This document shows positions 1 through 64,000 of a stretch of 64,000 nt of DNA, piece after piece. Source of the stretch: an uncultured Flavobacteriaceae bacterium. Its GTDB lineage: Bacteria; Bacteroidota; Bacteroidia; Flavobacteriales; Flavobacteriaceae. Every line of letters starts with the position of its first letter. Positions within the stretch are counted from its first letter, which is position 1. The position numbers and the translations under genes were made by a program. Below the pieces are notes generated by a model. That model did no database searches, had not been told where the DNA came from, and saw only the letters and a list, made by a program, of their open reading frames with translations. The DNA is taken from positions 62,001 through 126,000 of the forward strand of contig CANMFO010000003.1 in assembly GCA_947497245.1 (NCBI GenBank), in the 5' to 3' direction.

Positions 1-84
1 CGTCAATGGAATCGCTGCAACGGCCAAGCTGGACTGGCGTATAAAATTTCTTCGACTACTAGTGGCATTCTTTTTTGCGCTCAT
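1..84 (-). CDS. Tat-exported protein, N-terminus only (runs off left edge)
   Basis: An ATG at 84 on the minus strand opens a frame that stays open to the window edge. Its 28 residues end in SRRNFIRQSSLAVAAIPLT, a clear twin-arginine signal (SRRNFI followed by a hydrophobic stretch). The start is only 14 bases after the stop of the preceding gene, so it is the next gene of the same minus-strand operon. In Bacteroidota such Tat leaders often belong to Gfo/Idh/MocA-type oxidoreductases or other periplasmic sugar enzymes; that is family knowledge, and the visible part does not identify the enzyme. The signal is convincing; the function is unknown. Confidence 0.7.
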   Translation of the reverse strand, partial: MSAKKNATSSRRNFIRQSSLAVAAIPLT

Positions 85-98
85 AATTTTATTATTGC

Positions 99-2546
99 TT
101 AATCACTTTTTATCAGCCATATTTCCGCAACTTGAGAGCCCCGTTCCCCTTCGCCGCAAGTCCATTTGAACAAAACGTTTCCATCGGCAGTTGCCTCCTT
201 GGGAACTTTGAATTCATAAATGGGCCTTTCACCGGTGGTTATAAAATCATGAACAGGAATATTATCTGCAACCATTTTTATTTTGGAAGGAAACCGCCCG
301 GTATAGGCGACTCTAATGGTATACGAGCTTTCGGGATCCAACTGGTCATAAACGATTTCGAGAGGTTGGTCGTACAAAGTGGTAACCTGTTGCATCCACG
401 CTGCAGGTGAGGCTTGACCCTCAAAACCGACCGCCGTTATCTCGTGTACCCATTCTTCCCCTTTTAGTCCGATACCGAAACTGGTACGAGGTGATGCAAG
501 GCTACCGGGGTCTTCTTCCCATGTAATGTTTGATTTGACCCTGTCCCAACTTTTTGGTGAACCAAAATTATCGTAGAATCCGCCCGGCCCTGGATCGGTT
601 CTTTGCAACATGTTGTCGATTTCGACCAGCCTTTTTTCTTCGCTATCATATTTTTCAATGGCATCAAGTTTATCGTTGATCCACATGACATCGTTCAAAG
701 GCAGGTCGATATTGTCGATAAAGTTGCCGCGACCTGCTGCCGCTAAATGCTTTTTCACCGTTAATTGCGCCCCGATACTTCTGAACAAAGAATCGGCCAA
801 GACATGGCATTTTTCCCTTAAGCTTGGCAAAATAGGTTCCTTTATAGATTTAAGCAATATTCTTCTAGCTTCCTCGATCGCCGCCATTGAACCTTTATTT
901 TTGGCAAATGCCAAAGTTTCACGGGCCGCATGTTCCAATTCGGTTTCGTAGACCAACCTCCGATAGGTGTAGGCGTCAAAATAAGCGCGTATAAGCCCCA
1001 TTTGAAATCTGGGATTGACCAACACATCGTGGGGGGCGCTTTCTTCCATTTCCTGCCATTGCCGTAATGTTCGCATTACACCGTCATTTACCAACAAAGG
1101 GCCGTGAATGTTTTTCTCTAGGTTAATGATTCCTTGCGCGACGGACTCGGTAAAATCAGCACCTATAAAATATCGGGCATAGTCACGAAGTGTTTCCATA
1201 ACCGGGGTTTCAGGATCCCAATCTTGATCGCTCCACACTATTTTGTTTACATCGTCGTTGGTTCCTTCCGAATAACTGATACTGCCTTGGCCATATTCAT
1301 CCAGTGCATTGTGAATCATTTTCTCGTCCGTCGGTCTGGGGTTGATACATTCACGCCCAAGCGTGATGGCATAGGCCAAGTCCCATTTGGGAACCGGATA
1401 TTGACTGCTTAAACTATGTGTGATATCAGGGTATTTCCTTATCGGGATTCCCGGATTGATAATTTTTCTTATTTCTTGTATCGGGGTTTTGATCCACGGC
1501 CCGAAAACAACACCTCCTAGCCAGGCGTATTCTTTGTTGATATGTGCGTAAAAGGCATCGAACCACTCTTTTGTTGGTCTAAAAACTTGTGGGGAGACCC
1601 ATATTTTGGCATTGGGGTGGTATTGATGAAGTACCTTTGATACGGTTTCGAGCCATTCGAACAATTCATCGGGCCCCAATTCCCCGGGATCACCACCCGG
1701 AACAAAAAGAGCATCTAATTTCGGCAACGCCTTAAACACTTTGTGACGCTCATTTAATTCGTTTTGGATGGAATCTTTGTGCGAATAGTCAAGCCCCATG
1801 TTCGGATACCACATCCAAACGTCCATACCGTATGATTTACAAATTTTAGATTGTTCGGCAATCATGTCGATGGCCGGAATCTTCATATGAACGCTAGTGA
1901 AATCATCATCGGTACGGGGAGGAACTATCTCGATGCTATTGGCCCCAAAAATCGCAAGATCTCGTATATAACCATCAAACTGCTCAGGAGAAAACGCATC
2001 ATAGGCATTTGTTTTTGGGCGATACCCCAATTGATGCCCACGGATAGGGTATTCTGGAGTGGAAACAATGCCCAAATTTCTGGACACTGTGATTTTTCCC
2101 GGACGCATTTCCATTTTTCGCAGTAATTTTCCTATACCGTACAATACACCCCGTGAATCGTTCCCTACGATTAAAATGGTATTTGATTCTTCCAATACGA
2201 CAAGCTTATAGCCCTCGCTTCCGATTTTGGATAAACCTGAAATGACCTTCTTATATTCCTGCGGAAATCTATCCAACTGTCCTTCGATGCCGATTGCAAC
2301 AACTGCTTTTTCGGATTTTGGCCATTTTCTGCTAATCGGCCATTTGATTTTACTTCTTTTGTACACCTCCTCCTGCAAAACCGTGATCGATTTTTGTGCC
2401 AACTTGTCCTTTGTGCCAACATATACAATTTTAGTTGTACTTAAATCCATTGTTTGCGAATTGGCCGTGTTTGCCATGAGGACAAGTAGACAAACACCCC
2501 ACAGGGTTTTTATCGGAAAGCTTCGATTCCTGGTAGTGCTATTCAT
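99..2546 (-). CDS. secreted glycoside hydrolase-like protein (GH20/GH67-type N-domain plus barrel)
   Basis: An 815-residue exported protein. A basic start and hydrophobic segment (residues 1-31) form a signal peptide. Residues about 35-160 resemble the alpha/beta accessory domain that precedes the barrel in GH20, GH67 and GH84 enzymes (EGYKLVV, then GNDSRGVLYGIGKLLR). From about 165 (STPEYPIRGHQLGYRP) a TIM-barrel-like region follows, with VPGGDPGELG near 282-291 and conserved-looking Trp and Asp residues. The last ~150 residues look like a beta-rich C-terminal domain. The substrate cannot be read from sequence. Its place behind an aldolase, a 2-hydroxyacid dehydrogenase and a sialidase-like protein argues for periplasmic breakdown of an acidic or complex glycan. 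The catalytic residues were not assigned, so the hydrolase role is inferred. Confidence 0.65.
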   Translation of the reverse strand: MNSTTRNRSFPIKTLWGVCLLVLMANTANSQTMDLSTTKIVYVGTKDKLAQKSITVLQEEVYKRSKIKWPISRKWPKSEKAVVAIGIEGQLDRFPQEYKKVISGLSKIGSEGYKLVVLEESNTILIVGNDSRGVLYGIGKLLRKMEMRPGKITVSRNLGIVSTPEYPIRGHQLGYRPKTNAYDAFSPEQFDGYIRDLAIFGANSIEIVPPRTDDDFTSVHMKIPAIDMIAEQSKICKSYGMDVWMWYPNMGLDYSHKDSIQNELNERHKVFKALPKLDALFVPGGDPGELGPDELFEWLETVSKVLHQYHPNAKIWVSPQVFRPTKEWFDAFYAHINKEYAWLGGVVFGPWIKTPIQEIRKIINPGIPIRKYPDITHSLSSQYPVPKWDLAYAITLGRECINPRPTDEKMIHNALDEYGQGSISYSEGTNDDVNKIVWSDQDWDPETPVMETLRDYARYFIGADFTESVAQGIINLEKNIHGPLLVNDGVMRTLRQWQEMEESAPHDVLVNPRFQMGLIRAYFDAYTYRRLVYETELEHAARETLAFAKNKGSMAAIEEARRILLKSIKEPILPSLREKCHVLADSLFRSIGAQLTVKKHLAAAGRGNFIDNIDLPLNDVMWINDKLDAIEKYDSEEKRLVEIDNMLQRTDPGPGGFYDNFGSPKSWDRVKSNITWEEDPGSLASPRTSFGIGLKGEEWVHEITAVGFEGQASPAAWMQQVTTLYDQPLEIVYDQLDPESSYTIRVAYTGRFPSKIKMVADNIPVHDFITTGERPIYEFKVPKEATADGNVLFKWTCGEGERGSQVAEIWLIKSD

Positions 2547-2587
2547 GGGATGGAATTGAATGTGGAACAGAGCATCATAATTTTCGG

Positions 2588-3400
2588 TTAAATCGCCAAA
2601 TCGGAACTGTCGCCTTGGGTCATTTTTTCTCCGACGGCATTCTTGATCAAGCTCATATCTTCTTTTAACTTTTGGCTGAAAAGAAACATATCGGAACTAT
2701 GTAAAATGATATTGACACCTTCTTTCATCCACTGTATCTGGCGTTCGGCATCCGCTGGGAAATGAATCCCTACGGCAACCCCTTTGGTTCTTGCCTTACG
2801 GATAATCCCTCCAACGGTTTTTTCAAAATCAGGACGATCGTACTGCTCGGGCAATCCCATGTTTACCGAAAGGTCATGGGGGCCAATAACGATCCCATCC
2901 AATCCGGGAACATCTAAAAGCGCATCCAAATTTTCGACGGCAGCGGTGCTTTCTATATTAACAAGGCATAAACTTCCTTTGTTAAAATTTTCCAGATAGG
3001 TTTTTAACTCTAGCTTTAAAAGCTCCTTTCCATTGAGAACATTCTGCAAACGTTCTCCCTTTAAGGGACGATATTTGGTAGCGCCTACCATTTGTTTTAT
3101 TTGCTCAACACTCTCGATATAGGGAGCAAGAACGGCGACCGCACCGGCATCTTTGACCATACATGCCGTATAAGGGTCGGGGCTTGGTATTCTGACAATG
3201 GGTGATATTTTTTGAGCGTTGTAAACTTGACATAAAAAAGTCAGTTCCGCTCGATCCATCGGAATGTGCTCCGTATCTATAAAAACAAAATCCAACCCTG
3301 ATGCTCCAACGGCTTTCGACCAAATCGGAGAAGTAGACAGGATACAGGTTCCGTATATGTTTTTACCGTTTTGTAATTTTTGTGAAAGACTATCTGTCAT
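2588..3400 (-). CDS. HpcH/HpaI-family class II aldolase (2-keto-3-deoxy acid aldolase)
   Basis: 270 residues with the length and pattern of HpaI/GarL/RhmA aldolases, which cleave 2-keto-3-deoxy (4-hydroxy-2-oxo) acids to pyruvate plus an aldehyde. Key HpaI positions fall at the same numbers here: His45 (FIDTEH), Arg70, Asp84, the metal ligand Glu149 (NIES) and the metal ligand Asp175 (IGPHD). A divalent-metal-dependent cytoplasmic enzyme is therefore expected. It sits third in the minus-strand sugar operon, between a 2-hydroxyacid dehydrogenase and a secreted hydrolase. That fits the last step of a non-phosphorylative sugar-acid pathway whose aldehyde product the dehydrogenase could reduce. 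The true substrate (galactarate-, rhamnonate- or other-derived) is not determined. Confidence 0.88.
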   Translation of the reverse strand: MTDSLSQKLQNGKNIYGTCILSTSPIWSKAVGASGLDFVFIDTEHIPMDRAELTFLCQVYNAQKISPIVRIPSPDPYTACMVKDAGAVAVLAPYIESVEQIKQMVGATKYRPLKGERLQNVLNGKELLKLELKTYLENFNKGSLCLVNIESTAAVENLDALLDVPGLDGIVIGPHDLSVNMGLPEQYDRPDFEKTVGGIIRKARTKGVAVGIHFPADAERQIQWMKEGVNIILHSSDMFLFSQKLKEDMSLIKNAVGEKMTQGDSSDLAI

Positions 3401-3515
3401 TGTTTTTAGAATTTAAAATGAAACCCGTTCAGGATGTTTAGCAAACTATAATCACTTTCTGATTTAATACGACCCTTGATTTTCAAAAATCTATGAGCGG
3501 TTGTGCGCCCGGATT

Positions 3516-4481
3516 CTATTTATTGACCACATTGATCGGACTCCCTTTTAAAAAGGCGTCTAAATTCCCGATTGCCGTATTTAACAATCTAGTTCTTGAT
3601 TCTTTGGGTGCCCACGCAATATGAGGGGTTATAATACAATTATCAGCCTTTAACAGATCGTTTTCTTTTTCAATGGGCTCAACAGACACGACATCGACGG
3701 CTGCTGCTGCCACCTTTCCATTGTTTAAGGCATTCTTTAGATCTCTTTCAACGATCAATGGCCCTCTAGAGGTATTGATTATCATAACACCGTCTTTCAT
3801 TTTTGAAATGTTTTTTTCATTGATAATGCCGGCTGTTTCATTGGTCAAAGGACAGTGTAAACTTATAACATCCGATTTTGACAGCAATTCGTCCAAACCT
3901 ACATATGAGCATATGTTTGTTTCCAATTCGGGCCGCTTTGAGTTGTTGAATGCCACTATGTCCATGCCGAAGGCTCGAGCCATTTTTGCCGTTGCCCGAC
4001 CTATTCTCCCAAAACCGATGATGCCCAATGTTTTGCCTTCCAATTCTATGAGCGGAAAATCCCAAAAGCAAAAATCCTTGCTTTTTGTCCATTTTCCTTG
4101 TTTTACGGCCCGACTATGATGCCCTGCATTGTGGCACATTTCCAAAAGAAGGGCGAGTGTCATCTGCGCAACAGCTGTCGTGCCGTAGCTCGGCACATTG
4201 GTAACGGTAATGCCCAACTCTTTTGCGGCCACAACATCTACAACATTATAGCCCGTTGCCAGAAGACCTATATATTTTACCGAAGGAACTTTTTCAAGAA
4301 CCTTTCTGGAGAGCGGTGTTTTGTTCGTAAGCAATATAGTGGCATCGTCAATGGCCTCAACTATTTCGTCATCACTGTATGGGGTTCTGTCGTAAATTAT
4401 GGGATTCCCCAATTTTTCCAAACCGCTCCAACTTAGATCTCCTGGGTTTACCGTATATCCGTCAAGAACAACAATTTTCAT
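3516..4481 (-). CDS. D-isomer-specific 2-hydroxyacid dehydrogenase (glycerate dehydrogenase-like)
   Basis: 321 residues, NAD(P)-dependent, cytoplasmic. The Rossmann motif GFGRIG is at 156-161. The catalytic triad of the family is present as Arg239 (NTSRGP), Glu268 (VEP) and His287 (TPHIAW). The architecture is that of hydroxypyruvate/glyoxylate or glycerate dehydrogenases. It lies 19 bases after the sialidase-like gene and 115 before the aldolase on the same strand. A reasonable inference is reduction of a small 2-oxo or aldehyde acid released by the aldolase. The acidic substituent after the cofactor beta-strand is not obvious (SKR follows), so NADH or NADPH use is open. Confidence 0.9.
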   Translation of the reverse strand: MKIVVLDGYTVNPGDLSWSGLEKLGNPIIYDRTPYSDDEIVEAIDDATILLTNKTPLSRKVLEKVPSVKYIGLLATGYNVVDVVAAKELGITVTNVPSYGTTAVAQMTLALLLEMCHNAGHHSRAVKQGKWTKSKDFCFWDFPLIELEGKTLGIIGFGRIGRATAKMARAFGMDIVAFNNSKRPELETNICSYVGLDELLSKSDVISLHCPLTNETAGIINEKNISKMKDGVMIINTSRGPLIVERDLKNALNNGKVAAAAVDVVSVEPIEKENDLLKADNCIITPHIAWAPKESRTRLLNTAIGNLDAFLKGSPINVVNK

Positions 4482-4500
4482 TTCTCAAATTTTCGAATTA

Positions 4501-5688
4501 TTACCTGACCGAATTTGGGTCCCAGATAGAACTTCCTATATAGCGCTCCGGGTTTTCATAATCTTGAAAGTAATAGAGCGTTACCACTTTTCCGTCCGGG
4601 CGTTGAACACTTCTTACATAGCCAAGGTCGCGTCCTGATCCATCGTTTCTCAAAACGATTTCTTCACTCCACGTTCGCCCATTGTCCTTGCTTATTTTTG
4701 CACAGATACTATAGGGTTGTGCCCGATGACCATAGGTGAGGCACAGCCTACCGTCTTGTAACTTTATAAGGCTGGGCGGGTTTCCTTCTCCCAATTCTTC
4801 GACAGGGCGGCCCAAAAGCTCCCAGGTTTTTGCATTGTCCCTGCTTAACCAAGAGTCAATATAACGGCTATTTTTTCTTTCCTTGGGGGTCAATTCATTC
4901 CAATCGGTAACTTCTTCCCGTACGCGGGAGGTAAGCAGTAGTTCCGTTTCCGACAATCTAACGGTAGAGGGCATTATTCTAAAGCCCTTTTTGGGCTCTT
5001 CACCGACCATTGAGACCAATTGCCATGAAATTCCACCATCATCTGTTCTAGCTGTAAATACCCGACCTTCTTGATTATTTTTTTTGGCGGCCGTTAAAAA
5101 TGCCATACAACTATTGTCGTCTTCGATCATGTAATCGACACGGGCGGCTATTTTTTTGTTTCCATCGACCTCCAAACCATATGGACCTTTCCACGAATGA
5201 CCCTTATCGTATGAATAATAAAAAATAGATGGCCCGGAGTTCATATCAAGCATCCAGAACTTCAATACAAAACCAGATTGCGAAAAATCCATAGGCTCTT
5301 GAAGTTTTGAAATGGGTTTCGTACGGTCCGGGGCCGGTTCTGTACCATGCAAAGAGCCCCCCCTTGCTATCATCACACCATTTTTTGACGGATTTTCGAT
5401 ACTCCATGTCTCGCCTCCGTCGAGCGAGCGGGCGAACATATGCTCTTCCGGTTTTTCTCTATCGATGTTGTGCAGTTCGGCCCCCAAATCTTTGTGGTAC
5501 CCTTTTGCGAACCCGACTAAAATTTCATTGCCCCAACTCCATATCCCATTATTTGCCGGCCAACCCCCAAAACGCCCAGGTTCATAATATACTTTGCCGT
5601 TTTTGACCCTTATTTCCTTTGATTTTTGACCTGATACCTGAATGATCGCACAAAAGAGGACTAACAGAAATGTTTGCGTGAGTTTCAT
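4501..5688 (-). CDS. secreted BNR/Asp-box sialidase-like protein
   Basis: 395 residues with an N-terminal signal peptide (KLTQTFLLVLFCAIIQVSG) and at least five Asp-box repeats of six-bladed propeller sialidases: SLDGGETW, SYDKGHSW, RTDDGGISW, SRDNAKTW and SKDNGRTW. This places it in the exo-sialidase / BNR-repeat superfamily, exported to the periplasm or surface. Many Bacteroidota members of this group act on other glycans or are not hydrolases, so sialic acid is not assumed; no nan catabolic genes are visible. It is the first gene of the minus-strand operon, preceded by a good promoter and a 26-bp palindrome. Confidence 0.8.
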   Translation of the reverse strand: MKLTQTFLLVLFCAIIQVSGQKSKEIRVKNGKVYYEPGRFGGWPANNGIWSWGNEILVGFAKGYHKDLGAELHNIDREKPEEHMFARSLDGGETWSIENPSKNGVMIARGGSLHGTEPAPDRTKPISKLQEPMDFSQSGFVLKFWMLDMNSGPSIFYYSYDKGHSWKGPYGLEVDGNKKIAARVDYMIEDDNSCMAFLTAAKKNNQEGRVFTARTDDGGISWQLVSMVGEEPKKGFRIMPSTVRLSETELLLTSRVREEVTDWNELTPKERKNSRYIDSWLSRDNAKTWELLGRPVEELGEGNPPSLIKLQDGRLCLTYGHRAQPYSICAKISKDNGRTWSEEIVLRNDGSGRDLGYVRSVQRPDGKVVTLYYFQDYENPERYIGSSIWDPNSVR

Positions 5689-5776
5689 TGTTATTACGGT
5701 TTTAAGAGATTCCTTTTAAATATGTCCATTATCCTTTAAAACAAATCCATTTTCATTGGAATTTTAACCCATATGA

Positions 5777-5816
5777 CAAATTTATACTTAATATATTAGC
5801 TTATAAGTTAATATAT
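5777..5816 (-). promoter_or_regulatory. promoter and palindromic operator of the sugar operon
   Basis: On the minus strand TAAATTTG (5784-5777) matches TAnnTTTG exactly and predicts a start near 5770, an 82-base leader. Just upstream, 5791-5816 is a 26-bp palindrome with CTTATAAG at its centre (5800-5807) and only one mismatched pair (5799/5808). Its centre, 5803.5, falls about 33 bases before the predicted start, over the -33 region, so a dimeric repressor such as a GntR-type protein is likely. No regulator gene is adjacent in the window. Confidence 0.6.
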
Positions 5817-5879
5817 AATGCGTTTGGCATAAAATACTTGCAATTCTAATAGCCTATGTACAGTCGTATATAAGAACCC

Positions 5880-6092
5880 GTCATGCGTTTTTCAATAGTG
5901 GGCATGTCCTGGCCCATGCCCAGGGAAAAAGTTTTAAGGTAGCGGGCGTCCATTGTAGCGGTTGGGTGCTCGAAAGACAAAAAAGAAGGGTAGGGAGCAC
6001 TGGATACCTCGGATCATGGCCCCGATCCGGGCCCGAACGGAATCACCATCGCGGTGAAAGGAGTTTTTCCTCCACCAAAGTACGGTACCGTA
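5880..6092. other. structured intergenic region upstream of nrdG
   Basis: The 502-base gap between the sialidase-like gene and nrdG has no convincing gene. Its left third is AT-rich promoter DNA. From 5900 on it is GC-richer and full of inverted repeats: 5900-5906/5915-5921 (GGGCATG stem), 5966-5971/5995-6000 (GTGCTC), 6010-6015/6024-6029 (CGGATC), 6044-6047/6053-6056, 6060-6063/6070-6073, then a perfect 12-bp palindrome TACGGTACCGTA at 6081-6092. It could be a structured leader RNA of nrdG or a degenerate mobile or repetitive element. It matches no riboswitch class I can recognise. Confidence 0.4.
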
Positions 6093-6097
6093 CCCTG

Positions 6098-6117
6098 TTG
6101 ATAACATTTTTGATAAC
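6098..6117. promoter_or_regulatory. TTGATAAC direct repeat before nrdG
   Basis: Two identical copies of TTGATAAC (6098-6105 and 6110-6117) are separated by ATTT, giving a 12-bp period. TTGAT is the half-site of FNR-type boxes, but here it is repeated directly, not inverted. A degenerate -7 element, TAATTTTA, follows at 6156-6163, about 28 bases before the nrdG start. A regulatory role in anaerobic induction of nrdGD is inferred from position only. Confidence 0.35.
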
Positions 6118-6190
6118 TCCTTTTCCAGGGATAAAATCCGAAAAAAGATCTTTCCTAATTTTAGATGATAAAAAGGTCATTTAATAATTT

Positions 6191-6649
6191 ATGTATCTGA
6201 ACAATTTTCAAGTGGTACTTCAGGAAGTGCCGGGGGAAATAAGCCTATGCTTCTCCATATCCGGCTGCACCCTCCGATGCAAGGGGTGCCATTCCTCTTT
6301 TCTTTGGAAAGAGGGTACGGGGTCCCTGCTCACCGTGGAACGCTTTGAAGCGCTGCTCGACAAGTACGGCGCTTTGGCGACATGTGTCCTTTTTATGGGA
6401 GGGGAATGGCATCCAAAAGAGCTCGTCGATTTTCTGGGGACCGCCAAGAAAAAAGGATACAAAACCTGCTTGTACACCGGGCAGGAGAAAGTCCAGAAAG
6501 CGGTGTTGCAACAGCTTACCTGGATCAAGACCGGCAAATGGGAGGCCGCACTCGGCGGGCTTGGTTCCAAAAGCACGAATCAGAAATTCATCGAAGTGAA
6601 GACCAATAAAGTATACAATCACCTATTTATTAAAAACGAAAGAATATGA
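6191..6649 (+). CDS. nrdG: anaerobic ribonucleotide reductase activating protein (radical SAM)
   Basis: 152 residues, the usual length for NrdG. The radical-SAM [4Fe-4S] motif CX3CX2C is CTLRCKGC (Cys26, Cys30, Cys33), followed by GGEW for S-adenosylmethionine binding. It generates the glycyl radical on NrdD in the cytoplasm under anoxia. The gene overlaps nrdD by four bases (ATGA), so the two are translationally coupled. No ribosome-binding sequence is visible before the ATG, as is normal in this phylum. The C-terminus (LFIKNERI) is short. Confidence 0.93.
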   Translation: MYLNNFQVVLQEVPGEISLCFSISGCTLRCKGCHSSFLWKEGTGSLLTVERFEALLDKYGALATCVLFMGGEWHPKELVDFLGTAKKKGYKTCLYTGQEKVQKAVLQQLTWIKTGKWEAALGGLGSKSTNQKFIEVKTNKVYNHLFIKNERI

Positions 6650-8526
6650 TACGACTTACCGAGGCCCAAATAAGTAAAAAAATCAAGTTCATCGATGCGT
6701 ACATCCATTCCGCGAACGCCGCGGATGGGTCAAAGGTCGATGCCAACGCCAATGTAACTTCCAAAAATATTGCCACCATGGAGGCGGAGCTGAACAAGGA
6801 CATCAATATCCAGGTCAACAGGGCTCTGGTAAAACAAAAGATCGAGTCGCTTTTTGGCGGTGATCTTGCCGAGGAGTATTTGCGGCAGATAGAGGCCCAT
6901 GAGATATACGTGCACGATGAAACTTCACTGAAGCCCTATTGTGTCTCCATAAGTATGTATCCGTTTTTGTTCGATGGACTTACCAAACTGGGAGGGGAGA
7001 GCCGGGCCCCCCAACATCTGGAGAGTTTCTGCGGGGAGTTCGTGAATCTGGTTTTTGCCATCAGCTCGCAATTTGCCGGGGCCCTGGCGACGGTGGAGTT
7101 TTTGATGTACTTCGATCATTTTGCCACCATCGACTATGGGGAGGACTATCTGGAAACCCATGAAAAAATTATTGCAAACCATTTGCAGCATGTGGTCTAC
7201 GCCATCAATCAACCTGCCGCCGCAAGGGGGTACCAATCTGTATTTTGGAATATTTCATTGTACGACCATGCTTACTTCGACAGTATGTTCGGCGATTTTG
7301 TTTTCCCCGATCTGGTGAAGCCCTCCTGGGAAAACCTTAAGAGGCTTCAATCGTATTTTATGAAATGGTTCAACAAAGAACGCACGAAGGCTGTCCTTAC
7401 CTTCCCGGTGGTCACGGCGGCCATGTTGGTCAAGGATGGAAAACCGGTCGACCTGGAGTTTACCGATATGTGCGCACAGGAACTGAGCGAGGGCAATTCC
7501 TTCTTTATCTACCAATCCGAAAACGCCGATAGCCTGGCCTCCTGTTGCAGGTTGCGAAACGAGATCAGCGACAATACATTTAGCTACTCTTTGGGAGCGG
7601 GTGGCGTGGCCACCGGTTCGATCAACGTTATCACCCTGAACATGAACAGGCTGGTCCAAAAGGGGGCCAATATTGTCGATGAGGTCCGGAAGATCCACAA
7701 ATATCAGGTCGCGTACAGAAAACTCATTGAGGAATATGAGGCGGCGGGACTGCTCCCGGTCTATAAAGCGGGGTTCATATCCCTGGACAAACAATTTTTG
7801 ACCATTGGAATCAACGGAATGGTGGAAGCTGCCGAGAGTCAGGGAATCATCGTTGGCAACCACCGCGAATACAAAGCGTTCGTGAACCGATACCTTAAGG
7901 CGATCTATACCGAGAACAAGGAGGCCAAAAAGCACTTTGGCTTTATGTTCAACACCGAATTTGTCCCTGCGGAGAACTTGGGGATAAAAAATGCCTCATG
8001 GGATCGACAGGACGGGCTGGCCGTACCACGGGATTGCTACAATTCCTATTTTTATAAGGTAGAGGACCCAAGGACCAATACCCTTGATAAGATAATCCTG
8101 CATGGAAAAGAGATCATCCGGTACTTGGACGGGGGCTCCGCGCTACATCTCAATCTCGAGGAAGCTCCCAACAAGGATGGTTTTGTAAAACTGATCGGGG
8201 CCACTGCAAAAGCGGGATGCAATTATTTCTGCTTTAACATCAAAATTACCATCTGCAACGACTGCGGCCATATTGACAAGCGGGCTCTCCACACCTGTGG
8301 CCGGTGCAGCTCCAAGGACGTCGATCATGCAACGCGGGTCATCGGATACTTGAAAAGGGTGTCCAGTTTTAGTTCGGGGCGCCAAAAAGAACATGGGTTA
8401 AGGCATTATCACACGAACGGGCCCGTTACCAAACTGACCAAAAGGAGAATAGGTGCCTTAAAAAGACAGCAATCCACACGCCATCTGGACGAAGGGATTC
8501 CGGTCGCTTTCCCGGAAAATAAATAG
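6646..8526 (+). CDS. nrdD: class III (anaerobic) ribonucleoside-triphosphate reductase
   Basis: 626 residues. It makes dNTPs without oxygen using a glycyl radical. Visible elements: Cys99 (YCVSIS) and the Cys300-Cys301 pair (SCCRLRNE) in the barrel, the C-terminal zinc site Cys537, Cys540, Cys551, Cys554 (CNDCG, CGRC), and Gly567 in RVIGYL as the radical site. The N-terminus goes straight into the catalytic fold, with no recognisable ATP-cone domain, so dATP inhibition through a cone is probably absent. About 45 residues follow the usual end of the glycyl-radical loop, rich in basic residues. Directly upstream of the NO reductase operon, it supplies DNA precursors for anaerobic growth. Confidence 0.95.
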   Translation: MIRLTEAQISKKIKFIDAYIHSANAADGSKVDANANVTSKNIATMEAELNKDINIQVNRALVKQKIESLFGGDLAEEYLRQIEAHEIYVHDETSLKPYCVSISMYPFLFDGLTKLGGESRAPQHLESFCGEFVNLVFAISSQFAGALATVEFLMYFDHFATIDYGEDYLETHEKIIANHLQHVVYAINQPAAARGYQSVFWNISLYDHAYFDSMFGDFVFPDLVKPSWENLKRLQSYFMKWFNKERTKAVLTFPVVTAAMLVKDGKPVDLEFTDMCAQELSEGNSFFIYQSENADSLASCCRLRNEISDNTFSYSLGAGGVATGSINVITLNMNRLVQKGANIVDEVRKIHKYQVAYRKLIEEYEAAGLLPVYKAGFISLDKQFLTIGINGMVEAAESQGIIVGNHREYKAFVNRYLKAIYTENKEAKKHFGFMFNTEFVPAENLGIKNASWDRQDGLAVPRDCYNSYFYKVEDPRTNTLDKIILHGKEIIRYLDGGSALHLNLEEAPNKDGFVKLIGATAKAGCNYFCFNIKITICNDCGHIDKRALHTCGRCSSKDVDHATRVIGYLKRVSSFSSGRQKEHGLRHYHTNGPVTKLTKRRIGALKRQQSTRHLDEGIPVAFPENK

Positions 8527-8566
8527 CGGATCGGTTCTGACCTGATCCACGACACTTTGGCCCTCT

Positions 8567-8600
8567 GCCAAGGAACATGACAAAAATCATGTTCCTTGGC
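8567..8600. terminator. 14-bp inverted repeat between nrdD and norC
   Basis: A perfect 14-bp stem (8567-8580 with 8587-8600) with a six-base loop CAAAAA starts 41 bases after the nrdD stop. A T-rich run (CTTATTTTTA) follows ten bases later. It can act as terminator of nrdGD. The top of the stem is also CATGA-N6-TCATG, the core of a Crp/Fnr-family site, so the element may be a double-duty operator. Confidence 0.6.
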
Positions 8601-8620
8601 GAGGATCTGTCTTATTTTTA
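8576..8620 (+). promoter_or_regulatory. norC promoter with Crp/Fnr-type site
   Basis: CATGACAAAAATCATG (8576-8591) has a TGA-N6-TCA core centred at 8583.5. A near-consensus -7 element, TATTTTTA (7 of 8 to TAnnTTTG), is at 8613-8620, predicting a start near 8627 and a site centre near -43, the position of a class II activator. The nadA promoter has the same spacing. The leader to the norC ATG is about 46 bases. Confidence 0.5.
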
Positions 8621-8672
8621 TCCCATTAAGGAGAAAAAGACCTTTTTATATTATATACTAATCCACATCACC

Positions 8673-9113
8673 ATGTTATCAAAAAAACAAGCACGTACTT
8701 TTTTTCTTGGGGGGACCGTAGTAACCTTTCTGATCTTTATCGGGCTCACCGTGTACTCTTTCAGTAAAGAACAAGATCAATCGAACTATGGAAACATTAC
8801 CGAGCAGGTCGTTCGGGGAAAACAACTATGGGAATCCAATAACTGTATGGGTTGCCACACGATATTGGGCGAGGGGGCCTACTATGCTCCAGAACTTACC
8901 AAGGTCATTGACCGTAGGGGCGAGGGGTACATAAAAGCGGTGTTGACCTCCCCGATTCCTTGGGCACCCAATGGAAGAAAAATGGTGGCCTACGGTTTTT
9001 CGGAAGAAGAGGCCGAAGACCTTATTGCATTCTTTGATTGGATCGATGACATCGACCTTAACGGATTCGATACGGTCGTATCCCCTATCGCGAAAGACAA
9101 AATGAACAATTGA
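8673..9113 (+). CDS. norC: nitric oxide reductase cytochrome c subunit
   Basis: 146 residues from the ATG at 8673. One N-terminal membrane helix (residues ~8-30) anchors a periplasmic cytochrome c domain with heme motif CMGCH (Cys58, Cys61, His62) and a probable axial Met in GRKMVAYG. NorC passes electrons to the heme b of NorB. An in-frame ATG at 8577 was rejected because it lies inside the 8567-8600 inverted repeat and upstream of the promoter. First gene of the denitrification operon. Confidence 0.93.
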   Translation: MLSKKQARTFFLGGTVVTFLIFIGLTVYSFSKEQDQSNYGNITEQVVRGKQLWESNNCMGCHTILGEGAYYAPELTKVIDRRGEGYIKAVLTSPIPWAPNGRKMVAYGFSEEEAEDLIAFFDWIDDIDLNGFDTVVSPIAKDKMNN

Positions 9114-9215
9114 CACAGCTGGCATGGAATATCCAGGACAATGGTGTCGATACCCATCGATGGGATTGGACGGATGTTGCGGCCGACCGAAAATAACTAA
9201 TTAAAAAATAGACAG

Positions 9216-10553
9216 ATGAAATACAAATCACAAAAAGTGGCCTATTGGTTTTTTGCCCTGTCCATGTTGCTGCTTGTTTTACAGTTGACCTATGGATTTA
9301 TAATGGGCTTCGCACGGATAGGCCTGGACGGATTGCACGATTTTATACCTTTCAACACGGCAAGGGCCGTACATACCAATCTCCTTGTAGTTTGGCTGCT
9401 TTCCGGCTTCATGGGTGCCGCCTATTACATTATACCGGAAGAGGCACAACGCGAGCTGGTCAATGTAAAATGGGCCTATGTACAACTAATTTCGCTGGCC
9501 CTGGTCGGGGTCGCGGCCATAATAGGTTATCATTTCAATTGGTGGGAAGGACGCAAGTTTTTGGAGATACCCAGACAGTTGGATTTTCTGGTCGTGGCCA
9601 ATGTCCTATTGTTCCTAGGGCTGATACTGGCAACACTTTTCAAGGGAAAGCGCAGGACCACCACCGCCCTTGTACTTTCCATGGGACTCTTGTTCGCCGC
9701 TTTGTTGTACCTGCCGGGGATGTTGCCCTTTGACAGCCAGGTAACAGATTCTTTCTTTCGCTGGTGGGTGGTGCACCTTTGGGTCGAGGGCGTGTGGGAA
9801 TTGATCATGGGCGGTATCCTGTCGTTCCTGTTGATCAAACTTACCGGGGTAGATCGGGAAGTAATCGAAAAATGGCTGTACGTCATTGTCGGATTGACGT
9901 TCCTATCGGGAGTCCTTGGAACCGGACACCACTACTACTACATTGGTGTCAACAAAATTTGGCTGATCGTTGGCGGTATTTTCTCCGCCTTGGAACCCTT
10001 GGCCTTCCTGGCCATGGCATTGTTTGCCGTGAACATGTACCGCAAGGGCGAAAAAAAGCATCCCAACAAGATCGCACTGTTTTGGACCCTGGGCGCCGCC
10101 ATTGTATCGTTCCTGGGCGCCGGTCTCCTCGGTTTTGCCCATACCTTGCCCCAGACGAACCTGTACACCCATGGTACTTTGGTAACCGCTATGCACGGTC
10201 ATCTCGCCTTTTGGGGGGCGTACGCCATGATCGTTCTTGCCATCATTAGCTATAGCTTGCCGAACATGACCGGTAGAAAACTATACCTCACCGCCCGTGG
10301 CAGGGCCGCCTTCTGGCTCTCCAATATCGGGATGATCGGGATGACCGTTGCATTCGGAGTGGCAGGGGTTGCCCAGGTATATCTGGAACGGAAGTTCAAA
10401 ATGGACTTTATGCAGGTACAGAACGAGATCAGCATCCACTTTGTGGTGCTCATCCTCTGTGCTTCGGTATTGACCTTTGGGATCGCGCTGTACATCATCG
10501 ATTTTATAAAACACGGTCGTCCCACGGACGAAGCATTGGAAGTACAAACCTAA
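9216..10553 (+). CDS. norB: nitric oxide reductase catalytic subunit (cNOR type)
   Basis: 445 residues, about twelve membrane helices, reducing 2 NO to N2O. Ligands of the family can be placed: His53 and His329 for low-spin heme b, His327 for heme b3, and His187, His238, His239 with Glu191 for the non-heme iron; Glu195 is also kept (HLWVEGVWELI). From His187 to His329 these lie at a constant offset of 20 from Pseudomonas NorB numbering. No quinol-oxidising N-terminal extension is present, so this is the cytochrome c-dependent form, consistent with norC next door. The 102-base gap to norC holds a 12-bp palindrome (CCCATCGATGGG, 9153-9164). Confidence 0.95.
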   Translation: MKYKSQKVAYWFFALSMLLLVLQLTYGFIMGFARIGLDGLHDFIPFNTARAVHTNLLVVWLLSGFMGAAYYIIPEEAQRELVNVKWAYVQLISLALVGVAAIIGYHFNWWEGRKFLEIPRQLDFLVVANVLLFLGLILATLFKGKRRTTTALVLSMGLLFAALLYLPGMLPFDSQVTDSFFRWWVVHLWVEGVWELIMGGILSFLLIKLTGVDREVIEKWLYVIVGLTFLSGVLGTGHHYYYIGVNKIWLIVGGIFSALEPLAFLAMALFAVNMYRKGEKKHPNKIALFWTLGAAIVSFLGAGLLGFAHTLPQTNLYTHGTLVTAMHGHLAFWGAYAMIVLAIISYSLPNMTGRKLYLTARGRAAFWLSNIGMIGMTVAFGVAGVAQVYLERKFKMDFMQVQNEISIHFVVLILCASVLTFGIALYIIDFIKHGRPTDEALEVQT

Positions 10554-10584
10554 ACAGCAAATAACAATCAAATTTATACAACAA

Positions 10585-12048
10585 ATGAAAGCACTAAAAA
10601 GCCACATGATGTCGCTATGCCTTTTGGCGATCATTGCCATGGGAATGCAGGCCTGTATTGAATCCAACACAAAAAAAGAATACGTCAACGCTGCCGATAT
10701 CCGGGTAGGGGGGGAAATGGACGCGGAGCTCACCTCACCTCCCGACGTTCCCCGATCGGTGGGCAATCGAATGGCCAAGAAACTTATCGTGAATATGGAA
10801 ATCCTTGAAAAAGAAGGGACCATGACCGATGGTACCACCTACAATTATTGGACATTTGGGGGGTCGGTTCCCGGAAGTTTCATTCGCACAAGGATCGGGG
10901 ACGAGGTGGAATTTACATTGTCCAATCATCCCGATAACAAGCTGCCCCACAATATCGATTTACATGCAGTTACGGGCCCGGGCGGTGGTGCAACATCCTC
11001 TTTTGTTGCACCGGGCCATGAGAAAAAGTTCAATTTTAAGACCATAAACGAAGGCCTGTACGTGTATCATTGTGCTACGGCCCCGGTAGGGATGCACATT
11101 GCCAACGGGATGTACGGCCTAATTTTGGTCGAGCCGAAAGGCGGCCTCCCACCGGTGGACAAGGAATACTACGTAATGCAGGGCGACTTTTATACCAAGG
11201 GTGAAAATGGCGATCCGGGACTGCAACCTTTCGATATGCAAAAAGCGGTGGACGAAGATGCCGACTATGTGGTTTTCAATGGCCGCGTGGGCTCCATGAC
11301 CGGGGACAATGCCATTACCGCCAATGTGGGTGAAACGGTTCGTTTGTTCGTGGGGAACGGGGGCCCCAATCTAATTTCCTCTTTCCATGTCATTGGTGAG
11401 ATTTTCGATAAGGTGATGGTGGAAGGGGGCAACAGCATCAATGAGAACGTGCAGACCACCTTGATTCCGGCCGGCGGGGCAGCGATCGTGGAGTTCAAGG
11501 TCGATGTTCCCGGAACCTTTATATTGGTCGACCACTCCATTTTCAGGGCTTTCAACAAAGGCGCTCTGGGCATGTTAAAGGTACAGGGGGAAGAAAACAA
11601 AAACATATATTCCGGTGTGGTACAAGAAGGGATCTACCATCCTGAAGGTGGCGGAATCCAAGAGATGCCGGACGACGGTACAGCCGAGGTCAAAAGGACG
11701 GTTACGGAAAAGACCCTGGCTGAAAAAATGGAATCCGGCAAGCAGGTCTACGCAAAAACGTGTTTCGCCTGTCACCAGGCGAACGGGGAAGGGATTCCCA
11801 ACGCATTTCCACCTTTGGCCAACTCAGATTACCTAAATGCCGATGTGAACCGGAGCATAGAGATCGTGCTCAAGGGCAAGACCGGGGAAATTACGGTCAA
11901 CGGCCAAAAGTATAACAGCATCATGACCAAGCAGGCCATAAGTAGCGAGGAAATAGCCGATGTGCTTACCTATGTCTATAATTCCTGGGGGAACAAGAAA
12001 ACGAACGTAACCACCTCCCAGGTCGAACAGGTAAAAAGCGGGCACTAA
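10585..12048 (+). CDS. nirK: copper nitrite reductase with C-terminal cytochrome c domain
   Basis: 487 residues; reduces nitrite to NO in the periplasm. N-terminal lipoprotein-type leader with Cys24. Two cupredoxin domains follow: type 1 copper ligands His122, Cys163, His171, Met176; type 2 ligands His127, His162 and a third His in SSFHVIG; the catalytic Asp is Asp125 (NIDLH). After about residue 360 a linker leads to a class I cytochrome c domain with CFACH (Cys393, Cys396, His397) and probable Met447. The fused cytochrome should feed electrons straight to the type 1 copper. Placed 31 bases after norB, so NO made here is consumed by NorBC of the same operon. Confidence 0.95.
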   Translation: MKALKSHMMSLCLLAIIAMGMQACIESNTKKEYVNAADIRVGGEMDAELTSPPDVPRSVGNRMAKKLIVNMEILEKEGTMTDGTTYNYWTFGGSVPGSFIRTRIGDEVEFTLSNHPDNKLPHNIDLHAVTGPGGGATSSFVAPGHEKKFNFKTINEGLYVYHCATAPVGMHIANGMYGLILVEPKGGLPPVDKEYYVMQGDFYTKGENGDPGLQPFDMQKAVDEDADYVVFNGRVGSMTGDNAITANVGETVRLFVGNGGPNLISSFHVIGEIFDKVMVEGGNSINENVQTTLIPAGGAAIVEFKVDVPGTFILVDHSIFRAFNKGALGMLKVQGEENKNIYSGVVQEGIYHPEGGGIQEMPDDGTAEVKRTVTEKTLAEKMESGKQVYAKTCFACHQANGEGIPNAFPPLANSDYLNADVNRSIEIVLKGKTGEITVNGQKYNSIMTKQAISSEEIADVLTYVYNSWGNKKTNVTTSQVEQVKSGH

Positions 12049-12061
12049 AACACAGCGGGAA

Positions 12062-12838
12062 ATGACGGTTTTAAGATGGATATTTTGTGTGCTTTTTCTT
12101 TGGATGAACAATGCAAATTGTCAATCTAAAATGGTCGCCATAAAAGGGGGAACCTACATCCCCCTCTATGGAAGGGACTCGCTCAAGGTTGCGATAGCGG
12201 ACTTTTACATGGACGTATACCCCGTGACCAATCAGCAATTTGTCAAGTTTGTGGCCCAAAACCCGAAATGGAAGCGATCCAAGGTCATAGCCCTCTTTGC
12301 AGATGGCAACTATCTTATGGATTGGAAGTCCGATACCGTTCTGGGCGAGCAACAATCTTTAAAGGCCCCGATCACCAGCGTGAGCTGGTTTGCGGCCAAT
12401 GCCTATTGCGAATGTCAGGGAAAACGGTTGCCGACCATAGACGAATGGGAGTATGTGGCCATGGCCAATGCGGACCTCCCGGATGCACGGCAGCTAAAAA
12501 CCTATAATGAATACATTCTGGGGTGGTATGAAAAGCCAAGAACGTTCAACAACGATATTGGATCTACCTTTAAAAATTATTGGGAGGTTTACGACCTGCA
12601 TGGTCTGGTTTGGGAATGGACTTCCGATTTTAATTCGGTATTGGTATCGGGCGAATCCAGAAAAGATGTAGACAACGACAGTAATCTTTTCTGTGGAAGC
12701 GCCGCCATCGGTGCGACCGACCTTATGAATTATGCCGCCTTTATGCGATATGCGATCAGAGGAAGCCTCAAAGCCAAATACACCATGAAGAACTTAGGGT
12801 TCAGATGTGCAAAAGACAAAAAAAATGAAACGCTTTAG
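12062..12838 (+). CDS. nirV: NirV-like formylglycine-generating-enzyme-family protein
   Basis: 258 residues: an N-terminal signal peptide, then an FGE/SUMF1 fold (MVAIKGGTY, DVYPVTNQQFVKF, SVSWFAANAYCECQGKRLP, HGLVWEWTSDF, RGS, LGFRCAK). NirV proteins of this fold are known neighbours of nirK in several denitrifiers, with no settled function. The export signal puts this one in the periplasm with NirK. It starts 13 bases after nirK and overlaps the next gene by 14 bases. True sulfatase-activating activity is unlikely to be its role here but cannot be excluded. Confidence 0.8.
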   Translation: MTVLRWIFCVLFLWMNNANCQSKMVAIKGGTYIPLYGRDSLKVAIADFYMDVYPVTNQQFVKFVAQNPKWKRSKVIALFADGNYLMDWKSDTVLGEQQSLKAPITSVSWFAANAYCECQGKRLPTIDEWEYVAMANADLPDARQLKTYNEYILGWYEKPRTFNNDIGSTFKNYWEVYDLHGLVWEWTSDFNSVLVSGESRKDVDNDSNLFCGSAAIGATDLMNYAAFMRYAIRGSLKAKYTMKNLGFRCAKDKKNETL

Positions 12839-13553
12839 ATCAATACTCCCGCTTTTGGCCATGGTGCTGTCGTTGCTTGCCTGCAAGGACAAAACTCCCA
12901 CGACCGTCGGCACCAAAGAAATGGCATATCAATGTCCCATGAAGTGCGAAGGTGAAAAAACACATAACGCGGCCGGTAGTTGTACGGTCTGTAAAATGGA
13001 TTTACAGCCCATCGTCCCTCTTGCTGTGGGAGACCTAAGGGTCGATATGATTTCCGATGAATCCATTTTTAACCTGACCTCCGAGTGGAATACGGAAGAG
13101 GGCAATACCATTGCGCTAAGGGACCTAAAGGGAAAAACCTTGGTCATGGTCATGATCTACACTAGCTGTAAGGCGGCTTGCCCCCGACTGGTCGCCGATA
13201 TGCGCAATATTGAGAAACAGGTCCCAAAAGAACACCACAAGGATCTGAGGTATGTCCTGGTCAGCATCGATCCGGAAACCGATACCCCTACGCGCTTAAA
13301 AGCATTTGCCAAGGAAAACCTTATGGATGCGGAGCACTGGACATTCCTTCAGGGCACGGAGAACGGGGTGCGCGAATTTGCCAATGTCCTGGCCGTAAAA
13401 TACAAGCAGATCTCCCCCATGGATTTTTCCCATTCCAATATAATCAGTGTGTTCGACCCGGGAGGAGAGCTGGTTCACCAGCAGGAAGGCCTAGGGGTGG
13501 ATAACAGGGAAACCGTGAAAAAAATAATTGAGACCGTCGAAAAACAGATCTAA
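12825..13553 (+). CDS. Sco1/SenC-type copper chaperone with N-terminal heavy-metal-binding domain
   Basis: 242 residues from the ATG at 12825. A lipoprotein leader ends at LLACK. Next comes a small Cys-rich unit (YQCPMKC ... CTVCKMDLQP) of the heavy-metal-binding type found at the start of some CusB proteins, then a Sco thioredoxin fold with CKAAC and a distal His (DFSHSN). Sco proteins load copper into CuA or other cuproenzymes. Inside an operon with a copper nitrite reductase, delivery of copper to NirK is the natural inference. An in-frame ATG at 12807 exists, but the lipoprotein signal favours 12825. Confidence 0.88.
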   Translation: MKRFRSILPLLAMVLSLLACKDKTPTTVGTKEMAYQCPMKCEGEKTHNAAGSCTVCKMDLQPIVPLAVGDLRVDMISDESIFNLTSEWNTEEGNTIALRDLKGKTLVMVMIYTSCKAACPRLVADMRNIEKQVPKEHHKDLRYVLVSIDPETDTPTRLKAFAKENLMDAEHWTFLQGTENGVREFANVLAVKYKQISPMDFSHSNIISVFDPGGELVHQQEGLGVDNRETVKKIIETVEKQI

Positions 13554-13679
13554 AAAAACATTCATGATCGCAATCCGGTTTAACCCAGTGCATAAAGGTC
13601 CAAATACCCGCCCGTGCCCGATTCTTACCGGATCGCTCTGCGCCATTGTTTTTTGGGCCTTCAACTAACGATCGTTACT

Positions 13680-14501
13680 ATGCTACAGAACATAAAGAAC
13701 AACACCCGAGAGACGTCACAACTTAAGAAGGACGGACCCTACTACAAGCCCATAGCCAAAGAGGTTGAAACCTTTGAGCATTCGTACCTGCAAAAACTTC
13801 CTTTTCTTTTAAAGGGCCCCACAGGTACGGGAAAATCAAGGTTCATTGAGTATATGGCACATCGATTGGACCAAAAGTTGATCACGGTCAGTTGCCATGA
13901 AGAGACCTCATCGACCGACCTGATCGGACGATACATCATTAAGGGAGCGGAAACCGTGTGGTTGGACGGGCCCTTGACCACGGCGGTCAAAACGGGGGCC
14001 ATCCTGTATTTGGACGAAATAGCGGAGGCACGGCCGGATGTTATCGTGGCCATCCATTCACTGACCGATCACCGGCGCGAACTGTTTATTGATAAACTGG
14101 GCGAAACGGTAAGGGCACATCCCGATTTTATGTTGGTCGCTTCCTTTAACCCAGGCTACCAACGCGGGTTCAAAGAACTGAAACCTTCCACCAGACAGCG
14201 CTTTGTGGCGGTCTCCTTCCATTATCCGGAAGCCAGGTCCGAAGCGGTTATTTTGGTGAATGAGACCGGTATTTCCGAGGGCGATGCCAAAAAATTGGTG
14301 AACATAGCCAACAAGATCAGGAACCTTACCGAGTTGGGCCTTGCCGAGACCGTTTCGACACGACTGCTTGTGGATGCTGCCAAGTTGATAGGTTCCGGGC
14401 TGTCAAAACGATTGGCGGTACATGTCGCTGTGGTCGAACCACTGACCGATGATGTGGAAGTTATCACGGCCTTGAACGATCTGTGCGATCTAATGATATA
14501 G
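13680..14501 (+). CDS. norQ: NorQ/CbbQ-type AAA+ ATPase (MoxR class)
   Basis: 273 residues from the ATG at 13680. Walker A GPTGTGKS is near residues 45-53 and Walker B ILYLDEI near 108-114, followed by the family's ASFNPGYQ and STRQRF (arginine finger). NorQ works with NorD to activate NorBC, probably by inserting the non-heme iron. The following gene is norD, seven bases on. A longer frame from 13614 is less likely: it adds residues of no family pattern. Confidence 0.93.
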   Translation: MLQNIKNNTRETSQLKKDGPYYKPIAKEVETFEHSYLQKLPFLLKGPTGTGKSRFIEYMAHRLDQKLITVSCHEETSSTDLIGRYIIKGAETVWLDGPLTTAVKTGAILYLDEIAEARPDVIVAIHSLTDHRRELFIDKLGETVRAHPDFMLVASFNPGYQRGFKELKPSTRQRFVAVSFHYPEARSEAVILVNETGISEGDAKKLVNIANKIRNLTELGLAETVSTRLLVDAAKLIGSGLSKRLAVHVAVVEPLTDDVEVITALNDLCDLMI

Positions 14502-14507
14502 GAGGTT

Positions 14508-16283
14508 ATGTTTGAGTTCGAACCCGATGAATACCTCTTCACCAAATTTGCGCACTACTTCAAGCGCCGCAGAAAGAAAAAGGAGGCAGGCTTGGAACAT
14601 GCGGTGGCCCTGAAGGATGTAAAATCACGCTTGACCCTATTTGCACGCGCCATTACCGGAAAGCCCGTTGAAATCTATGCCGCCGAAAGGGAAGGGGGCT
14701 ACAAGGACAGCAACTTTTTTCTGCCTTCCACCTATGCCGCGTTTTCAACGGTCGAGGAAAACATGGCCTTCTACCTGTTCAGGGTTTTGTATTTGGGGGT
14801 TCAAAGCAAACTGGACCTCAACTGGAAGGAACCCGGTGAACATACGCTCAAGGACTCTCGGGAAAAAGCGGGGGAAGCTGCGAAAGAGGTACTGCCCTTG
14901 CTGTTCAGCGAATTTCCACCAACTGAAGGCTTCTGTCAAAAGTACATCGCACACTACTCCAAAAAAGCAAAAAAGAATTCCATGCCCGACTTTTCGTTCG
15001 TCTATGGAAAATGGATGCGCAATTCGCCCGATGAAACACAGGGCGACACTCTTAAAAATTTTTCGGAACAGGTGAAGGCGGCCGATGGCGAACGGCCAAA
15101 AACAATCCTAAAGGCCAACGTCGTGGAAGAGATTATCTCGGTACAGGTAGATGAAAAGCAGGTGGAGGACGCGGTCTTGCAACATCAGTTCGAAAAGGTG
15201 GAGACCGCAGATGAATTTGGCGGAAATTTCAAAAATATGGACGGAGACGACGAGCTTGACGACCATGCCAATGCCCTGGAAGACCTCAGCATGAAGTTCA
15301 GCGTTCGGGTGGATGATACCGCGCATTCCGTATACCAGGCCGATTTTGTTGAAAACACCACTATTGCTGAAAGTGCCGAACGTGATGACAATGGATATTT
15401 TGTCCATTATGATGAATGGGACCAAGCGAACCGAACCTACAAACCTGATTTTTGCAAGGTATATCCCAAGACCGTCCTAAAAACGGCCCCGACCTACTAC
15501 AAGGAAACAATTTCCAAAAACCGGTCCACATTGCTGGGTTTGAGAAAGATGCTGACCGCGGTGAACAATCGGTATCGGCAACAGCGCAGGCAAACCCAGG
15601 GAGAGGAATTTGATTTGGATGCCATTACCGATTTGTTCGTCGATGTCAACTCGGGGCATACCCCTTCGGAAAAAATTTACTTGTCCAAGCGCAAAAAGGA
15701 AAAGGACCTGTCCGTACTGCTGTTGTTGGACTGCAGTTTGTCAAGCGATGGTTACGCGGCCGGAAACCGTGTTATCGATGTTGAGAAGCAAGTATCCATC
15801 CTGTTTGGGGAGATATTGGACGAGTTCGACATCGACTTCTCCATCCACTGCTTTTACTCCAAGACAAGAAACCGTTCCACATATATCACCATGAAAGGGT
15901 TCGATGAGGATTGGGGAAGGTCCAAGTTCAAGATAGGTGCCGTGGAACCCAGCGGCTATACCCGTATTGGCCCGGCATTGCGACATTCGGGAGCCTTGTT
16001 GGACAAAAGGGACACCAAGAACAAATGGGTGATCCTCATTTCCGATGGAAAGCCCAACGACTATGATCGATATGAAGGAAGGTACGGAATAAACGACATT
16101 AAGCAGGCCCTGAGGGAACTCAACGAACGCCAGATAAATTCGTATGCCCTGGCCATAGAGGCACAGGCAAAATACTATTTGCCGCAGATGTTCGGACAAA
16201 ACCATTATCAGATCCTGACCACTCCGGTAGAACTGTTGCAATCCCTTGTAAAACTGTACGAAAGAATAAAACATCAATCCTAG
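14508..16283 (+). CDS. norD: NorD-type protein with C-terminal VWA domain
   Basis: 591 residues, cytoplasmic. The N-terminal two thirds are NorD-specific, with an acidic stretch around residues 240-260. The last ~190 residues form a von Willebrand A domain with a complete MIDAS: DCSLS, a Thr in SGYTRIG, and Asp in ISDGKPNDYD. It is the adaptor that the NorQ ATPase uses to mature NO reductase. The gene begins seven bases after norQ; AGGAGG, a rare good ribosome-binding sequence, spans the junction. Confidence 0.92.
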   Translation: MFEFEPDEYLFTKFAHYFKRRRKKKEAGLEHAVALKDVKSRLTLFARAITGKPVEIYAAEREGGYKDSNFFLPSTYAAFSTVEENMAFYLFRVLYLGVQSKLDLNWKEPGEHTLKDSREKAGEAAKEVLPLLFSEFPPTEGFCQKYIAHYSKKAKKNSMPDFSFVYGKWMRNSPDETQGDTLKNFSEQVKAADGERPKTILKANVVEEIISVQVDEKQVEDAVLQHQFEKVETADEFGGNFKNMDGDDELDDHANALEDLSMKFSVRVDDTAHSVYQADFVENTTIAESAERDDNGYFVHYDEWDQANRTYKPDFCKVYPKTVLKTAPTYYKETISKNRSTLLGLRKMLTAVNNRYRQQRRQTQGEEFDLDAITDLFVDVNSGHTPSEKIYLSKRKKEKDLSVLLLLDCSLSSDGYAAGNRVIDVEKQVSILFGEILDEFDIDFSIHCFYSKTRNRSTYITMKGFDEDWGRSKFKIGAVEPSGYTRIGPALRHSGALLDKRDTKNKWVILISDGKPNDYDRYEGRYGINDIKQALRELNERQINSYALAIEAQAKYYLPQMFGQNHYQILTTPVELLQSLVKLYERIKHQS

Positions 16284-16306
16284 ACCGGGACTGCCCAAGA
16301 AACCCC

Positions 16307-16888
16307 ATGGACCAAGAAACCATAGATAGCGCAAACCTCTACTACCCCCCTGGCGGCATATTGCTATGGATCATTATCTTCTTGGAATTGGCGACCTTTG
16401 GTATTGCCTTGGTGGCCATGGTCTACTCGGGCAAGGCAGAACCTGTACTGTTTCACGAGTCAAGACTTTCACTGAACGTCACGTATGGAACCATCAATAC
16501 TATTTTTCTCCTGACAAGCGGGTTTTTTATGGCGCTTTCCGTGAAAGCGGCGAAGTCCGGAGGGAAACGGCGGGCAAGGAAATATCTGCCGGCCACGATA
16601 CTCTTTGGAACCCTGTTCGTAGGCTTAAAAAGCTTGGAGTACCACGAAAAGATCGTTGCCGGATCAAGCTTGGGGTACAATACGTTTTTCGACTATTATT
16701 GGATGCTCACGATGTTTCACCTCGTTCATGTCATCGTGGGCTTGGTTATCCTGGTTTCAGTTTATTTTGGTGTAAACAAGAAAAATGGATCTACATCGAT
16801 CCAGGATATAGAGGCAAGCGCGGCTTTTTGGCATATGTGCGACCTCATTTGGCTGTTGTTGTTCCCCGTACTTTATTTGACCTTTTAG
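16307..16888 (+). CDS. norE: NorE-like cytochrome c oxidase subunit III family protein
   Basis: 193 residues with about five membrane helices. Family features include the acidic SLEYHEK segment, WMLTMFHLVHVIVG and a final WHMCDLIWLLLFPVLY. NorE proteins are non-essential partners of NO reductase in denitrifiers; their mechanism is not settled. The stop codon abuts the next start (norF-like), so the two are coupled. Confidence 0.85.
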   Translation: MDQETIDSANLYYPPGGILLWIIIFLELATFGIALVAMVYSGKAEPVLFHESRLSLNVTYGTINTIFLLTSGFFMALSVKAAKSGGKRRARKYLPATILFGTLFVGLKSLEYHEKIVAGSSLGYNTFFDYYWMLTMFHLVHVIVGLVILVSVYFGVNKKNGSTSIQDIEASAAFWHMCDLIWLLLFPVLYLTF

Positions 16889-17119
16889 ATGGATAGGACC
16901 ACCACAATTTCTTGGATATTTTTAGTTGCACTGACCGTTGTCACCCTGTTTCTTTCAGGCATTCGACAAAACTATGCCGCCTTGCTGATCATGATTGTGG
17001 CCGCTTCGAAATTTTTGGTGGTCGGATTTCAATTTATGGAACTGAAGCGCGCGCACCCTTTTTGGAAATTTTTGATTGTGACCTATGTAGTTATCTTAAC
17101 GGCCCTCTTATCGATATGA
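16889..17119 (+). CDS. norF: NorF-like small membrane protein (COX subunit IV family)
   Basis: 76 residues, three membrane helices, with the short prokaryotic subunit IV pattern (FLVVGFQFMELKRAHPFW). It begins on the base after the norE-like stop. NorE and NorF together support full NO reductase activity in model denitrifiers. Its stop lies one base from the stop of the convergent Rrf2 gene, so it closes the operon without room for a terminator. Confidence 0.82.
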   Translation: MDRTTTISWIFLVALTVVTLFLSGIRQNYAALLIMIVAASKFLVVGFQFMELKRAHPFWKFLIVTYVVILTALLSI

Positions 17120-17120
17120 C

Positions 17121-17576
17121 CTATGGCTTCAGTGCATCAAAGTCCTTTAACGATATGTACCTTCCCTTGCGTTCAATTTCCGTGACAAACTCCTGGATGG
17201 TCTTGTCCCTGAAATCGTTTAGGATTTTTTTCTTGAACGGGGCCACAGTGAAATGAACGGGACAGGGATTGTCGTCCCCGCACGTGGAGAGCCCTAAAAA
17301 ACACTGATCAAATTTTTCAGCGCCATCGATACATTTTACAATGTCCCAAACGGAGTTTTCAAGATTTTTTTGGTCCAGGAAAAACCCTCCGGTCGGACCC
17401 TTTGTGGAGGACACCAATTTGTTTTTTGTCAGCTGGTGCAACAACTTGGCCAAAAAGGGTTGTGGGGTCTCCAGTTCCCCTGCAATTTTTTTTACCCCAA
17501 ATTTCTCGTTTTCCCCCGAGTGCATGGCCAAATACAGTATGGAACGGATAGCGTATTTACAGGCGTTGGACAGCAT
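17121..17576 (-). CDS. Rrf2-family regulator (NsrR/IscR-like)
   Basis: 151 residues from the ATG at 17576. Typical Rrf2 start (MLSNACKYAIRSILYLA), winged helix with LAKLLHQL and GPTGGFFL. Three cysteines, Cys92, Cys99, Cys105 (CX6CX5C), sit where NsrR and IscR bind an iron-sulfur cluster; NsrR and IscR usually have CX5CX5C, so one extra residue is present here. An NO-sensing role is inferred from the cysteines and the neighbouring nor/nir genes. The upstream frame to 17669 is rejected, since it crosses the palindrome and promoter. Confidence 0.85.
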   Translation of the reverse strand: MLSNACKYAIRSILYLAMHSGENEKFGVKKIAGELETPQPFLAKLLHQLTKNKLVSSTKGPTGGFFLDQKNLENSVWDIVKCIDGAEKFDQCFLGLSTCGDDNPCPVHFTVAPFKKKILNDFRDKTIQEFVTEIERKGRYISLKDFDALKP

Positions 17577-17590
17577 GGGCTCGTTTTTGC

Positions 17591-17598
17591 CAAATATA
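17591..17598 (-). promoter_or_regulatory. -7 element of the Rrf2 gene
   Basis: On the minus strand this reads TATATTTG, an exact TAnnTTTG match. The predicted start near 17584 leaves only about eight bases before the ATG, an unusually short leader. No TTG is seen 19 bases upstream. Confidence 0.35.
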
Positions 17599-17654
17599 TG
17601 AAAAAAGGGGTTTTTGGACTTCTTTGGATGAAAAAGTTGGCGCAAACGGGGCAA

Positions 17655-17699
17655 TATGACCATTGTCATAATTTTTAAGGGTGCCCGACCTTATTTTCG
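17655..17699 (+). promoter_or_regulatory. nadA promoter with Crp/Fnr-type inverted repeat
   Basis: TATGACCATTGTCATA (17655-17670) is a perfect 6-4-6 inverted repeat with a TGA-N6-TCA core centred at 17662.5. TATTTTCG (17692-17699, 7 of 8 to TAnnTTTG) is a likely -7 element, putting the site about 43 bases before the start. The distance from site centre to -7 element (29.5) is the same as at norC. It also lies between the Rrf2 gene and nadA, so an Rrf2 operator is the alternative reading. Confidence 0.5.
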
Positions 17700-17722
17700 C
17701 CCATCTAGACTGAAGCTAAGAA

Positions 17723-18649
17723 ATGGATTTCAAGGAAAAAATAAAGCAACTTAAAAAGGAAAAAAAAGCAGTTGTTCTGGCACACTACTATCAGGTCCCG
17801 GAAATTCAGGAAGTTGCCGATTACGTCGGGGACAGTTTGGGGCTGTCCCAAAAAGCGGCGGAGACCGATGCGGCGATCATTGTCTTTGCGGGCGTTCATT
17901 TCATGGCCGAAACGGCCAAGATCCTGAACCCGTCAAAAACCGTTCTTCTTCCAGATTTGGAGGCGGGTTGTTCCTTAGCGGAATCGTGTCCGCCCGAGGC
18001 CTTTGGAAAATTTGTGGACACCCATCCGGACCACACCGTGGTGACCTACGTAAACTGCAGTGCCGAGATCAAGGCGTTGACCGATATCGTCTGTACCTCG
18101 TCCAATGCCCTGAAAATCATCGCCTCCCTTCCAGAGGATAGACCGATCATATTTGCCCCGGACCGAAATCTGGGGCGCTACATCATGAAAAAAACGGGAA
18201 GAACCATGCTGCTCTGGGACGGAAGTTGCGTGGTTCACGAGGCCTTTTCGATCGACAAACTGATCGCGCTTTGTAAGGAATACCCCGGCCATAAGGTCAT
18301 AGCGCATCCCGAATCGGAAGAACACATTCTTAAAACGGCGACCTACGTTGGTTCCACTTCTGGGATGATCGAGTATGTAAAAACCCACCCTACGGACAAG
18401 TTCATTGTGGCCACCGAAGCCGGCATTTTGCACAAAATGCAGGAGGCGGTCCCCATGGCGGAGTTGATTCCCGCCCCGGCCAAGGAAGACAACACCTGTG
18501 CCTGTAGCGAATGTGCCTATATGAAGGTGAATACCATGAAAAAACTGTACGAATGTTTGCTGAATGAAAGTCCGCAAATTGAGGTGGCAAAGGACATTCG
18601 GGAAAAGGCGCTGATTCCGATCGAGCGAATGCTGGAACTATCCAAGTAA
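17723..18649 (+). CDS. nadA: quinolinate synthase A
   Basis: 308 residues. Condenses iminoaspartate with dihydroxyacetone phosphate to quinolinate, using an oxygen-sensitive [4Fe-4S] cluster. The likely cluster cysteines lie in the GCSLAESC/VNCSAEIK region, near the middle, and in CACSECAYM near residue 255; LAHYYQVPE and FAGVHFMAETAKIL are family hallmarks. It is followed one base later by nadB, which makes the iminoaspartate. It sits next to denitrification genes, divergent from an Rrf2 regulator. Confidence 0.96.
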   Translation: MDFKEKIKQLKKEKKAVVLAHYYQVPEIQEVADYVGDSLGLSQKAAETDAAIIVFAGVHFMAETAKILNPSKTVLLPDLEAGCSLAESCPPEAFGKFVDTHPDHTVVTYVNCSAEIKALTDIVCTSSNALKIIASLPEDRPIIFAPDRNLGRYIMKKTGRTMLLWDGSCVVHEAFSIDKLIALCKEYPGHKVIAHPESEEHILKTATYVGSTSGMIEYVKTHPTDKFIVATEAGILHKMQEAVPMAELIPAPAKEDNTCACSECAYMKVNTMKKLYECLLNESPQIEVAKDIREKALIPIERMLELSK

Positions 18650-18650
18650 T

Positions 18651-20216
18651 ATGCTTACGACCCATTATTTGGTTATCGGCTCCGGGGTTGCGGGATTGAC
18701 CTTTGCGATCAAGATCGCGGAAAAGTTCCCGGACAGAACCGTTACCATGGTTACCAAGGGCGATGAGGACGAATCGAACACCAAATACGCCCAGGGTGGT
18801 GTGGCCGTTGTGCTGGACGCCCAAGAAGATTCATTTCAAAAACACATTCAGGATACCTTGACCGTGGGCGATGGGCTATGCGACAGATCGGTCGTGGAAA
18901 TGGTGATCAAGGAGGGCCCCAAAAGGTTTGATGAACTGATCCATTGGGGCGCCCACTTCGATGTCGATGCCGAAGGGAACTACGATTTGGGAAAGGAAGG
19001 GGGACACTCGGAAAATCGCGTGGTACATCATAGGGATATCACGGGCCATGAGGTCGAAAGGGCCCTGTTGATGCGGGTCCATCAACTCGAAAACGTTGCC
19101 CTGTTACCGCACCATTTTGCCATAGACCTCATTACGGAACACCATCTTAAGCTGCCCAACATCCGGCAATTGACCTGTTATGGGGCATATGTGCTTCGGG
19201 AAAAAACAGGGGAGGTGCTTGCCATAAGGGCCCAGAACACCATACTGGCCTCGGGAGGTATTGGAAGGGTATATGGCCATACCACCAACCCCGATGTTGC
19301 CACCGGGGATGGCATTGCTATGGCCTACAGGGCTACGGCCCATATTAAGGATATGGAGTTTATCCAGTTTCATCCCACTGCACTTTACGAGCCCGAAGCG
19401 GGCACTTCCTTTCTTATTTCGGAAGCGGTCAGAGGTTTCGGGGCATATCTCCGCGATAAAAAGGGGCACCGCTTTATGCCAGATTACGATGGACGGGCAG
19501 AATTGGCCTCCCGGGATATCGTATCACAGTGCATTGACAAAGAGTTGAAAAAAACAGGGGACAACCATGTATTTCTGGACTGTACACATTTGGAAAGCAA
19601 GGCCTTTATGGCCCATTTCCCGAACATCTACGAAAAATGTCAGGCAATGCATATCGATGTAGCCCGGGACTGGATTCCGGTGGTGCCGGCATCGCATTAT
19701 GTATGCGGGGGAGTGGTGATCGATAAAAGTGGAAGGACAACGATCAACAATTTGTTCGCCTGCGGGGAATGTTCCCGAACCGGCCTGCACGGCGCAAACC
19801 GATTGGCCTCAAATTCTTTGTTGGAGGCGTTGGTATATGCGCACAATATTTTTCGGCATCTCTCCGAGGAGAGCACAGAGGGAATGCCCGTTGAAATTCC
19901 CGAATGGAACGATGAAGGTACCCGTATCACGAAAGAACATGTGCTGCTTGGGCATAACCTTAAGGAACTTCAGGCGCTGATGCGGAATTATGTGGGCATT
20001 GTACGGAGCAACGATAGGTTGACGAAGGCTGTTGCAAAATTGAATGTGATTCACAGCGAAGTGGAGGCCTTGTACCGGACCTCAAAGGTGAATACAACGC
20101 TTTGCGAATTGCGGAACATGGTCAATGTGGCGCATCTGATCATCGGTCAGTCCTTGGCGCGCCATGAAAATAGGGGAGGGTACAATAATATCGATAATAT
20201 AAGGAAACCAAAATGA
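18651..20216 (+). CDS. nadB: L-aspartate oxidase
   Basis: 521 residues, FAD-dependent, the first step of de novo NAD synthesis. The dinucleotide motif VIGSGVAGL is at the N-terminus; KYAQGGVAVV, HHRDITGHEVE, the substrate-loop sequence EFIQFHPTALY and ANRLASNSLLE are typical of the succinate dehydrogenase/aspartate oxidase family. NadB can use fumarate in place of oxygen, so it works anaerobically. It overlaps the next gene by four bases (ATGA). Confidence 0.96.
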   Translation: MLTTHYLVIGSGVAGLTFAIKIAEKFPDRTVTMVTKGDEDESNTKYAQGGVAVVLDAQEDSFQKHIQDTLTVGDGLCDRSVVEMVIKEGPKRFDELIHWGAHFDVDAEGNYDLGKEGGHSENRVVHHRDITGHEVERALLMRVHQLENVALLPHHFAIDLITEHHLKLPNIRQLTCYGAYVLREKTGEVLAIRAQNTILASGGIGRVYGHTTNPDVATGDGIAMAYRATAHIKDMEFIQFHPTALYEPEAGTSFLISEAVRGFGAYLRDKKGHRFMPDYDGRAELASRDIVSQCIDKELKKTGDNHVFLDCTHLESKAFMAHFPNIYEKCQAMHIDVARDWIPVVPASHYVCGGVVIDKSGRTTINNLFACGECSRTGLHGANRLASNSLLEALVYAHNIFRHLSEESTEGMPVEIPEWNDEGTRITKEHVLLGHNLKELQALMRNYVGIVRSNDRLTKAVAKLNVIHSEVEALYRTSKVNTTLCELRNMVNVAHLIIGQSLARHENRGGYNNIDNIRKPK

Positions 20217-20824
20217 GAAAACTTGTCAAAAAAAGTAGTTCCAAAAGTATGTCATATCAGGAATATGACGATTTGGTAAGGCATTGTGCCGCAGACCAAA
20301 AAACAACCGGCAATGAACAAACCGCGGAACGAATTGAATTTACCAGGCTCAATGCCAGTAGGATACGGCGTTTGAATAAAACCATAAAGCTCTCGGATCG
20401 AACGATCACCGCATTCAAGGGAGTACCCGGGCAAACCTGGTTGGTATTGACCGAAAGTTGGTGCGGCGATGCTGCGCAAACGATGCCCGTACTGAATAGA
20501 ATTGCCGAGGCTTCACCCATGATCGACCTCAGGATTGTTCTTGCGGAGGAACATGAGGACCTGATGGACGCATTTTTGACCGACGGAGCACGTGCCATAC
20601 CTAAAATCATCATGTTGGACAAAAACGAGGAGATCATAGGCACTTGGGGACCACGTTCAAAAGCGGCGACGCAACTGGTGGCCGACCACAGAAAACGGTT
20701 TGGAAGCATTGATGCGGAGTTCAAAAAAGACCTTCAGGTCTGGTATAATAAAGACAGGGGCCTGAACATTATCAATGACCTGTTGGAGATTGTGGGCACT
20801 TTGGAGGCCCCTAGGGAAGCATAA
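20213..20824 (+). CDS. thioredoxin-fold protein with a single active-site Cys (WCGD)
   Basis: 203 residues without a signal peptide. The thioredoxin core has WCGDA at 83-87 in place of WCxxC, and a cis-proline in RAIPKIIML. With one active-site cysteine it cannot act as a normal dithiol reductase; peroxiredoxin-like, persulfide or NO-related chemistry is possible. It is translationally coupled to nadB. A Met at codon 13 (20249) is an alternative start. Confidence 0.8.
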   Translation: MRKLVKKSSSKSMSYQEYDDLVRHCAADQKTTGNEQTAERIEFTRLNASRIRRLNKTIKLSDRTITAFKGVPGQTWLVLTESWCGDAAQTMPVLNRIAEASPMIDLRIVLAEEHEDLMDAFLTDGARAIPKIIMLDKNEEIIGTWGPRSKAATQLVADHRKRFGSIDAEFKKDLQVWYNKDRGLNIINDLLEIVGTLEAPREA

Positions 20825-20825
20825 T

Positions 20826-22043
20826 CTAGTGGCCGACCTGTTTGAACTGGTCAACAAAGATTCCGGCGATGGCGATCAACAAGACACCGCTGGCCATTGC
20901 CAGGTACCAGAAGTAATGGTCCACCAATGGTGCCTTTGACCAAACAACAAGGCCTTTGTAAAAAATGAGCCCCTCGGTCAGGGCAAATCCAAATAGGTAG
21001 ATCATGGCAGACCTTCTGGTCAGTCGAATAAAACCAAAATGATATAAAAACGCCAGGAGCGCCATGCTGACCACGCCCAAAAATGTCCAATGTAGATACC
21101 CGATGATCAAATCGATATTGGACGAAATTGCAGTTGCCCAATACGGGAATGCCCCTAGCAATTGGAACAGCAATTTGAACAAAAATAACAGACCAACAAT
21201 TTTTAGCAATACGCGGAACTTTTTTTGGCTCCGTTTTTTTAACACCTTCCCGAACCGAAATAGTTGCCCTATGAAGGTTCCCATGGCAAGAATTTGCATT
21301 ACGGCTCCCAGGCCCGAGACCCAATAGATCCATATAGGAGGTTTCATCCATAAAAGGGAAAGGCCAAACGTTGCCACTACGCCCGTATTCATCGTCCAGA
21401 AAAATTGTCGGAAGCCACTTTTGGGGAATACCGTTTCGTATTGTTCGAGGATATGGACCAATATTCCAAAAAGTGCCATGACAAACCATCCATTGTACTG
21501 GAAATGCAAATAGAAATAGATGGCATTTCTATATAGTTCGGAACCGCTTCCCGCGGTATTCATTATAATCCCCAATGCCCATGGACCCATGCTGGACACG
21601 GCCATGTACCACAATGCGATATGGGTGCATTTATAAGAATTCGTCCTTTTTTGTTCCTGGGAAGTATAGCGCATAAAAAACCAGATGAACCTATAGGAAG
21701 CGAATAGAAAAAGGGTGGAAAAAACAATCGAGAACAGGGCGTATCCGGTAAACGGGAATGTAAGCAGCATTCCAACAATGGTGGCCTGGGTGAACCAAAA
21801 CAGGGTGCGATATTTTTTTTCGATGGGGGCATCGACCAGATACTGTTTATAAATAAGTGTTGTCAAGGCCGTATACACCCATCCCAACAATGCCACGTGC
21901 GAATGCGCATGGACCAAAAACTTATAATTCACAGGAAGTTCAACAATTTGGAAGAGCCGTAAAAAAACGCCCAAAAGTGCAATTAAAAGGAAATACGATA
22001 AAGCAACTAGACTATGTTTGTTTAATAAATGCACTGAACACAA
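20826..22043 (-). CDS. uncharacterised polytopic membrane protein with heme-copper-like histidines
   Basis: 405 residues, about eleven to twelve membrane helices, unidentified. Histidines cluster in helices as in heme-copper oxidases or NnrS: HAHSHVALLGW (His45, His47, His49), YLHFQYNGWFVM (His180) ending at His197, and YLHWTFLGVV (His318) ending at His335, plus His376. It is too short and lacks the HH pair of NorB. Position beside nir/nor genes suggests a role in NO metabolism or defence. The start is uncertain: TTG at 22043 follows AAGGAG by three bases, and GTG at 22034 is twelve bases away. Its stop is one base from the convergent thioredoxin-like gene. Confidence 0.7.
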   Translation of the reverse strand: MCSVHLLNKHSLVALSYFLLIALLGVFLRLFQIVELPVNYKFLVHAHSHVALLGWVYTALTTLIYKQYLVDAPIEKKYRTLFWFTQATIVGMLLTFPFTGYALFSIVFSTLFLFASYRFIWFFMRYTSQEQKRTNSYKCTHIALWYMAVSSMGPWALGIIMNTAGSGSELYRNAIYFYLHFQYNGWFVMALFGILVHILEQYETVFPKSGFRQFFWTMNTGVVATFGLSLLWMKPPIWIYWVSGLGAVMQILAMGTFIGQLFRFGKVLKKRSQKKFRVLLKIVGLLFLFKLLFQLLGAFPYWATAISSNIDLIIGYLHWTFLGVVSMALLAFLYHFGFIRLTRRSAMIYLFGFALTEGLIFYKGLVVWSKAPLVDHYFWYLAMASGVLLIAIAGIFVDQFKQVGH

Positions 22044-22406
22044 TTACTCCTTAAAGGTACGGCTTTCATATAAATATATCGGAGGGTGAAAATGAAAAAA
22101 TGAAGCGTGGACCAATGGGATGTCCCGCTTGTGGTTGCTGACAAAAAGCATGGTTTGTCAGAGGCCAACACCCCTTTTCAATGGGATGTTTTGGGGCTGA
22201 ACGACTGTTCCCCACCCGAAAACCAATTGGTGGCCCTGCGGGAGATATGGGATTGAGGGGAAGTAGGGACAAAATGAGAATAAAGGCAACCATCTTTTGA
22301 TTATATTTGAAAGAGGCTCTCCCATCCCGTGAATACCGATGTTTTGTCGAAACGACCTGTTTGGAAGAATGCTTTATGAATAAAAACCCATCCTAACCAA
22401 CCGATT
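22044..22406. other. intergenic region with several inverted repeats
   Basis: A 363-base gap between two divergent genes with no convincing ORF. It holds GGGATGTCCC (22118-22127), a perfect 8-8-8 inverted repeat CTGACAAA/TTTGTCAG (22138-22145/22154-22161), the palindrome ACCAATTGGT near 22223, two copies of CAATGGGATGT, and an exact -7 element TATATTTG (22302-22309) for the permease gene, giving a ~90-base leader. On the minus strand TATATTTA (22078-22071) is a weak -7 element for the membrane protein. Confidence 0.45.
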
Positions 22407-24080
22407 ATGTCCACTTCACTACTTGCGCTGTTGGCCTTCGTACCGATTCTATCAGCCGCCGTTCTTCTGGTGGGATTTCGTATTCCGGCAAAAAAGGCCA
22501 TGCCCATTTCCCTTGCCATTACCATGGTGGTCGCCTTTGGCATCTGGGAAATTTCACCTCGGCACCTTATGGCATCATCCATTCAGGGGCTGTTCATCAC
22601 CTTTGACATTTTATACATTGTTTTTGGCGCGATCGTTCTTTTGAACTTACTGAAATACTCTAGGGCCCTGATCGCGATCCGTGAGGGTTTTACGAGCATA
22701 AGCAGGGATCGCAGGGTACAGGTTGTTATCATCGTATGGCTGTTCGGTTCCTTTATTGAAGGGGCGGCCGGTTTTGGGACCCCCGCGGCCATAGTGGCCC
22801 CCTTGTTGGTGGGATTGGGATTTCCTGCCTTTTGCGCCGTGGTACTGGGGATGATGGTCCAAAGCACCGCAGTGACGTTCGGTGCTGTCGGCACCCCTAT
22901 TTTGGTCGGGGTGAGTAGCGGCATTCAAAGCCCTGAATTTACGGCGGAACTGACAAGTTCTGGAATGGGCTTTTCCGATTATATTCAGTTGGTAACCTCT
23001 GAAGTTGTATGGTTGCACGGTATTGCGGGGGTACTCATACCTACCCTTATGGTTTGTATGATGACCCGCTTTTTTGGAAGGAACAAATCCTGGAAGGAAG
23101 GACTGCAAATATGGCCGTTCACTCTTTTTGGCGGATTGGCCTTTATCATTCCCTATGCCCTGACGGGTATTTTTTTGGGGCCGGAGTTCCCGTCACTTTT
23201 GGGCGCCTTGGTGGCTATTCCCCTCGTAGTTTATGCCGCCAAGCGCGGGTTCTTGATGCCTGGGACTGTATGGGATTTTGAGGAGGAAGCCAAATGGCCC
23301 TCCCATTGGATGGGGAGCTTGAAGGTAAAATTGGAAGCCGAGGAGGGAATTGAAAAAATGTCGCTGGTCAAGGCCTGGATGCCTTATTTTTTGTTAGCCG
23401 GACTTTTGGTGCTGACCCGACTTGGACAATTGCCCATCAAAGGCCTGCTCTCCGGGATCAAGGTCGGTTGGAGTGAAATTTTGGGCACGTCCATTTCTGC
23501 CTCCAGTAGCCCCTTGTATCTTCCCGGGACCATTTTACTTTTGGTGGGCCTGATCACCATTAAGCTACATAAAATGAAGTGGGATGCAGTAAGGACGGCA
23601 TTTTCCGAAAGCACAAAAATGTTGCTTGGTGCCGGATTTGTCCTCGTATTTACGGTACCCATGGTCCGGATATACATAAATTCCGGGGTCAATCCCTCGG
23701 ATTTACCGGGCATGCCGATCGCTATGGCGGAATGGGTAGCGGGAAACGTAGGGGAGGTCTATCCACTTTTTGCTCCCTCGGTAGGTGCCCTTGGAGCTTT
23801 TATTGCAGGAAGCAATACTATTAGCAATCTCATGTTCACCCTATTCCAATTTGGGGTCGCCACCAATTTGGCCATGCCCTCGGTGGTGATTGTGGCGCTC
23901 CAGGCCGTTGGCGCGGCGGCGGGAAATATGATCGCCATCCATAACGTAGTGGCCGCTTCAGCCACTGTGGGCTTCTTGGGGAGGGAAGGGATGGTTCTTA
24001 GAAAAACGATATTGCCTACCCTGTATTATTTGATCATTGTAGGATTGTTGGGACTGATTTTGGTCTCTGGGCCTTTTTAG
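22407..24080 (+). CDS. lctP: L-lactate/glycolate permease (LctP/GlcA family)
   Basis: 557 residues, about twelve or more membrane helices, the usual length of LctP/LldP/GlcA carriers. Family segments: GSFIEGAAGFGTPAAIVAPL, QSTAVTFGAVGTP and SNTISNLMFTLFQFGVA. These proteins take up lactate and glycolate with protons. Facing it on the other strand are a glyoxylate aminotransferase-like gene and a FAD/Fe-S 2-hydroxyacid oxidase, which makes glycolate or lactate import the likely role. Confidence 0.93.
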   Translation: MSTSLLALLAFVPILSAAVLLVGFRIPAKKAMPISLAITMVVAFGIWEISPRHLMASSIQGLFITFDILYIVFGAIVLLNLLKYSRALIAIREGFTSISRDRRVQVVIIVWLFGSFIEGAAGFGTPAAIVAPLLVGLGFPAFCAVVLGMMVQSTAVTFGAVGTPILVGVSSGIQSPEFTAELTSSGMGFSDYIQLVTSEVVWLHGIAGVLIPTLMVCMMTRFFGRNKSWKEGLQIWPFTLFGGLAFIIPYALTGIFLGPEFPSLLGALVAIPLVVYAAKRGFLMPGTVWDFEEEAKWPSHWMGSLKVKLEAEEGIEKMSLVKAWMPYFLLAGLLVLTRLGQLPIKGLLSGIKVGWSEILGTSISASSSPLYLPGTILLLVGLITIKLHKMKWDAVRTAFSESTKMLLGAGFVLVFTVPMVRIYINSGVNPSDLPGMPIAMAEWVAGNVGEVYPLFAPSVGALGAFIAGSNTISNLMFTLFQFGVATNLAMPSVVIVALQAVGAAAGNMIAIHNVVAASATVGFLGREGMVLRKTILPTLYYLIIVGLLGLILVSGPF

Positions 24081-24105
24081 CGCTTCGCCCTTCCAAGGGC
24101 CCGGG

Positions 24106-25218
24106 CTACATAATTTTTTTCAGAGCGGCCAAAAGCATATTTACATGATTTGGGGTCGCGCTCTCCCCCATTAGTCCAATTCTCCAGATTTTTCCGGCAA
24201 AAGGGCCCAGTCCTCCTCCGATTTCTATGTTGTATTCCTCCAATAAACGGGCTCTTACCAAGGCTTCGTCCACTCCATCGGGAATTCGCACAGCGTTCAG
24301 CATGGGCAACCGATAGGGTTCGCCCACTAGAAATTCAAATCCGAGGGCTTCCAATCCATCCCGCAGCGATTCGTGATTTTTGCGATGCCGTTTAAACCGG
24401 TTCTCCAACCCTTCCTCCAGCACGATACGGAGGGATTCGCGCATGGCGAACATGGCCGAAACCGGAGCTGTATGGTGGTAGGCCCTTTTGGCCCCTGCCC
24501 AATAGTTTTTCACCATGGTCAGATCCAAAAACCAACTCTGTACCTTGGTTTTCCTATTGTCGAGCACATCGATCGCGGCTTGGCTGAAGGTAACCGGGGA
24601 TAGTCCGGGAGGGGCGCTCAAACATTTTTGGCTTCCCGAGTACAGGGCGTCGATGCCCCATTCATCCACTTTAAGATCGGTGCCGCAGTACGAAGTGACC
24701 GCATCTACCACGAGCAAAGCGCCGGCCTCCTTGGTCATTTTGCTTATTTCCTCCAAGGGCTGCAAAACACCGGTCGAGGTTTCGGCATGCACAATGGCCA
24801 ACAATTTGGGTTTGCAACCTGCGAGGGCCTTTTTCACGTCCCCGGGCTGTATGGGCGTTCCCCAATCTGCCTCCACTTTAACGACCTTGGCACCGCAGCG
24901 TTCCGCAATATCGGCCAATCGGGTTCCAAAAACACCGTGAATGCAGATGACCGCTTCATCGCCGGGTTCCAGCAAATTTACCAGACAGGTTTCCATACCG
25001 GCACTACCGGGGGCGGAAACGACAAAGGTCAATGGGTTTTTGGTTTGCAGTGTTTTCTGGGTCATGGCCTTGATATCGTCCATAACCTGTAAAAACTCGG
25101 GATCCAAATGCCCTACCAAGGGGGTGGCCATGGCCTTCAACACCCTGGGATGCACATCGCTCGGGCCTGGTCCCATCAATACTCGGGTACTGGTGTTCAT
25201 TTCTCCAAAATTCTCCAT
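24106..25218 (-). CDS. class V aminotransferase (alanine/serine-glyoxylate aminotransferase-like)
   Basis: 370 residues, PLP-dependent. [16 protein letters not shown] at the N-terminus, a PLP-stacking region [10 protein letters not shown] and the Schiff-base lysine in [14 protein letters not shown] match the alanine-glyoxylate / serine-glyoxylate / purine-ureidoglycine group. The C-terminal RIGLMGESA is also typical. With the adjacent 2-hydroxyacid oxidase (glycolate to glyoxylate) it could convert glyoxylate to glycine. The amino donor cannot be told from sequence. The first Met is used; Met7 (24106-25200) is an alternative. Confidence 0.88.
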
Positions 25219-25389
25219 GGTGTTTCCTATTGGTTGTTTTTTGCTAATAAATTCAAATTTTTGCTCTTAATCAAAAAATCCATTGTTTATATCAATCTTT
25301 TGTCGAAAAATGATAAATCCACCCCTTGGGAAATCCAACGGGACCATTTTCCCAAACGTTTGGACCCGTATCGCTCCGGCTATCTGTAT

Positions 25390-28269
25390 TTAGGAAGATG
25401 CCGTTTTTCCCCTTACTTTGACCACCTCTACAAAATGTTTGGGTTTTGCCTTGGTAAAGTGCGTTATTTGATGTCGACAACTGAAGCCACAGGCAACGAG
25501 ATCCTGGTTGGGGGCCAGTTCATCGATGGCCGGGAAAAGAACTTCATTCCCAATTTTCCTTGATAGCTCGTAGTGCTCTTTTTCATACCCAAATGAACCC
25601 GCCATACCGCAGCATCCCGATGGGATTTCACATACATTTTTTTTATGGTTCCTAAGCAAGGATTTCATGGGATGGGTACCGTACAACGCCTTTTGATGGC
25701 AATGTCCGTGTATAGCGATTCCTTGGGAAACGGGCTCAAAATCAACATCCAACCGTCCATTTTCGTATTCGTCGGCCAAAAAAACGTCGATCATCATCAC
25801 GCCGTTCTGTAGCTGGTCGGCCATTTTTTGGTCGGCGATCAGATCGGGTAGGTCGTCGTTCAGCGCCGAGGCACAACTGGGTTCGCACACGACTACCTTC
25901 AGGCCCTGGTCCAGGAAGGGTTTTAGGCCGTCCAGGGTTTTTGCGCCCTCGTTTTTTGCGTCCCTCAAAAAACCATGGGAAATTTTGGGCCTCTGGCAGC
26001 AGCCCACATGGGCCAGAATGACTTCGTAACCACAGGAATTCAACAACTCCAAGGCACTGATGCCGACATGTGGTTCGTGATAGTTCAGATATGTATCGGC
26101 GAACAGAACAACTTTTTTGTCACCCGCATTGGTCTTTTTCCCATTCTTTTGGAACCATTGGTAAAAAGGTTCTTCGGCAAAATCGGGCAGCCTTCTTCGA
26201 CTGTCCAATTTCGCAGCACGTTCCAATAACGACCGGAACCAAAAGCTCTTTTGGATCCCATTTACGATTCGGGCTTTCCACCCCGATATTTTGGCAGCGA
26301 CCCTTGGGGAATCGCGGATGAGTCTGTCCCTAAAGCTCGGGCCGTGTTGGTCATAGTGCATCTGCAGGGTGTCGCTTTTCAATTTGGCCATGTCCACATT
26401 ACTGGGACATTCCGATTTACAGGCTTTGCACGAAAGGCACAGGTCCATGACGGCGTGCAAGCGTTTGCTCGATAGGCCTTCTGAACCGAACTGGTTGGAC
26501 ATGGCCATTCGCAAGGCATTGGCACGGCCACGAGTGGAATGTTCCTCATCGCGCGTGGCCTTAAAACTGGGGCACATGGTACCTCCCAAAACCTTTCTGC
26601 ATTCCCCAACGCCGGAGCACATGTGCACGGCCGGCCCAAAGCCTTCTTCCTCCTTATAGAGGTATTCGGTCTTGATTTCGGCATCCTTGTACGCCACTCC
26701 ATAGCGCAAATTCTGTTCAATGGTCTGGGCTTCGATTATTTTTCCAGGATTCATCAAATTTTCGGGATCGAACAGGTTTTTCACCTCTAGAAACGCATGG
26801 TAAAGGGTATCCCCAAAAAAGCGTTTGTTATAAGCACTGCGAACCAAGCCATCGCCATGTTCGCCGCTCCACGAACCCTTATATTTCATGACCAGTTCAA
26901 AGGTATCCTCGGTAATATTCCTCAACCTTTCAATGTCCTCGGCAAGCCTTAGGTCCAGAATGGGCCGCACATGGATGACCCCTACGCTGGCATGGGCGTA
27001 CATGGCAGCCTCCGTGCCGTGCTTTTCACAAATTTTAAGGACTTGGTCAATGTATTCGGGAAGATGTTCAGATGGGATCCCCGCATCTTCGATAAAGGCC
27101 AGGGGCTTCTTGTTCCCTTTCAACCCAAGCATTAGTCCCAGACCCTTTTTTCGTATTACCCAGACATCGTTGTAGGATGGACCTTCTGGGAATAGCGGAT
27201 AGGCATAGCCGAAACCTTTTGCCTTTAATCCGACTATCATTTGTTGGGGCCGCTGTATCACCTCTTCCGCGGTATCGCCATAAAACTCAACGATCAATAT
27301 GGCCGCCGGATCACCTTGAATAAAATGGCAGTGGTGTTTGGTCGTTAAATTGGATCGACTCAGGCCCACTACGGTTTTATCCAATATTTCAACTGCGGAT
27401 GGATTGTAGGGCAACATCGATTCCACCGCCGAGATAGCCTCCAGTACCTCGGAAAAATGAACCACACAAACCGATTTGTGTTTGGGAAGATCTACCAAGT
27501 TTAGCTTTAGTTCCAAGGTAGTCGCAAGGGTACCTTCACTGCCACAGACCAATTTGCTTAAATTCCATTGGTCCGTATGGACGAATTCATCCAGATTGTA
27601 GCCGCCCACACGCCGCATCACCTTTGGAAAACGCTTCTTGATCTCATCGGAATGGGCGTAGATCAACTTTTTGAAGGATTTGTACACATCCCCTTCCCTG
27701 TTGTCTTGATTTGCCTTTTGTTGGTAGGCTTCGGGCGTGCAGCTTTCCAAGTGCATTTCGGTGCCTTCGGCAAGAAGGATATCGGCCTCCAATACATGAT
27801 CGACCGTTTTTCCAAATAAAATGCTCTTGGTTCCGGAAGAATTATTGCCCACCATTCCGCCCACATTTGCCCTGCTGCTCGTTGCAGGGTCCGGTGCAAA
27901 GTGCAAACCGTGGGGCCTCAAAATAGCGTTGAGGTTGTCCCGGGCCATGCCCGGTTGTACCCGCACCCATTTTTCCCCCTCATTGATCTCAAGAACGGAA
28001 TTCATGTACTTGGAGAAGTCCAGGATTATGGATTCGCCAACGGTCTGTCCTGCCAAACTGGTACCCGCACCCCTTGGAAGAATGGTCAGCTTGTGCTCAA
28101 AGGCCATTGCAACGGTCGCTTTCACATCCCCTCGGTCTTTGGGAAGTACAATGGCGATGGGCTTTATTTGATAGATACTGGCATCGGTGGCATACATTCC
28201 CAAGGAATAATCATCGATCAATACCTCGCCTTTGATAGTACTTTTAAGCGTGCGGAACAATTCCTTCAT
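25390..28269 (-). CDS. fused FAD- and Fe-S-binding 2-hydroxyacid dehydrogenase (GlcD-GlcF / D-lactate type)
   Basis: 959 residues. N-terminal half: FAD-binding type 4 domain (LPRGAGTSLAGQ, GNNSSGTKSI) and FAD oxidase C-domain ending with GEHGDGLVRS. A 4Fe-4S ferredoxin-like region has CLSCKACKSECP near residue 620. The C-terminal third is a CCG-domain heterodisulfide reductase-like part (HVGCCQRP, HGHCHQKAL, SGCCGMAGSFGYE). Such fusions oxidise D-lactate or glycolate and pass electrons to the quinone pool or cytochromes. Clustered with the permease and aminotransferase, so glycolate or lactate is the likely substrate. Confidence 0.92.
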   Translation of the reverse strand: MKELFRTLKSTIKGEVLIDDYSLGMYATDASIYQIKPIAIVLPKDRGDVKATVAMAFEHKLTILPRGAGTSLAGQTVGESIILDFSKYMNSVLEINEGEKWVRVQPGMARDNLNAILRPHGLHFAPDPATSSRANVGGMVGNNSSGTKSILFGKTVDHVLEADILLAEGTEMHLESCTPEAYQQKANQDNREGDVYKSFKKLIYAHSDEIKKRFPKVMRRVGGYNLDEFVHTDQWNLSKLVCGSEGTLATTLELKLNLVDLPKHKSVCVVHFSEVLEAISAVESMLPYNPSAVEILDKTVVGLSRSNLTTKHHCHFIQGDPAAILIVEFYGDTAEEVIQRPQQMIVGLKAKGFGYAYPLFPEGPSYNDVWVIRKKGLGLMLGLKGNKKPLAFIEDAGIPSEHLPEYIDQVLKICEKHGTEAAMYAHASVGVIHVRPILDLRLAEDIERLRNITEDTFELVMKYKGSWSGEHGDGLVRSAYNKRFFGDTLYHAFLEVKNLFDPENLMNPGKIIEAQTIEQNLRYGVAYKDAEIKTEYLYKEEEGFGPAVHMCSGVGECRKVLGGTMCPSFKATRDEEHSTRGRANALRMAMSNQFGSEGLSSKRLHAVMDLCLSCKACKSECPSNVDMAKLKSDTLQMHYDQHGPSFRDRLIRDSPRVAAKISGWKARIVNGIQKSFWFRSLLERAAKLDSRRRLPDFAEEPFYQWFQKNGKKTNAGDKKVVLFADTYLNYHEPHVGISALELLNSCGYEVILAHVGCCQRPKISHGFLRDAKNEGAKTLDGLKPFLDQGLKVVVCEPSCASALNDDLPDLIADQKMADQLQNGVMMIDVFLADEYENGRLDVDFEPVSQGIAIHGHCHQKALYGTHPMKSLLRNHKKNVCEIPSGCCGMAGSFGYEKEHYELSRKIGNEVLFPAIDELAPNQDLVACGFSCRHQITHFTKAKPKHFVEVVKVRGKTASS

Positions 28270-28581
28270 ACGGTTCTTATGGGATTGAAGTTATAGCGAT
28301 TTCTCGATTCCTTTTGGGATACCATCCCATAAAACTAAACAAAGTATTTGGCATAATGGAATTATTGCCATCCGGTTGGCTTTTTGCTCCTTGCCCCGAA
28401 AGCATCTGAATAGATCAGATCCTACGCTGGGATTGCCCATGGCCCGGAGAACGGAAAAACAAGACAAGGGGAAACGATGAAACCCTAACGACCGCATTGA
28501 AACGAGCTCGCTTTTTACCGTTTCCATTTAAATGGTACCTTCGTAAACGGATGGGGTCCGTGTACCCCCAAAACGATTGGT
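28270..28581. promoter_or_regulatory. divergent intergenic region, oxidase / kelch gene
   Basis: 312 bases between two divergent genes. A weak -7 element TACCTTCG lies near 28540 (7 of 8) for the kelch gene. No clear -7 element for the oxidase, no long inverted repeat and no credible small gene were seen. Confidence 0.3.
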
Positions 28582-29607
28582 ATGGCCAAACACCTATTCT
28601 TTTCATGTACGATTTTTTTTCTCCTGTCCTGCAGGGAAAGCCCCAAAAAAGATGCGATGGGACCCGTTGCGGAAACCGTCGAGATGGTTCCCCAATGGCA
28701 ATCGGTAACCGCCAAGGACGGCAGCAGGCCGGTACAGCGCCACGAAGCGGCCTTTGTACGCGTAGGGGAAAAGTTCTATCTGCTTGGGGGAAGGGGTATC
28801 CGTCCTGTTAGCATCTATGACCCCCGGGCCGGTACTTGGTCCCAGGGAGCTGAACCTCCTTTGGAACTGCACCATTTCCAACCCGTTGTGTATCGGGGCA
28901 AAATATTGGTCATCGGCGCATTGACCGGGGGATGGCCGAACGAGACACCTACTGCCCATGTTTACAGCTATGATCCGGTGGGGGATGTATGGACCAAAGG
29001 AGACGAGATCCCCGAAAACAGACGCCGTGGATCGACAGGCAATGTACTCCATGAGGGGAATATTTATATTTCCTGTGGAATCAAAAATGGCCATGTAGGG
29101 GACCACAAAAAATGGATGGACCGCTACGATCCCAGTACGGGGGAATGGGAAGTACTGGCAGATGCCCCCGGCGCACGGGACCACTTTCAAGCCGTATTGG
29201 TCCATGATAAGATCTATAACCTAGCGGGCAGAAATACGGGCAAGGAGACCGATGATCCTTTTGGGGGCACCATTGCGGAGAACCATGTGTACATTATTAA
29301 GGACAACACTTGGGAAACCTTGCCGAACGACCTCCCTACCCGACGGGCGGGCAACGCGGCCTTTGTTTACGGAGGCCGAATTCTGGTAGCGGGAGGAGAA
29401 TCCCCGATACAGGAAAAGGCCCATTCCGAAGTGGAATCGCTCGATCCCGTGACCCAAGTATGGGAAACACTTCCAGGCCTCATCGAAGGTAGGCACGGCA
29501 CTGGTTTGCTGGAATATGAAGGAAGTCTCTATATCGCTTCCGGGTGCGGCAACCGCGGGGGGTCGCCCGAACTTTTTACCATGGAGAAGTACTCCGAAAA
29601 GTTTTAA
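28582..29607 (+). CDS. kelch-repeat lipoprotein
   Basis: 341 residues. A lipoprotein leader ends at FFLLSC (Cys17). The rest is a propeller of about six kelch repeats, each with a GG or G-rich strand and a YDP...W motif (YDPRAGTW, YDPVGDVW, YDPSTGEW, LDPVTQVW). It is probably anchored in the outer or inner membrane facing the periplasm. Binding or enzymatic function is unknown; kelch propellers of this kind include sialic acid mutarotases as well as adhesins. It ends seven bases from the stop of the convergent metalloprotease. Confidence 0.85.
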   Translation: MAKHLFFSCTIFFLLSCRESPKKDAMGPVAETVEMVPQWQSVTAKDGSRPVQRHEAAFVRVGEKFYLLGGRGIRPVSIYDPRAGTWSQGAEPPLELHHFQPVVYRGKILVIGALTGGWPNETPTAHVYSYDPVGDVWTKGDEIPENRRRGSTGNVLHEGNIYISCGIKNGHVGDHKKWMDRYDPSTGEWEVLADAPGARDHFQAVLVHDKIYNLAGRNTGKETDDPFGGTIAENHVYIIKDNTWETLPNDLPTRRAGNAAFVYGGRILVAGGESPIQEKAHSEVESLDPVTQVWETLPGLIEGRHGTGLLEYEGSLYIASGCGNRGGSPELFTMEKYSEKF

Positions 29608-29614
29608 GGAACTA

Positions 29615-32185
29615 TTATTTTCCCTCCCCGCTTTGCTTGATCGACATGTCCCGGTTAATCGGTACGTAGAAGGGATCCGTGTCCTTGCGCTCTCCTATTA
29701 CCCCTTCGATCTCGCGTTTTAGATAGTTCAAATGGGCAATGGTCAAACGATCGGTAATTACCGGAATGGTCCCGTTGATATTGCTTTGGAGCCGCAACAG
29801 ATTGTCCAGTGCCAAAGAGCGCACATCGGTATGGGCGGTGTAGCCTTCCGACAATTTGGCCAAAATGCCTTCTACCACACCGTTGGCTTCCTCGGGCTTG
29901 TAAAGGGCGATCATGTTCGACACATAGGCCTTTTGCATTTTTCGTTGATAGGCATTGGTTTGGTAAAAAACGTTCATATGGCCCCATACCAGCCGATTGA
30001 GGTCGTCCAAATATGCTTCGGGCGTATAGGGGTCTTCCTCGGCATAACGTTCCGCAATAAAGGTCATTCTACTTAGTCTGCTGCCGCCCAAAAGGTTCAT
30101 CATAACACTTTCCAGGGTTTTTGTGACGGATTCCTTGGATCGGGGAGACTGAATCGCGTTCAAGATATCATTTCGCAATAGCCATTTGGGTTCTTGGAAA
30201 ATATGGCGGTTTAAAAAAGCAAGGGCCTGTCGCTGCACCTCCTTGGGCACAGGCCGATATACACCGCCCTCTTCCGCCATGGTCTTTGGGGTCACGTAAA
30301 TGCCACCGATATTCTTGGTGACATGAAAGATGTAATCGCTGTATTGGTTTACCAAATCCTTGTAAATCTGATCCAGGTTGGAATAATCATCACTGTCCCG
30401 TCCCTTGGTCCATTTTCTTAAATAGGGTGAAATGCGCTGCAGGTTCAGAATCCCATAGGTACTTGCTTGCATGGCATTGTCCCCGAGGTCTTCGGTCTGT
30501 GACCTGGGATCGAAATCCCGGCCTTCCCCCCCGAACCAAAGTCTTGGATTTCTGGAAACACTGTCGACGACCATTTGGGCAAGGACTTCCCGCTCGTCCT
30601 CTTGGGACAGCGTTTCCTGGAATTTGGAATAACCCCATTGAATCGCCCACTTGTCGTAATCCCCAATGCGCGGCATCAAATCTTGGGTCGGAACGTTATC
30701 TTCCGGCTGTGCGACATAATTGAACCGGGCGTAATCCATAATAGAGCTGGTATGGCCATTTTTTCGGAGCCATTCCGCGTCCCTCAACTTTTCCACCGGG
30801 GTAGCATGACTGGCACCCATATTATGACGTAGACCCAAGGTATGTCCGACTTCATGGGCACATACAAAGCGAATGAGCTCCCCCATCAGTTCGGTATCGA
30901 ACTCCATCTTCCGGGCACGTTCGTCCACGGCGCCGGCCTGTACCATGTACCAATTGTGCAAAAGGGTCATTAAGTTGTGGTACCAACCAATGTGGCTCTC
31001 CAAAATTTCACCGCTACGGGGATCCACGATATTGGGGCCGTAGGCGTTTTTGGAAGGGGAGGCAAAGTAGCGCAGTACCGAAAAACGGGCATCTTCCAGG
31101 CTCATATCCGCATCGTCTTCGGGCCATTCCATACCCACGATCGCATTTTTAAAACCGGCCTGTTCGAAAGCCACCTGCCAGTCGTTGATCCCCTGGATCA
31201 AATAGGGCCGCCACTTTTTCGGGGTTGCCGGATCGATATAGTAAACAATGGGTTTTTTGGGTTCCACAAGCTCGCCGTTCCTCCATTTCCCCAGATCCTC
31301 TGTCCTGGGTTCCAGGCGCCAGCGGTGTATATAAGTATTCCGGTCGACCTGCTGCTGATCATCGCCATACTCCAGGTACGAACTGGCAAAATAGCCCACC
31401 CGCGCATCGTAGTAGCGCTTGCGCATTGGCTTTTCGGGAAGGAGCACGAAGGAATTGTTGATTTCCAAAGTGACCACTCCGGCAAGAATGGCGGCCGGCA
31501 ATTGTTTCGACCTTTTTTCAGAACTCGCTTTGGCCTTATAGGTCTTGACCGTTTTTATTTCGGCATTGATGGGAAAAGCGTTGATTTCCTTGATATAGGA
31601 TTTGTCCTTTTCCAAGGAAGAAAGCTTATACGCACTTTTTTGCCGACTGCTCAGTGCCAACAATGGATTTTCGCTATTGATGAAGTCGGTCACATCGATT
31701 AAATACGAACGGTTTTTCTCATGGCTCGCCTTGATGTCGAAGGCCTCCAAAATGGGAGTGATGTTCGAATTGTTCACCGCTTTTGAAATGGCATCTTCCT
31801 CATTGGCCGCGCTTACCAGGGTAGAGATTCTCAGGAAAATATTGTTGCTCGGGCCTTTTTCAAAAACTACCGTGTTTTCGCCGATTTTTTCCCCGCCGTA
31901 GTTTCCGGCGCCCGCTGGGGTCTTTATAAAACGGGTCACGACGAGAATCTCCCGGTCCATTAAATCTTCAGGGATCTCGAAATAATACTTGCCCCCGACC
32001 CGATGTACGTCGAAAAGCCCCTTTTGGGTAACGGCCTCCTTGGTAACGAAGCGCTCATAGGTCTTGGTTTTGCCCAGGGCCGGGTTGTTTTTCTCCGATT
32101 TTTGCGCGGATTTTCCCCCAAGGCCGAGTGTGCCACAGGAAGTGGCCACTAGAATCAGTGCTATGCATCCAATATAACGCATCAT
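29615..32185 (-). CDS. secreted zinc-dependent metalloprotease lipoprotein (DUF5117/DUF4953 type)
   Basis: 856 residues from an ATG at 32185. MRYIGCIALILVATSC is a lipoprotein signal, so the longer frame to 32302 is rejected. The N-terminal ~330 residues are the DUF5117/5118-type module; the metzincin-like motif HEVGHTLGLRHN, followed by MGASH, marks the protease domain. This family is common in Bacteroidota and is presumed to be periplasmic or surface-bound. The substrate is unknown. Confidence 0.88.
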   Translation of the reverse strand: MMRYIGCIALILVATSCGTLGLGGKSAQKSEKNNPALGKTKTYERFVTKEAVTQKGLFDVHRVGGKYYFEIPEDLMDREILVVTRFIKTPAGAGNYGGEKIGENTVVFEKGPSNNIFLRISTLVSAANEEDAISKAVNNSNITPILEAFDIKASHEKNRSYLIDVTDFINSENPLLALSSRQKSAYKLSSLEKDKSYIKEINAFPINAEIKTVKTYKAKASSEKRSKQLPAAILAGVVTLEINNSFVLLPEKPMRKRYYDARVGYFASSYLEYGDDQQQVDRNTYIHRWRLEPRTEDLGKWRNGELVEPKKPIVYYIDPATPKKWRPYLIQGINDWQVAFEQAGFKNAIVGMEWPEDDADMSLEDARFSVLRYFASPSKNAYGPNIVDPRSGEILESHIGWYHNLMTLLHNWYMVQAGAVDERARKMEFDTELMGELIRFVCAHEVGHTLGLRHNMGASHATPVEKLRDAEWLRKNGHTSSIMDYARFNYVAQPEDNVPTQDLMPRIGDYDKWAIQWGYSKFQETLSQEDEREVLAQMVVDSVSRNPRLWFGGEGRDFDPRSQTEDLGDNAMQASTYGILNLQRISPYLRKWTKGRDSDDYSNLDQIYKDLVNQYSDYIFHVTKNIGGIYVTPKTMAEEGGVYRPVPKEVQRQALAFLNRHIFQEPKWLLRNDILNAIQSPRSKESVTKTLESVMMNLLGGSRLSRMTFIAERYAEEDPYTPEAYLDDLNRLVWGHMNVFYQTNAYQRKMQKAYVSNMIALYKPEEANGVVEGILAKLSEGYTAHTDVRSLALDNLLRLQSNINGTIPVITDRLTIAHLNYLKREIEGVIGERKDTDPFYVPINRDMSIKQSGEGK

Positions 32186-32494
32186 AAGTAGCGAACGTAT
32201 CGATTGAAGCTTTAGTATGAAGTATGGTCGGGTCGGGCCTGCTTTTAACAGAAATATGCGGAACGATTGCTTTCTTTCCGGATCGCATCGAACTTCAACC
32301 ATCCGAACGCAAATACTGTTCTGTCGGGGCTAAAATATAAATAATTGCCGACCTATGGTCAATTCCCGCCGTGAAATCAATAGATTGGCCAAAGATCTTC
32401 CCGGCAATCGGGCTCCTGGAACCGGTGCGGGCCGCTCCAGTCTTTCAGGTGGATAAGGTGGGTGAATGCATCCATACGGACATAAAAATCCCCG
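32186..32494. other. intergenic region upstream of the metalloprotease
   Basis: 309 bases between two minus-strand genes. On the minus strand TATATTTT near 32336 is a 7 of 8 match to a -7 element for the metalloprotease. The right part is taken up by a small open frame described separately. No terminator hairpin with a T-run was found for the epimerase gene. Confidence 0.3.
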
Positions 32495-32511
32495 CTATCG
32501 TGGAGTACCAT
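32377..32511 (-). CDS. possible small protein coupled to the AGE-family gene
   Basis: A 44-codon frame starting with ATG at 32511, overlapping the last 17 bases of the epimerase-like gene in another frame. The product has a protein-like composition with several His, Asp and Trp (HLIHLKDWSGPHRF) and no hydrophobic segment. The overlap would allow translational coupling. There is no homolog that I recognise, so it may be chance or a degenerated 3' extension. Confidence 0.25.
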   Translation of the reverse strand: MVLHDSGDFYVRMDAFTHLIHLKDWSGPHRFQEPDCREDLWPIY

Positions 32512-33904
32512 GTTCCGTAGTATCGGTCAGGATAAAATCGCCCCGCAACATTTCAATGACGTTCACCAGTGATCGTACGTTGTGGTAGTTCGTCTTCCAG
32601 ATATGGGCCTTGGAATCGTTGGCCGCCTCCGGCTTGGTGTCCAGACCTTCATGGTACCAGCCCCCATATTTTGGATCTACCATAAAGGTCTTTATATAGC
32701 CCCATTGCTGTTCGAAAAGATCGCGATACCGGAGTTCATGCGGGTGCAATCGGGCCATGAGCAAAAGTGAATTGAGGCCTTCCGCCTGGGTCCACCATAC
32801 CTTGGCACGGTTCTCTATGGAACAGACATCAGGTTCATAATAGTAGCCTCCATCATAAAATCCGCCCTTTAGGGTGTCCCATCCTTTGTCGATTCCATGG
32901 TCCACCATTTTTTTGGCCTTGGTACCGGTAACGGAATCATTTTTAATGCCCAAGCGGTGTGAAGCCTCCAAGAGTAGGAACGCGGTCTCAACATCGTGGC
33001 CGAAGGAAACATGGTCCAACCAAAAATGTTGCTTCCGGTACGTTTCCGAGGAATCCCTAAGTGAAACGGGTGTCCAATCCCTTTGCAAGTGCAAGCTCAG
33101 ATATCCTTTTTCAGTGGTAATGGTATCGCGAATGAGCACCAAAAGTTCCTCCAGGCGTTCTTTTAGCAACATATCGGGCCATACCTCGTACAGTGCCGTA
33201 AAACTTTCCAAAAGGTGAATGGTCGAGTTCTGGTCCTTCCAATCCTTGCGGATGAAATTGTCGTAGTTGTTGTTTTCGTCCATATCGAGCATCCAGGAGC
33301 CGTCTTGTTGCATGACATCAAAATACCCCTTAAAGATGGAATCATGGGCATGCTCCTCCAGCCAATGGAACGTTTTTTTTGCCAAGTTTAGGGCCTCGGG
33401 ATCCTTGGAGGATTTGTAGTAGGTGGCCAGGGCGTAGATAGCGAACGAATTGCCATAGGCGCTCTTGCCTTGGGAAAGGACCTTTGGAGAACCTGTTTTG
33501 ACATCCATAAGGGTATGGAACCCCCCATGGATCGAATCCCACATATGGTCCCTGATAAACCGATAGCCATGTGCCGCTATTTTTTCATAGGCCTTGTCCT
33601 TATAAAACAGGGCCAGGGTAGATGCCGTCCAAATATGACGGGCTTGGCTGACCAACATCTTGTCCTGAGGTCCTTCCCGCTCCCAATGGGCATTGAAATC
33701 GGACCAGTAACCTCCATTGATGCTGTCGATGGTTTTTGGGTACCATACCTTCGCCAAATCGTGCAGGGACCGCTCCACTTCCGATAGAAGTGCTTTGGAA
33801 TCGGGCCTTGTTCCCGAATTTTTGGAGGTGCAGGAAGCTGCCCCCGATAAAGAGATCAGCAACAGCAACAAGAATGTGTTTTGAAAAATGGGTGCAGCTT
33901 TCAT
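32495..33904 (-). CDS. AGE-family epimerase/isomerase lipoprotein
   Basis: 469 residues. An N-terminal lipoprotein leader ends at GAASC. The body is an (alpha/alpha)6 barrel of the N-acylglucosamine 2-epimerase / cellobiose 2-epimerase / mannose isomerase family, with SQARHIWTAS, HGYRFIRDHMWD, YGNSFAIYALATYY, GHDVETAFLLLEAS and KVWWTQAEGLNSLL carrying the usual His/Trp active-site residues. An exported AGE protein is unusual compared with cytoplasmic family members but recurs in Bacteroidota. Epimerisation of a free sugar in the periplasm is inferred; the sugar is not known. Confidence 0.85.
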   Translation of the reverse strand: MKAAPIFQNTFLLLLLISLSGAASCTSKNSGTRPDSKALLSEVERSLHDLAKVWYPKTIDSINGGYWSDFNAHWEREGPQDKMLVSQARHIWTASTLALFYKDKAYEKIAAHGYRFIRDHMWDSIHGGFHTLMDVKTGSPKVLSQGKSAYGNSFAIYALATYYKSSKDPEALNLAKKTFHWLEEHAHDSIFKGYFDVMQQDGSWMLDMDENNNYDNFIRKDWKDQNSTIHLLESFTALYEVWPDMLLKERLEELLVLIRDTITTEKGYLSLHLQRDWTPVSLRDSSETYRKQHFWLDHVSFGHDVETAFLLLEASHRLGIKNDSVTGTKAKKMVDHGIDKGWDTLKGGFYDGGYYYEPDVCSIENRAKVWWTQAEGLNSLLLMARLHPHELRYRDLFEQQWGYIKTFMVDPKYGGWYHEGLDTKPEAANDSKAHIWKTNYHNVRSLVNVIEMLRGDFILTDTTEHGTPR

Positions 33905-34017
33905 GCCAGGGCGGAATATTAGGGTGACCTCCTAAATTTACTGATAAAAATCGAAAGTACGCCCCACCGGGGCCATAGCGGAGCGGACCTCCCGGCGAAC
34001 CCTCACCCTGGGACGGT

Positions 34018-34773
34018 CTAACTGAACAAAATCAGCAAGGCCCCCAAGGCCGTAAGCACCAATATCATCTTGCGGTAAAAGTCCTCCTTGATGATCTTGA
34101 CCATTCGTACCCCCACGAACAATCCGACCATGATTCCTGGGATCAGTTTCAGATCGGTGAGCAACGTATCAGGGGTGACAGTGCCCCAAGACCAGATATG
34201 GAAAGGGAGCTTGAAGATGTTAATGATGAAAAACAACCATGCGGCGGTACCGATAAATTCGTTCTTGGGAAGGCGCATCGCCAAAAAGAAGATATTGCTG
34301 AACGCTCCCGCCAAATTGCCGATCATCGTGGTGATTCCCGCCAGAATCCCCATGAATCCGGCAAAGGCCCAGTGGGTAGGTACGGTTTGCGATTTTTTGC
34401 GGTCCCACCAGTACATCATCAAAACACTCGCCAGAATGATGATGGACATCCCAATTTTGAAGGTCTTCTCGTCCAGGTCCTTTCCGATGACGACTCCGAC
34501 GACTACCCCCGCCATCATCCAGGGCAGGAACCTAAAAATATACTTCCATTGGGTGTGTCGATTGTAATAAAAAACGGCAAAAGTGTCCCCTACTATAAGC
34601 AAGGGAACGATCAATCCCGTGGATTCCTTGGCCCCAAATGCCAAGGCCATCAAGGTAACAATAACAATGGCAATGCCCTTTATGCCGGCCTTGGAGATCC
34701 CTACGACAACAGCAGCGGCCAAAGCCATGGCCCAGGTGGTAAGCGTAATATCCGAAGCAATGGTCAGGGCCAC
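34018..34773 (-). CDS. TauE/SafE-family membrane permease
   Basis: 251 residues, about eight helices, with the two-fold repeat typical of TSUP/TauE proteins (KAGIKGIAIV, GTAAWLFFIINIFKLPFHI, GVRMVKII). Members export or import sulfite, sulfonates or other organic anions. No sulfur gene is nearby, so the substrate is open. It is divergent from an SSS symporter with a 75-base shared promoter region. Confidence 0.85.
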   Translation of the reverse strand: MALTIASDITLTTWAMALAAAVVVGISKAGIKGIAIVIVTLMALAFGAKESTGLIVPLLIVGDTFAVFYYNRHTQWKYIFRFLPWMMAGVVVGVVIGKDLDEKTFKIGMSIIILASVLMMYWWDRKKSQTVPTHWAFAGFMGILAGITTMIGNLAGAFSNIFFLAMRLPKNEFIGTAAWLFFIINIFKLPFHIWSWGTVTPDTLLTDLKLIPGIMVGLFVGVRMVKIIKEDFYRKMILVLTALGALLILFS

Positions 34774-34797
34774 AAATGAAGTTTAGTTGACAAAGCA

Positions 34798-34805
34798 CAA
34801 AAGTA
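34798..34805 (-). promoter_or_regulatory. -7 element of the TauE-family gene
   Basis: On the minus strand TACTTTTG, an exact TAnnTTTG match, predicts a start near 34791 and an 18-base leader. On the plus strand TATCTTTA near 34819 (7 of 8) may serve the symporter gene. Confidence 0.4.
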
Positions 34806-34848
34806 TCCCAAAAAATTTTATCTTTAGCCATTAACCAACGATCCAACA

Positions 34849-36660
34849 ATGGAATTAAGCACCCTCGACTACAGCTTTATCATTATATTCTTTTCGATAG
34901 TACTTGGTATTGGAATCTACGTTTCCAAAAAATCCGGGAAAAGCTCCTCCGAGTTTTTTCTCTCGGGAAGAACCATGCCATGGTGGCTCTTGGGCCTGTC
35001 CATGGTGGCCACCACTTTCTCGACCGATACGCCCAATTTGGTGACCGACCTGGTCCGAACCCAAGGGGTATCGGGAAATTGGAGCTGGATGTGCTTTCTG
35101 CTTACCGGCATGCTGACCGTTTTTGTATATGCCAAACTTTGGCGAAAATCGAACTTGAATACCGATTTGGAGTTCTACGAAATTCGGTACGGAGGGAAGG
35201 CGGCAAGTTTCCTGAGAAAGTTTAGGGCCGTATATCTTGGCGTGATCTACAATGTGATCACGATGTCCGCCGTTACCCTGGCGGCCATAAAAATAGGGGG
35301 CGTTATGTTGGGCCTGGAGCCCTGGGAAACGGTAGTTGGTGCAGGTTTGATCACAGTGGTCTTTAGTGCTTTGGGAGGATTCAAAGGTGTCGTATACACC
35401 GATTTCCTGTTGTTTTTTGTTGCCATGGCAGGTGCCATTGGCGCGGCCTATTACTTGGTCAATATTCCCGAGGTAGGGGGGATACAGGCCATAATTGAAA
35501 ACGACAATGTCAAGGACAAATTGAGCATTTTGCCCGATTTCAGCGATAAAAAAGCCGTGATCACCATTCTGGTCATCCCTCTTGCCGTACAATGGTGGAG
35601 TTCTTGGTACCCCGGTGGGGAACCCGGAGGAGGGGGCTATATTGCACAAAGGATGTTGGCCGCCAAGAACGAGAACCATGCGATGGGTGCAACCTTCTTC
35701 TTCAATATCATGCACTATGCCCTTCGACCTTGGCCCTGGATTTTGGTGGCATTGGCCTCCTTGGTCGTTTTCCCCGATGTCTCCAGTATTTCTGCGGCGT
35801 TTCCGAACGTACCGGCCGATAAATTGGGTCATGATCTCGCGTATTCGGCCATGTTGACCAAGTTGCCAAGTGGTCTGTTGGGAGTTGTCCTGGCTTCTTT
35901 GGTGGCGGCCTATATGAGTACCATTTCCACACAGTTGAACTGGGGGTCATCGTATATAGTCTATGATTTTTACAAGCAACAGATCAATCCCGATGCCACC
36001 GAAAAACAAATGGTGGCGGTTGGAAGGATGTCCACGGTAGTTTTAATGGTATTGAGCGCGTTTTTGGCCTTGGCCATGCAGAACGCCATGGGTGTGTTCA
36101 ATCTCCTGTTATCTTTTGGAGCGGGTACAGGATTGATTTTTATCCTGAGATGGTTCTGGTGGCGGATCAACGCGTGGAGTGAAATATCGGCCATGTTTTC
36201 CTCTGGGATATTGGCCATACTTTTGGAGACCACTTCCCTGAAGCCTTTCCTTTTCCATCCAGAAACCGGAATATTGCCCGAATGGGGCGAACTCCCATTT
36301 ATTATGGTGGTCACTTCAGTGGTCTGGGTGGTTGCGACCTTTGTGACCCAACCGGAAACGAAGGAGGTGCTACGAAGTTTCTATAAAAAAATCCAACCGG
36401 GCGGACCCGGCTGGTCCAAAGTGCTCGATGAAGCAAAACAGGACAATGTCGAAATTGAGGATACCAATGAAAAATGGAGCGTCCCATCAGGGATTACCGC
36501 CATGCTTTTAGGGGTCACACTTATCTATTCCGTAATGTTCGCCACCGGATATTGGATCTATGGCAAAACCACTGCGGCCCTCATTTTGACCGGGGTGGTC
36601 TTCGTTTCGGGATTCTTCCTGATACGGGCTTGGAATAAGATGAAGGACCACATTTTGTAA
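34849..36660 (+). CDS. sodium:solute symporter (SSS family)
   Basis: 603 residues, thirteen or more helices. The N-terminal pattern (SGRTMPWWLLGLSMVATTFSTDTPNLV) and the middle AAYMSTISTQLNWGSSYIVYDFY carry the Ser/Thr residues that form the second sodium site in SSS transporters. Bacteroidota use this subgroup for sugars and related solutes. Substrate unknown; the following genes (DUF3052, DUF5009) give no direct clue, although the latter suggests amino-sugar chemistry. Confidence 0.9.
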   Translation: MELSTLDYSFIIIFFSIVLGIGIYVSKKSGKSSSEFFLSGRTMPWWLLGLSMVATTFSTDTPNLVTDLVRTQGVSGNWSWMCFLLTGMLTVFVYAKLWRKSNLNTDLEFYEIRYGGKAASFLRKFRAVYLGVIYNVITMSAVTLAAIKIGGVMLGLEPWETVVGAGLITVVFSALGGFKGVVYTDFLLFFVAMAGAIGAAYYLVNIPEVGGIQAIIENDNVKDKLSILPDFSDKKAVITILVIPLAVQWWSSWYPGGEPGGGGYIAQRMLAAKNENHAMGATFFFNIMHYALRPWPWILVALASLVVFPDVSSISAAFPNVPADKLGHDLAYSAMLTKLPSGLLGVVLASLVAAYMSTISTQLNWGSSYIVYDFYKQQINPDATEKQMVAVGRMSTVVLMVLSAFLALAMQNAMGVFNLLLSFGAGTGLIFILRWFWWRINAWSEISAMFSSGILAILLETTSLKPFLFHPETGILPEWGELPFIMVVTSVVWVVATFVTQPETKEVLRSFYKKIQPGGPGWSKVLDEAKQDNVEIEDTNEKWSVPSGITAMLLGVTLIYSVMFATGYWIYGKTTAALILTGVVFVSGFFLIRAWNKMKDHIL

Positions 36661-36699
36661 GCTTTCAAAATCCGATTTGGGCAAAGTCAACTATTAGGC

Positions 36700-37113
36700 A
36701 TGGAGGCAGGGTATTCAAAAACGCCCTTGGGCAAAAAACTGGGCTTGAAGGAGGAGTTTAAAATCCTGCTATATAACCGGCCCGACCACTATTTTGAGCT
36801 TTTTCAAGATTGGCCCAAGGTGTTTGAGATCTTGGAACCGATCCAAACGGAAAACATTGATTTCGCCCATCTTTTCTGTACCAAAACCGAAGAATTGGAG
36901 GCTGTGCTGCCCAACTACATAACGCCCTTGAAGAAGAACGGATCGATTTGGATCAGTTGGCCGAAGGGAACTTCCAAGATCCCGACCGATCTGAATCGCG
37001 ACAGGATCAGGGAACACGTATTGGGGACCACCGGACTGGTCGATGTAAAAGTGGCCGCCGTGGACCATGATTGGAGCGGACTTAAATTCGTATATCGATT
37101 GACAAATAGATAA
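36700..37113 (+). CDS. DUF3052 protein
   Basis: 137 residues, cytoplasmic, function unknown. The start GYSKTPLGKKLGLKEEFKILL and the central LKKNGSIWISWPKGTSK are typical of DUF3052. The protein resembles half of a methyltransferase-like Rossmann fold but lacks a clear SAM motif. Lies between the symporter and the DUF5009 gene on the same strand with short gaps, probably one transcript. Confidence 0.8.
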   Translation: MEAGYSKTPLGKKLGLKEEFKILLYNRPDHYFELFQDWPKVFEILEPIQTENIDFAHLFCTKTEELEAVLPNYITPLKKNGSIWISWPKGTSKIPTDLNRDRIREHVLGTTGLVDVKVAAVDHDWSGLKFVYRLTNR

Positions 37114-37141
37114 TAGGACCAAGCCAAATAAAACCAAACGA

Positions 37142-38230
37142 ATGAAAAACAGAATACTCTCCGTAGATATTTTTCGGGGCATGACCATTGTACTGATGAT
37201 TTTGGTCAACACCCCCGGAACGTGGTCAAGCGTATATGCACCCTTTCTGCACGCGGAATGGCACGGATATACCCCTACCGATCTCGTATTCCCCTTCTTT
37301 TTGTTCATCGTTGGGACATCGATCTGTTTTTCGTACAAAAACAAGGCCATCAATGCCGCAACTTATAAAAAGATTACCATAAGGAGTTTAAAATTAATTG
37401 GTCTGGGCCTTTTTCTTGGAGCCTTCACCCTTAGTTTTCCGTTCATCAAGGATTTTGCGGACATCCGTTTCCCAGGGGTCCTGCAGCGTATCGGGGTAGT
37501 TTTCTTTTTTGCCTCCATCCTGTTCATCAATGTCAATTGGAAAACACTGGTGGGCATAGCGGTGTTCCTATTGGTGGGCTATTGGCTCTTGATGGGATAT
37601 GTTCCCGTGAACGGAATGGAATCTACTTTTGAACGTGCACCCAACAACCTGGCCAATTATTTGGATGTCAAGGTTTTCGGGACCCATAATTACAAAGCGG
37701 ACTATGATCCCGAAGGGTTGCTGAGCACCATCCCTGCTATTGTAAGTTCGTTGCTGGGAATCTTTACCGGATTGATACTGACCTCCAAACAACCTAAGAA
37801 AGCGACCATTTTGATGGGCCTTGGGGGTTCCTTGTTGATTGTCGGACACGTGTGGGACCTGGTGTTCCCCATCAACAAAGCACTTTGGACCAGCAGTTTT
37901 GTATTGGTCACCGCAGGATGGGCCAACCTGGTCCTGGCCCTGATCTATTATTTGACCGATGTCAAGGGCATCAAGTTTGGCAGTCTGTTCAGCTATGCCG
38001 GGGCCAATGCCATTGTGCTGTACTTTTTGTCCAGTTTTGTCGCCAAGGTCCTGGGGATGATCAAGGTCGATGGGGAGACCTCGCTTCACGGTTGGCTCTT
38101 CGACACCATCTATGTGCACAACTTTATGTCGATGCAGCTCTCTTCCCTGCTTTATGCCCTGACCGTGGTAAGTTTTTATATGCTATTGGCCTACGTGCTG
38201 TACCAAAGGAAGATCTTTATCAAGGTTTGA
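37142..38230 (+). CDS. DUF5009/HGSNAT-like membrane acyltransferase
   Basis: 362 residues, about ten helices. SVDIFRGMTIVLMILVNTPG, HAEWHGYTPTDLVFPFFLFI and the GVLQRIG segment match the bacterial NagX / heparan-alpha-glucosaminide N-acetyltransferase-like family. The His in the HAEWHG segment is the likely acetyl acceptor by family comparison. It may acetylate amino sugars across the inner membrane during glycan recycling; this is inferred from the family. Confidence 0.87.
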   Translation: MKNRILSVDIFRGMTIVLMILVNTPGTWSSVYAPFLHAEWHGYTPTDLVFPFFLFIVGTSICFSYKNKAINAATYKKITIRSLKLIGLGLFLGAFTLSFPFIKDFADIRFPGVLQRIGVVFFFASILFINVNWKTLVGIAVFLLVGYWLLMGYVPVNGMESTFERAPNNLANYLDVKVFGTHNYKADYDPEGLLSTIPAIVSSLLGIFTGLILTSKQPKKATILMGLGGSLLIVGHVWDLVFPINKALWTSSFVLVTAGWANLVLALIYYLTDVKGIKFGSLFSYAGANAIVLYFLSSFVAKVLGMIKVDGETSLHGWLFDTIYVHNFMSMQLSSLLYALTVVSFYMLLAYVLYQRKIFIKV

Positions 38231-38299
38231 CCGCTAGACCAAAACCCGGGAATTTTCGTGATTCGGCCGTGCCGGTTAAATTCGGGCCTGGGTGGCTAT

Positions 38300-38890
38300 T
38301 CAGCAACGATTCTGTATTAGCTTGGCCACGTATTTCCCGATGACGTCAAATTCTAAATTCACCACGGTCCCTACCGTATAGTTTCCGAATCGGGTATGGT
38401 CATAGGTATAGGGAATAATGGCCACCTTAAAGGTATTGACGCCAGAATCTACAACGGTTAGACTGGTACCGTCAATGGTGATCGACCCTTTTTCGATGGT
38501 AGGATGGTCTGTCGATGCGTCGTATTCAAAGGAAAAGATCCAGCTACCGTCTTTCTGTTCCACCGCAGTGCAGGTACCCGTCTGATCAACATGGCCTTGT
38601 ACGATATGGCCGTCCAATCGGGAACCGAGCACCATGGCACGTTCCAGGTTCACTTTTTCACCTTCCTGGAGATCACCCAAATTGGTCTTTTGCAAGGTCT
38701 CTTCGATGGCGGTGACCGTATAGTGATCGGCCTCGACTGAGACTACGGTCAAACAAACCCCGTTATGGGCCACACTCTGGTCAATTTTCAATTCACCGGC
38801 CAGGTCCGTATCGATGGTAATGTGGAGATTGCCCCCATCTTTTTCCAATTGCCGTACCACTCCCAAAGTTTCGATTATTCCCGTAAACAT
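38300..38890 (-). CDS. ribE: riboflavin synthase, alpha chain
   Basis: 196 residues, two tandem lumazine-binding beta-barrel domains (about 1-95 and 96-190). MFTGIIETLG at the start, the GVCLTV turn of domain 1 and the corresponding GTSLTVV of domain 2 are diagnostic. Dismutates dimethyl-ribityllumazine to riboflavin in the cytoplasm. Divergent from pdxA across a 60-base promoter region. Confidence 0.96.
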   Translation of the reverse strand: MFTGIIETLGVVRQLEKDGGNLHITIDTDLAGELKIDQSVAHNGVCLTVVSVEADHYTVTAIEETLQKTNLGDLQEGEKVNLERAMVLGSRLDGHIVQGHVDQTGTCTAVEQKDGSWIFSFEYDASTDHPTIEKGSITIDGTSLTVVDSGVNTFKVAIIPYTYDHTRFGNYTVGTVVNLEFDVIGKYVAKLIQNRC

Positions 38891-38907
38891 CTTCCGTTTA
38901 AATTAAG

Positions 38908-38941
38908 TAGTTTTGTGCTTCACAAGCAAGACACAAAGGTA
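38908..38941. promoter_or_regulatory. overlapping divergent promoters of ribE and pdxA
   Basis: TAGTTTTG on the plus strand (38908-38915) and TACCTTTG on the minus strand (38941-38934) both match TAnnTTTG exactly. Predicted starts, about 38922 (plus) and 38927 (minus), make the two transcripts overlap by a few bases. Between them is TTGTG-CTT-CACAA (38913-38925), a 5-3-5 inverted repeat. Confidence 0.55.
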
Positions 38942-38950
38942 AAGATTATC

Positions 38951-39997
38951 ATGGACGAAAACGGAAAAATAAAATTGGGAATATCCGTTGGGGACCTTAA
39001 TGGGATCGGATGCGAAGTGATACTCAAGACCTTCGAAGATTCCCGGATGCTTGATTTCTGCACCCCCATTATTTTTGCATCGAACAAAACCATATCCTTT
39101 CAAAGGACCGAACTGGGAATTGAGCTCAACTACAACGGTATCGGCGAAGCGGCCAAGGCACTCGACGGCAAGATCAATGTTGTGAATGTCTGGAAAGAGG
39201 TGCCCGAAGTGAAGTTTGGCGAGGCCACGGAAGAAGCTGGGAACTATGCCATACAATCGCTCAAGGCTGCGGTAAGTGCCTTGAAAAATGATGAGATCGA
39301 TGTATTGGTCACCGCGCCGATCAATAAGAACAACGTTCAGGCCGAGGATTTTAAGTTCCCGGGGCATACCGACTACCTCGCCCAGGAACTGGAAGGGGAA
39401 AGTTTGATGTTTATGGTCACCGATGACCTAAAAGTGGGATTGCTTACCGACCATGTTGCCGTCAAGGATGCACCGGCCGCGATCAACCCGATATTGATCC
39501 GCACCAAGGTCCGTACCATGGAAAAATCACTTGTGATGGACTTTGGCATCCGCAGGCCCAAGATAGCCCTCTTGGGCATTAACCCGCATAGCGGGGACAA
39601 CGGGGTCATCGGGCAAGAGGAAGACGAGATTTTAAGACCCGTCATCAAGGAAATGTCCGATGCGGGGCACCTGGTCTTTGGACCGTATGCCGCGGACAGT
39701 TTTTTTGGCTCCGATGGGTATAAAAATTTTGATGCCATTCTTGCTGCCTATCATGATCAGGGCTTGATTCCCTTTAAGACCCTTTCTTTCGGAAAGGGGG
39801 TGAACTTTACCGCGGGACTGTCGAAAGTGCGTACCTCTCCCGATCATGGAACGGCATTTGAAATTGCCGGAAAGGGTGTTGCCGATCCTAGTTCCTTTAA
39901 GGAGGCGGTGTTCACGGCCTTGCACATTTTCAAACACAGGAAAGAGTATCAGGACCTTACCGAGAACACGCTGCAGAAACAGAAAGCGAGACGTTGA
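38951..39997 (+). CDS. pdxA: 4-hydroxythreonine-4-phosphate dehydrogenase
   Basis: 348 residues from the ATG at 38951. Pyridoxal phosphate synthesis (DXP-dependent route), NAD-dependent. ISVGDLNGIGCEV, TAPINKNN and the metal-binding histidines in PGHTDYLA, LTDHVAVKDAP and AYHDQGLIPFK are family marks, as is SPDHGTAFEIAGK. The upstream frame to 38765 overlaps ribE antisense and is rejected. Confidence 0.95.
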   Translation: MDENGKIKLGISVGDLNGIGCEVILKTFEDSRMLDFCTPIIFASNKTISFQRTELGIELNYNGIGEAAKALDGKINVVNVWKEVPEVKFGEATEEAGNYAIQSLKAAVSALKNDEIDVLVTAPINKNNVQAEDFKFPGHTDYLAQELEGESLMFMVTDDLKVGLLTDHVAVKDAPAAINPILIRTKVRTMEKSLVMDFGIRRPKIALLGINPHSGDNGVIGQEEDEILRPVIKEMSDAGHLVFGPYAADSFFGSDGYKNFDAILAAYHDQGLIPFKTLSFGKGVNFTAGLSKVRTSPDHGTAFEIAGKGVADPSSFKEAVFTALHIFKHRKEYQDLTENTLQKQKARR

Positions 39998-40060
39998 TCG
40001 ATGTTTATTTTTGATTTTTTTTACAGGAAAAGGACCATTTTGATATTTAGTCCCCGATAA

Positions 40061-40090
40061 TTGGGATTTATCAAAATAATAGTATCTTTG
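40061..40090 (+). promoter_or_regulatory. promoter of the yceD-rpmF transcript
   Basis: TTG at 40061-40063 and TATCTTTG at 40083-40090 are separated by 19 bases, an exact fit to the Bacteroidota housekeeping promoter. The predicted start is near 40097, 41 bases before the ATG at 40138. Clearest promoter of the window. Confidence 0.75.
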
Positions 40091-40137
40091 CACCCCGTCT
40101 TTTAGATGGGGATTTACGTTGAACCAGGTTGTACAGG

Positions 40138-40668
40138 ATGAAGCATAAGGAATACAGCATTCCTTTCTCAGGATTGAAGCAAGGAAAGCACCGGTTTGGG
40201 TACGTAATCGAAAACAAGTTCTTTGAATCTTTTGGATACGGGGAGTTCAATGGCGCCAAGATTGATTTGGAGGTGGTAATGGACAAATCGAGCACCATGC
40301 TGGAACTGGGGTTCGATGCCAGGGGCACCGTAAATATCGCTTGTGATATAACGAGCGAGCCTTTCGACCTACCCTTGGCCGCAACCATGGACCTGGTGGT
40401 CAAGTTCGGGGAGGCATACAATGACGAAGACGATGAGATCCTGATCATACCCCATGGGGAACATCAGGTAAACATAGCCCAGTACATCTATGAAATGTTG
40501 GTTTTGGCCGTGCCGCAGAAGCGGGTCCACCCAGGAGTGGCCGACGGCACCCTGAAATCGGAGGCACTGGACCGACTCAAGGCATTGCAACCAAAAGAAA
40601 AGCAAGAAAATAAGGAAGAAAGCGATCCGCGATGGGACGCGCTCAAAAAATTAATAACGGATAAATAA
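40138..40668 (+). CDS. yceD: YceD/DUF177 protein (23S rRNA accumulation factor)
   Basis: 176 residues from the ATG at 40138. DUF177 proteins precede rpmF in most bacteria and help 23S rRNA accumulate. Here the Cys pairs of many YceD proteins are missing; CDITSEPFDLPL keeps the core of the motif. The C-terminus (SDPRWDALKKL) is the conserved end. The next gene, rpmF, begins seven bases on. A TTG three codons upstream is a less likely start. Confidence 0.9.
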   Translation: MKHKEYSIPFSGLKQGKHRFGYVIENKFFESFGYGEFNGAKIDLEVVMDKSSTMLELGFDARGTVNIACDITSEPFDLPLAATMDLVVKFGEAYNDEDDEILIIPHGEHQVNIAQYIYEMLVLAVPQKRVHPGVADGTLKSEALDRLKALQPKEKQENKEESDPRWDALKKLITDK

Positions 40669-40675
40669 GTGATCA

Positions 40676-40873
40676 ATGGCACATCCTAAGAGAAAGATAT
40701 CGAAGACCAGAAGGGACAAAAGAAGGACCCACTACAAAGCGGTGGCTCCGACTTTGGCGACCGACCCGACCACTGGAGAAATGCATTTGTTCCACAGGGC
40801 CCATTGGCATGAAGGAAAATTGTACTATAAGGGCCAGGTGTTGATCGACAAAACAGAATCTGTCGACGCGTAG
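40676..40873 (+). CDS. rpmF: 50S ribosomal protein L32
   Basis: 65 residues with the invariant start [20 protein letters not shown]. The zinc-ribbon cysteines of many L32 proteins are replaced ([14 protein letters not shown]), the Cys-free form usual in Bacteroidota. A factor-independent terminator follows 30 bases later, so yceD-rpmF is a closed transcript and fabH has its own promoter. Confidence 0.97.
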
Positions 40874-40902
40874 GCCCGGCAAGTATTTTGGAAAAGATAG
40901 GG

Positions 40903-40930
40903 CTCCCACTGATCAGGTGGGAGTTTTTTT
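40903..40930 (+). terminator. Rho-independent terminator after rpmF
   Basis: Stem CTCCCAC (40903-40909) pairs with GTGGGAG (40917-40923), loop TGATCAG, followed by seven T. Strong form. Confidence 0.88.
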
Positions 40931-40935
40931 ATGGG

Positions 40936-41012
40936 GTACGACGTACATTTTCAGGACCAAAAATCAAGGGTTCGAAGGTTGAATTTCAACCCGTGTCGCG
41001 CTGAAATTTCAG
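40936..41012. promoter_or_regulatory. cluster of palindromes upstream of fabH
   Basis: Three perfect inverted repeats lie in 77 bases: GTACGACGTAC (40936-40946), GGTTGAATTTCAACC (40977-40991) and CTGAAATTTCAG (41001-41012). The last two share the core TGAA(A)TTTCA. They sit 140-215 bases before the fabH ATG, upstream of an AT-rich stretch that probably holds the promoter. A fatty-acid regulator site is possible but unproven. Confidence 0.4.
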
Positions 41013-41152
41013 AATGGCCGGAATGCTGCCCAACGTATATTCCAATCTCGCTTAAAAACACCATTTTTAAACAAAAAGTCGTTAAAAATCACTAATTTTC
41101 ACGAATTTTGTGGCGCTTTTGAGACTTTTTTGATACAAATCAATTCATTAGA

Positions 41153-42151
41153 ATGGGCAAATTATCGGCAGCTATTACCGCTGTGGGGGCTTATGTTCCG
41201 AACTTTGTACTGACCAACAAAATGTTGGAGGGAATGGTGGAGACCAACGACGAATGGATCACCACCCGGACTGGAATCAAGGAAAGAAGAATCTTAAAGC
41301 CAGAAGAAGGTGAGGGAACCTCTTACCTCGCGATCAAAGCGGCAGAAGACCTGATCGAAAAAAGGCGCCTGGATCCAACAGAAATTGATTTGGTCATGGT
41401 GGCCACAGCTACCCCTGATACACTGGTCGCTTCGACCGCGGCCTACGTGGCGACAAAAATCGGGGCCACGAACGCGTTTGGATACGACCTGTTGGCGGCC
41501 TGTTCCAGTTTTCTTTATGGAATGTCGACCGCGGCCAACTACGTTCAGACCGGAAGGTATAAAAAGGTATTATTGATCGGGGCCGACAAAATGTCGTCCA
41601 TCGTCGACTATACCGATCGCACCACCTGTATTATTTTTGGGGACGGTGCCGGGGCCGCCCTGTTCGAACCCAATGAAGAAGGGCTGGGCTTACAGGACGA
41701 GTACCTGCGATCCAACGGGGTAGGGCGGAATTATCTGAGCATGGATGCCGGGGGATCGTTGATGCCGGCCTCTATGGAAACCGTCAAGAATAGAAAACAC
41801 TATATTTACCAAGATGGCAAATCGGTCTTTAAGTTTGCCGTGAGCAATATGGCCGATGCAGCTGCCCGGATCATGGAGCAGAACGCACTGACCCACGAAG
41901 ATGTGGCCTGGCTGGTGCCCCATCAGGCGAACAAGCGTATTATCGATGCCACGGCGAACAGAATGGGCCTCGATCATGCCAAGGTAATGATGAATATACA
42001 GCGCTATGGCAATACCACCTCGGCGACCCTGCCCTTGTTATTGGCAGACTATGAGGATCAACTTAAAAAAGGTGACAATCTCGTTTTCGCAGCCTTTGGA
42101 GGTGGATTTACATGGGGAGCCATTTATCTGAAATGGGCGTACAACAAATAG
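41153..42151 (+). CDS. fabH: 3-oxoacyl-ACP synthase III (KAS III)
   Basis: 332 residues. The catalytic triad is Cys117 (LLAACSSF), His257 (VPHQANKR) and Asn287 (RYGNTTSATLPL). Starts fatty acid elongation by condensing acetyl-CoA (or a branched acyl-CoA, as is common in Flavobacteria) with malonyl-ACP. Followed 19 bases later by accB, so acyl-chain initiation and malonyl-CoA supply are in one operon. Confidence 0.96.
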   Translation: MGKLSAAITAVGAYVPNFVLTNKMLEGMVETNDEWITTRTGIKERRILKPEEGEGTSYLAIKAAEDLIEKRRLDPTEIDLVMVATATPDTLVASTAAYVATKIGATNAFGYDLLAACSSFLYGMSTAANYVQTGRYKKVLLIGADKMSSIVDYTDRTTCIIFGDGAGAALFEPNEEGLGLQDEYLRSNGVGRNYLSMDAGGSLMPASMETVKNRKHYIYQDGKSVFKFAVSNMADAAARIMEQNALTHEDVAWLVPHQANKRIIDATANRMGLDHAKVMMNIQRYGNTTSATLPLLLADYEDQLKKGDNLVFAAFGGGFTWGAIYLKWAYNK

Positions 42152-42170
42152 GGAACAAAAAATAAATTCC

Positions 42171-42659
42171 ATGGATATAAAAGAAATTCAAAACCTGATC
42201 AAGTTTGTAGCGAAGTCCGGGGCCTCCGAGGTGAAGCTTGAAATGAAGGACCTCAAGATTTCGATTCGAACGGGAGCTTTGGGCAATAGCAACGAGACCA
42301 CCTATGTACAACAGATCCCCGTGGCACAGCAGTTGCCCCCCACGCCTCCCGCACAACCGGAAACGCCGGTGGTGGCCACAGATACGGCTTCAAGTGGAAG
42401 TACCGATGATGACTCCAAGTACATTACCATAAAATCGCCGATCATTGGAACGTTCTATAGAAAACCTTCTCCCGATAAACCTACATTTGTCGAAGTTGGC
42501 GATACCATTGGCAAAGGGGATGTATTGTGCGTCATCGAGGCCATGAAGTTGTTCAACGACATAGAATCGGAGATTTCGGGAAAAATTGTTAAAATATTGG
42601 TAGACGATTCTTCCCCGGTTGAGTTTGACCAGCCCTTGTTCCTGGTAGATCCATCCTAG
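42171..42659 (+). CDS. accB: acetyl-CoA carboxylase biotin carboxyl carrier protein
   Basis: 162 residues. N-terminal helix, a Pro/Ala/Thr-rich linker (residues ~50-80), then the biotinyl domain with the biotin attachment lysine Lys126 in EAMKLFND and the 'thumb' GTFYRKPSPDKPTF. Works with AccC and the carboxyltransferase AccAD, which is not in the window. Confidence 0.96.
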   Translation: MDIKEIQNLIKFVAKSGASEVKLEMKDLKISIRTGALGNSNETTYVQQIPVAQQLPPTPPAQPETPVVATDTASSGSTDDDSKYITIKSPIIGTFYRKPSPDKPTFVEVGDTIGKGDVLCVIEAMKLFNDIESEISGKIVKILVDDSSPVEFDQPLFLVDPS

Positions 42660-42704
42660 GTAAAAAATCAAACCCCCAATTCCGGGCCCGAGGACATGTT
42701 TCTT

Positions 42705-42732
42705 GGGATTTGGAATTTGGGATTTGGAATTT
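42705..42732 (+). repeat. perfect tandem 14-bp duplication upstream of accC
   Basis: GGGATTTGGAATTT occurs twice head to tail (42705-42718, 42719-42732), ending nine bases before the accC ATG. It falls in the accB-accC gap, is AT/G-rich, and could change by slippage. Confidence 0.85.
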
Positions 42733-42741
42733 CAAACAGCT

Positions 42742-44094
42742 ATGTTCAAAAAAATACTGATTGCAAATAGGGGGGAAATAGCCTTGCGCGTTATCCGTAC
42801 CTGCAAAGAAATGGGAATCAAAACGGTAGCGGTCTATTCCAAAGCCGATGAAGAGAGCCTACATGTGCGTTTTGCTGACGAGGCTGTTTGCATTGGCCCG
42901 GCTCCGAGCAGTGAATCCTACCTCAAAATCCCCAATATCATTGCGGCCGCCGAGATTACCAATGCAGACGCGATTCACCCCGGATATGGGTTTTTATCCG
43001 AAAATTCGAAGTTTTCAAGGATCTGCGCCGAGCACGATATCAAGTTCATTGGAGCCTCTGGGGAACATATCGACAAGATGGGCGATAAGGCCACTGCAAA
43101 GGAAACGATGAAAAAGGCCGGCGTGCCCACCGTTCCAGGTTCCGAAGGACTTCTTAAGGATGTGGCCGATGCCAAGAAGATAGCCAAAAAAATGGGTTAC
43201 CCCGTAATGATCAAGGCCACTGCGGGCGGTGGCGGTAAGGGGATGCGGGCCGTATGGTCCGAAGAAGATATGGAAGAGCTATATGAGAGCGCGGTCCAGG
43301 AAGCGTCCGCCGCGTTCGGAAATGGCGCCATGTACATGGAAAAACTCATTGAGGAACCAAGGCATATCGAAATACAGATTGTGGGCGACCAGTACGGAAA
43401 AGCATGTCACCTTTCCGAAAGGGACTGTTCCGTTCAACGGCGTCACCAAAAACTGACCGAGGAGACCCCCTCTCCCTTTATGACGGACAAACTGCGCGAT
43501 GATATGGGGAAAGCGGCCGTAAAGGCGGCCGAGTTCATTAAATATGAGGGTGCCGGGACAGTCGAATTTTTAGTGGATAAGCACCGAAATTTCTACTTTA
43601 TGGAGATGAACACCCGTATCCAAGTAGAACACCCGATCACAGAACAGGTAATTGATTACGATTTGATCCGGGAACAGATTCTGGTAGCCGGAGGCGTGCC
43701 CATTTCAGGCAAGAACTATGTGCCAAAACTACATTCCATAGAATGTAGGGTCAATGCAGAGGATCCCTATAACGATTTCAGGCCCTCTCCTGGGAAGATT
43801 ACCACCCTTCACACCCCCGGGGGACATGGGATACGCTTGGACACCCATGTGTATAGCGGGTATATCATTCCTCCCAACTACGACTCCATGATTGCCAAAT
43901 TGATCACCACCGCGCAGACCCGTGAAGAGGCGATCAACAAAATGAAACGGGCCCTGGACGAGTTTGTGATCGAGGGGATAAAAACTACCATCCCATTCCA
44001 CCGCCAGTTGATGGACCATCCCGATTATCTTGCCGGAAACTATACCACCAAGTTCATGGAGGATTTCGAAATGGATTCCCCGCCCGAAGAGTAG
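42742..44094 (+). CDS. accC: acetyl-CoA carboxylase biotin carboxylase
   Basis: 450 residues from the ATG at 42742 ([17 protein letters not shown]). ATP-grasp fold: glycine-rich loop [24 protein letters not shown], and the catalytic [16 protein letters not shown]. Carboxylates the biotin on AccB. The longer frame from 42703 runs through the tandem repeat and adds no family sequence. A poly-T element follows the stop. Confidence 0.96.
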
Positions 44095-44125
44095 CGGAAA
44101 TCCCCGAAAGTTTACCGTTTTTTTT
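44095..44125 (+). terminator. probable terminator after accC
   Basis: An imperfect stem (CGGAAA at 44095-44100 with TTTACCG at 44111-44117, one bulge) is followed directly by eight T (44118-44125). It starts one base after the accC stop. The T-run is good, the stem weak. Confidence 0.5.
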
Positions 44126-44438
44126 GTGATGATCGATCCTTATTAGATTTCCACGGGGCTTTTCATGGGGTTTTTGATGCCCGTCATGAAAGACCGGCGC
44201 GTCATTTCCGACCCATCGGTCGGAATTCCCTGCACACACCCATTCAAAGCTTGTTTTGTGGGACTTTATCGATGAATTGCATGAAAATATCCGGTGATCT
44301 TGGGCATGGAAGCCGACCTTTTTTATGTAAAACCGACCGGATAGTTCAATTTTGGCCGGTTGGAAGCCGACCTGAACAAGCTCAAGATTGGGATTGAAAA
44401 AACGCCCTTCCCCCTTATTTTGTTTGTATTTTAGTGGG
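44126..44438. repeat. non-coding region with a perfect hairpin and a 13-bp direct repeat
   Basis: About 310 bases without a gene. TTCCGACC (44206-44213) and GGTCGGAA (44218-44225) form an 8-4-8 hairpin without a T-run. TGGAAGCCGACCT occurs twice, at 44307-44319 and 44361-44373, 54 bases apart, each flanked by related CCGGT/ACCGG words. The right end is AT-rich and probably holds the promoter of the following oxidoreductase. Confidence 0.5.
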
Positions 44439-45551
44439 ATGAACCTCAGCTACTGGGAATATGATACATGGCTCTCCAATGTGGACTATGCCATTTTGGG
44501 CAGCGGCATCGTTGGTCTAAATTGCGCACTACGGCTCAAATCCCGATTTCCCACTGCCAAGGTATTGATTCTCGAGAAAGGGGTTTTGCCCCAAGGGGCC
44601 AGTACCAAAAATGCAGGTTTTGCCTGTTTTGGCAGTATTTCGGAGATTCTATCCGATCTAAACTCGCATACAGAGGAAGAAGTACTGCAATTGGTCAAGA
44701 AACGCTGGGACGGAATACAGCTGCTGCGCCAAAACCTCGGGGACGACCGAATCCATTTTCAACAGTATGGCGGACATGAACTGTTCACAAAGGACCATGT
44801 GGCGGTATACGAAGCATGCGCAACGCAATTGGACAGGATCAATGGGCTGTTGGAACCCGTTTTTGGCAAGAAGGCTTTTGAACCGCGCAGCAATTCCTTT
44901 CGTTTTGCCAACATTCTCGAAAATTATATCACCAACGGCCAAGAGGCCCAATTGCATACGGGAAAGATGATGGCCTGCCTATTGGAATCGGTACGGAAAA
45001 AAGGAGTGCTGCTCCTAAACTCGGTAACCGTTACCGATTTTACGGATGATGGAACATATACCGCCATAAAAACCGAACAATTCGAGTTCCGGGCCAAAAA
45101 GTTGTTCGTCGCCACCAATGGTTTCGCCGCCCAATTGCTGAAGGAAAACGTAAAACCGGCAAGGGCGCAGGTGTTGATTACCAAACCCATTCCAAATCTA
45201 CATATCAAAGGTACTTTTCACCTGGAAGAGGGATACTACTATTTTCGGAACGTCGATGAGAGGATCCTGTTCGGTGGAGGAAGAAATCTGGACCTTGAAA
45301 GGGAGGAAACCACCGAATTTGGAGAGACCAAATTGGTCCATGACCGATTGGAAAATATGCTGAAAGAGATCATCCTGCCCGATATTCCTTTTAAAGTGGA
45401 ACGTAGATGGAGCGGTATCATGGGAATTGGGGATCAAAAAAGACCCATTGTAAGACAACTGTCGAACAATGTGTACTGCGGAGTTCGCCTTGGTGGTATG
45501 GGGGTTGCCATCGGCAGCCTGGTGGGCAAAGAACTTGCAGATTTGGTATAA
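44439..45551 (+). CDS. FAD-dependent oxidoreductase (DadA/glycine oxidase-like)
   Basis: 370 residues from the ATG at 44439. FAD motif AILGSGIVGLNCAL at residues ~15-28, with a Glu (ILEKG) ending the second strand; GASTKNAGFACFG resembles the flavin-contact segment of D-amino acid dehydrogenases and sarcosine/glycine oxidases. The C-terminus has RRWSGIMGIGDQKRPIV and RLGGMGVAIGS. Oxidation of a small amine or amino acid is inferred; substrate unknown. The upstream Met at 44388 is unlikely. Confidence 0.85.
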   Translation: MNLSYWEYDTWLSNVDYAILGSGIVGLNCALRLKSRFPTAKVLILEKGVLPQGASTKNAGFACFGSISEILSDLNSHTEEEVLQLVKKRWDGIQLLRQNLGDDRIHFQQYGGHELFTKDHVAVYEACATQLDRINGLLEPVFGKKAFEPRSNSFRFANILENYITNGQEAQLHTGKMMACLLESVRKKGVLLLNSVTVTDFTDDGTYTAIKTEQFEFRAKKLFVATNGFAAQLLKENVKPARAQVLITKPIPNLHIKGTFHLEEGYYYFRNVDERILFGGGRNLDLEREETTEFGETKLVHDRLENMLKEIILPDIPFKVERRWSGIMGIGDQKRPIVRQLSNNVYCGVRLGGMGVAIGSLVGKELADLV

Positions 45552-45743
45552 TGGGGATTTTGTGTATTTGTTTGTTTTTTTCTTCCTATATTGTCCTCCC
45601 CGAATTTAAAGCTCGACACCCCGAAGCTTATCCAATTTTCCTTATCGAACAAGCACCTCCAAGGCCATTCCAACGCGCTTTGTGATGCATGCCCCTTTTG
45701 CATTGGTCAAGTTTTTGCCAAACCATACAAAACGGATTGATTC

Positions 45744-46388
45744 ATGCATAAGGAAGCGTTGAGGTACCATAGGGGCAGGGTTGCCATAGTGTTGTCCATT
45801 CTCTTTTTGGGAAGTTGTGCACCATCAAAGACCAATTATAATCGAAAGTACAATAGGGTCTGGAAGCAGATTGTCAAATCAGAGGAGTGGAAAAATTCAC
45901 TGCTGGCAAGCAATACCATAAGGCTTTCGGAAAACCCGGACCCCTATACCGGACTACCTAACGAGGGGATAATCGGGGGGGAAGACCTTTCCGGACTGGA
46001 AATAGGGGCAGGTTTTCGCAAAAAATACCATTCGCTGGTCTCCAGGGCGTATTTCAAGATCATTACCGAGGCAGAAAAAGCCGATTTGCAGCTCGAAAAG
46101 GAATACCAACGTTGGAATACGGGAGCGGACTTGGACGGTTCAGGGACCGATTTGGCCAACAACGGGAAGTTGGAGATGGTGAACAGGCGGTACCATGCCC
46201 ATAAAGAAATGCTCAGAGGGCTGAAATCCTGGAACATCTATAGTGAAAATCGCACGGATGACCTGAAATTCTTTAAGAAAGAGTACATCAAGCCGGTTCA
46301 CGAGATGTATCAAAATGGAAAGGACGATACCTTCATGATCGATTTTTTGGTCTATCGCTTGGCCGATCTATACCATTTGGAGCAGTAG
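45744..46388 (+). CDS. uncharacterised lipoprotein
   Basis: 214 residues. The leader VAIVLSILFLGSCAPS gives a lipidation site at about Cys25. The remainder is charged and mostly helical, with no cysteine and no catalytic motif that I recognise. Likely a periplasmic or outer-membrane lipoprotein of unknown role. Not clearly in an operon; the next gene starts about 100 bases on. Confidence 0.75.
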   Translation: MHKEALRYHRGRVAIVLSILFLGSCAPSKTNYNRKYNRVWKQIVKSEEWKNSLLASNTIRLSENPDPYTGLPNEGIIGGEDLSGLEIGAGFRKKYHSLVSRAYFKIITEAEKADLQLEKEYQRWNTGADLDGSGTDLANNGKLEMVNRRYHAHKEMLRGLKSWNIYSENRTDDLKFFKKEYIKPVHEMYQNGKDDTFMIDFLVYRLADLYHLEQ

Positions 46389-46486
46389 GGCAATGGCCTT
46401 TGCTAAGGCAGATGATGTGGCAAAATGCGGTCAATCTGCTTTTTTATCAATAGTTTTGAAGTTCCTATCCCGAACCGTTTACAAAG

Positions 46487-46945
46487 ATGCCGAAACTCCC
46501 GTCCAAGGAAACCCTGTTTCAATTTTGCGAGTCTTTTGTGCACAATAGAATGGAACGGGTACAGAACAATATCCAGGACATTCAGGACTCGTTCGCCTCC
46601 GAGACCAAGCGTAGTGCCGGTGACAAACACGAGACTGGCCGGGCCATGTTGCAATTGGAACGGGAAAAATTGGGCCGGCAATTGAGCGAAGCTGGGAAAA
46701 TGCGGGAGATCTTGAAAAGGACCAAGATCAAACCTGCCCACAGCGTGGTGGCTTTGGGAAGTTTGGTCCAAACCTCCAAGGGCAATTATTTTTTGGCAGT
46801 TTCCGCAGGGGCCTACAAAGAAAAAGACCAATTGGTATATTGTGTTTCTGCTGCTACCCCCATTGGACAAATACTGCTGGGAAAGTCGGAGGCCGATAAG
46901 GTGGTTTTCAACGGCGAGGCCCTAGAAATTCTTAAAATCCATTAG
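46487..46945 (+). CDS. GreA/GreB C-terminal-domain-like protein
   Basis: 152 residues. An N-terminal helical part rich in Glu, Gln and Arg is followed by a small beta domain: LGSLVQTSKGNYFLAVSAG and CVSAATPIGQILLGKSEAD. The latter resembles the 'SPIGxALLGK' end of GreA/GreB transcript-cleavage factors. The N-terminal coiled coil with acidic tip residues is shorter than in GreA, so action at the RNA polymerase channel is possible but unproven. Such genes are sometimes misnamed 3-oxoacyl-ACP synthase in flavobacterial annotations. Confidence 0.7.
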   Translation: MPKLPSKETLFQFCESFVHNRMERVQNNIQDIQDSFASETKRSAGDKHETGRAMLQLEREKLGRQLSEAGKMREILKRTKIKPAHSVVALGSLVQTSKGNYFLAVSAGAYKEKDQLVYCVSAATPIGQILLGKSEADKVVFNGEALEILKIH

Positions 46946-46965
46946 ATACCATAAAACACAGAGCT

Positions 46966-48072
46966 ATGAAGACAATGAAAATCGCCATGCTGAGAGGCCT
47001 TGTACTATGCCTTTCCTTAAGTAACTTTTTGGGCCATGCCCAAGAAGCTGAAAACCCAAAAGTGGTCCTAATCACCTTGGATGGCCTTCGGTGGCAGGAG
47101 CTTTTCTCCGGTGCCGATCCGCTTTTGGTGGCCAATACTGCATATGTGCGGGACACTTCTGGATTAAAACATGATTTTTGGAGGGATACGGGAGATGAAA
47201 GAAGGAAAGCGCTAATGCCTTTTTTCTGGAAGGAGGTTGTAAAAATGGGCCAACTTCACGGGAACCGGAGTTTGGGAAGCAAGGTGGACCTCACCAACAA
47301 AATGTGGTTCTCCTATCCGGGATACAACGAAATTCTAACGGGGAGGGCCGATGATGCCCGGATCGATAGCAACGACAAAACGAACAACCCGAACACGACC
47401 CTTTTGGAGGTGGCCAACAACAATCCCAAATACAAGGGCAAGGTGGCCGCTTTTGGAAGTTGGGACGTATTCCCGTATATCGTGAACGAGGAACGTTCGG
47501 GCGTTCCTGTCAATGCGGGGTTTGAGACCGCCAAAGGCATCGATCTTAGCGAGCGCGAAAAATTCCTGAACCACCTACAGCCCCAAGTTCCCAGCCCGTG
47601 GAGTACCGTCCGATTGGATGCCTTTACCCATCATTATGCTTTGGAGCATATGAAGAAGGACCGTCCGGAACTGCTGTATATCGCCTATGGGGAAACCGAT
47701 GATTTTGCCCACGACGGGGACTATGAAGCCTATCTGAAGTCGGCCCATACGACCGATGCCCTGATTCGGGAACTGTGGGAGTATGCCCAGAAAGACCCGT
47801 TTTACAAAGGCCGTACGGTCTTCATTATCTCCACGGACCACGGCAGGGGAACAGATCCCCTGGAAACATGGAAAGGGCATGGTAGCGATGTAAAGGATGC
47901 CGGGCAGGTATGGATGGCCGTTTTTGGCGATCAAGTGGTTCCCTTGGGCGAGGTTTCCCATGAAGAACAACTGCACAGCGATCAAATCGCCCCAACGGTC
48001 CTAAGGTTGTTGGGGTTGGAAATCGATAAGGGGACCATGACCGGAAAACCGTTATCGTTGATCAGGGAATAA
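46966..48072 (+). CDS. secreted alkaline phosphatase-superfamily hydrolase
   Basis: 368 residues with an N-terminal signal peptide (residues 1-25, ending GHAQ). Alkaline phosphatase/sulfatase fold: the metal-binding start VVLITLDGLRWQELF, then YIAYGETDDFAHDGDY and IISTDHGRGTDPLETWKGHG with the His/Asp metal ligands. No Cys/Ser-x-Pro-x-Arg sulfatase motif, so a phosphodiesterase or phosphatase is more likely. Followed by a terminator at 48178. Confidence 0.85.
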   Translation: MKTMKIAMLRGLVLCLSLSNFLGHAQEAENPKVVLITLDGLRWQELFSGADPLLVANTAYVRDTSGLKHDFWRDTGDERRKALMPFFWKEVVKMGQLHGNRSLGSKVDLTNKMWFSYPGYNEILTGRADDARIDSNDKTNNPNTTLLEVANNNPKYKGKVAAFGSWDVFPYIVNEERSGVPVNAGFETAKGIDLSEREKFLNHLQPQVPSPWSTVRLDAFTHHYALEHMKKDRPELLYIAYGETDDFAHDGDYEAYLKSAHTTDALIRELWEYAQKDPFYKGRTVFIISTDHGRGTDPLETWKGHGSDVKDAGQVWMAVFGDQVVPLGEVSHEEQLHSDQIAPTVLRLLGLEIDKGTMTGKPLSLIRE

Positions 48073-48177
48073 AACCGTATTTTTTAATGTTATGTTCATG
48101 GGTTATTAACATTGGGCACACTGCAAATTGCGAATTTTGTACCGCAGTTTTTAATTAAGTTTGAGTTAGTCTAGTGG

Positions 48178-48209
48178 AACCGGTGTCGCTACGTCACCGG
48201 TTTTTTTTT
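48178..48209 (+). terminator. Rho-independent terminator (48178-48209)
   Basis: AACCGGTG (48178-48185) pairs perfectly with CACCGGTT (48195-48202), nine-base loop, T-run through 48209. It ends the phosphatase transcript; the convergent arfB stops just beyond. Confidence 0.88.
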
Positions 48210-48232
48210 GCCCGATAGTCCGCGAACCGGGC

Positions 48233-48637
48233 TTAGTCCAAATTCGGCTTTCCCCGGTTTGCCTTTTTTTGGGCCGCCCTTTTTTTGGCCTGTAGGCGTT
48301 TTTCAACGGAAGACTTTGAAGGTCTTGTGGAGCGTCTTTTTTTTGGGACTTTAAGGGCGTTCGTCAATACTTCTAAAAAACGCTTGGCGACTAGTTCCCT
48401 GTTTTTGTGTTGACTTCGGCTTTCGTCGCACTGCAAAAGCAGCCAATTTTCTTTGGTCAGACGGTTGCGGAGTTTAAGTAGCAAACGTTCCTTTTCCGCA
48501 TCCGATAAGGCATTTGAACCCATCAGGTCGAAAGCGAGTTCCACTTTGGTGGATACCTTGTTCACATGCTGCCCTCCCGCTCCACTACTGCGGACCGCCT
48601 TAAATTGCACTTCTTGTAGGATACGTTCCCTGTCCAA
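48233..48637 (-). CDS. arfB: alternative ribosome-rescue factor, peptidyl-tRNA hydrolase
   Basis: Release-factor-like protein with the catalytic motif in VRSSGAGGQHVNKVSTK (GGQ) and a basic C-terminal tail (KKRRSTRPS, KKRAAQKKANRGKP) that enters the empty mRNA channel of stalled ribosomes. Length 134 residues from a TTG at 48637, which gives a family-like start (LDRERILQEVQFKAV). An ATG at 48670 would add eleven residues unlike homologs; the choice is uncertain. Frees stalled 70S ribosomes without tmRNA. Confidence 0.9.
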   Translation of the reverse strand: MDRERILQEVQFKAVRSSGAGGQHVNKVSTKVELAFDLMGSNALSDAEKERLLLKLRNRLTKENWLLLQCDESRSQHKNRELVAKRFLEVLTNALKVPKKRRSTRPSKSSVEKRLQAKKRAAQKKANRGKPNLD

Positions 48638-48752
48638 CCCATGGATTTTGGGCAAAAGTAAGCAAAACATGGGGCTTGTCCATTATTGGCCTATGGAAAC
48701 GAAAGAGGGGCCGAATCTTGCCGTGTCCCCTTTGAAGGGCGATTCGGGCAAG

Positions 48753-49730
48753 CTAGGAGTCCGCCATGCGCTGATTGATGGTCTCGAGGGACACGTTGAG
48801 AAAAATTTCCTTTCCCGGCGCAATGGCCTCGTGGTGGTTAAAATAGATATTTTGATTTTCATAGATGCCGACGATCATATAATTCCCGCCCATATAGTAG
48901 GATTCCTTTACGACCACCTCAAGACCGGATTTTTCGGAAACCTTGAACTCGTGCGAATAAATGATGATGCGCCTTTTGGTATCGGCGTACGACTTCACAA
49001 TATTGATGGGAATTTTATTGGCTTCCCCGAAAAGGGACGCGACATAAAGGTCTTTTGGCTTCGCATACAAGTTTTTCGGAGTGTCCTTTGCTATGATTTT
49101 CCTGTCCTTCAATACGATTACCCGGTCGGCAAACGGAAGTATGTCGTTGTGGTCATGGGTCGCGGTCAGTACCGTAACATTCTTTTTTCTGAGGTAGGCG
49201 AAAAGCTTTCTACGCAGGCTGTTTTTCCTAAAATTATCGATATGGCTAAAGGGCTCGTCCAGCAAAAGCACCTCCGGTTCTTGGGCGAGGACCCGGGCAA
49301 GGGCGATGCGTTGCTGTTGGCCACCGCTCAGGTACTTCACCTTGGTCTTCGCAAGATCGGCCATCTCGATCATTTCCAGAAGCTCCAAGGTGCGTTTTTG
49401 CATTTCCTCGGGCTCGAAGACAGAAAGATGCTGGTTCACGTTTTCCTCCACCGAGGTGTACGGCATCAGGTCAAAATCCTGCGAAAGGTATTTCATATAA
49501 GGTTCTCCGGGGACCAAATTGTAAAGTGGCCCCAAAACCTGGTTTTCATCCCAATATACTTCGCCCACCTTGATGTGCAGGAGTCCGAAGATGATTTTGA
49601 GAAGGGTGCTTTTTCCACAACCGCTCTCCCCAATGATGGATACGTGTTCTCCCTTGGCCACTTTAAGGTTGATATCCTCCAAAACGGGGATATCATCATA
49701 GGCAAAGGATACATGGTCAACGTGAAGCAT
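48753..49730 (-). CDS. ABC transporter ATP-binding protein
   Basis: 325 residues. Walker A GESGCGKST, signature LSGGQQQRIALARVL, Walker B EVLLLDEPFSHID, and the His switch in TATHDHND. After the ATPase domain (residues ~1-225) a ~100-residue C-terminal extension has beta-rich content, as in the MOI-type importer ATPases (PotA/FbpC). No permease or binding protein lies nearby, so it is an orphan ATPase that must pair with components elsewhere. Confidence 0.9.
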   Translation of the reverse strand: MLHVDHVSFAYDDIPVLEDINLKVAKGEHVSIIGESGCGKSTLLKIIFGLLHIKVGEVYWDENQVLGPLYNLVPGEPYMKYLSQDFDLMPYTSVEENVNQHLSVFEPEEMQKRTLELLEMIEMADLAKTKVKYLSGGQQQRIALARVLAQEPEVLLLDEPFSHIDNFRKNSLRRKLFAYLRKKNVTVLTATHDHNDILPFADRVIVLKDRKIIAKDTPKNLYAKPKDLYVASLFGEANKIPINIVKSYADTKRRIIIYSHEFKVSEKSGLEVVVKESYYMGGNYMIVGIYENQNIYFNHHEAIAPGKEIFLNVSLETINQRMADS

Positions 49731-49851
49731 GTGTTCTGTAAATGATAGATAAATGTCGGTAAAATGGGGCCTACCTTTTTAGATAACGTAGGAACGGCCA
49801 AATTATTGATGGGCACGAATGAATTTGCATGATATCTGAAAAACTGGATCC

Positions 49852-52008
49852 CTAATCCTTGAAGTTTTTCAGCACTGCCTTGTTGGGCAGTTCTTCCAGA
49901 CCCATATTGTAAAAAGTGAACCCGAAAATGTCCGCATATTGCTCAATAATCTTGCCTACCGGGGTGCCCGCCCCATGGCCGGCATTGGTTTCAATACGGA
50001 TCAAGGTGGGATTGCTTCCCGACTGTTTTCCCTGGAGTTCTGCCGCAAACTTAAAACTGTGGGCAGGGACCACGCGATCGTCATGATCACCAGTGGTCAC
50101 CAAGGTCGCGGGATAGGCCACTCCTTCCTTGATATTGTGCACCGGGGAATATCCCTTGAGGTATTCGAACATCTCCTTGCTCTCTTCTGAAGTGCCATAG
50201 TCATAAGCCCACCCCGCTCCGGCGGTAAAAGTATGGTAACGCAGCATGTCCATGACGCCCACAGCGGGCAAGGCCACTTTCATAAGATCGGGGCGTTGGG
50301 TCATAGTGGCACCCACCAGGAGCCCTCCATTGCTCCCTCCCCGAATGGCAAGGTAATCGGAAGAGGTGTAGTTTTCCCCGATCAGATACTCCGCAGCGGA
50401 GATGAAGTCATCAAAAACGTTCTGTTTTTGCATTTTGGTTCCCGAATCGTGCCATTTTTTTCCGTATTCGCCCCCACCACGAAGATTGGGCACGGCATAG
50501 ATTCCACCCTGCTCCATCCAGACCGCGTTGACAATGCTGAACGATGGGGTAAGGCTGATATTGAACCCGCCATACCCGTACAGGATGGTTGGGTTTTTGC
50601 CATTTCGCTCCAATCCCTTTTTATGGGTAATGATCATGGGGACCTTGGTGCCGTCCTTGGAAGTATAGAATATCTGGTTCGATTCGTAGTCGTCTGGATC
50701 AAAATCAATTTCAGGTTTCCAATAGGGCTGGTACTCCCCGGTATCTACATTGTATTTATAGGAAGATCCGGGAATGATGTAGTTGGTAAAGGAAAAATAG
50801 AATTCCTTGTCCTCTTTTTTCCCGCCAAAACCACTCGCGCTTCCCACTCCGGGCAGGGCCACCTCACGTACCAGTTTTCCTTCATAATCGTACTGAAGTA
50901 CTTTGGAAATGGCATCGACCATATATTCCGCGAAAAAGTAGCCTCCTCCCTTATTGGGCGAAAGCACATGCTCCGTTTCCGGAATGAAATCTACCCAGTT
51001 CTCCGGGCGGGGATCCGAGGCGTCCACGGTGACGATCTTTTGGTTGGGTGCCGCCATGTTGGTCACAATATAGAGTTTGGACCCTACGTTTTCGATGATG
51101 TAACTATCGGATCTCTCGTGGTCAAGGAGGGTCACCAACGGACTTTCAGGCCGGGTCAGGTCCTTGAGGAACAGCTTGTTCCCAGAGGTGGAATTCGATG
51201 CGGACAGCACCAGGTACTGTTGGTCTTTTGTAACCGATGCACCAATGTAACGGTGTTTTTCCGCTGCTTTTCCCCCATAGACCAATTCGTCCGAGTCCTG
51301 GGGCGTGCCCAGTTTATGGTAGTACACTTTGTGCTGGTCGGTCTTGGCAGATAGTTCGCTCCCTTTCGGCTTGTCGTAGCTCGAATAGTAAAAGCCATCG
51401 TTGCCGCGCCATGAGATGCCGCTGAACTTGATATCCATCAAGGTGTCCTCCACTATTTCCATGGTTTTGGTGTTGAGAACGATACCCTTTCGCCAATCAC
51501 TGCCGCCTTCCGAGATCAAATAGGCCGCCAAGGAACCATCTTCGGTAAAACTAAGGCTGGAGAGCGAGGTGGTACCGTCTTCGGAAAAAGTATTGGGATC
51601 CAGAAATACTTCGGCCTCTCCGTCTCCCTTTTGGCGATAAACGACGTACTGGTTCTGAAGTCCGTCGTTTTTATAAAAATAGACGTGATCGCCCTCCTTG
51701 AAGGGCGAACCCAGTTTTTCATAGTTCCAAAGTTTCTCCAATCGGTTTCTAAGGTCGTTCCGAAATGGAATTTTTTCGAGATAGCCGAACGTAACCTTGT
51801 TCTGTTCAGAAACCCAAGCTTCCGTTTCGGGGCTTCGGTCATCCTCCAACCAACGGTACGGATCTTTTATGGAGGTGTCAAAATAAATATCAACGGTGTC
51901 AACTTGGGCGGTGGTAGGATAATTCACGGAAATCAGTTCTTTTTTTGTGGAGGTCTCACAGGCTATCGATGCGATCATGGCTACAAGAATCAATACGGAC
52001 TTTCTCAT
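49852..52008 (-). CDS. prolyl oligopeptidase family serine peptidase (S9A)
   Basis: 718 residues from the ATG at 52008, where a lipoprotein-type leader begins ([17 protein letters not shown]). A seven-bladed propeller N-terminal half is followed by the alpha/beta hydrolase domain. Catalytic triad: Ser in RGGSNGGLL, Asp in GDHDDRVVP, His in NAGHGAG. Cleaves short peptides after proline; exported here. The in-frame Met at 52065 would add residues before the signal and is rejected. Confidence 0.93.
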
Positions 52009-52051
52009 TGTAAAAATGGATTTTGAAAGCTTAAAAATACCATAAAATGAT

Positions 52052-52080
52052 TTAAGCCCGTCCAATTTGGAAAGGCTTAA
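52052..52080 (-). terminator. inverted repeat downstream of asd
   Basis: TTAAGCC (52052-52058) pairs with GGCTTAA (52074-52080) over a 15-base loop. On the minus strand a short AT-rich tail (ATCATTTTA) follows. A modest terminator for asd, or an upstream element of the S9 peptidase gene. Confidence 0.4.
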
Positions 52081-52157
52081 CTTTTTTCAACACGGAATCG
52101 GGCCAAAATGGTGGTTGGCGGTCTGCCCTGGATTTGGCTGGAACGGGTGGAGTGGCC

Positions 52158-53162
52158 TTAAGCGTGCAACAAACCTACCAATTGGTTCTGAACCAGGTAC
52201 TCCGCGATCTGCACGGCATTGGTCGCTGCCCCTTTTCTCAGGTTGTCCGAAACAATCCACATGTTCAAGGTATTGCGTTGGGTCTCATCGCGACGAATGC
52301 GGCCCACAAAAACCTCGTCTTTGTCATGGGCGTATATGGGCATGGGATAGGTATTGGTGTCCGGGTTGTCCTGTACGGTGACCCCGGGGCTAGCATTGAG
52401 CAACCGGCGTACTTCGTTTAGTTCAAAGTCGTTTTCGAATTCCACGTTCACCGATTCGGAATGCCCTCCGGCGGTGGGGATACGAACGGCCGTGGCGGAG
52501 ACGGAAAAGGTACGGTCATCCAATATTTTTTGGGGTTCCCTGGCCAATTTCATTTCCTCCTTGGTATAACCGTTCTCCAAAAACACATCGCAGTGGGGCA
52601 ATGCATTTCTACTAATGGGATAGGGGTATGCCATTTCTCCCTGGACCCCGGCGATTTCGTTTTCCAATTGTTGGACAGCTTTGACCCCCGTTCCGGATAC
52701 GGACTGATAGGTGGATACCACAACCCTTTTCATTTTGTATTTTTTGTGGAGCGGTGCCAGGGCCATGACCATCTGTATGGTGGAACAGTTGGGGTTGGCA
52801 ATGATCTTGTCGCGGGGCGTTAACTCCTGTGCGTTGATTTCGGGCACTATCAATTTTTTGTCAGGGTCCATACGCCAGGCCGAGGAATTGTCGATTACCG
52901 TGGTACCGACCGCCGCAAATTTGGGCGCCCACTCCAAAGAGGTATCGCCACCCGCAGAAAAAATAGCAATATCGGGCCGGGCCGTCACGGCGTCGTCCAG
53001 GCCGATGATGTGGTATTCACTGCCCTTGTATACCAATGTTTTGCCAATAGATCGCTCAGAAGCGACCAATAGCAGTTCCGTTATGGGAAAACTGCGCTCC
53101 GCCAATACTTTTAGCATCACCTCGCCAACCATTCCGGTGGCACCTACTACTGCTACTTTCAT
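52158..53162 (-). CDS. asd: aspartate-semialdehyde dehydrogenase
   Basis: 334 residues from the ATG at 53162 (KVAVVGATGMVGEVML). NADP-binding GATGMVG, catalytic Cys in ANPNCSTIQMV and catalytic His in TAGGHSESV. Makes aspartate semialdehyde for lysine/diaminopimelate, threonine and methionine. The upstream Met at 53261 lies in an AT-rich promoter region and is rejected. Monocistronic. Confidence 0.95.
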   Translation of the reverse strand: MKVAVVGATGMVGEVMLKVLAERSFPITELLLVASERSIGKTLVYKGSEYHIIGLDDAVTARPDIAIFSAGGDTSLEWAPKFAAVGTTVIDNSSAWRMDPDKKLIVPEINAQELTPRDKIIANPNCSTIQMVMALAPLHKKYKMKRVVVSTYQSVSGTGVKAVQQLENEIAGVQGEMAYPYPISRNALPHCDVFLENGYTKEEMKLAREPQKILDDRTFSVSATAVRIPTAGGHSESVNVEFENDFELNEVRRLLNASPGVTVQDNPDTNTYPMPIYAHDKDEVFVGRIRRDETQRNTLNMWIVSDNLRKGAATNAVQIAEYLVQNQLVGLLHA

Positions 53163-53319
53163 TCCGTAAAAATTAGAGGACAAATGTAGTCCAAAAGGAA
53201 GTATTGGGCAAGAAGACCGCAATAGACATATAAAAATATAACATTTTGTTATGAATATCACTAAACGTTTTATATCCTATCGTCATCCGTATCACGTAGC
53301 ACCCCAAGGGTATCGAATC

Positions 53320-53366
53320 ATCAAAAAAACCGTTGGACCCATTCAATGAAATAGGTCCAACGGTTT
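53320..53366 (-). terminator. Rho-independent terminator of mscL
   Basis: A perfect 13-bp inverted repeat (53327-53339 with 53354-53366, loop 14) reads on the minus strand as a stem followed by seven T. It lies 50 bases past the mscL stop. Confidence 0.85.
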
Positions 53367-53415
53367 AAGCGTGCAATGGTTCCGGCCCGATTCAAGGGCG
53401 GCCCCGGTCCTAAAT

Positions 53416-53817
53416 TTATTTTTTCAGCGCGTCACGTATCTCGGCAAGCAATTCTTCCGCCGTAGGCCCCGTCGGTGCCGGGGGCGCTGGGGGTGTCTTT
53501 ACTTTGTTGTAGGCCTTTACGATCAGGAACATGACAAAGCCGACAATGAGCAAGTTGACCAGGGTATTGATCCACGCCCCGTAGCGGATGGCGTTTTCAG
53601 CAACAAATCCTTCTCCTCCTTCGGTACCCACCGCTTCCGTAAGGATAACTTTTAGGTTGGCAAAATCGACTCCTCCGGCAAAATGGCCCACAATGGGCAT
53701 CACAATATCATTTACAAAACCATTGACCACAAGGCCTACGGCACCCGCCATTATCACAGCGACCGCAAATTCAATGACATTCCCGGTCATGATGAAATTC
53801 TTAAATTCTTTTAGCAT
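53416..53817 (-). CDS. mscL: large-conductance mechanosensitive channel
   Basis: 133 residues. FKNFIMTGNVIEFAVAVIMAGAVG contains the first helix and pore-lining glycines; a periplasmic loop and second helix (LVNLLIVGFVMFLIVKAYNK) follow, and a C-terminal bundle (EELLAEIRDALKK). The inner-membrane valve opens on hypo-osmotic shock, of use to a marine organism. A perfect terminator follows. Confidence 0.96.
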   Translation of the reverse strand: MLKEFKNFIMTGNVIEFAVAVIMAGAVGLVVNGFVNDIVMPIVGHFAGGVDFANLKVILTEAVGTEGGEGFVAENAIRYGAWINTLVNLLIVGFVMFLIVKAYNKVKTPPAPPAPTGPTAEELLAEIRDALKK

Positions 53818-53873
53818 TGTATTCGTGTTTTAAGGGGTTAATAGCGATGCAATGTACTAAAAAAAAAGGATTC

Positions 53874-53888
53874 TTAACAAAATGTTAA
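53874..53888 (-). terminator. weak hairpin after alr
   Basis: TTAACA (53874-53879) and TGTTAA (53883-53888) form an AT-only 6-3-6 repeat; on the minus strand a run of nine T follows after six bases. A weak terminator for tdk-alr. Confidence 0.35.
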
Positions 53889-53896
53889 TTTGCAAT

Positions 53897-55006
53897 CTAA
53901 ACACCTATGAAAGTGCGTTTTACCCGTTGGGAGATACTCGCGATCAGTTCGTAGGAAATGGTACCGGCGGTCGCGGCAAAAGCCTCCGCAGTCGGATTTT
54001 TGCCAAAAATAACAACCTCGTCCCCTTCCCTGCATTCGATACCGCTGATATCGATCATGATCATGTCCATACATACATTGCCGATGATACATGCCTTTTC
54101 CCCCCCGACCGTCACATAGGTCTTTCCGTTCCCATACTGCCGGCTTATTCCGTCAGCATGGCCCAAAGGCAGTGTTGCGATCGTTCGGTACCCTTCAGAG
54201 CTGTAGGCCCGATTGTACCCTACGCTTTCCGCGGGTTCTATTTTATGGATTTGCGAAATAATGGTCTTCAAGGTGGCCACGGGTTTCAATTGGGCGTCGA
54301 TTTCGGCCTCGTTCCCAAAACCGTAAAGGCCAATTCCACTGCGCACCATGTTGAATTGTGCCTCTGGATAATTTATGATTCCCGAAGTATTCAGCAGATG
54401 CCGAAAGGGGCTGTGGCCAAGTTTTTCATCGAGTGCTTCCGCGATTTTGCGGAAGGAGGTGATCTGCCCCAATGTAAATTCGCGCTCCCGAAGATCCTCG
54501 GAGGCCGCCAAATGCGAAAAAACCGAACAGATCTTAATTTCGTCCCTTCCCTTTAGCGCTCCCGCGATGTGGTCCACATCATTTTCCCAAAAACCCAACC
54601 GGTTCAGGCCGGTGTTGAATTTCAGGTGTGTCGGATAGTCCGTTTGTCCCAACTCCTTGGCCGTTTCCAGAAATTCCCTCAGTATTCTTGGCGAATACAG
54701 GCTGGGTTCCAGACCGTATGCGATCAGTTCACTAAAATTCGATGGTTGTGGATGCAATACCAAAATAGGGGTTTTGACCCCGGCATTCCGGAGCGCAACG
54801 CCCTCTTTTACATAGGCCACAGCGAAATAGTCAATCCCCAGGGCTTCCAACTTCAAAGCAATACGCAGCATGTCGTTACCGTAGGCAAAAGCCTTCACCA
54901 CACCCATAAATTGAGTCTCGCTACCTATCCTGGACCTTAAAAAGCGGTAGTTGTGCGCTAAGGCGTCCAGGTCTATTTCCAAGACCGTTTCAGTGGCTTT
55001 AGACAT
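53897..55006 (-). CDS. alr: alanine racemase
   Basis: 369 residues, PLP-dependent, supplies D-alanine for peptidoglycan. The PLP lysine is in MGVVKAFAYG (more often VKANAYG); the second catalytic residue is the Tyr in VGYNRAYSS. It is a stand-alone racemase, not the MurF-Alr fusion seen in some Bacteroidota. It overlaps tdk by eight bases and is co-transcribed with it. Confidence 0.94.
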   Translation of the reverse strand: MSKATETVLEIDLDALAHNYRFLRSRIGSETQFMGVVKAFAYGNDMLRIALKLEALGIDYFAVAYVKEGVALRNAGVKTPILVLHPQPSNFSELIAYGLEPSLYSPRILREFLETAKELGQTDYPTHLKFNTGLNRLGFWENDVDHIAGALKGRDEIKICSVFSHLAASEDLREREFTLGQITSFRKIAEALDEKLGHSPFRHLLNTSGIINYPEAQFNMVRSGIGLYGFGNEAEIDAQLKPVATLKTIISQIHKIEPAESVGYNRAYSSEGYRTIATLPLGHADGISRQYGNGKTYVTVGGEKACIIGNVCMDMIMIDISGIECREGDEVVIFGKNPTAEAFAATAGTISYELIASISQRVKRTFIGV

Positions 55007-55643
55007 TGGAGCTTTTGCGATTTGGGGTTATTTCCTCAGCCTCAACATCCATTTGACTCACTTTTTCGCGGAGCATGGCCTTGTAAAAGGCCGCCCTACT
55101 GAGCGGTTCGTAGGCCTCGGTCTCACCTAAAAGCACCAGTTTGTCGTTATCCGATTTTCTGAAACTGTAATTGGCCAGGTTGCCCGTTCGCGTACAAATG
55201 GCATGCACTTTCGTTACATATTCGGCAGTGGCCATCAACGCGGGCATTGGCCCAAAGGGGTTTCCCTTGAAGTCCATGTCCAACCCAGCCACAACCACAC
55301 GCACCCCCTTGTTGGCCAGATCGTTGCATACGGTTACGATCTCATCGTCAAAAAATTGGGCCTCGTCAATACCGACCACATCGCAACCATCGGCCAAAAG
55401 CCTGATGTTCGCCGCCGCGGGAACCGGTGTGGAACGAATTTCATTGGCATCATGGGAGATGACCCTGTCGTCGTGATACCTTGTATCCACCATGGGCTTA
55501 AAGATTTCCACTTTTTGTTTGGCGAATTGGGCACGCCTCAATCTTCGAATGAGTTCCTCGGTCTTTCCAGAGAACATCGAGCCGCAGATAACCTCGATCC
55601 AGCCGAATTGTTCTTTGTGGTTAACAGTATTTTCGAGAAACAT
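54999..55643 (-). CDS. tdk: thymidine kinase (type II)
   Basis: 214 residues. P-loop GSMFSGKTEEL, Walker B-like DEAQFFDD and the lasso-loop region. In most type II kinases four cysteines bind zinc; here the equivalents read ICTRTG and EPLSRAAFYK, so only one Cys remains and the zinc site seems lost. The C-terminus is extended and acidic. First gene of tdk-alr. Confidence 0.93.
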   Translation of the reverse strand: MFLENTVNHKEQFGWIEVICGSMFSGKTEELIRRLRRAQFAKQKVEIFKPMVDTRYHDDRVISHDANEIRSTPVPAAANIRLLADGCDVVGIDEAQFFDDEIVTVCNDLANKGVRVVVAGLDMDFKGNPFGPMPALMATAEYVTKVHAICTRTGNLANYSFRKSDNDKLVLLGETEAYEPLSRAAFYKAMLREKVSQMDVEAEEITPNRKSSNV

Positions 55644-56002
55644 TTTGTAATTTTAGACGAAAATAGGGTGTTTTTTCGTTCTGGTTATAGGAAAACTAAA
55701 GTTACGGGACTATTTGTAAATTTTTTGGTTGTTTTCCGGATTTCTTTTGGAGAGGTCCCGGTCAAAACAACGAGTAGTGCGCTACTTTCCTTTAAAGGTT
55801 GATTTGGATTTGGTTCCACATCAATGCGAAACAAGCACGAAACAATCCTATGAATTGGAAAAGGGCACACCTTTTGCGATAGTTAAAATAAATCGATGGG
55901 ACGACCAAACCGTCTTTCCGCTTAAATGAGGGTTTAATAGGTGCAGATACCGTATTTCTGCCTAGACGATGGGTCAACTTTCTAAATAAATAGTATTGCC
56001 AG
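55644..56002. other. intergenic region between tdk and the following gene
   Basis: 359 bases between divergent genes. Small hairpins (AGTAG-TGCG-CTACT near 55771; AAAAGG-GCACA-CCTTTT near 55860) are present. A 66-codon plus-strand frame (55729-55929) has no protein-like features and was not accepted. No clear promoter match was found. Confidence 0.3.
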
Positions 56003-56689
56003 ATGAAGCGAAAGTTAAAGGAAGAGTTGAGAAAATTGTCGACCGACATTATCACGGCCCGTGATATGAACGAGATTACCGATCTGTACGAGGCGGCAAA
56101 AACCTTGTACGAAAAACTGGCGGTATTGAAGTTCATAGAGGATAAGTTGCACGATATTGAGATAGATGTATCCAAAAATGTGATAGCCGCCAAGTTCGAG
56201 AAAATGGCCAATGCGGTCTTAAATGAGAATTCTTCGGTTCCGGAGAGCAATCCACACCAGGAGGACATTATGATTCCCGGCATTGACACGATTAAGGATA
56301 TGGTATCCGAAATGCCAAACGATGTCGCAGTCGACGATGTTTTGTCCGAATTTCTGTCCAAGCCCGACTACGGTAAGAACGACAAGGAACTGTTCATGCC
56401 GCCGAAAGAAACTGAAAATACGAGGGAGGCCCCCAAATCACTGAACGATAAACTGAGCAACAAGGAAATCAAGGTAGATCTGAACAACAGGCTTGCCTTT
56501 GTCAAGCACCTGTTCAATGGAAGTTCTGAGGATTACAACCGGGTGTTGTCGCAGTTGGGCACCATTGACACCCATGAGCGCTCCATCTCCTTTATCAACA
56601 ACATGGTCAAGCCAGATTATAACCAGTGGGAGGGGAAGGAAGAATATGAAGAACGGCTTTTGGAACTGATCGAACGCAAATTTTCCTAA
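56003..56689 (+). CDS. uncharacterised helical protein conserved-looking in Flavobacteria
   Basis: 228 residues, acidic, no signal peptide, no membrane segment, no cysteine. Residues 1-75 are strongly helical, probably coiled coil; a low-complexity acidic middle (~75-155) and a second helical block (NNRLAFVKHLFNGSSEDYNRVLSQL) follow. Function unknown; no catalytic motif. A short hairpin follows the stop. Confidence 0.75.
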   Translation: MKRKLKEELRKLSTDIITARDMNEITDLYEAAKTLYEKLAVLKFIEDKLHDIEIDVSKNVIAAKFEKMANAVLNENSSVPESNPHQEDIMIPGIDTIKDMVSEMPNDVAVDDVLSEFLSKPDYGKNDKELFMPPKETENTREAPKSLNDKLSNKEIKVDLNNRLAFVKHLFNGSSEDYNRVLSQLGTIDTHERSISFINNMVKPDYNQWEGKEEYEERLLELIERKFS

Positions 56690-56717
56690 AATCACATTTC
56701 GGTCCAGACACAAAGGA

Positions 56718-56737
56718 AACCCTGCCTGGTCAGGGTT
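56718..56737 (+). terminator. hairpin after the uncharacterised gene at 56003
   Basis: AACCCTG/CAGGGTT (7-bp perfect stem, six-base loop) followed by CTTAATTT. The T-run is poor. Confidence 0.5.
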
Positions 56738-56768
56738 CTTAATTTAGCCGGCCGATAGCGTTAAAAAG

Positions 56769-57140
56769 ATGAACGTACAAAAAATACTGTATTGGACGGC
56801 CACGGGACTGCTTACCGCGATCATGCTGTTTTCGGTTTACAACTATTTTGCCCATTTCGAGACCATGGCCGGTTTTTTTGAGCACTACGGATATCCCACC
56901 TATTTGGTCTACCCTCTGGCCCTTGCCAAGGTGTTGGGCCTGGTGGCCATTTGGGGCAATTTTTCGAACTGGCTGCGCGAATGGGCGTATGCGGGTTTTT
57001 TCTTCAATACCACCTTGGCCTGTTTTGCACACTACCTAACCGATGGCAGTGGGTATCTTTTTTCGGTTGTCGCGCTTGTGGCTACCTTGGTCTCCTATTT
57101 TTTGGGAAAAGTGGTACGGCCCTCTCCCGGGAGGGTATAG
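56769..57140 (+). CDS. DoxX-like membrane protein
   Basis: 123 residues, four membrane helices, with the DoxX pattern (FFEHYGYPTYLVYPLALAKVLG, LREWAYAGFFFNTTLA). DoxX-type proteins are linked to quinone or thiosulfate metabolism and oxidative stress, but roles differ widely. No partner gene nearby. Confidence 0.8.
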   Translation: MNVQKILYWTATGLLTAIMLFSVYNYFAHFETMAGFFEHYGYPTYLVYPLALAKVLGLVAIWGNFSNWLREWAYAGFFFNTTLACFAHYLTDGSGYLFSVVALVATLVSYFLGKVVRPSPGRV

Positions 57141-57264
57141 ATCGGGCCTTGCACCTCTTTTGCAAATGCATCCCCTTGTACCAAAAACCGGTTTTGTCTT
57201 TCGTGCCGGGTCTTTTTGCGCTGCATCTTAAAAATGATGCCTATTTTTGGCAAAATCACATGTG

Positions 57265-57936
57265 ATGGGCAAACTATATTTCGTACCTACACCGATCGGC
57301 AATATGGAGGACATGACCTTTCGCGCCGTTCGTATTTTGAAGGAGGTCGATGTTATTTTGGCGGAAGACACCCGTACCAGTGGAAAGCTCTTGCGGCATT
57401 TTGGGATTACCACCCCCATGCAATCGCACCATATGCACAACGAACATAGGACCGTGGATGCGCTGGTGGAGCGGCTGAAGGCCGGAGGGGTCATGGCCCT
57501 CATTTCGGACGCGGGGACCCCCGCCATTTCGGACCCAGGGTTTTTATTGGCCCGTGCCTGCGTGGAAAATGATATTGAGATCGACTGCCTTCCAGGGGCC
57601 ACAGCCTTTGTTCCGGCCCTAGTGAACAGTGGGCTGCCCAATGACAAATTTGTCTTCGAAGGATTCCTTCCGGCCAAAAAAGGGAGGCAGACGCGCTTGC
57701 TGCTGCTGGCCGGGGAGCCGCGGACCCTTATTTTTTATGAATCGCCCCATAAACTTACCAAAACGCTTTCCCAATTTGTCGATTATTTTGGGTCCGATCG
57801 GCCGGTTTCCGTTTCCCGCGAACTTTCCAAAATGTACGAAGAGACCATACGGGGAACCGTGGCCCAGGTATTGGAGCACTATACCAAAAAGCCGCCCAAA
57901 GGCGAGATTGTGATCGTGGTCGGGGGTAAAAAATGA
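57265..57936 (+). CDS. rsmI: 16S rRNA (cytidine1402-2'-O)-methyltransferase
   Basis: 223 residues from the ATG at 57265 (GKLYFVPTPIGNMEDMT). Tetrapyrrole-methylase fold: LAEDTRTSGKLL, ISDAGTPAISDPG, LPGATAFVPALVNSG and FYESPHKL. Methylates the P-site nucleotide C1402. The Met six codons upstream is possible but the family start is used. Ends 25 bases before a convergent Crp/Fnr-family gene. Confidence 0.95.
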   Translation: MGKLYFVPTPIGNMEDMTFRAVRILKEVDVILAEDTRTSGKLLRHFGITTPMQSHHMHNEHRTVDALVERLKAGGVMALISDAGTPAISDPGFLLARACVENDIEIDCLPGATAFVPALVNSGLPNDKFVFEGFLPAKKGRQTRLLLLAGEPRTLIFYESPHKLTKTLSQFVDYFGSDRPVSVSRELSKMYEETIRGTVAQVLEHYTKKPPKGEIVIVVGGKK

Positions 57937-57961
57937 ACCTGGGCCGAGTGGAACCGGTGCC

Positions 57962-58546
57962 CTAGTACCTTACAGACGATCTCAAACGACTAAAGGTCTC
58001 CGGTTTCATATTGAGGTAGGACGCCAGGTATTTTTGGGGAATGGCCTTTAACTCTTTGGGACAGCGCTGCATGAACGCAACGTACCGCTCCTCTGCCGAG
58101 AGCGTAAGCAGTTCAACCTCGCGGGAGAGCCTTCCAAAAAGAACATTACGGAAAAAAAGATGGCCCCAGGCATGGAAATCCGGGAACAGTTCGAACAGGG
58201 CCAAATAATCCCCTAGGTTGATGGCAAGCATCCGGGAGGGCTTTAGGGCCTCTAAGAAAGTGGACGAGGCTTGTCGCGAAACAAAGGAATCGAAAACTCC
58301 CGACGGACTGCCGGCGTAGGAAAAACCCAAAACCACTTTCTCTCCCCGATCGTTCAGGATGTAAAGGGCCTGGACCCCTTCCAGCACAAAGTAGAAATAG
58401 CGCTCGGTATTTCCAGCTTCGGTGATCAACGCGTATCGGTCAAAGCACTTCTCGGTCCATACCCCCCTGAACCGGGATTCCTGTTCCGCAGTGAACCGTA
58501 CCTGCGGAAAGAAACTTTTTAGCAACCCATAAGCTTGGTCATCCAT
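57962..58546 (-). CDS. Crp/Fnr-family transcriptional regulator
   Basis: 194 residues. N-terminal cyclic-nucleotide-binding-like barrel (residues ~20-120: YFYFVLEGVQALYILNDRGEKVVLGF), dimer helix, and a C-terminal helix-turn-helix (IPQKYLASYLNMKPETFSRLRS). The recognition helix has E-x-x-S-R (ETFSR), as in FNR and CRP. There is no N-terminal cysteine cluster, so it is not an oxygen-sensing Fe-S FNR. The effector is unknown. A perfect FNR-type box lies about 700 bases away. Confidence 0.88.
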   Translation of the reverse strand: MDDQAYGLLKSFFPQVRFTAEQESRFRGVWTEKCFDRYALITEAGNTERYFYFVLEGVQALYILNDRGEKVVLGFSYAGSPSGVFDSFVSRQASSTFLEALKPSRMLAINLGDYLALFELFPDFHAWGHLFFRNVLFGRLSREVELLTLSAEERYVAFMQRCPKELKAIPQKYLASYLNMKPETFSRLRSSVRY

Positions 58547-58609
58547 GTCGCTCGATTTGATATCGGACCTAAAAATAAGGTATATTGACCAAATCCAACA
58601 GAATCGGAA

Positions 58610-59188
58610 TCAAGATTGGGAATCCAGTATTTCCTGGATCTGCACCATATGTCTTTCCGCATGGCAGAGTAAAAATTCAAAACATTCCGGCAAATAAAAA
58701 TTTACGATCGGCCCAATGGCGGATGTAATTTTAATTCGGGACATATCCCTTTGCCTACTGGCCAGGATCGACTGTTTTAAATGTTCGTGCAGCGTTTTGA
58801 AAGTGGCGAACACCTCGTCCAATTTCTGTCGGGACAGATTTTCCCTGGGAAGGAGGGGTTCAAATTTTTTGAGGGTTTTCATCTTCCATCTGCGCCTGTT
58901 CCCTTTGGGCCGTTGCCCCTCTATGACAAATTTTTGCCAAAGCCTTGCCGAGACGACATTACTTTCTGGGGTGGCGGTGGGCGATTGGGCCAGGGTACGC
59001 TCCACTTTGTCCCTGTAATGGCCATAGGAGATGCTTAAATGTGCGATGATTTCCACAATGCTCCAGGCCTTTGGACTAGGCGGGGTCGTGAGGATATGCG
59101 GATGCATTGCCTGTAGGTTTTCCACTTTGTTGACCAATACGTTCAGGCGTTGTATCTGGTTCTCCGGATGTAAAACTAGGGTTGCCAT
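58610..59188 (-). CDS. DinB-family protein
   Basis: 192 residues. A four-helix-bundle DinB/YfiT-like fold with the metal-binding histidines expected of the family: IIAHLS near residue 50 and LLCHAERHMVQIQEI at the C-terminus. These proteins act as metal-dependent thiol transferases or are of unknown function; no DNA-damage role is implied. ATG at 59188 preferred over 59194. Divergent from the UDG-family gene. Confidence 0.75.
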   Translation of the reverse strand: MATLVLHPENQIQRLNVLVNKVENLQAMHPHILTTPPSPKAWSIVEIIAHLSISYGHYRDKVERTLAQSPTATPESNVVSARLWQKFVIEGQRPKGNRRRWKMKTLKKFEPLLPRENLSRQKLDEVFATFKTLHEHLKQSILASRQRDMSRIKITSAIGPIVNFYLPECFEFLLCHAERHMVQIQEILDSQS

Positions 59189-59241
59189 AACCAATGCTGT
59201 TTGTTTTGGTACAAAATTCCGACTTTTAAGTCGGGGAAAAC

Positions 59242-59275
59242 TTGATTTGCATCAAGAAACAGCATGTAAACTTTG
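59242..59275 (+). promoter_or_regulatory. FNR-type box and -7 element before the UDG-family gene
   Basis: TTGATTTGCATCAA (59242-59255) is a perfect TTGAT-N4-ATCAA palindrome, extended by C and G outside. A -7 element AAACTTTG (59268-59275, 7 of 8) follows. The box centre (59248.5) is near -34 from the predicted start (~59282), over the -33 region. Confidence 0.6.
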
Positions 59276-59318
59276 GGGAACCCTTGTCCGTCGCGGCATG
59301 TCAAAATCGATAAAAACC

Positions 59319-59894
59319 ATGAAAGAGCTACTCGTTGAGATAAGAGACTGTACCGTTTGCAAACCCTATTTGCCCCTGGGCCCAAGGCCCATTGTGGTGG
59401 CGCATCCGGATGCCAGGATCATTATCATTGGCCAGGCCCCGGGCACAAAGGTACACCAAACGGGGATTCCCTGGGACGATCCCAGTGGCAGGCAACTGCG
59501 AAAATGGTTGGGCGTTACCGACCCGGTTTTCTACGATGCGGCCAAGATCGCATTGGTTCCCATGGGGTTCTGTTATCCGGGAAAAGGAAAGGGGGGCGAT
59601 CTTCCCCCAAGGTCCGAATGCGCCCCCTTGTGGCATGGACCCCTTTGGAAGGAAATGCCGAATTTGGAACTGATAATTTTGATTGGCGCCTATGCACAAA
59701 ATTATTACCTAAAAGGGGAGATGGAAAAAAACCTGACCGAAACCGTCCAAGCGTACCGAAAGTATCTTCCCAAGTTTTTTCCTTTGCCCCACCCTTCTCC
59801 CAGAAATCGGTTTTGGCTGAGCAAGAACCCCTGGTTCGAGGAAGAGGTGGTGACCGAGTTGCGCAATCTGGTCAAAAACACCTTGGCCTCCTAA
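59319..59894 (+). CDS. uracil-DNA glycosylase family protein (Fe-S type)
   Basis: 191 residues. Motif A is IIIGQAPGTKVHQTGIPW and motif B LPHPSPRNRFW, as in family 4/5 UDGs. Four cysteines (CTVC near the N-terminus; CYPGKGKGGDLPPRSEC mid-protein) can hold a [4Fe-4S] cluster. Excises deaminated bases, or acts on DNA in a related way. Alternative start at 59298. Preceded by an FNR-type box, unusual for a repair gene, but sensible if nitrosative deamination accompanies denitrification. Confidence 0.88.
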   Translation: MKELLVEIRDCTVCKPYLPLGPRPIVVAHPDARIIIIGQAPGTKVHQTGIPWDDPSGRQLRKWLGVTDPVFYDAAKIALVPMGFCYPGKGKGGDLPPRSECAPLWHGPLWKEMPNLELIILIGAYAQNYYLKGEMEKNLTETVQAYRKYLPKFFPLPHPSPRNRFWLSKNPWFEEEVVTELRNLVKNTLAS

Positions 59895-59934
59895 GACCCT
59901 TTTTTCCAGGAATTGGTGGTCGATTTTCCAATAT

Positions 59935-60537
59935 CTAATAACTTCCCCCGCCGTGCTTCCCTTTTTCCCACCCATGTTTTCCCAAATATTGGTCGGCACT
60001 TTCTACGGCCCCATCCTCGATGGAGGTCCCCATGGAGTCGTTCCAGCGGTTAAGGTAGCCAAAGAGCGAGATGACACCCAGCATTTCCACAATCTCACCC
60101 TCGTTCCAGAATCGGTATAGGCGCGCCTTGATTTCCGAATCCACGGCATTTGGCACTTGGGAGGCCAGTAGTGAAAAGTCCAATGCAGCCCGTTCCGCCT
60201 CCGAAAAAGCAGGATGTGTGCGATATTCCCAGATGTTATCGAGCTGTTCCTGTTCCGCACCGTAGCGTTCCGCCGCCCTTATGGCGTGGGCCTGGCAATA
60301 GCGGCATCCCGTGGCATTGCTGCTTACCCAGGCGATCATGCGTTTTAGGGCCGAACTTACCCGCCCCTCGTTCGCCATTACGGCCTTGTTGAGGTTGATA
60401 AAGGCTTTGGAAATTGCTGGCCGGTGCTGCATGGTGAGCACCGAATTCGGACAAAACCCCAGGGTCTCGTTAAAGAATTCGGCCAATTTTTTGGTTTCGA
60501 TGTCGTGGTTGGGATCCAAGGGTGAGACTAATGCCAT
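59935..60537 (-). CDS. carboxymuconolactone decarboxylase/AhpD-like peroxidase-related protein
   Basis: 200 residues, all-helical AhpD fold. The redox motif is GCRYCQAHAIRAA (CxxC followed by His). Peroxidase-related enzymes of this type reduce peroxides through the CxxC pair. Divergent from an OsmC-family gene, suggesting a small thiol/peroxide defence pair sharing a control region. Confidence 0.88.
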   Translation of the reverse strand: MALVSPLDPNHDIETKKLAEFFNETLGFCPNSVLTMQHRPAISKAFINLNKAVMANEGRVSSALKRMIAWVSSNATGCRYCQAHAIRAAERYGAEQEQLDNIWEYRTHPAFSEAERAALDFSLLASQVPNAVDSEIKARLYRFWNEGEIVEMLGVISLFGYLNRWNDSMGTSIEDGAVESADQYLGKHGWEKGKHGGGSY

Positions 60538-60565
60538 ACTGCAAGCTTTTTACGGTGTTTTGTGT

Positions 60566-60573
60566 TACTTTTG
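60566..60573 (+). promoter_or_regulatory. -7 element of the OsmC-family gene
   Basis: TACTTTTG matches TAnnTTTG exactly; predicted start near 60580, 17 bases before the ATG at 60597. Confidence 0.5.
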
Positions 60574-60596
60574 AGGTTCACAAGAAACGAAAAAAT

Positions 60597-61025
60597 ATGG
60601 GTACTACAAATCATGTCACAACCAAATGGCTGGGCGGGATGGCCTTTGAAAGCAATAACCCTTCAGGCCTTAACCTGACGATCGATGCCGGCCCGGATGA
60701 TGGCGGGGAAGGGAATGGACTTCGCCCCAAGGCGCTCATGCTGTCCTCCCTTGCCGGATGCTCAGGTCTGGACATCGCCTCACTGATCAAAAAGATGAAA
60801 CTGGAGGTCGATGGATTCCATATTGAGACCATTGCCAACCTGACCGATGAACATCCAAAGTATTATGACAAGGTCGCCATAGAATACCACTTTTACGGCA
60901 ACAATTTGAAGGAGGGGAAGCTTCAGCGGGCGGTGGACCTGTCCGTGGAAAAATATTGTGGGGTTATGGAAATGTTCCGCAGGTTTGCGGAACTGGATAT
61001 CAAGACGGTTTTTCATAAAAATTAG
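60597..61025 (+). CDS. OsmC-family protein
   Basis: 142 residues from the ATG at 60597. The OsmC/Ohr fold is supported by RPKALMLSSLAGCSGLDIASLI, with one conserved Cys (Cys51-equivalent), and a second Cys in SVEKYCGVMEMF. Thiol-dependent peroxide detoxification is likely. The longer frame from 60522 overlaps the divergent gene and lacks family sequence. Confidence 0.9.
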   Translation: MGTTNHVTTKWLGGMAFESNNPSGLNLTIDAGPDDGGEGNGLRPKALMLSSLAGCSGLDIASLIKKMKLEVDGFHIETIANLTDEHPKYYDKVAIEYHFYGNNLKEGKLQRAVDLSVEKYCGVMEMFRRFAELDIKTVFHKN

Positions 61026-61111
61026 AAGATGTCTTTGCGGGGCACCTGGCAAGCTTGTTTCCTGTTCCAGGAATTGCTTCACCTTCTTCGTGATGACGGA
61101 AAATACAAACC

Positions 61112-62821
61112 ATGCGCTGGACGATAAAACCCAAACCGGAGGAACGGGCGACCGATCAATTGGCCCGTGAATTGAGCGTGGCCCCCTTGATCGCACAGCT
61201 GCTGTTGCAAAGGGGAATTGGCACCTATGAGGCGGCCAAACGGTTTTTTCGACCCCAACTTTCCCACCTGCACGACCCCTTTTTGATGAAAGATATGGGA
61301 GCGGCCGTTGCGCGTATCGAGAAGGCCATTGATCGGCAGGAAAACATCCTTGTCTTTGGGGATTATGATGTCGATGGCACCACCGCGGTCGCCTTGGTAT
61401 CGTCCTACCTATTGACCTACTACCCCAATGTGGCCACTTATATTCCCGATCGATACGATGAAGGTTATGGGATATCCTATCAAGGAATCGACTTTGCAGA
61501 TGACAATGGGTTTTCATTGATTATTGCCCTGGATTGTGGAATAAAGGCCCTTGATAAAGTGGCCTATGCCACCGGGAAGGACATCGATTTTATCATTTGC
61601 GATCACCATAGGCCCGGTGATGAACTTCCAAAAGCGGTGGCCGTTTTAGACCCGAAGCGGGAGGATTGTACCTACCCGTACGATGAGCTTTGCGGATGTG
61701 GTGTGGGATTCAAGCTATTACAGGCCTTGGGCTCGGGCCGGGGGGAAACGGTCCAAGACCTGCTGCCGTACCTCGATCTTGTAGCTACGGCCATCGGGGC
61801 CGATATCGTACCCATTACAGGGGAGAACCGGGTGCTGGCGCATTTTGGCCTACAGGTGATCAATACCCGTCCCCGTGCCGGGTTCAAGGCGATCATCGAC
61901 CAGATCAAAAAAAAAGAGCTCACCATTACCGATGTGGTCTTCATCATCGCGCCGCGAATCAATGCCGCCGGCCGTATGGAGCACGGACGGCATGCGGTGA
62001 ACCTGCTGACCGAGATGGATTTGGATCGATCCAGAAAATTTGCGGCCGAAATAGAAAAGCTCAATACCGATCGACGTGGAATGGATCAGGAAATTACCCA
62101 GGAAGCCCTTTTGCAGATACAGGAAAATGGGGAGGAGGATCGGTTTACCTCAGTGGTATACAATGAGAATTGGCACAAAGGGGTCATTGGCATTGTCGCT
62201 TCCCGCTTGACGGAAACCTATTACCGTCCCACCCTGGTCTTTACCAAAAGTGGGGATAAATTGGCGGCCTCCGCACGCTCGGTCAAGGGTTTCGATGTGT
62301 ACCATGCCCTGCAAGGATGCCAAGACCATATTGAACAGTTTGGAGGGCACAAGTACGCGGCCGGGCTGACCTTGCGTGAAGATCGGTTTAAAACCTTTAA
62401 GGAGAGGTTCGAAAAGGTCGTTGCGGAAAGCATAGACCCCAAGCTGCTGATTCCGGAGATCAAGGTAGATGCCGTAATCGAATTCAAGAACATTGATTCA
62501 AAATTGATGCGAATCATCAAACAGTTTGCCCCTTTTGGCCCTGAAAACAGGACGCCTGTTTTTATGGCAGAGAATTTAAGGGATACGGGATATGCCAAAG
62601 GGGTCGGGGGAAATGGTGCGCATTTGAAGTGCAGGCTGTTTCAGGGCCCCGGTCCAATAAAAATGGCGGGACAACCTTCTTTTGATGCCATTGGTTTTAA
62701 CATGGGCAATAAATTGGACAAGGTTTCCGACGATAAAACCATTGATGCGGTATTTGCTCTGGATGAAAATGAATGGCAAGGGAAGCTAAGTCTGCAACTC
62801 AGGTTGAAGGACCTTCGATAG
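61112..62821 (+). CDS. recJ: single-stranded-DNA-specific exonuclease
   Basis: 569 residues. DHH-family phosphoesterase: motif I VFGDYDVDGTTA, motif III-type DHHRPGDELP, CGCGVGFKLL, then the DHHA1 region with FGGHKYAAGL. 5'-3' ssDNA exonuclease for recombination and mismatch repair. Its last 23 bases overlap the convergent lpxH 3' end. Confidence 0.96.
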   Translation: MRWTIKPKPEERATDQLARELSVAPLIAQLLLQRGIGTYEAAKRFFRPQLSHLHDPFLMKDMGAAVARIEKAIDRQENILVFGDYDVDGTTAVALVSSYLLTYYPNVATYIPDRYDEGYGISYQGIDFADDNGFSLIIALDCGIKALDKVAYATGKDIDFIICDHHRPGDELPKAVAVLDPKREDCTYPYDELCGCGVGFKLLQALGSGRGETVQDLLPYLDLVATAIGADIVPITGENRVLAHFGLQVINTRPRAGFKAIIDQIKKKELTITDVVFIIAPRINAAGRMEHGRHAVNLLTEMDLDRSRKFAAEIEKLNTDRRGMDQEITQEALLQIQENGEEDRFTSVVYNENWHKGVIGIVASRLTETYYRPTLVFTKSGDKLAASARSVKGFDVYHALQGCQDHIEQFGGHKYAAGLTLREDRFKTFKERFEKVVAESIDPKLLIPEIKVDAVIEFKNIDSKLMRIIKQFAPFGPENRTPVFMAENLRDTGYAKGVGGNGAHLKCRLFQGPGPIKMAGQPSFDAIGFNMGNKLDKVSDDKTIDAVFALDENEWQGKLSLQLRLKDLR

Positions 62822-63587
62822 GGCCTTGGAACGTATTCAATGAAAGGCTTTCCCCATCAAAGACGCCATAGGTGTAATAGGAGATCCAGTCCCCAAGGTT
62901 CACATATTTCGATTTTCCGTCCAAATCAATTTCCAGGGGAAGGTGGCGGTGTCCAAAAACAAAATAATCGTAGTGCCGCTGCTCTAGCTTTCGTTTGGCG
63001 TACTGTACCAGCCATTCTTTGTCCTCCCCTAAAAATTTAATGTCCCCATCCCCGGAGATCAGTTTGTTCTTTACGGAAAAATATTGCGCCAATCGAACGC
63101 CCCAGTCGGGGTGCAACCAGCGATAAAACCATTGGGAAACAGGGTGGGTGAACACTTTTTTCATGCGCTTGTACCCCTTGTCATGTGGACCAAGCCCATC
63201 GCCATGACCTACGAAAAAGGAGATTCCGTTTATGTTGTATTGTTGGGGTTTATGAAAAACCGGAATCTGCAGTTCTTCCTCAAAATAGCCGTTCATCCAA
63301 AGGTCGTGGTTGCCCACGAAATAATAAATGGGGATTCCAGCATCGGATATTTCGGCCAGTTTGCCCAAGGTCCGCGTAAATCCTTTCGGCACAACAGTTT
63401 TGTATTCCATCCAAAAATCGAACAGGTCTCCCAATAGAAAAATGACCGCTGCGTCGGTCTTGACCTCATCCAACCAGGCGACGAACTTTTTTTCCCTTGG
63501 CCTGCTTTGCTCCATGGTGGGCGCGCCCAAGTGATTGTCACTTGCGAAATACACTTTTTTACCGGGAGGGACGGTTATCGATTCCAT
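62799..63587 (-). CDS. lpxH: UDP-2,3-diacylglucosamine diphosphatase
   Basis: 262 residues. Calcineurin-like metallophosphatase motifs: ASDNHLGA (SDxHLG), LLGDLFDFWMEY, VGNHDLWM, VGHGDGLG and FGHRHLPLE. Makes lipid X in lipid A synthesis on the inner face of the membrane. The overlap with recJ ends is 23 bases, tail to tail. Confidence 0.94.
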   Translation of the reverse strand: MESITVPPGKKVYFASDNHLGAPTMEQSRPREKKFVAWLDEVKTDAAVIFLLGDLFDFWMEYKTVVPKGFTRTLGKLAEISDAGIPIYYFVGNHDLWMNGYFEEELQIPVFHKPQQYNINGISFFVGHGDGLGPHDKGYKRMKKVFTHPVSQWFYRWLHPDWGVRLAQYFSVKNKLISGDGDIKFLGEDKEWLVQYAKRKLEQRHYDYFVFGHRHLPLEIDLDGKSKYVNLGDWISYYTYGVFDGESLSLNTFQGPIEGPST

Positions 63588-63623
63588 TGGTCTGTAAAGA
63601 TAAGCAAAAGCCCTTTGGGCAAA

Positions 63624-64000
63624 TTAATGGGGGTTGTCCGAGGCAAACCACTCCGCAAAGGAAGTTTCGGTCTCTTGGAGTTTTAGGGAATGTAATTTGA
63701 CGTTTTCCGGTAGTCGTCTCCCTATTTTTACGGCGAAGTCGATGACCATATTTTCACTCGTGGGCTGATATTCGGCCAAGATCACTTTGTGGCCCCGTTC
63801 ATCCAGTTCCTTGGCCAATTCGATATGGGGCGTATTCTTGTTGAAGACCGTGGCGTGGTCGAAGGCATTCACGACTTCTTCCTTGACAATTTTTTTTAGG
63901 TCCCCGAAGTCGATGACCATGCCCAACTTCACATGGGAAGTGTCCGAAATAGGGGTCCCGATGACGGTTACGGAAAGTTTGTAGCTATGACCGTGAACGT
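63624..64000 (-). CDS. queD: 6-carboxytetrahydropterin synthase, C-terminal part (runs off right edge)
   Basis: The frame continues past the window edge; 125 codons are visible. HGHSYKLSV carries two zinc histidines, FDHATVF the catalytic Asp-His, PTSENM the conserved Glu, and ETETSF the pterin-binding Glu. Second enzyme of the queuosine (7-cyano-7-deazaguanine) pathway, from 7,8-dihydroneopterin triphosphate. The N-terminal His and Cys lie outside the window. Confidence 0.93.
   Translation of the reverse strand, partial: VHGHSYKLSVTVIGTPISDTSHVKLGMVIDFGDLKKIVKEEVVNAFDHATVFNKNTPHIELAKELDERGHKVILAEYQPTSENMVIDFAVKIGRRLPENVKLHSLKLQETETSFAEWFASDNPH

Follow-up and report, generated by a model that had tools for sequence, protein, structure and literature searches.

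Matching promoter sites at norC and nadA of a marine Flavobacteriaceae bacterium probably belong to an extensive low-oxygen gene switch

The window, i.e. the whole 64,000-nucleotide stretch analysed here, comes from an uncultured Flavobacteriaceae bacterium. It carries norC-, norB- and nirK-like genes and, farther on, nadA and nadB. A palindromic site and a -7 box precede both norC and nadA:

8567..8600, no strand: perfect inverted repeat of 34 bp with the norC site as its core (arms of 14 nt, loop of 6 nt)
8576..8591, no strand: proposed activator site of the norC promoter, CATGACAAAAATCATG (CATGAC-AAAA-ATCATG), read from the sequence; member of the element set described below
8613..8620, plus strand: norC -7 box, TATTTTTA, 23 bp after the TCA; resembles TAnnTTTG
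8673..9113, plus strand: norC-like cytochrome c gene (Pfam Cytochrom_C)
9216..10553, plus strand: norB-like gene (Pfam COX1)
10585..12048, plus strand: copper nitrite reductase gene (nirK-like) fused to cytochrome c (Pfam Cu-oxidase, Cytochrom_C)
17121..17576, minus strand: Rrf2-family regulator gene, divergent from nadA (Pfam Rrf2)
17655..17670, no strand: proposed activator site of the nadA promoter, TATGACCATTGTCATA (TATGAC-CATT-GTCATA), read from the sequence; member of the element set
17692..17699, plus strand: nadA -7 box, TATTTTCG, at a 23-bp gap from the site
17723..18649, plus strand: nadA, quinolinate synthase (ORF named by reading; homologues in 47 of 120 genomes)
18651..20216, plus strand: nadB, L-aspartate oxidase (ORF named by reading, immediately 3' of nadA)

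The initial annotation had proposed that norC and nadA share a palindrome at equal distance from a -7 element. Both sites are indeed present, and TATTTT begins at 8613 and 17692, in each case with the site centre 29.5 bp upstream. TAnnTTTG, the form that the norC box resembles, is described as the Bacteroidetes -7 box in the accessible part of PMC7366714. The motif ATGACNNNNRTCAT occurs at only two places in the window, norC and nadA (3 strand matches); 0.24 matches were expected from shuffled sequence, and 3 were attained by one of 100 shuffles. Both sites had been placed near -43: the fixed spacing holds but the position has to be refined since, by E. coli FNR geometry, 29.5 bp to the -7 box would presumably put the site centre near -41.5 instead.

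A search of the whole genome for the TGAC form of the element, TGACNNNNRTCA-N23-TANNTT, returned 18 matches versus none in the reversed control. The more general pattern TGAYN4RTCA was counted over 837 kb, consisting of the entire contig C3 and the last 199 kb of C2; the C2 part was chosen for its clustered matches, thus this sample is enriched for elements. The pattern is self-complementary, so that its 170 strand matches represent 85 places. TANNTT stood at a gap of 23 bp in 24 of the 170 strand matches, versus 0-4 occurrences at each of the other 59 gaps between 0 and 59 (mean 0.93; binomial P of about 3e-26 for gap 23). The shuffles, the 18 matches against none and the gap-23 excess rule out a chance likeness of the norC and nadA sites: promoters of this Flavobacteriaceae genome repeatedly carry TGAY-N4-RTCA followed after 23 bp by TANNTT. 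The exact element was found in 0/19 and 0/30 coding controls. With transcription starts predicted, the fixed 23-bp gap corresponds to the class II promoter position of canonical FNR, a geometry that we take to be common to this element and the FNR/FnrL regulons.

In the bacterium's own genome the element precedes ccoSN, nos, hemN, norC, nadA, four UspA-like genes and an FNR-like gene, most of these names being assigned by reading. For 20 of the 24 elements a plausible gene start follows within about 130 nt; the other four are not just upstream of any visible start. According to the accessible part of PMC4634722, FnrL directly controls ccoN, uspA and fnrL in both Rhodobacter species, and hemN in R. 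sphaeroides. The genes expected of a canonical FNR regulon (ccoN, hemN, usp and fnr) are all found here, and the set, as far as the sequence can tell, has the contents of an FNR regulon at class II spacing. The resemblance to FNR/FnrL of E. coli and Rhodobacter extends to the protein domains and the TGA-N6-TCA core (PMC4634722, as far as accessible). Unlike those systems, however, the present one uses a Bacteroidetes -7 box, counts nadA among its targets and has the fourth conserved cysteine of its FNR-like protein elsewhere (see below).

The binding site also differs: it reads M-TGAY-N4-RTCA-K, not TTGAT-N4-ATCAA. The 5' T of the TTGAT box is nearly missing, being present in 1/24 own elements and 0/226 elements of relatives versus 50/146 background sites, which include the opposite strands of functional sites. 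This supports the earlier suggestion of a regulator with its own specificity. The 226 elements come from 80 loci selected by similarity to the FNR-like protein and thus amount to repeated homologous promoters. The canonical FNR target TTGATN4ATCAA was matched 12 times in 1.5 Mb, none of them at the equivalent gap. For comparison, the FnrL site of Rhodobacter capsulatus is given as (T/C/A)TGA-N6-TCAA in the accessible part of PMC4634722. The gap histogram of the relatives' 80 loci also had a peak of 74 at gap 0 and a count of 34 at gap 1.

Conservation was followed in relatives at three promoters. Twenty-five matches to norC were obtained; leaving out six remote ones (L240, L242-L246), we scanned 19 loci from 18 genomes and found the perfect 12-bp site at 16 and the exact element at 12, while three had not even the site. 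Among the 47 genomes with a nadA homologue, G081 was too short, hence 46 were scanned: the exact element was present in 13 and absent from 33. Promoters of the relatives' fnr genes carried the site in 28/30 cases, with the exact spacing in only 8/30. Because site and spacing also occur at ccoSN, nos, hemN, usp and the fnr-like gene, and recur in the relatives' norC and nadA promoters, the computations argue strongly for a shared Crp/Fnr-type activator of norC and nadA.

The distribution of the nadA element was compared with that of HAAO, the O2-dependent kynurenine enzyme, which served as the sole proxy for the kynurenine route; counts were made per genome or per genus, ignoring kinship. In the first sample, the element occurred in 13/32 genomes with HAAO and in 0/14 without. 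A count of 21 HAAO-less genomes comprises 20 listed and one, G116, assigned by elimination. For replication, 103 new nadA genomes were taken, of which 100 were scanned. HAAO was then looked for in 80 of the scanned genomes, namely all 18 with a perfect site and 62 drawn at random from the other 82; it was encoded in 15/16 element-bearing versus 32/64 other genomes (p=0.001). When both samples were pooled, HAAO was encoded in 28/29 genomes with the element versus 51/97 without, the exception being G365, which has the nadA element and no HAAO match. This near confinement to HAAO genomes leads us to infer that nadAB is an anoxic branch of NAD synthesis. Direct repression of HAAO or of a TDO-like gene through the element was rejected: in the bacterium's own genome, neither has a site within 400 bp upstream.

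Shared ancestry or joint transfer of a nor-nadA cluster, rather than an oxygen-driven choice, might also create this association, a real possibility if on balance a doubtful one. Indeed, the nadA element tracks norC, being present in 9/14 genomes with norC versus 4/32 others (p=0.0008); nadA lies within about 6-13 kb of norC in seven genomes, and the statistics disregard kinship. However, the association survives when genomes are collapsed to genera (HAAO in 22/23 element genera versus 38/68 others, p=0.0003) and holds in the genera new to the replication sample (10/11 versus 22/47, p=0.016). Moreover, four HAAO-less norC genomes have kept their norC sites and have no nadA element.

Which protein would read the element? 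The FNR-like protein has PF00027, PF13545 and PF00325 above cut-off, the domains of a canonical FNR; its gene adjoins the cbb3 oxidase genes ccoSN and itself carries the element in its promoter. E192, I195 and R196 of its recognition helix are conserved in 110/110 relatives, and cysteines 5, 8, 54 and 107 in 109/110. The cluster cysteines of E. coli FNR are at positions 20, 23, 29 and 122. C5, C8 and C107 align with three of these; the fourth is occupied by N14, and the conserved C54 lies elsewhere. All four conserved cysteines are possible Fe-S ligands. The second candidate is a hybrid, a single protein with receiver, cNMP and HTH_Crp domains, encoded beside a FixL-like PAS kinase. It has the same T/S-E-x-x-I-R helix as the FNR-like protein in the 26 loci read of 30, and a kinase homologue lies upstream in 29/30 loci. 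The kinase PAS domain matches FixL (E 8e-11); over the 30 loci, the position of the FixL haem histidine is H in 19, F in two, uncovered in eight and without a kinase in one.

The element may be real and yet be read by another Crp/Fnr protein, such as a DNR-like NO sensor, although we regard this as unlikely. Seven genes in the genome match PF13545, a further Crp-like ORF was found by reading at 57962-58546 of the window, and the nadA element cannot be predicted from either candidate by itself. For the FNR-like protein (matches of at least 40% identity) such prediction was rejected, as the element occurred in 9/31 genomes with it versus 4/15 without. However, only the FNR-like protein and the hybrid, of the seven, have the E-x-x-I-R helix, and the FNR-like gene has its own element and its place beside ccoSN. 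Each of the 13 element-bearing nadA genomes encodes the FNR-like protein or the hybrid (the latter counted at E up to 1e-60), but this is not significant (13/41 with either versus 0/5 without, p=0.30). Since two candidates have the same helix, the initial claim of one activator for norC and nadA stands for the type of activator; that it is a single protein is unproven.

We consider it likely that the norC and nadA sites act as operators in a single low-oxygen regulon of the class II Crp/Fnr type. With its site, MTGAY-N4-RTCAK, centred some 41.5 bp before the start, a bound dimer would contact RNA polymerase, and the -7 box of such promoters has the form TAnnTT(T). The activator may be the FNR-like protein, the hybrid under the FixL-like kinase, or both. 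Low oxygen (or NO) would thereby induce denitrification, cbb3 oxidase, anaerobic haem synthesis and stress proteins, along with nadAB as an oxygen-free alternative to the kynurenine route. More tentatively, we propose that oxygen decides which route is used by Flavobacteriaceae that have both routes to quinolinate: in air the kynurenine route, and without air nadAB, which often lies near denitrification genes. Control of nadAB would go through an FNR-type element with a specificity of its own, and two proteins would read this element jointly: an FNR-like protein whose fourth cysteine is displaced, and an activator resembling a FixJ/FixK fusion that is governed by a FixL-like kinase. For Flavobacteriaceae, the element provides a specific promoter code of low-oxygen control that lends itself to testing: it would predict oxygen-responsive promoters, nitric oxide and nitrous oxide reductase promoters among them, and link the use of one NAD pathway or the other to oxygen.

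A search of largely open-access literature found no regulon of this kind in Flavobacteriaceae. HcpR, DNR and NnrR share Crp/Fnr-type control of N-oxide metabolism (PMC1274295); in the accessible part of that study, the HcpR2 regulons of Bacteroides and P. gingivalis contain hcp alone, GTAACnnnnGTTAC is given as the common HcpR2 motif, and the FNR-type cysteine motif is absent from these groups. Crp/Fnr homologues from a Flavobacteriales genome also figure in an anammox-community study of CRP/FNR meta-regulons; its accessible part places them near MalR, predicts carbon sensing and describes no comparable element (PMC8510549). The FixL-FixJ-FixK system likewise combines a FixL-like PAS kinase adjoining a receiver protein, a Crp/Fnr-type DNA-binding domain and a cbb3 oxidase target; here, in contrast to separate FixJ and FixK, the receiver and Crp/Fnr parts form one protein.

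At nadA, the palindrome lies between divergent genes and might belong to the Rrf2 regulator as its operator, which we judge very improbable: an Rrf2 gene is in the flank of seven of the 13 element-bearing nadA loci and missing from six, so it is dispensable for the element, which also stands at many promoters with no Rrf2 neighbour seen. The site does not go with the adjacent Rrf2 gene, and the Rrf2 operator was rejected. Scarcely credible is the reading of the norC site as only the top of an nrdD terminator hairpin, matching by accident: the 34-bp repeat does lie directly past the end of an nrdD-like ORF, but it lacks a T run immediately 3', and the conservation of the perfect site at norC loci rejects a terminator role alone. 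Terminator and activator-site roles may coexist at norC. The repeat, whose core is the norC site, is by its sequence a possible nrdD terminator or extended operator; it has an RNA fold z-score of -6.05 and occurs once in 837 kb of the bacterium's own genome.

The norC and nadA promoters share a proposed activator site followed by a -7 box, as the initial annotation had described: both site sequences (8576-8591 and 17655-17670) and both TATTTT elements (8613 and 17692) were confirmed, and site centre and TATTTT are 29.5 bp apart in each. Within the window, ATGACNNNNRTCAT occurs at these two places only. The norC site is also the centre of a 34-bp perfect inverted repeat (window 8567-8600), possibly an nrdD terminator overlapping the activator site.

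Across the source genome (5.25 Mb, 34 contigs), to which the window belongs, ATGACN4RTCAT gave 29 strand hits (21 places) and the reversed pattern 8. Reading the neighbourhoods showed TANNTT at the common distance for sites before cbb3 oxidase, DoxX-like, lipoprotein, glutamate-cysteine-ligase-like and RND-pump-like genes; it was absent at that distance from other sites, for example locus L009 and intragenic ones. The proposed pairing of site and box recurred genome-wide, with 18 matches to TGACNNNNRTCA-N23-TANNTT versus 0 in the control; by reading, 16 of the 18 are intergenic and two lie inside coding frames (L026, L039). Stretches totalling 837 kb (contig C3 and the last 199 kb of C2) gave 170 strand hits of TGAYN4RTCA, and 24 of these precede TANNTT with a gap of 23; the other 59 gaps had 0-4 hits apiece (mean 0.93). 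No gap-23 TANNTT followed the reversed pattern or TGAC/RTCA pairs with N5 or N3 centres in these 837 kb. One palindromic site (C2:1195267 plus, 1195278 minus; L048 9583-10639) is flanked in either direction by a TANNTT at gap 23 and, from its sequence, may drive two divergent promoters.

In E. coli class II FNR promoters, the site is centred at -41.5 and the -10 box starts at -12, the same geometry as in the element described here. The Bacteroidetes -7 consensus is TAnnTTTG, found in Flavobacterium johnsoniae too (PMC7366714). Of the 24 own elements, 23 carry A or C immediately 5' of TGA and one carries T; none of the 226 elements of relatives has T there (all have A, C or G), against 50 of 146 own strand hits lacking a -7 box. 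The base 3' of TCA is T or G in 24/24 own and 224/226 relatives' elements. The element is therefore M-TGAY-N4-RTCA-K and not TTGAT/ATCAA, in line with the separate specificity suggested earlier.

Genes downstream of the 24 elements (names assigned by reading, apart from those checked with Pfam):
ccoS-ccoN-like genes, hemN, a nosZ-containing operon, the FNR-like gene
four UspA-like genes, a DnaJ-like gene, norC, nadA
TonB-like, cardiolipin-synthase-like and ribosome-hibernation-like genes, and others

Pfam supported the cytochrome c, COX1, Cu-oxidase, Rrf2, nos_propeller, Radical_SAM, receiver, kinase and Crp domains. By our own count, 20 of the 24 elements have a plausible start within about 130 nt downstream; of the remaining four, one lies within a coding frame, and for the other three the next ORF listed on the same strand is 321-1027 nt away. 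In two Rhodobacter species ccoN, uspA and fnrL are directly activated by FnrL, as is hemN in R. sphaeroides (PMC4634722), so that in gene content this set matches an FNR regulon. A second Rrf2 gene (L048 4675-5124) adjoins the nos operon, as one adjoins nadA in the window.

Seven genes of the source genome match PF13545, and two of them have the helix T-E-x-x-I-R in common. An additional Crp-like ORF (window 57962-58546, by reading) falls outside these seven. The two that share the helix are the candidate activators:
C2:1168963-1169649, minus strand: FNR-like gene, adjoining cbb3 genes and itself carrying the element in its promoter
C2:1206481-1207530: receiver-cNMP-HTH_Crp hybrid, with a PAS kinase upstream whose PAS matches FixL

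The FNR-like protein matches FNR-type regulator structures (E about 4e-24). Among named genomes its best matches are from Flavobacteriaceae, for example Pelagihabitans, Maribacter, Pareuzebyella, Zobellia and Muricauda/Flagellimonas (84-89% identity). Of the 110 relatives aligned, 109 keep Cys 5, 8, 54 and 107 (one gap), and all 110 keep E192, I195 and R196. Residue conservation suggests candidate haem and iron-sulfur roles, and we infer that the signal would be O2, NO or both. The kinase-hybrid pair lies at L106 277-2634 (C2, about 1205.2-1207.5 kb), and a kinase homologue precedes the hybrid in 29 of 30 loci examined. Where FixJ and FixK are two proteins, the hybrid is a single-protein counterpart beside a FixL-like PAS kinase.

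Conservation was scored in 120 family genomes, the source genome included. norC was matched in 19; in the 19 loci scanned (18 genomes), the exact element was present in 12 and a perfect 12-bp site in 16, the site being absent from G005, G033 and G050. nadA was matched in 47, with the exact element in 13 of 46 scannable genomes; two others (G109, L218; G041, L311) carry a perfect 12-bp site with no TANNTT at gap 23, possibly a variant spacing. Coding controls had the exact element in 0/19 and 0/30 (first 30 nadA loci), and 300 local shuffles reached maxima of 0 and 1.

At least one exact element was present in all 80 loci found by likeness to the FNR-like protein. Upstream of relatives' fnr-like genes, the perfect site was found in 28 of 30, with gap 23 in only 8. 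Over relatives' loci, gaps 8, 9 and 10 had 16, 24 and 15 hits, and a TAATTTT-like box seemingly lies about 9-10 bp past the site in several other fnr-like promoters (L266, L268, L270, L272, L274), a placement that would suit autorepression.

The 13 nadA-element genomes encode the FNR-like protein only (5), the hybrid only (4) or both (4); having either regulator was not significantly tied to the nadA element, as 28 of 33 genomes without it also have one (p=0.30). In G090, G101, G054 and G031 the element persists although a close FNR-like protein is lacking, an indication that the hybrid is able to read it; the hybrid's helix sequence was inspected in G090 and G101.

HAAO, an enzyme of the O2-dependent kynurenine route whose product is the quinolinate precursor, is encoded in 99 of the 120 genomes, the source genome among them. 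The nadA element occurred in 13/32 nadA genomes with HAAO versus 0/14 without (p=0.004). It also goes with norC (9/14 norC+ versus 4/32 norC-, p=0.0008), so that HAAO is entangled with anaerobic lifestyle, linkage and ancestry in this association. Among genomes with both norC and nadA, the nadA element was present in 9/10 with HAAO versus 0/4 without (p=0.005), and these four kept their norC sites. The prediction was fixed in writing before further genomes were scored. In 80 new genomes, HAAO was found in 15/16 element-bearing versus 32/64 others (p=0.001), and in genera that the first sample lacked in 10/11 versus 22/47 (p=0.016). With both samples combined, the figures were 22/23 versus 38/68 by genus (p=0.0003) and 28/29 versus 51/97 by genome, the sole exception being G365, a draft 93% complete.

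In other bacteria, NadB works without oxygen, with fumarate. The first kynurenine step consumes molecular oxygen, in a route discussed for Flavobacteriales (PMC4217691); the same source shows oxygen in the aspartate oxidase step as well, which makes an oxygen-free NadB an assumption here. We infer from these patterns that nadAB would be an oxygen-free NAD alternative, switched on under conditions in which the kynurenine route is blocked. Genomes in which nadA is seemingly the only route almost never have it under the element.
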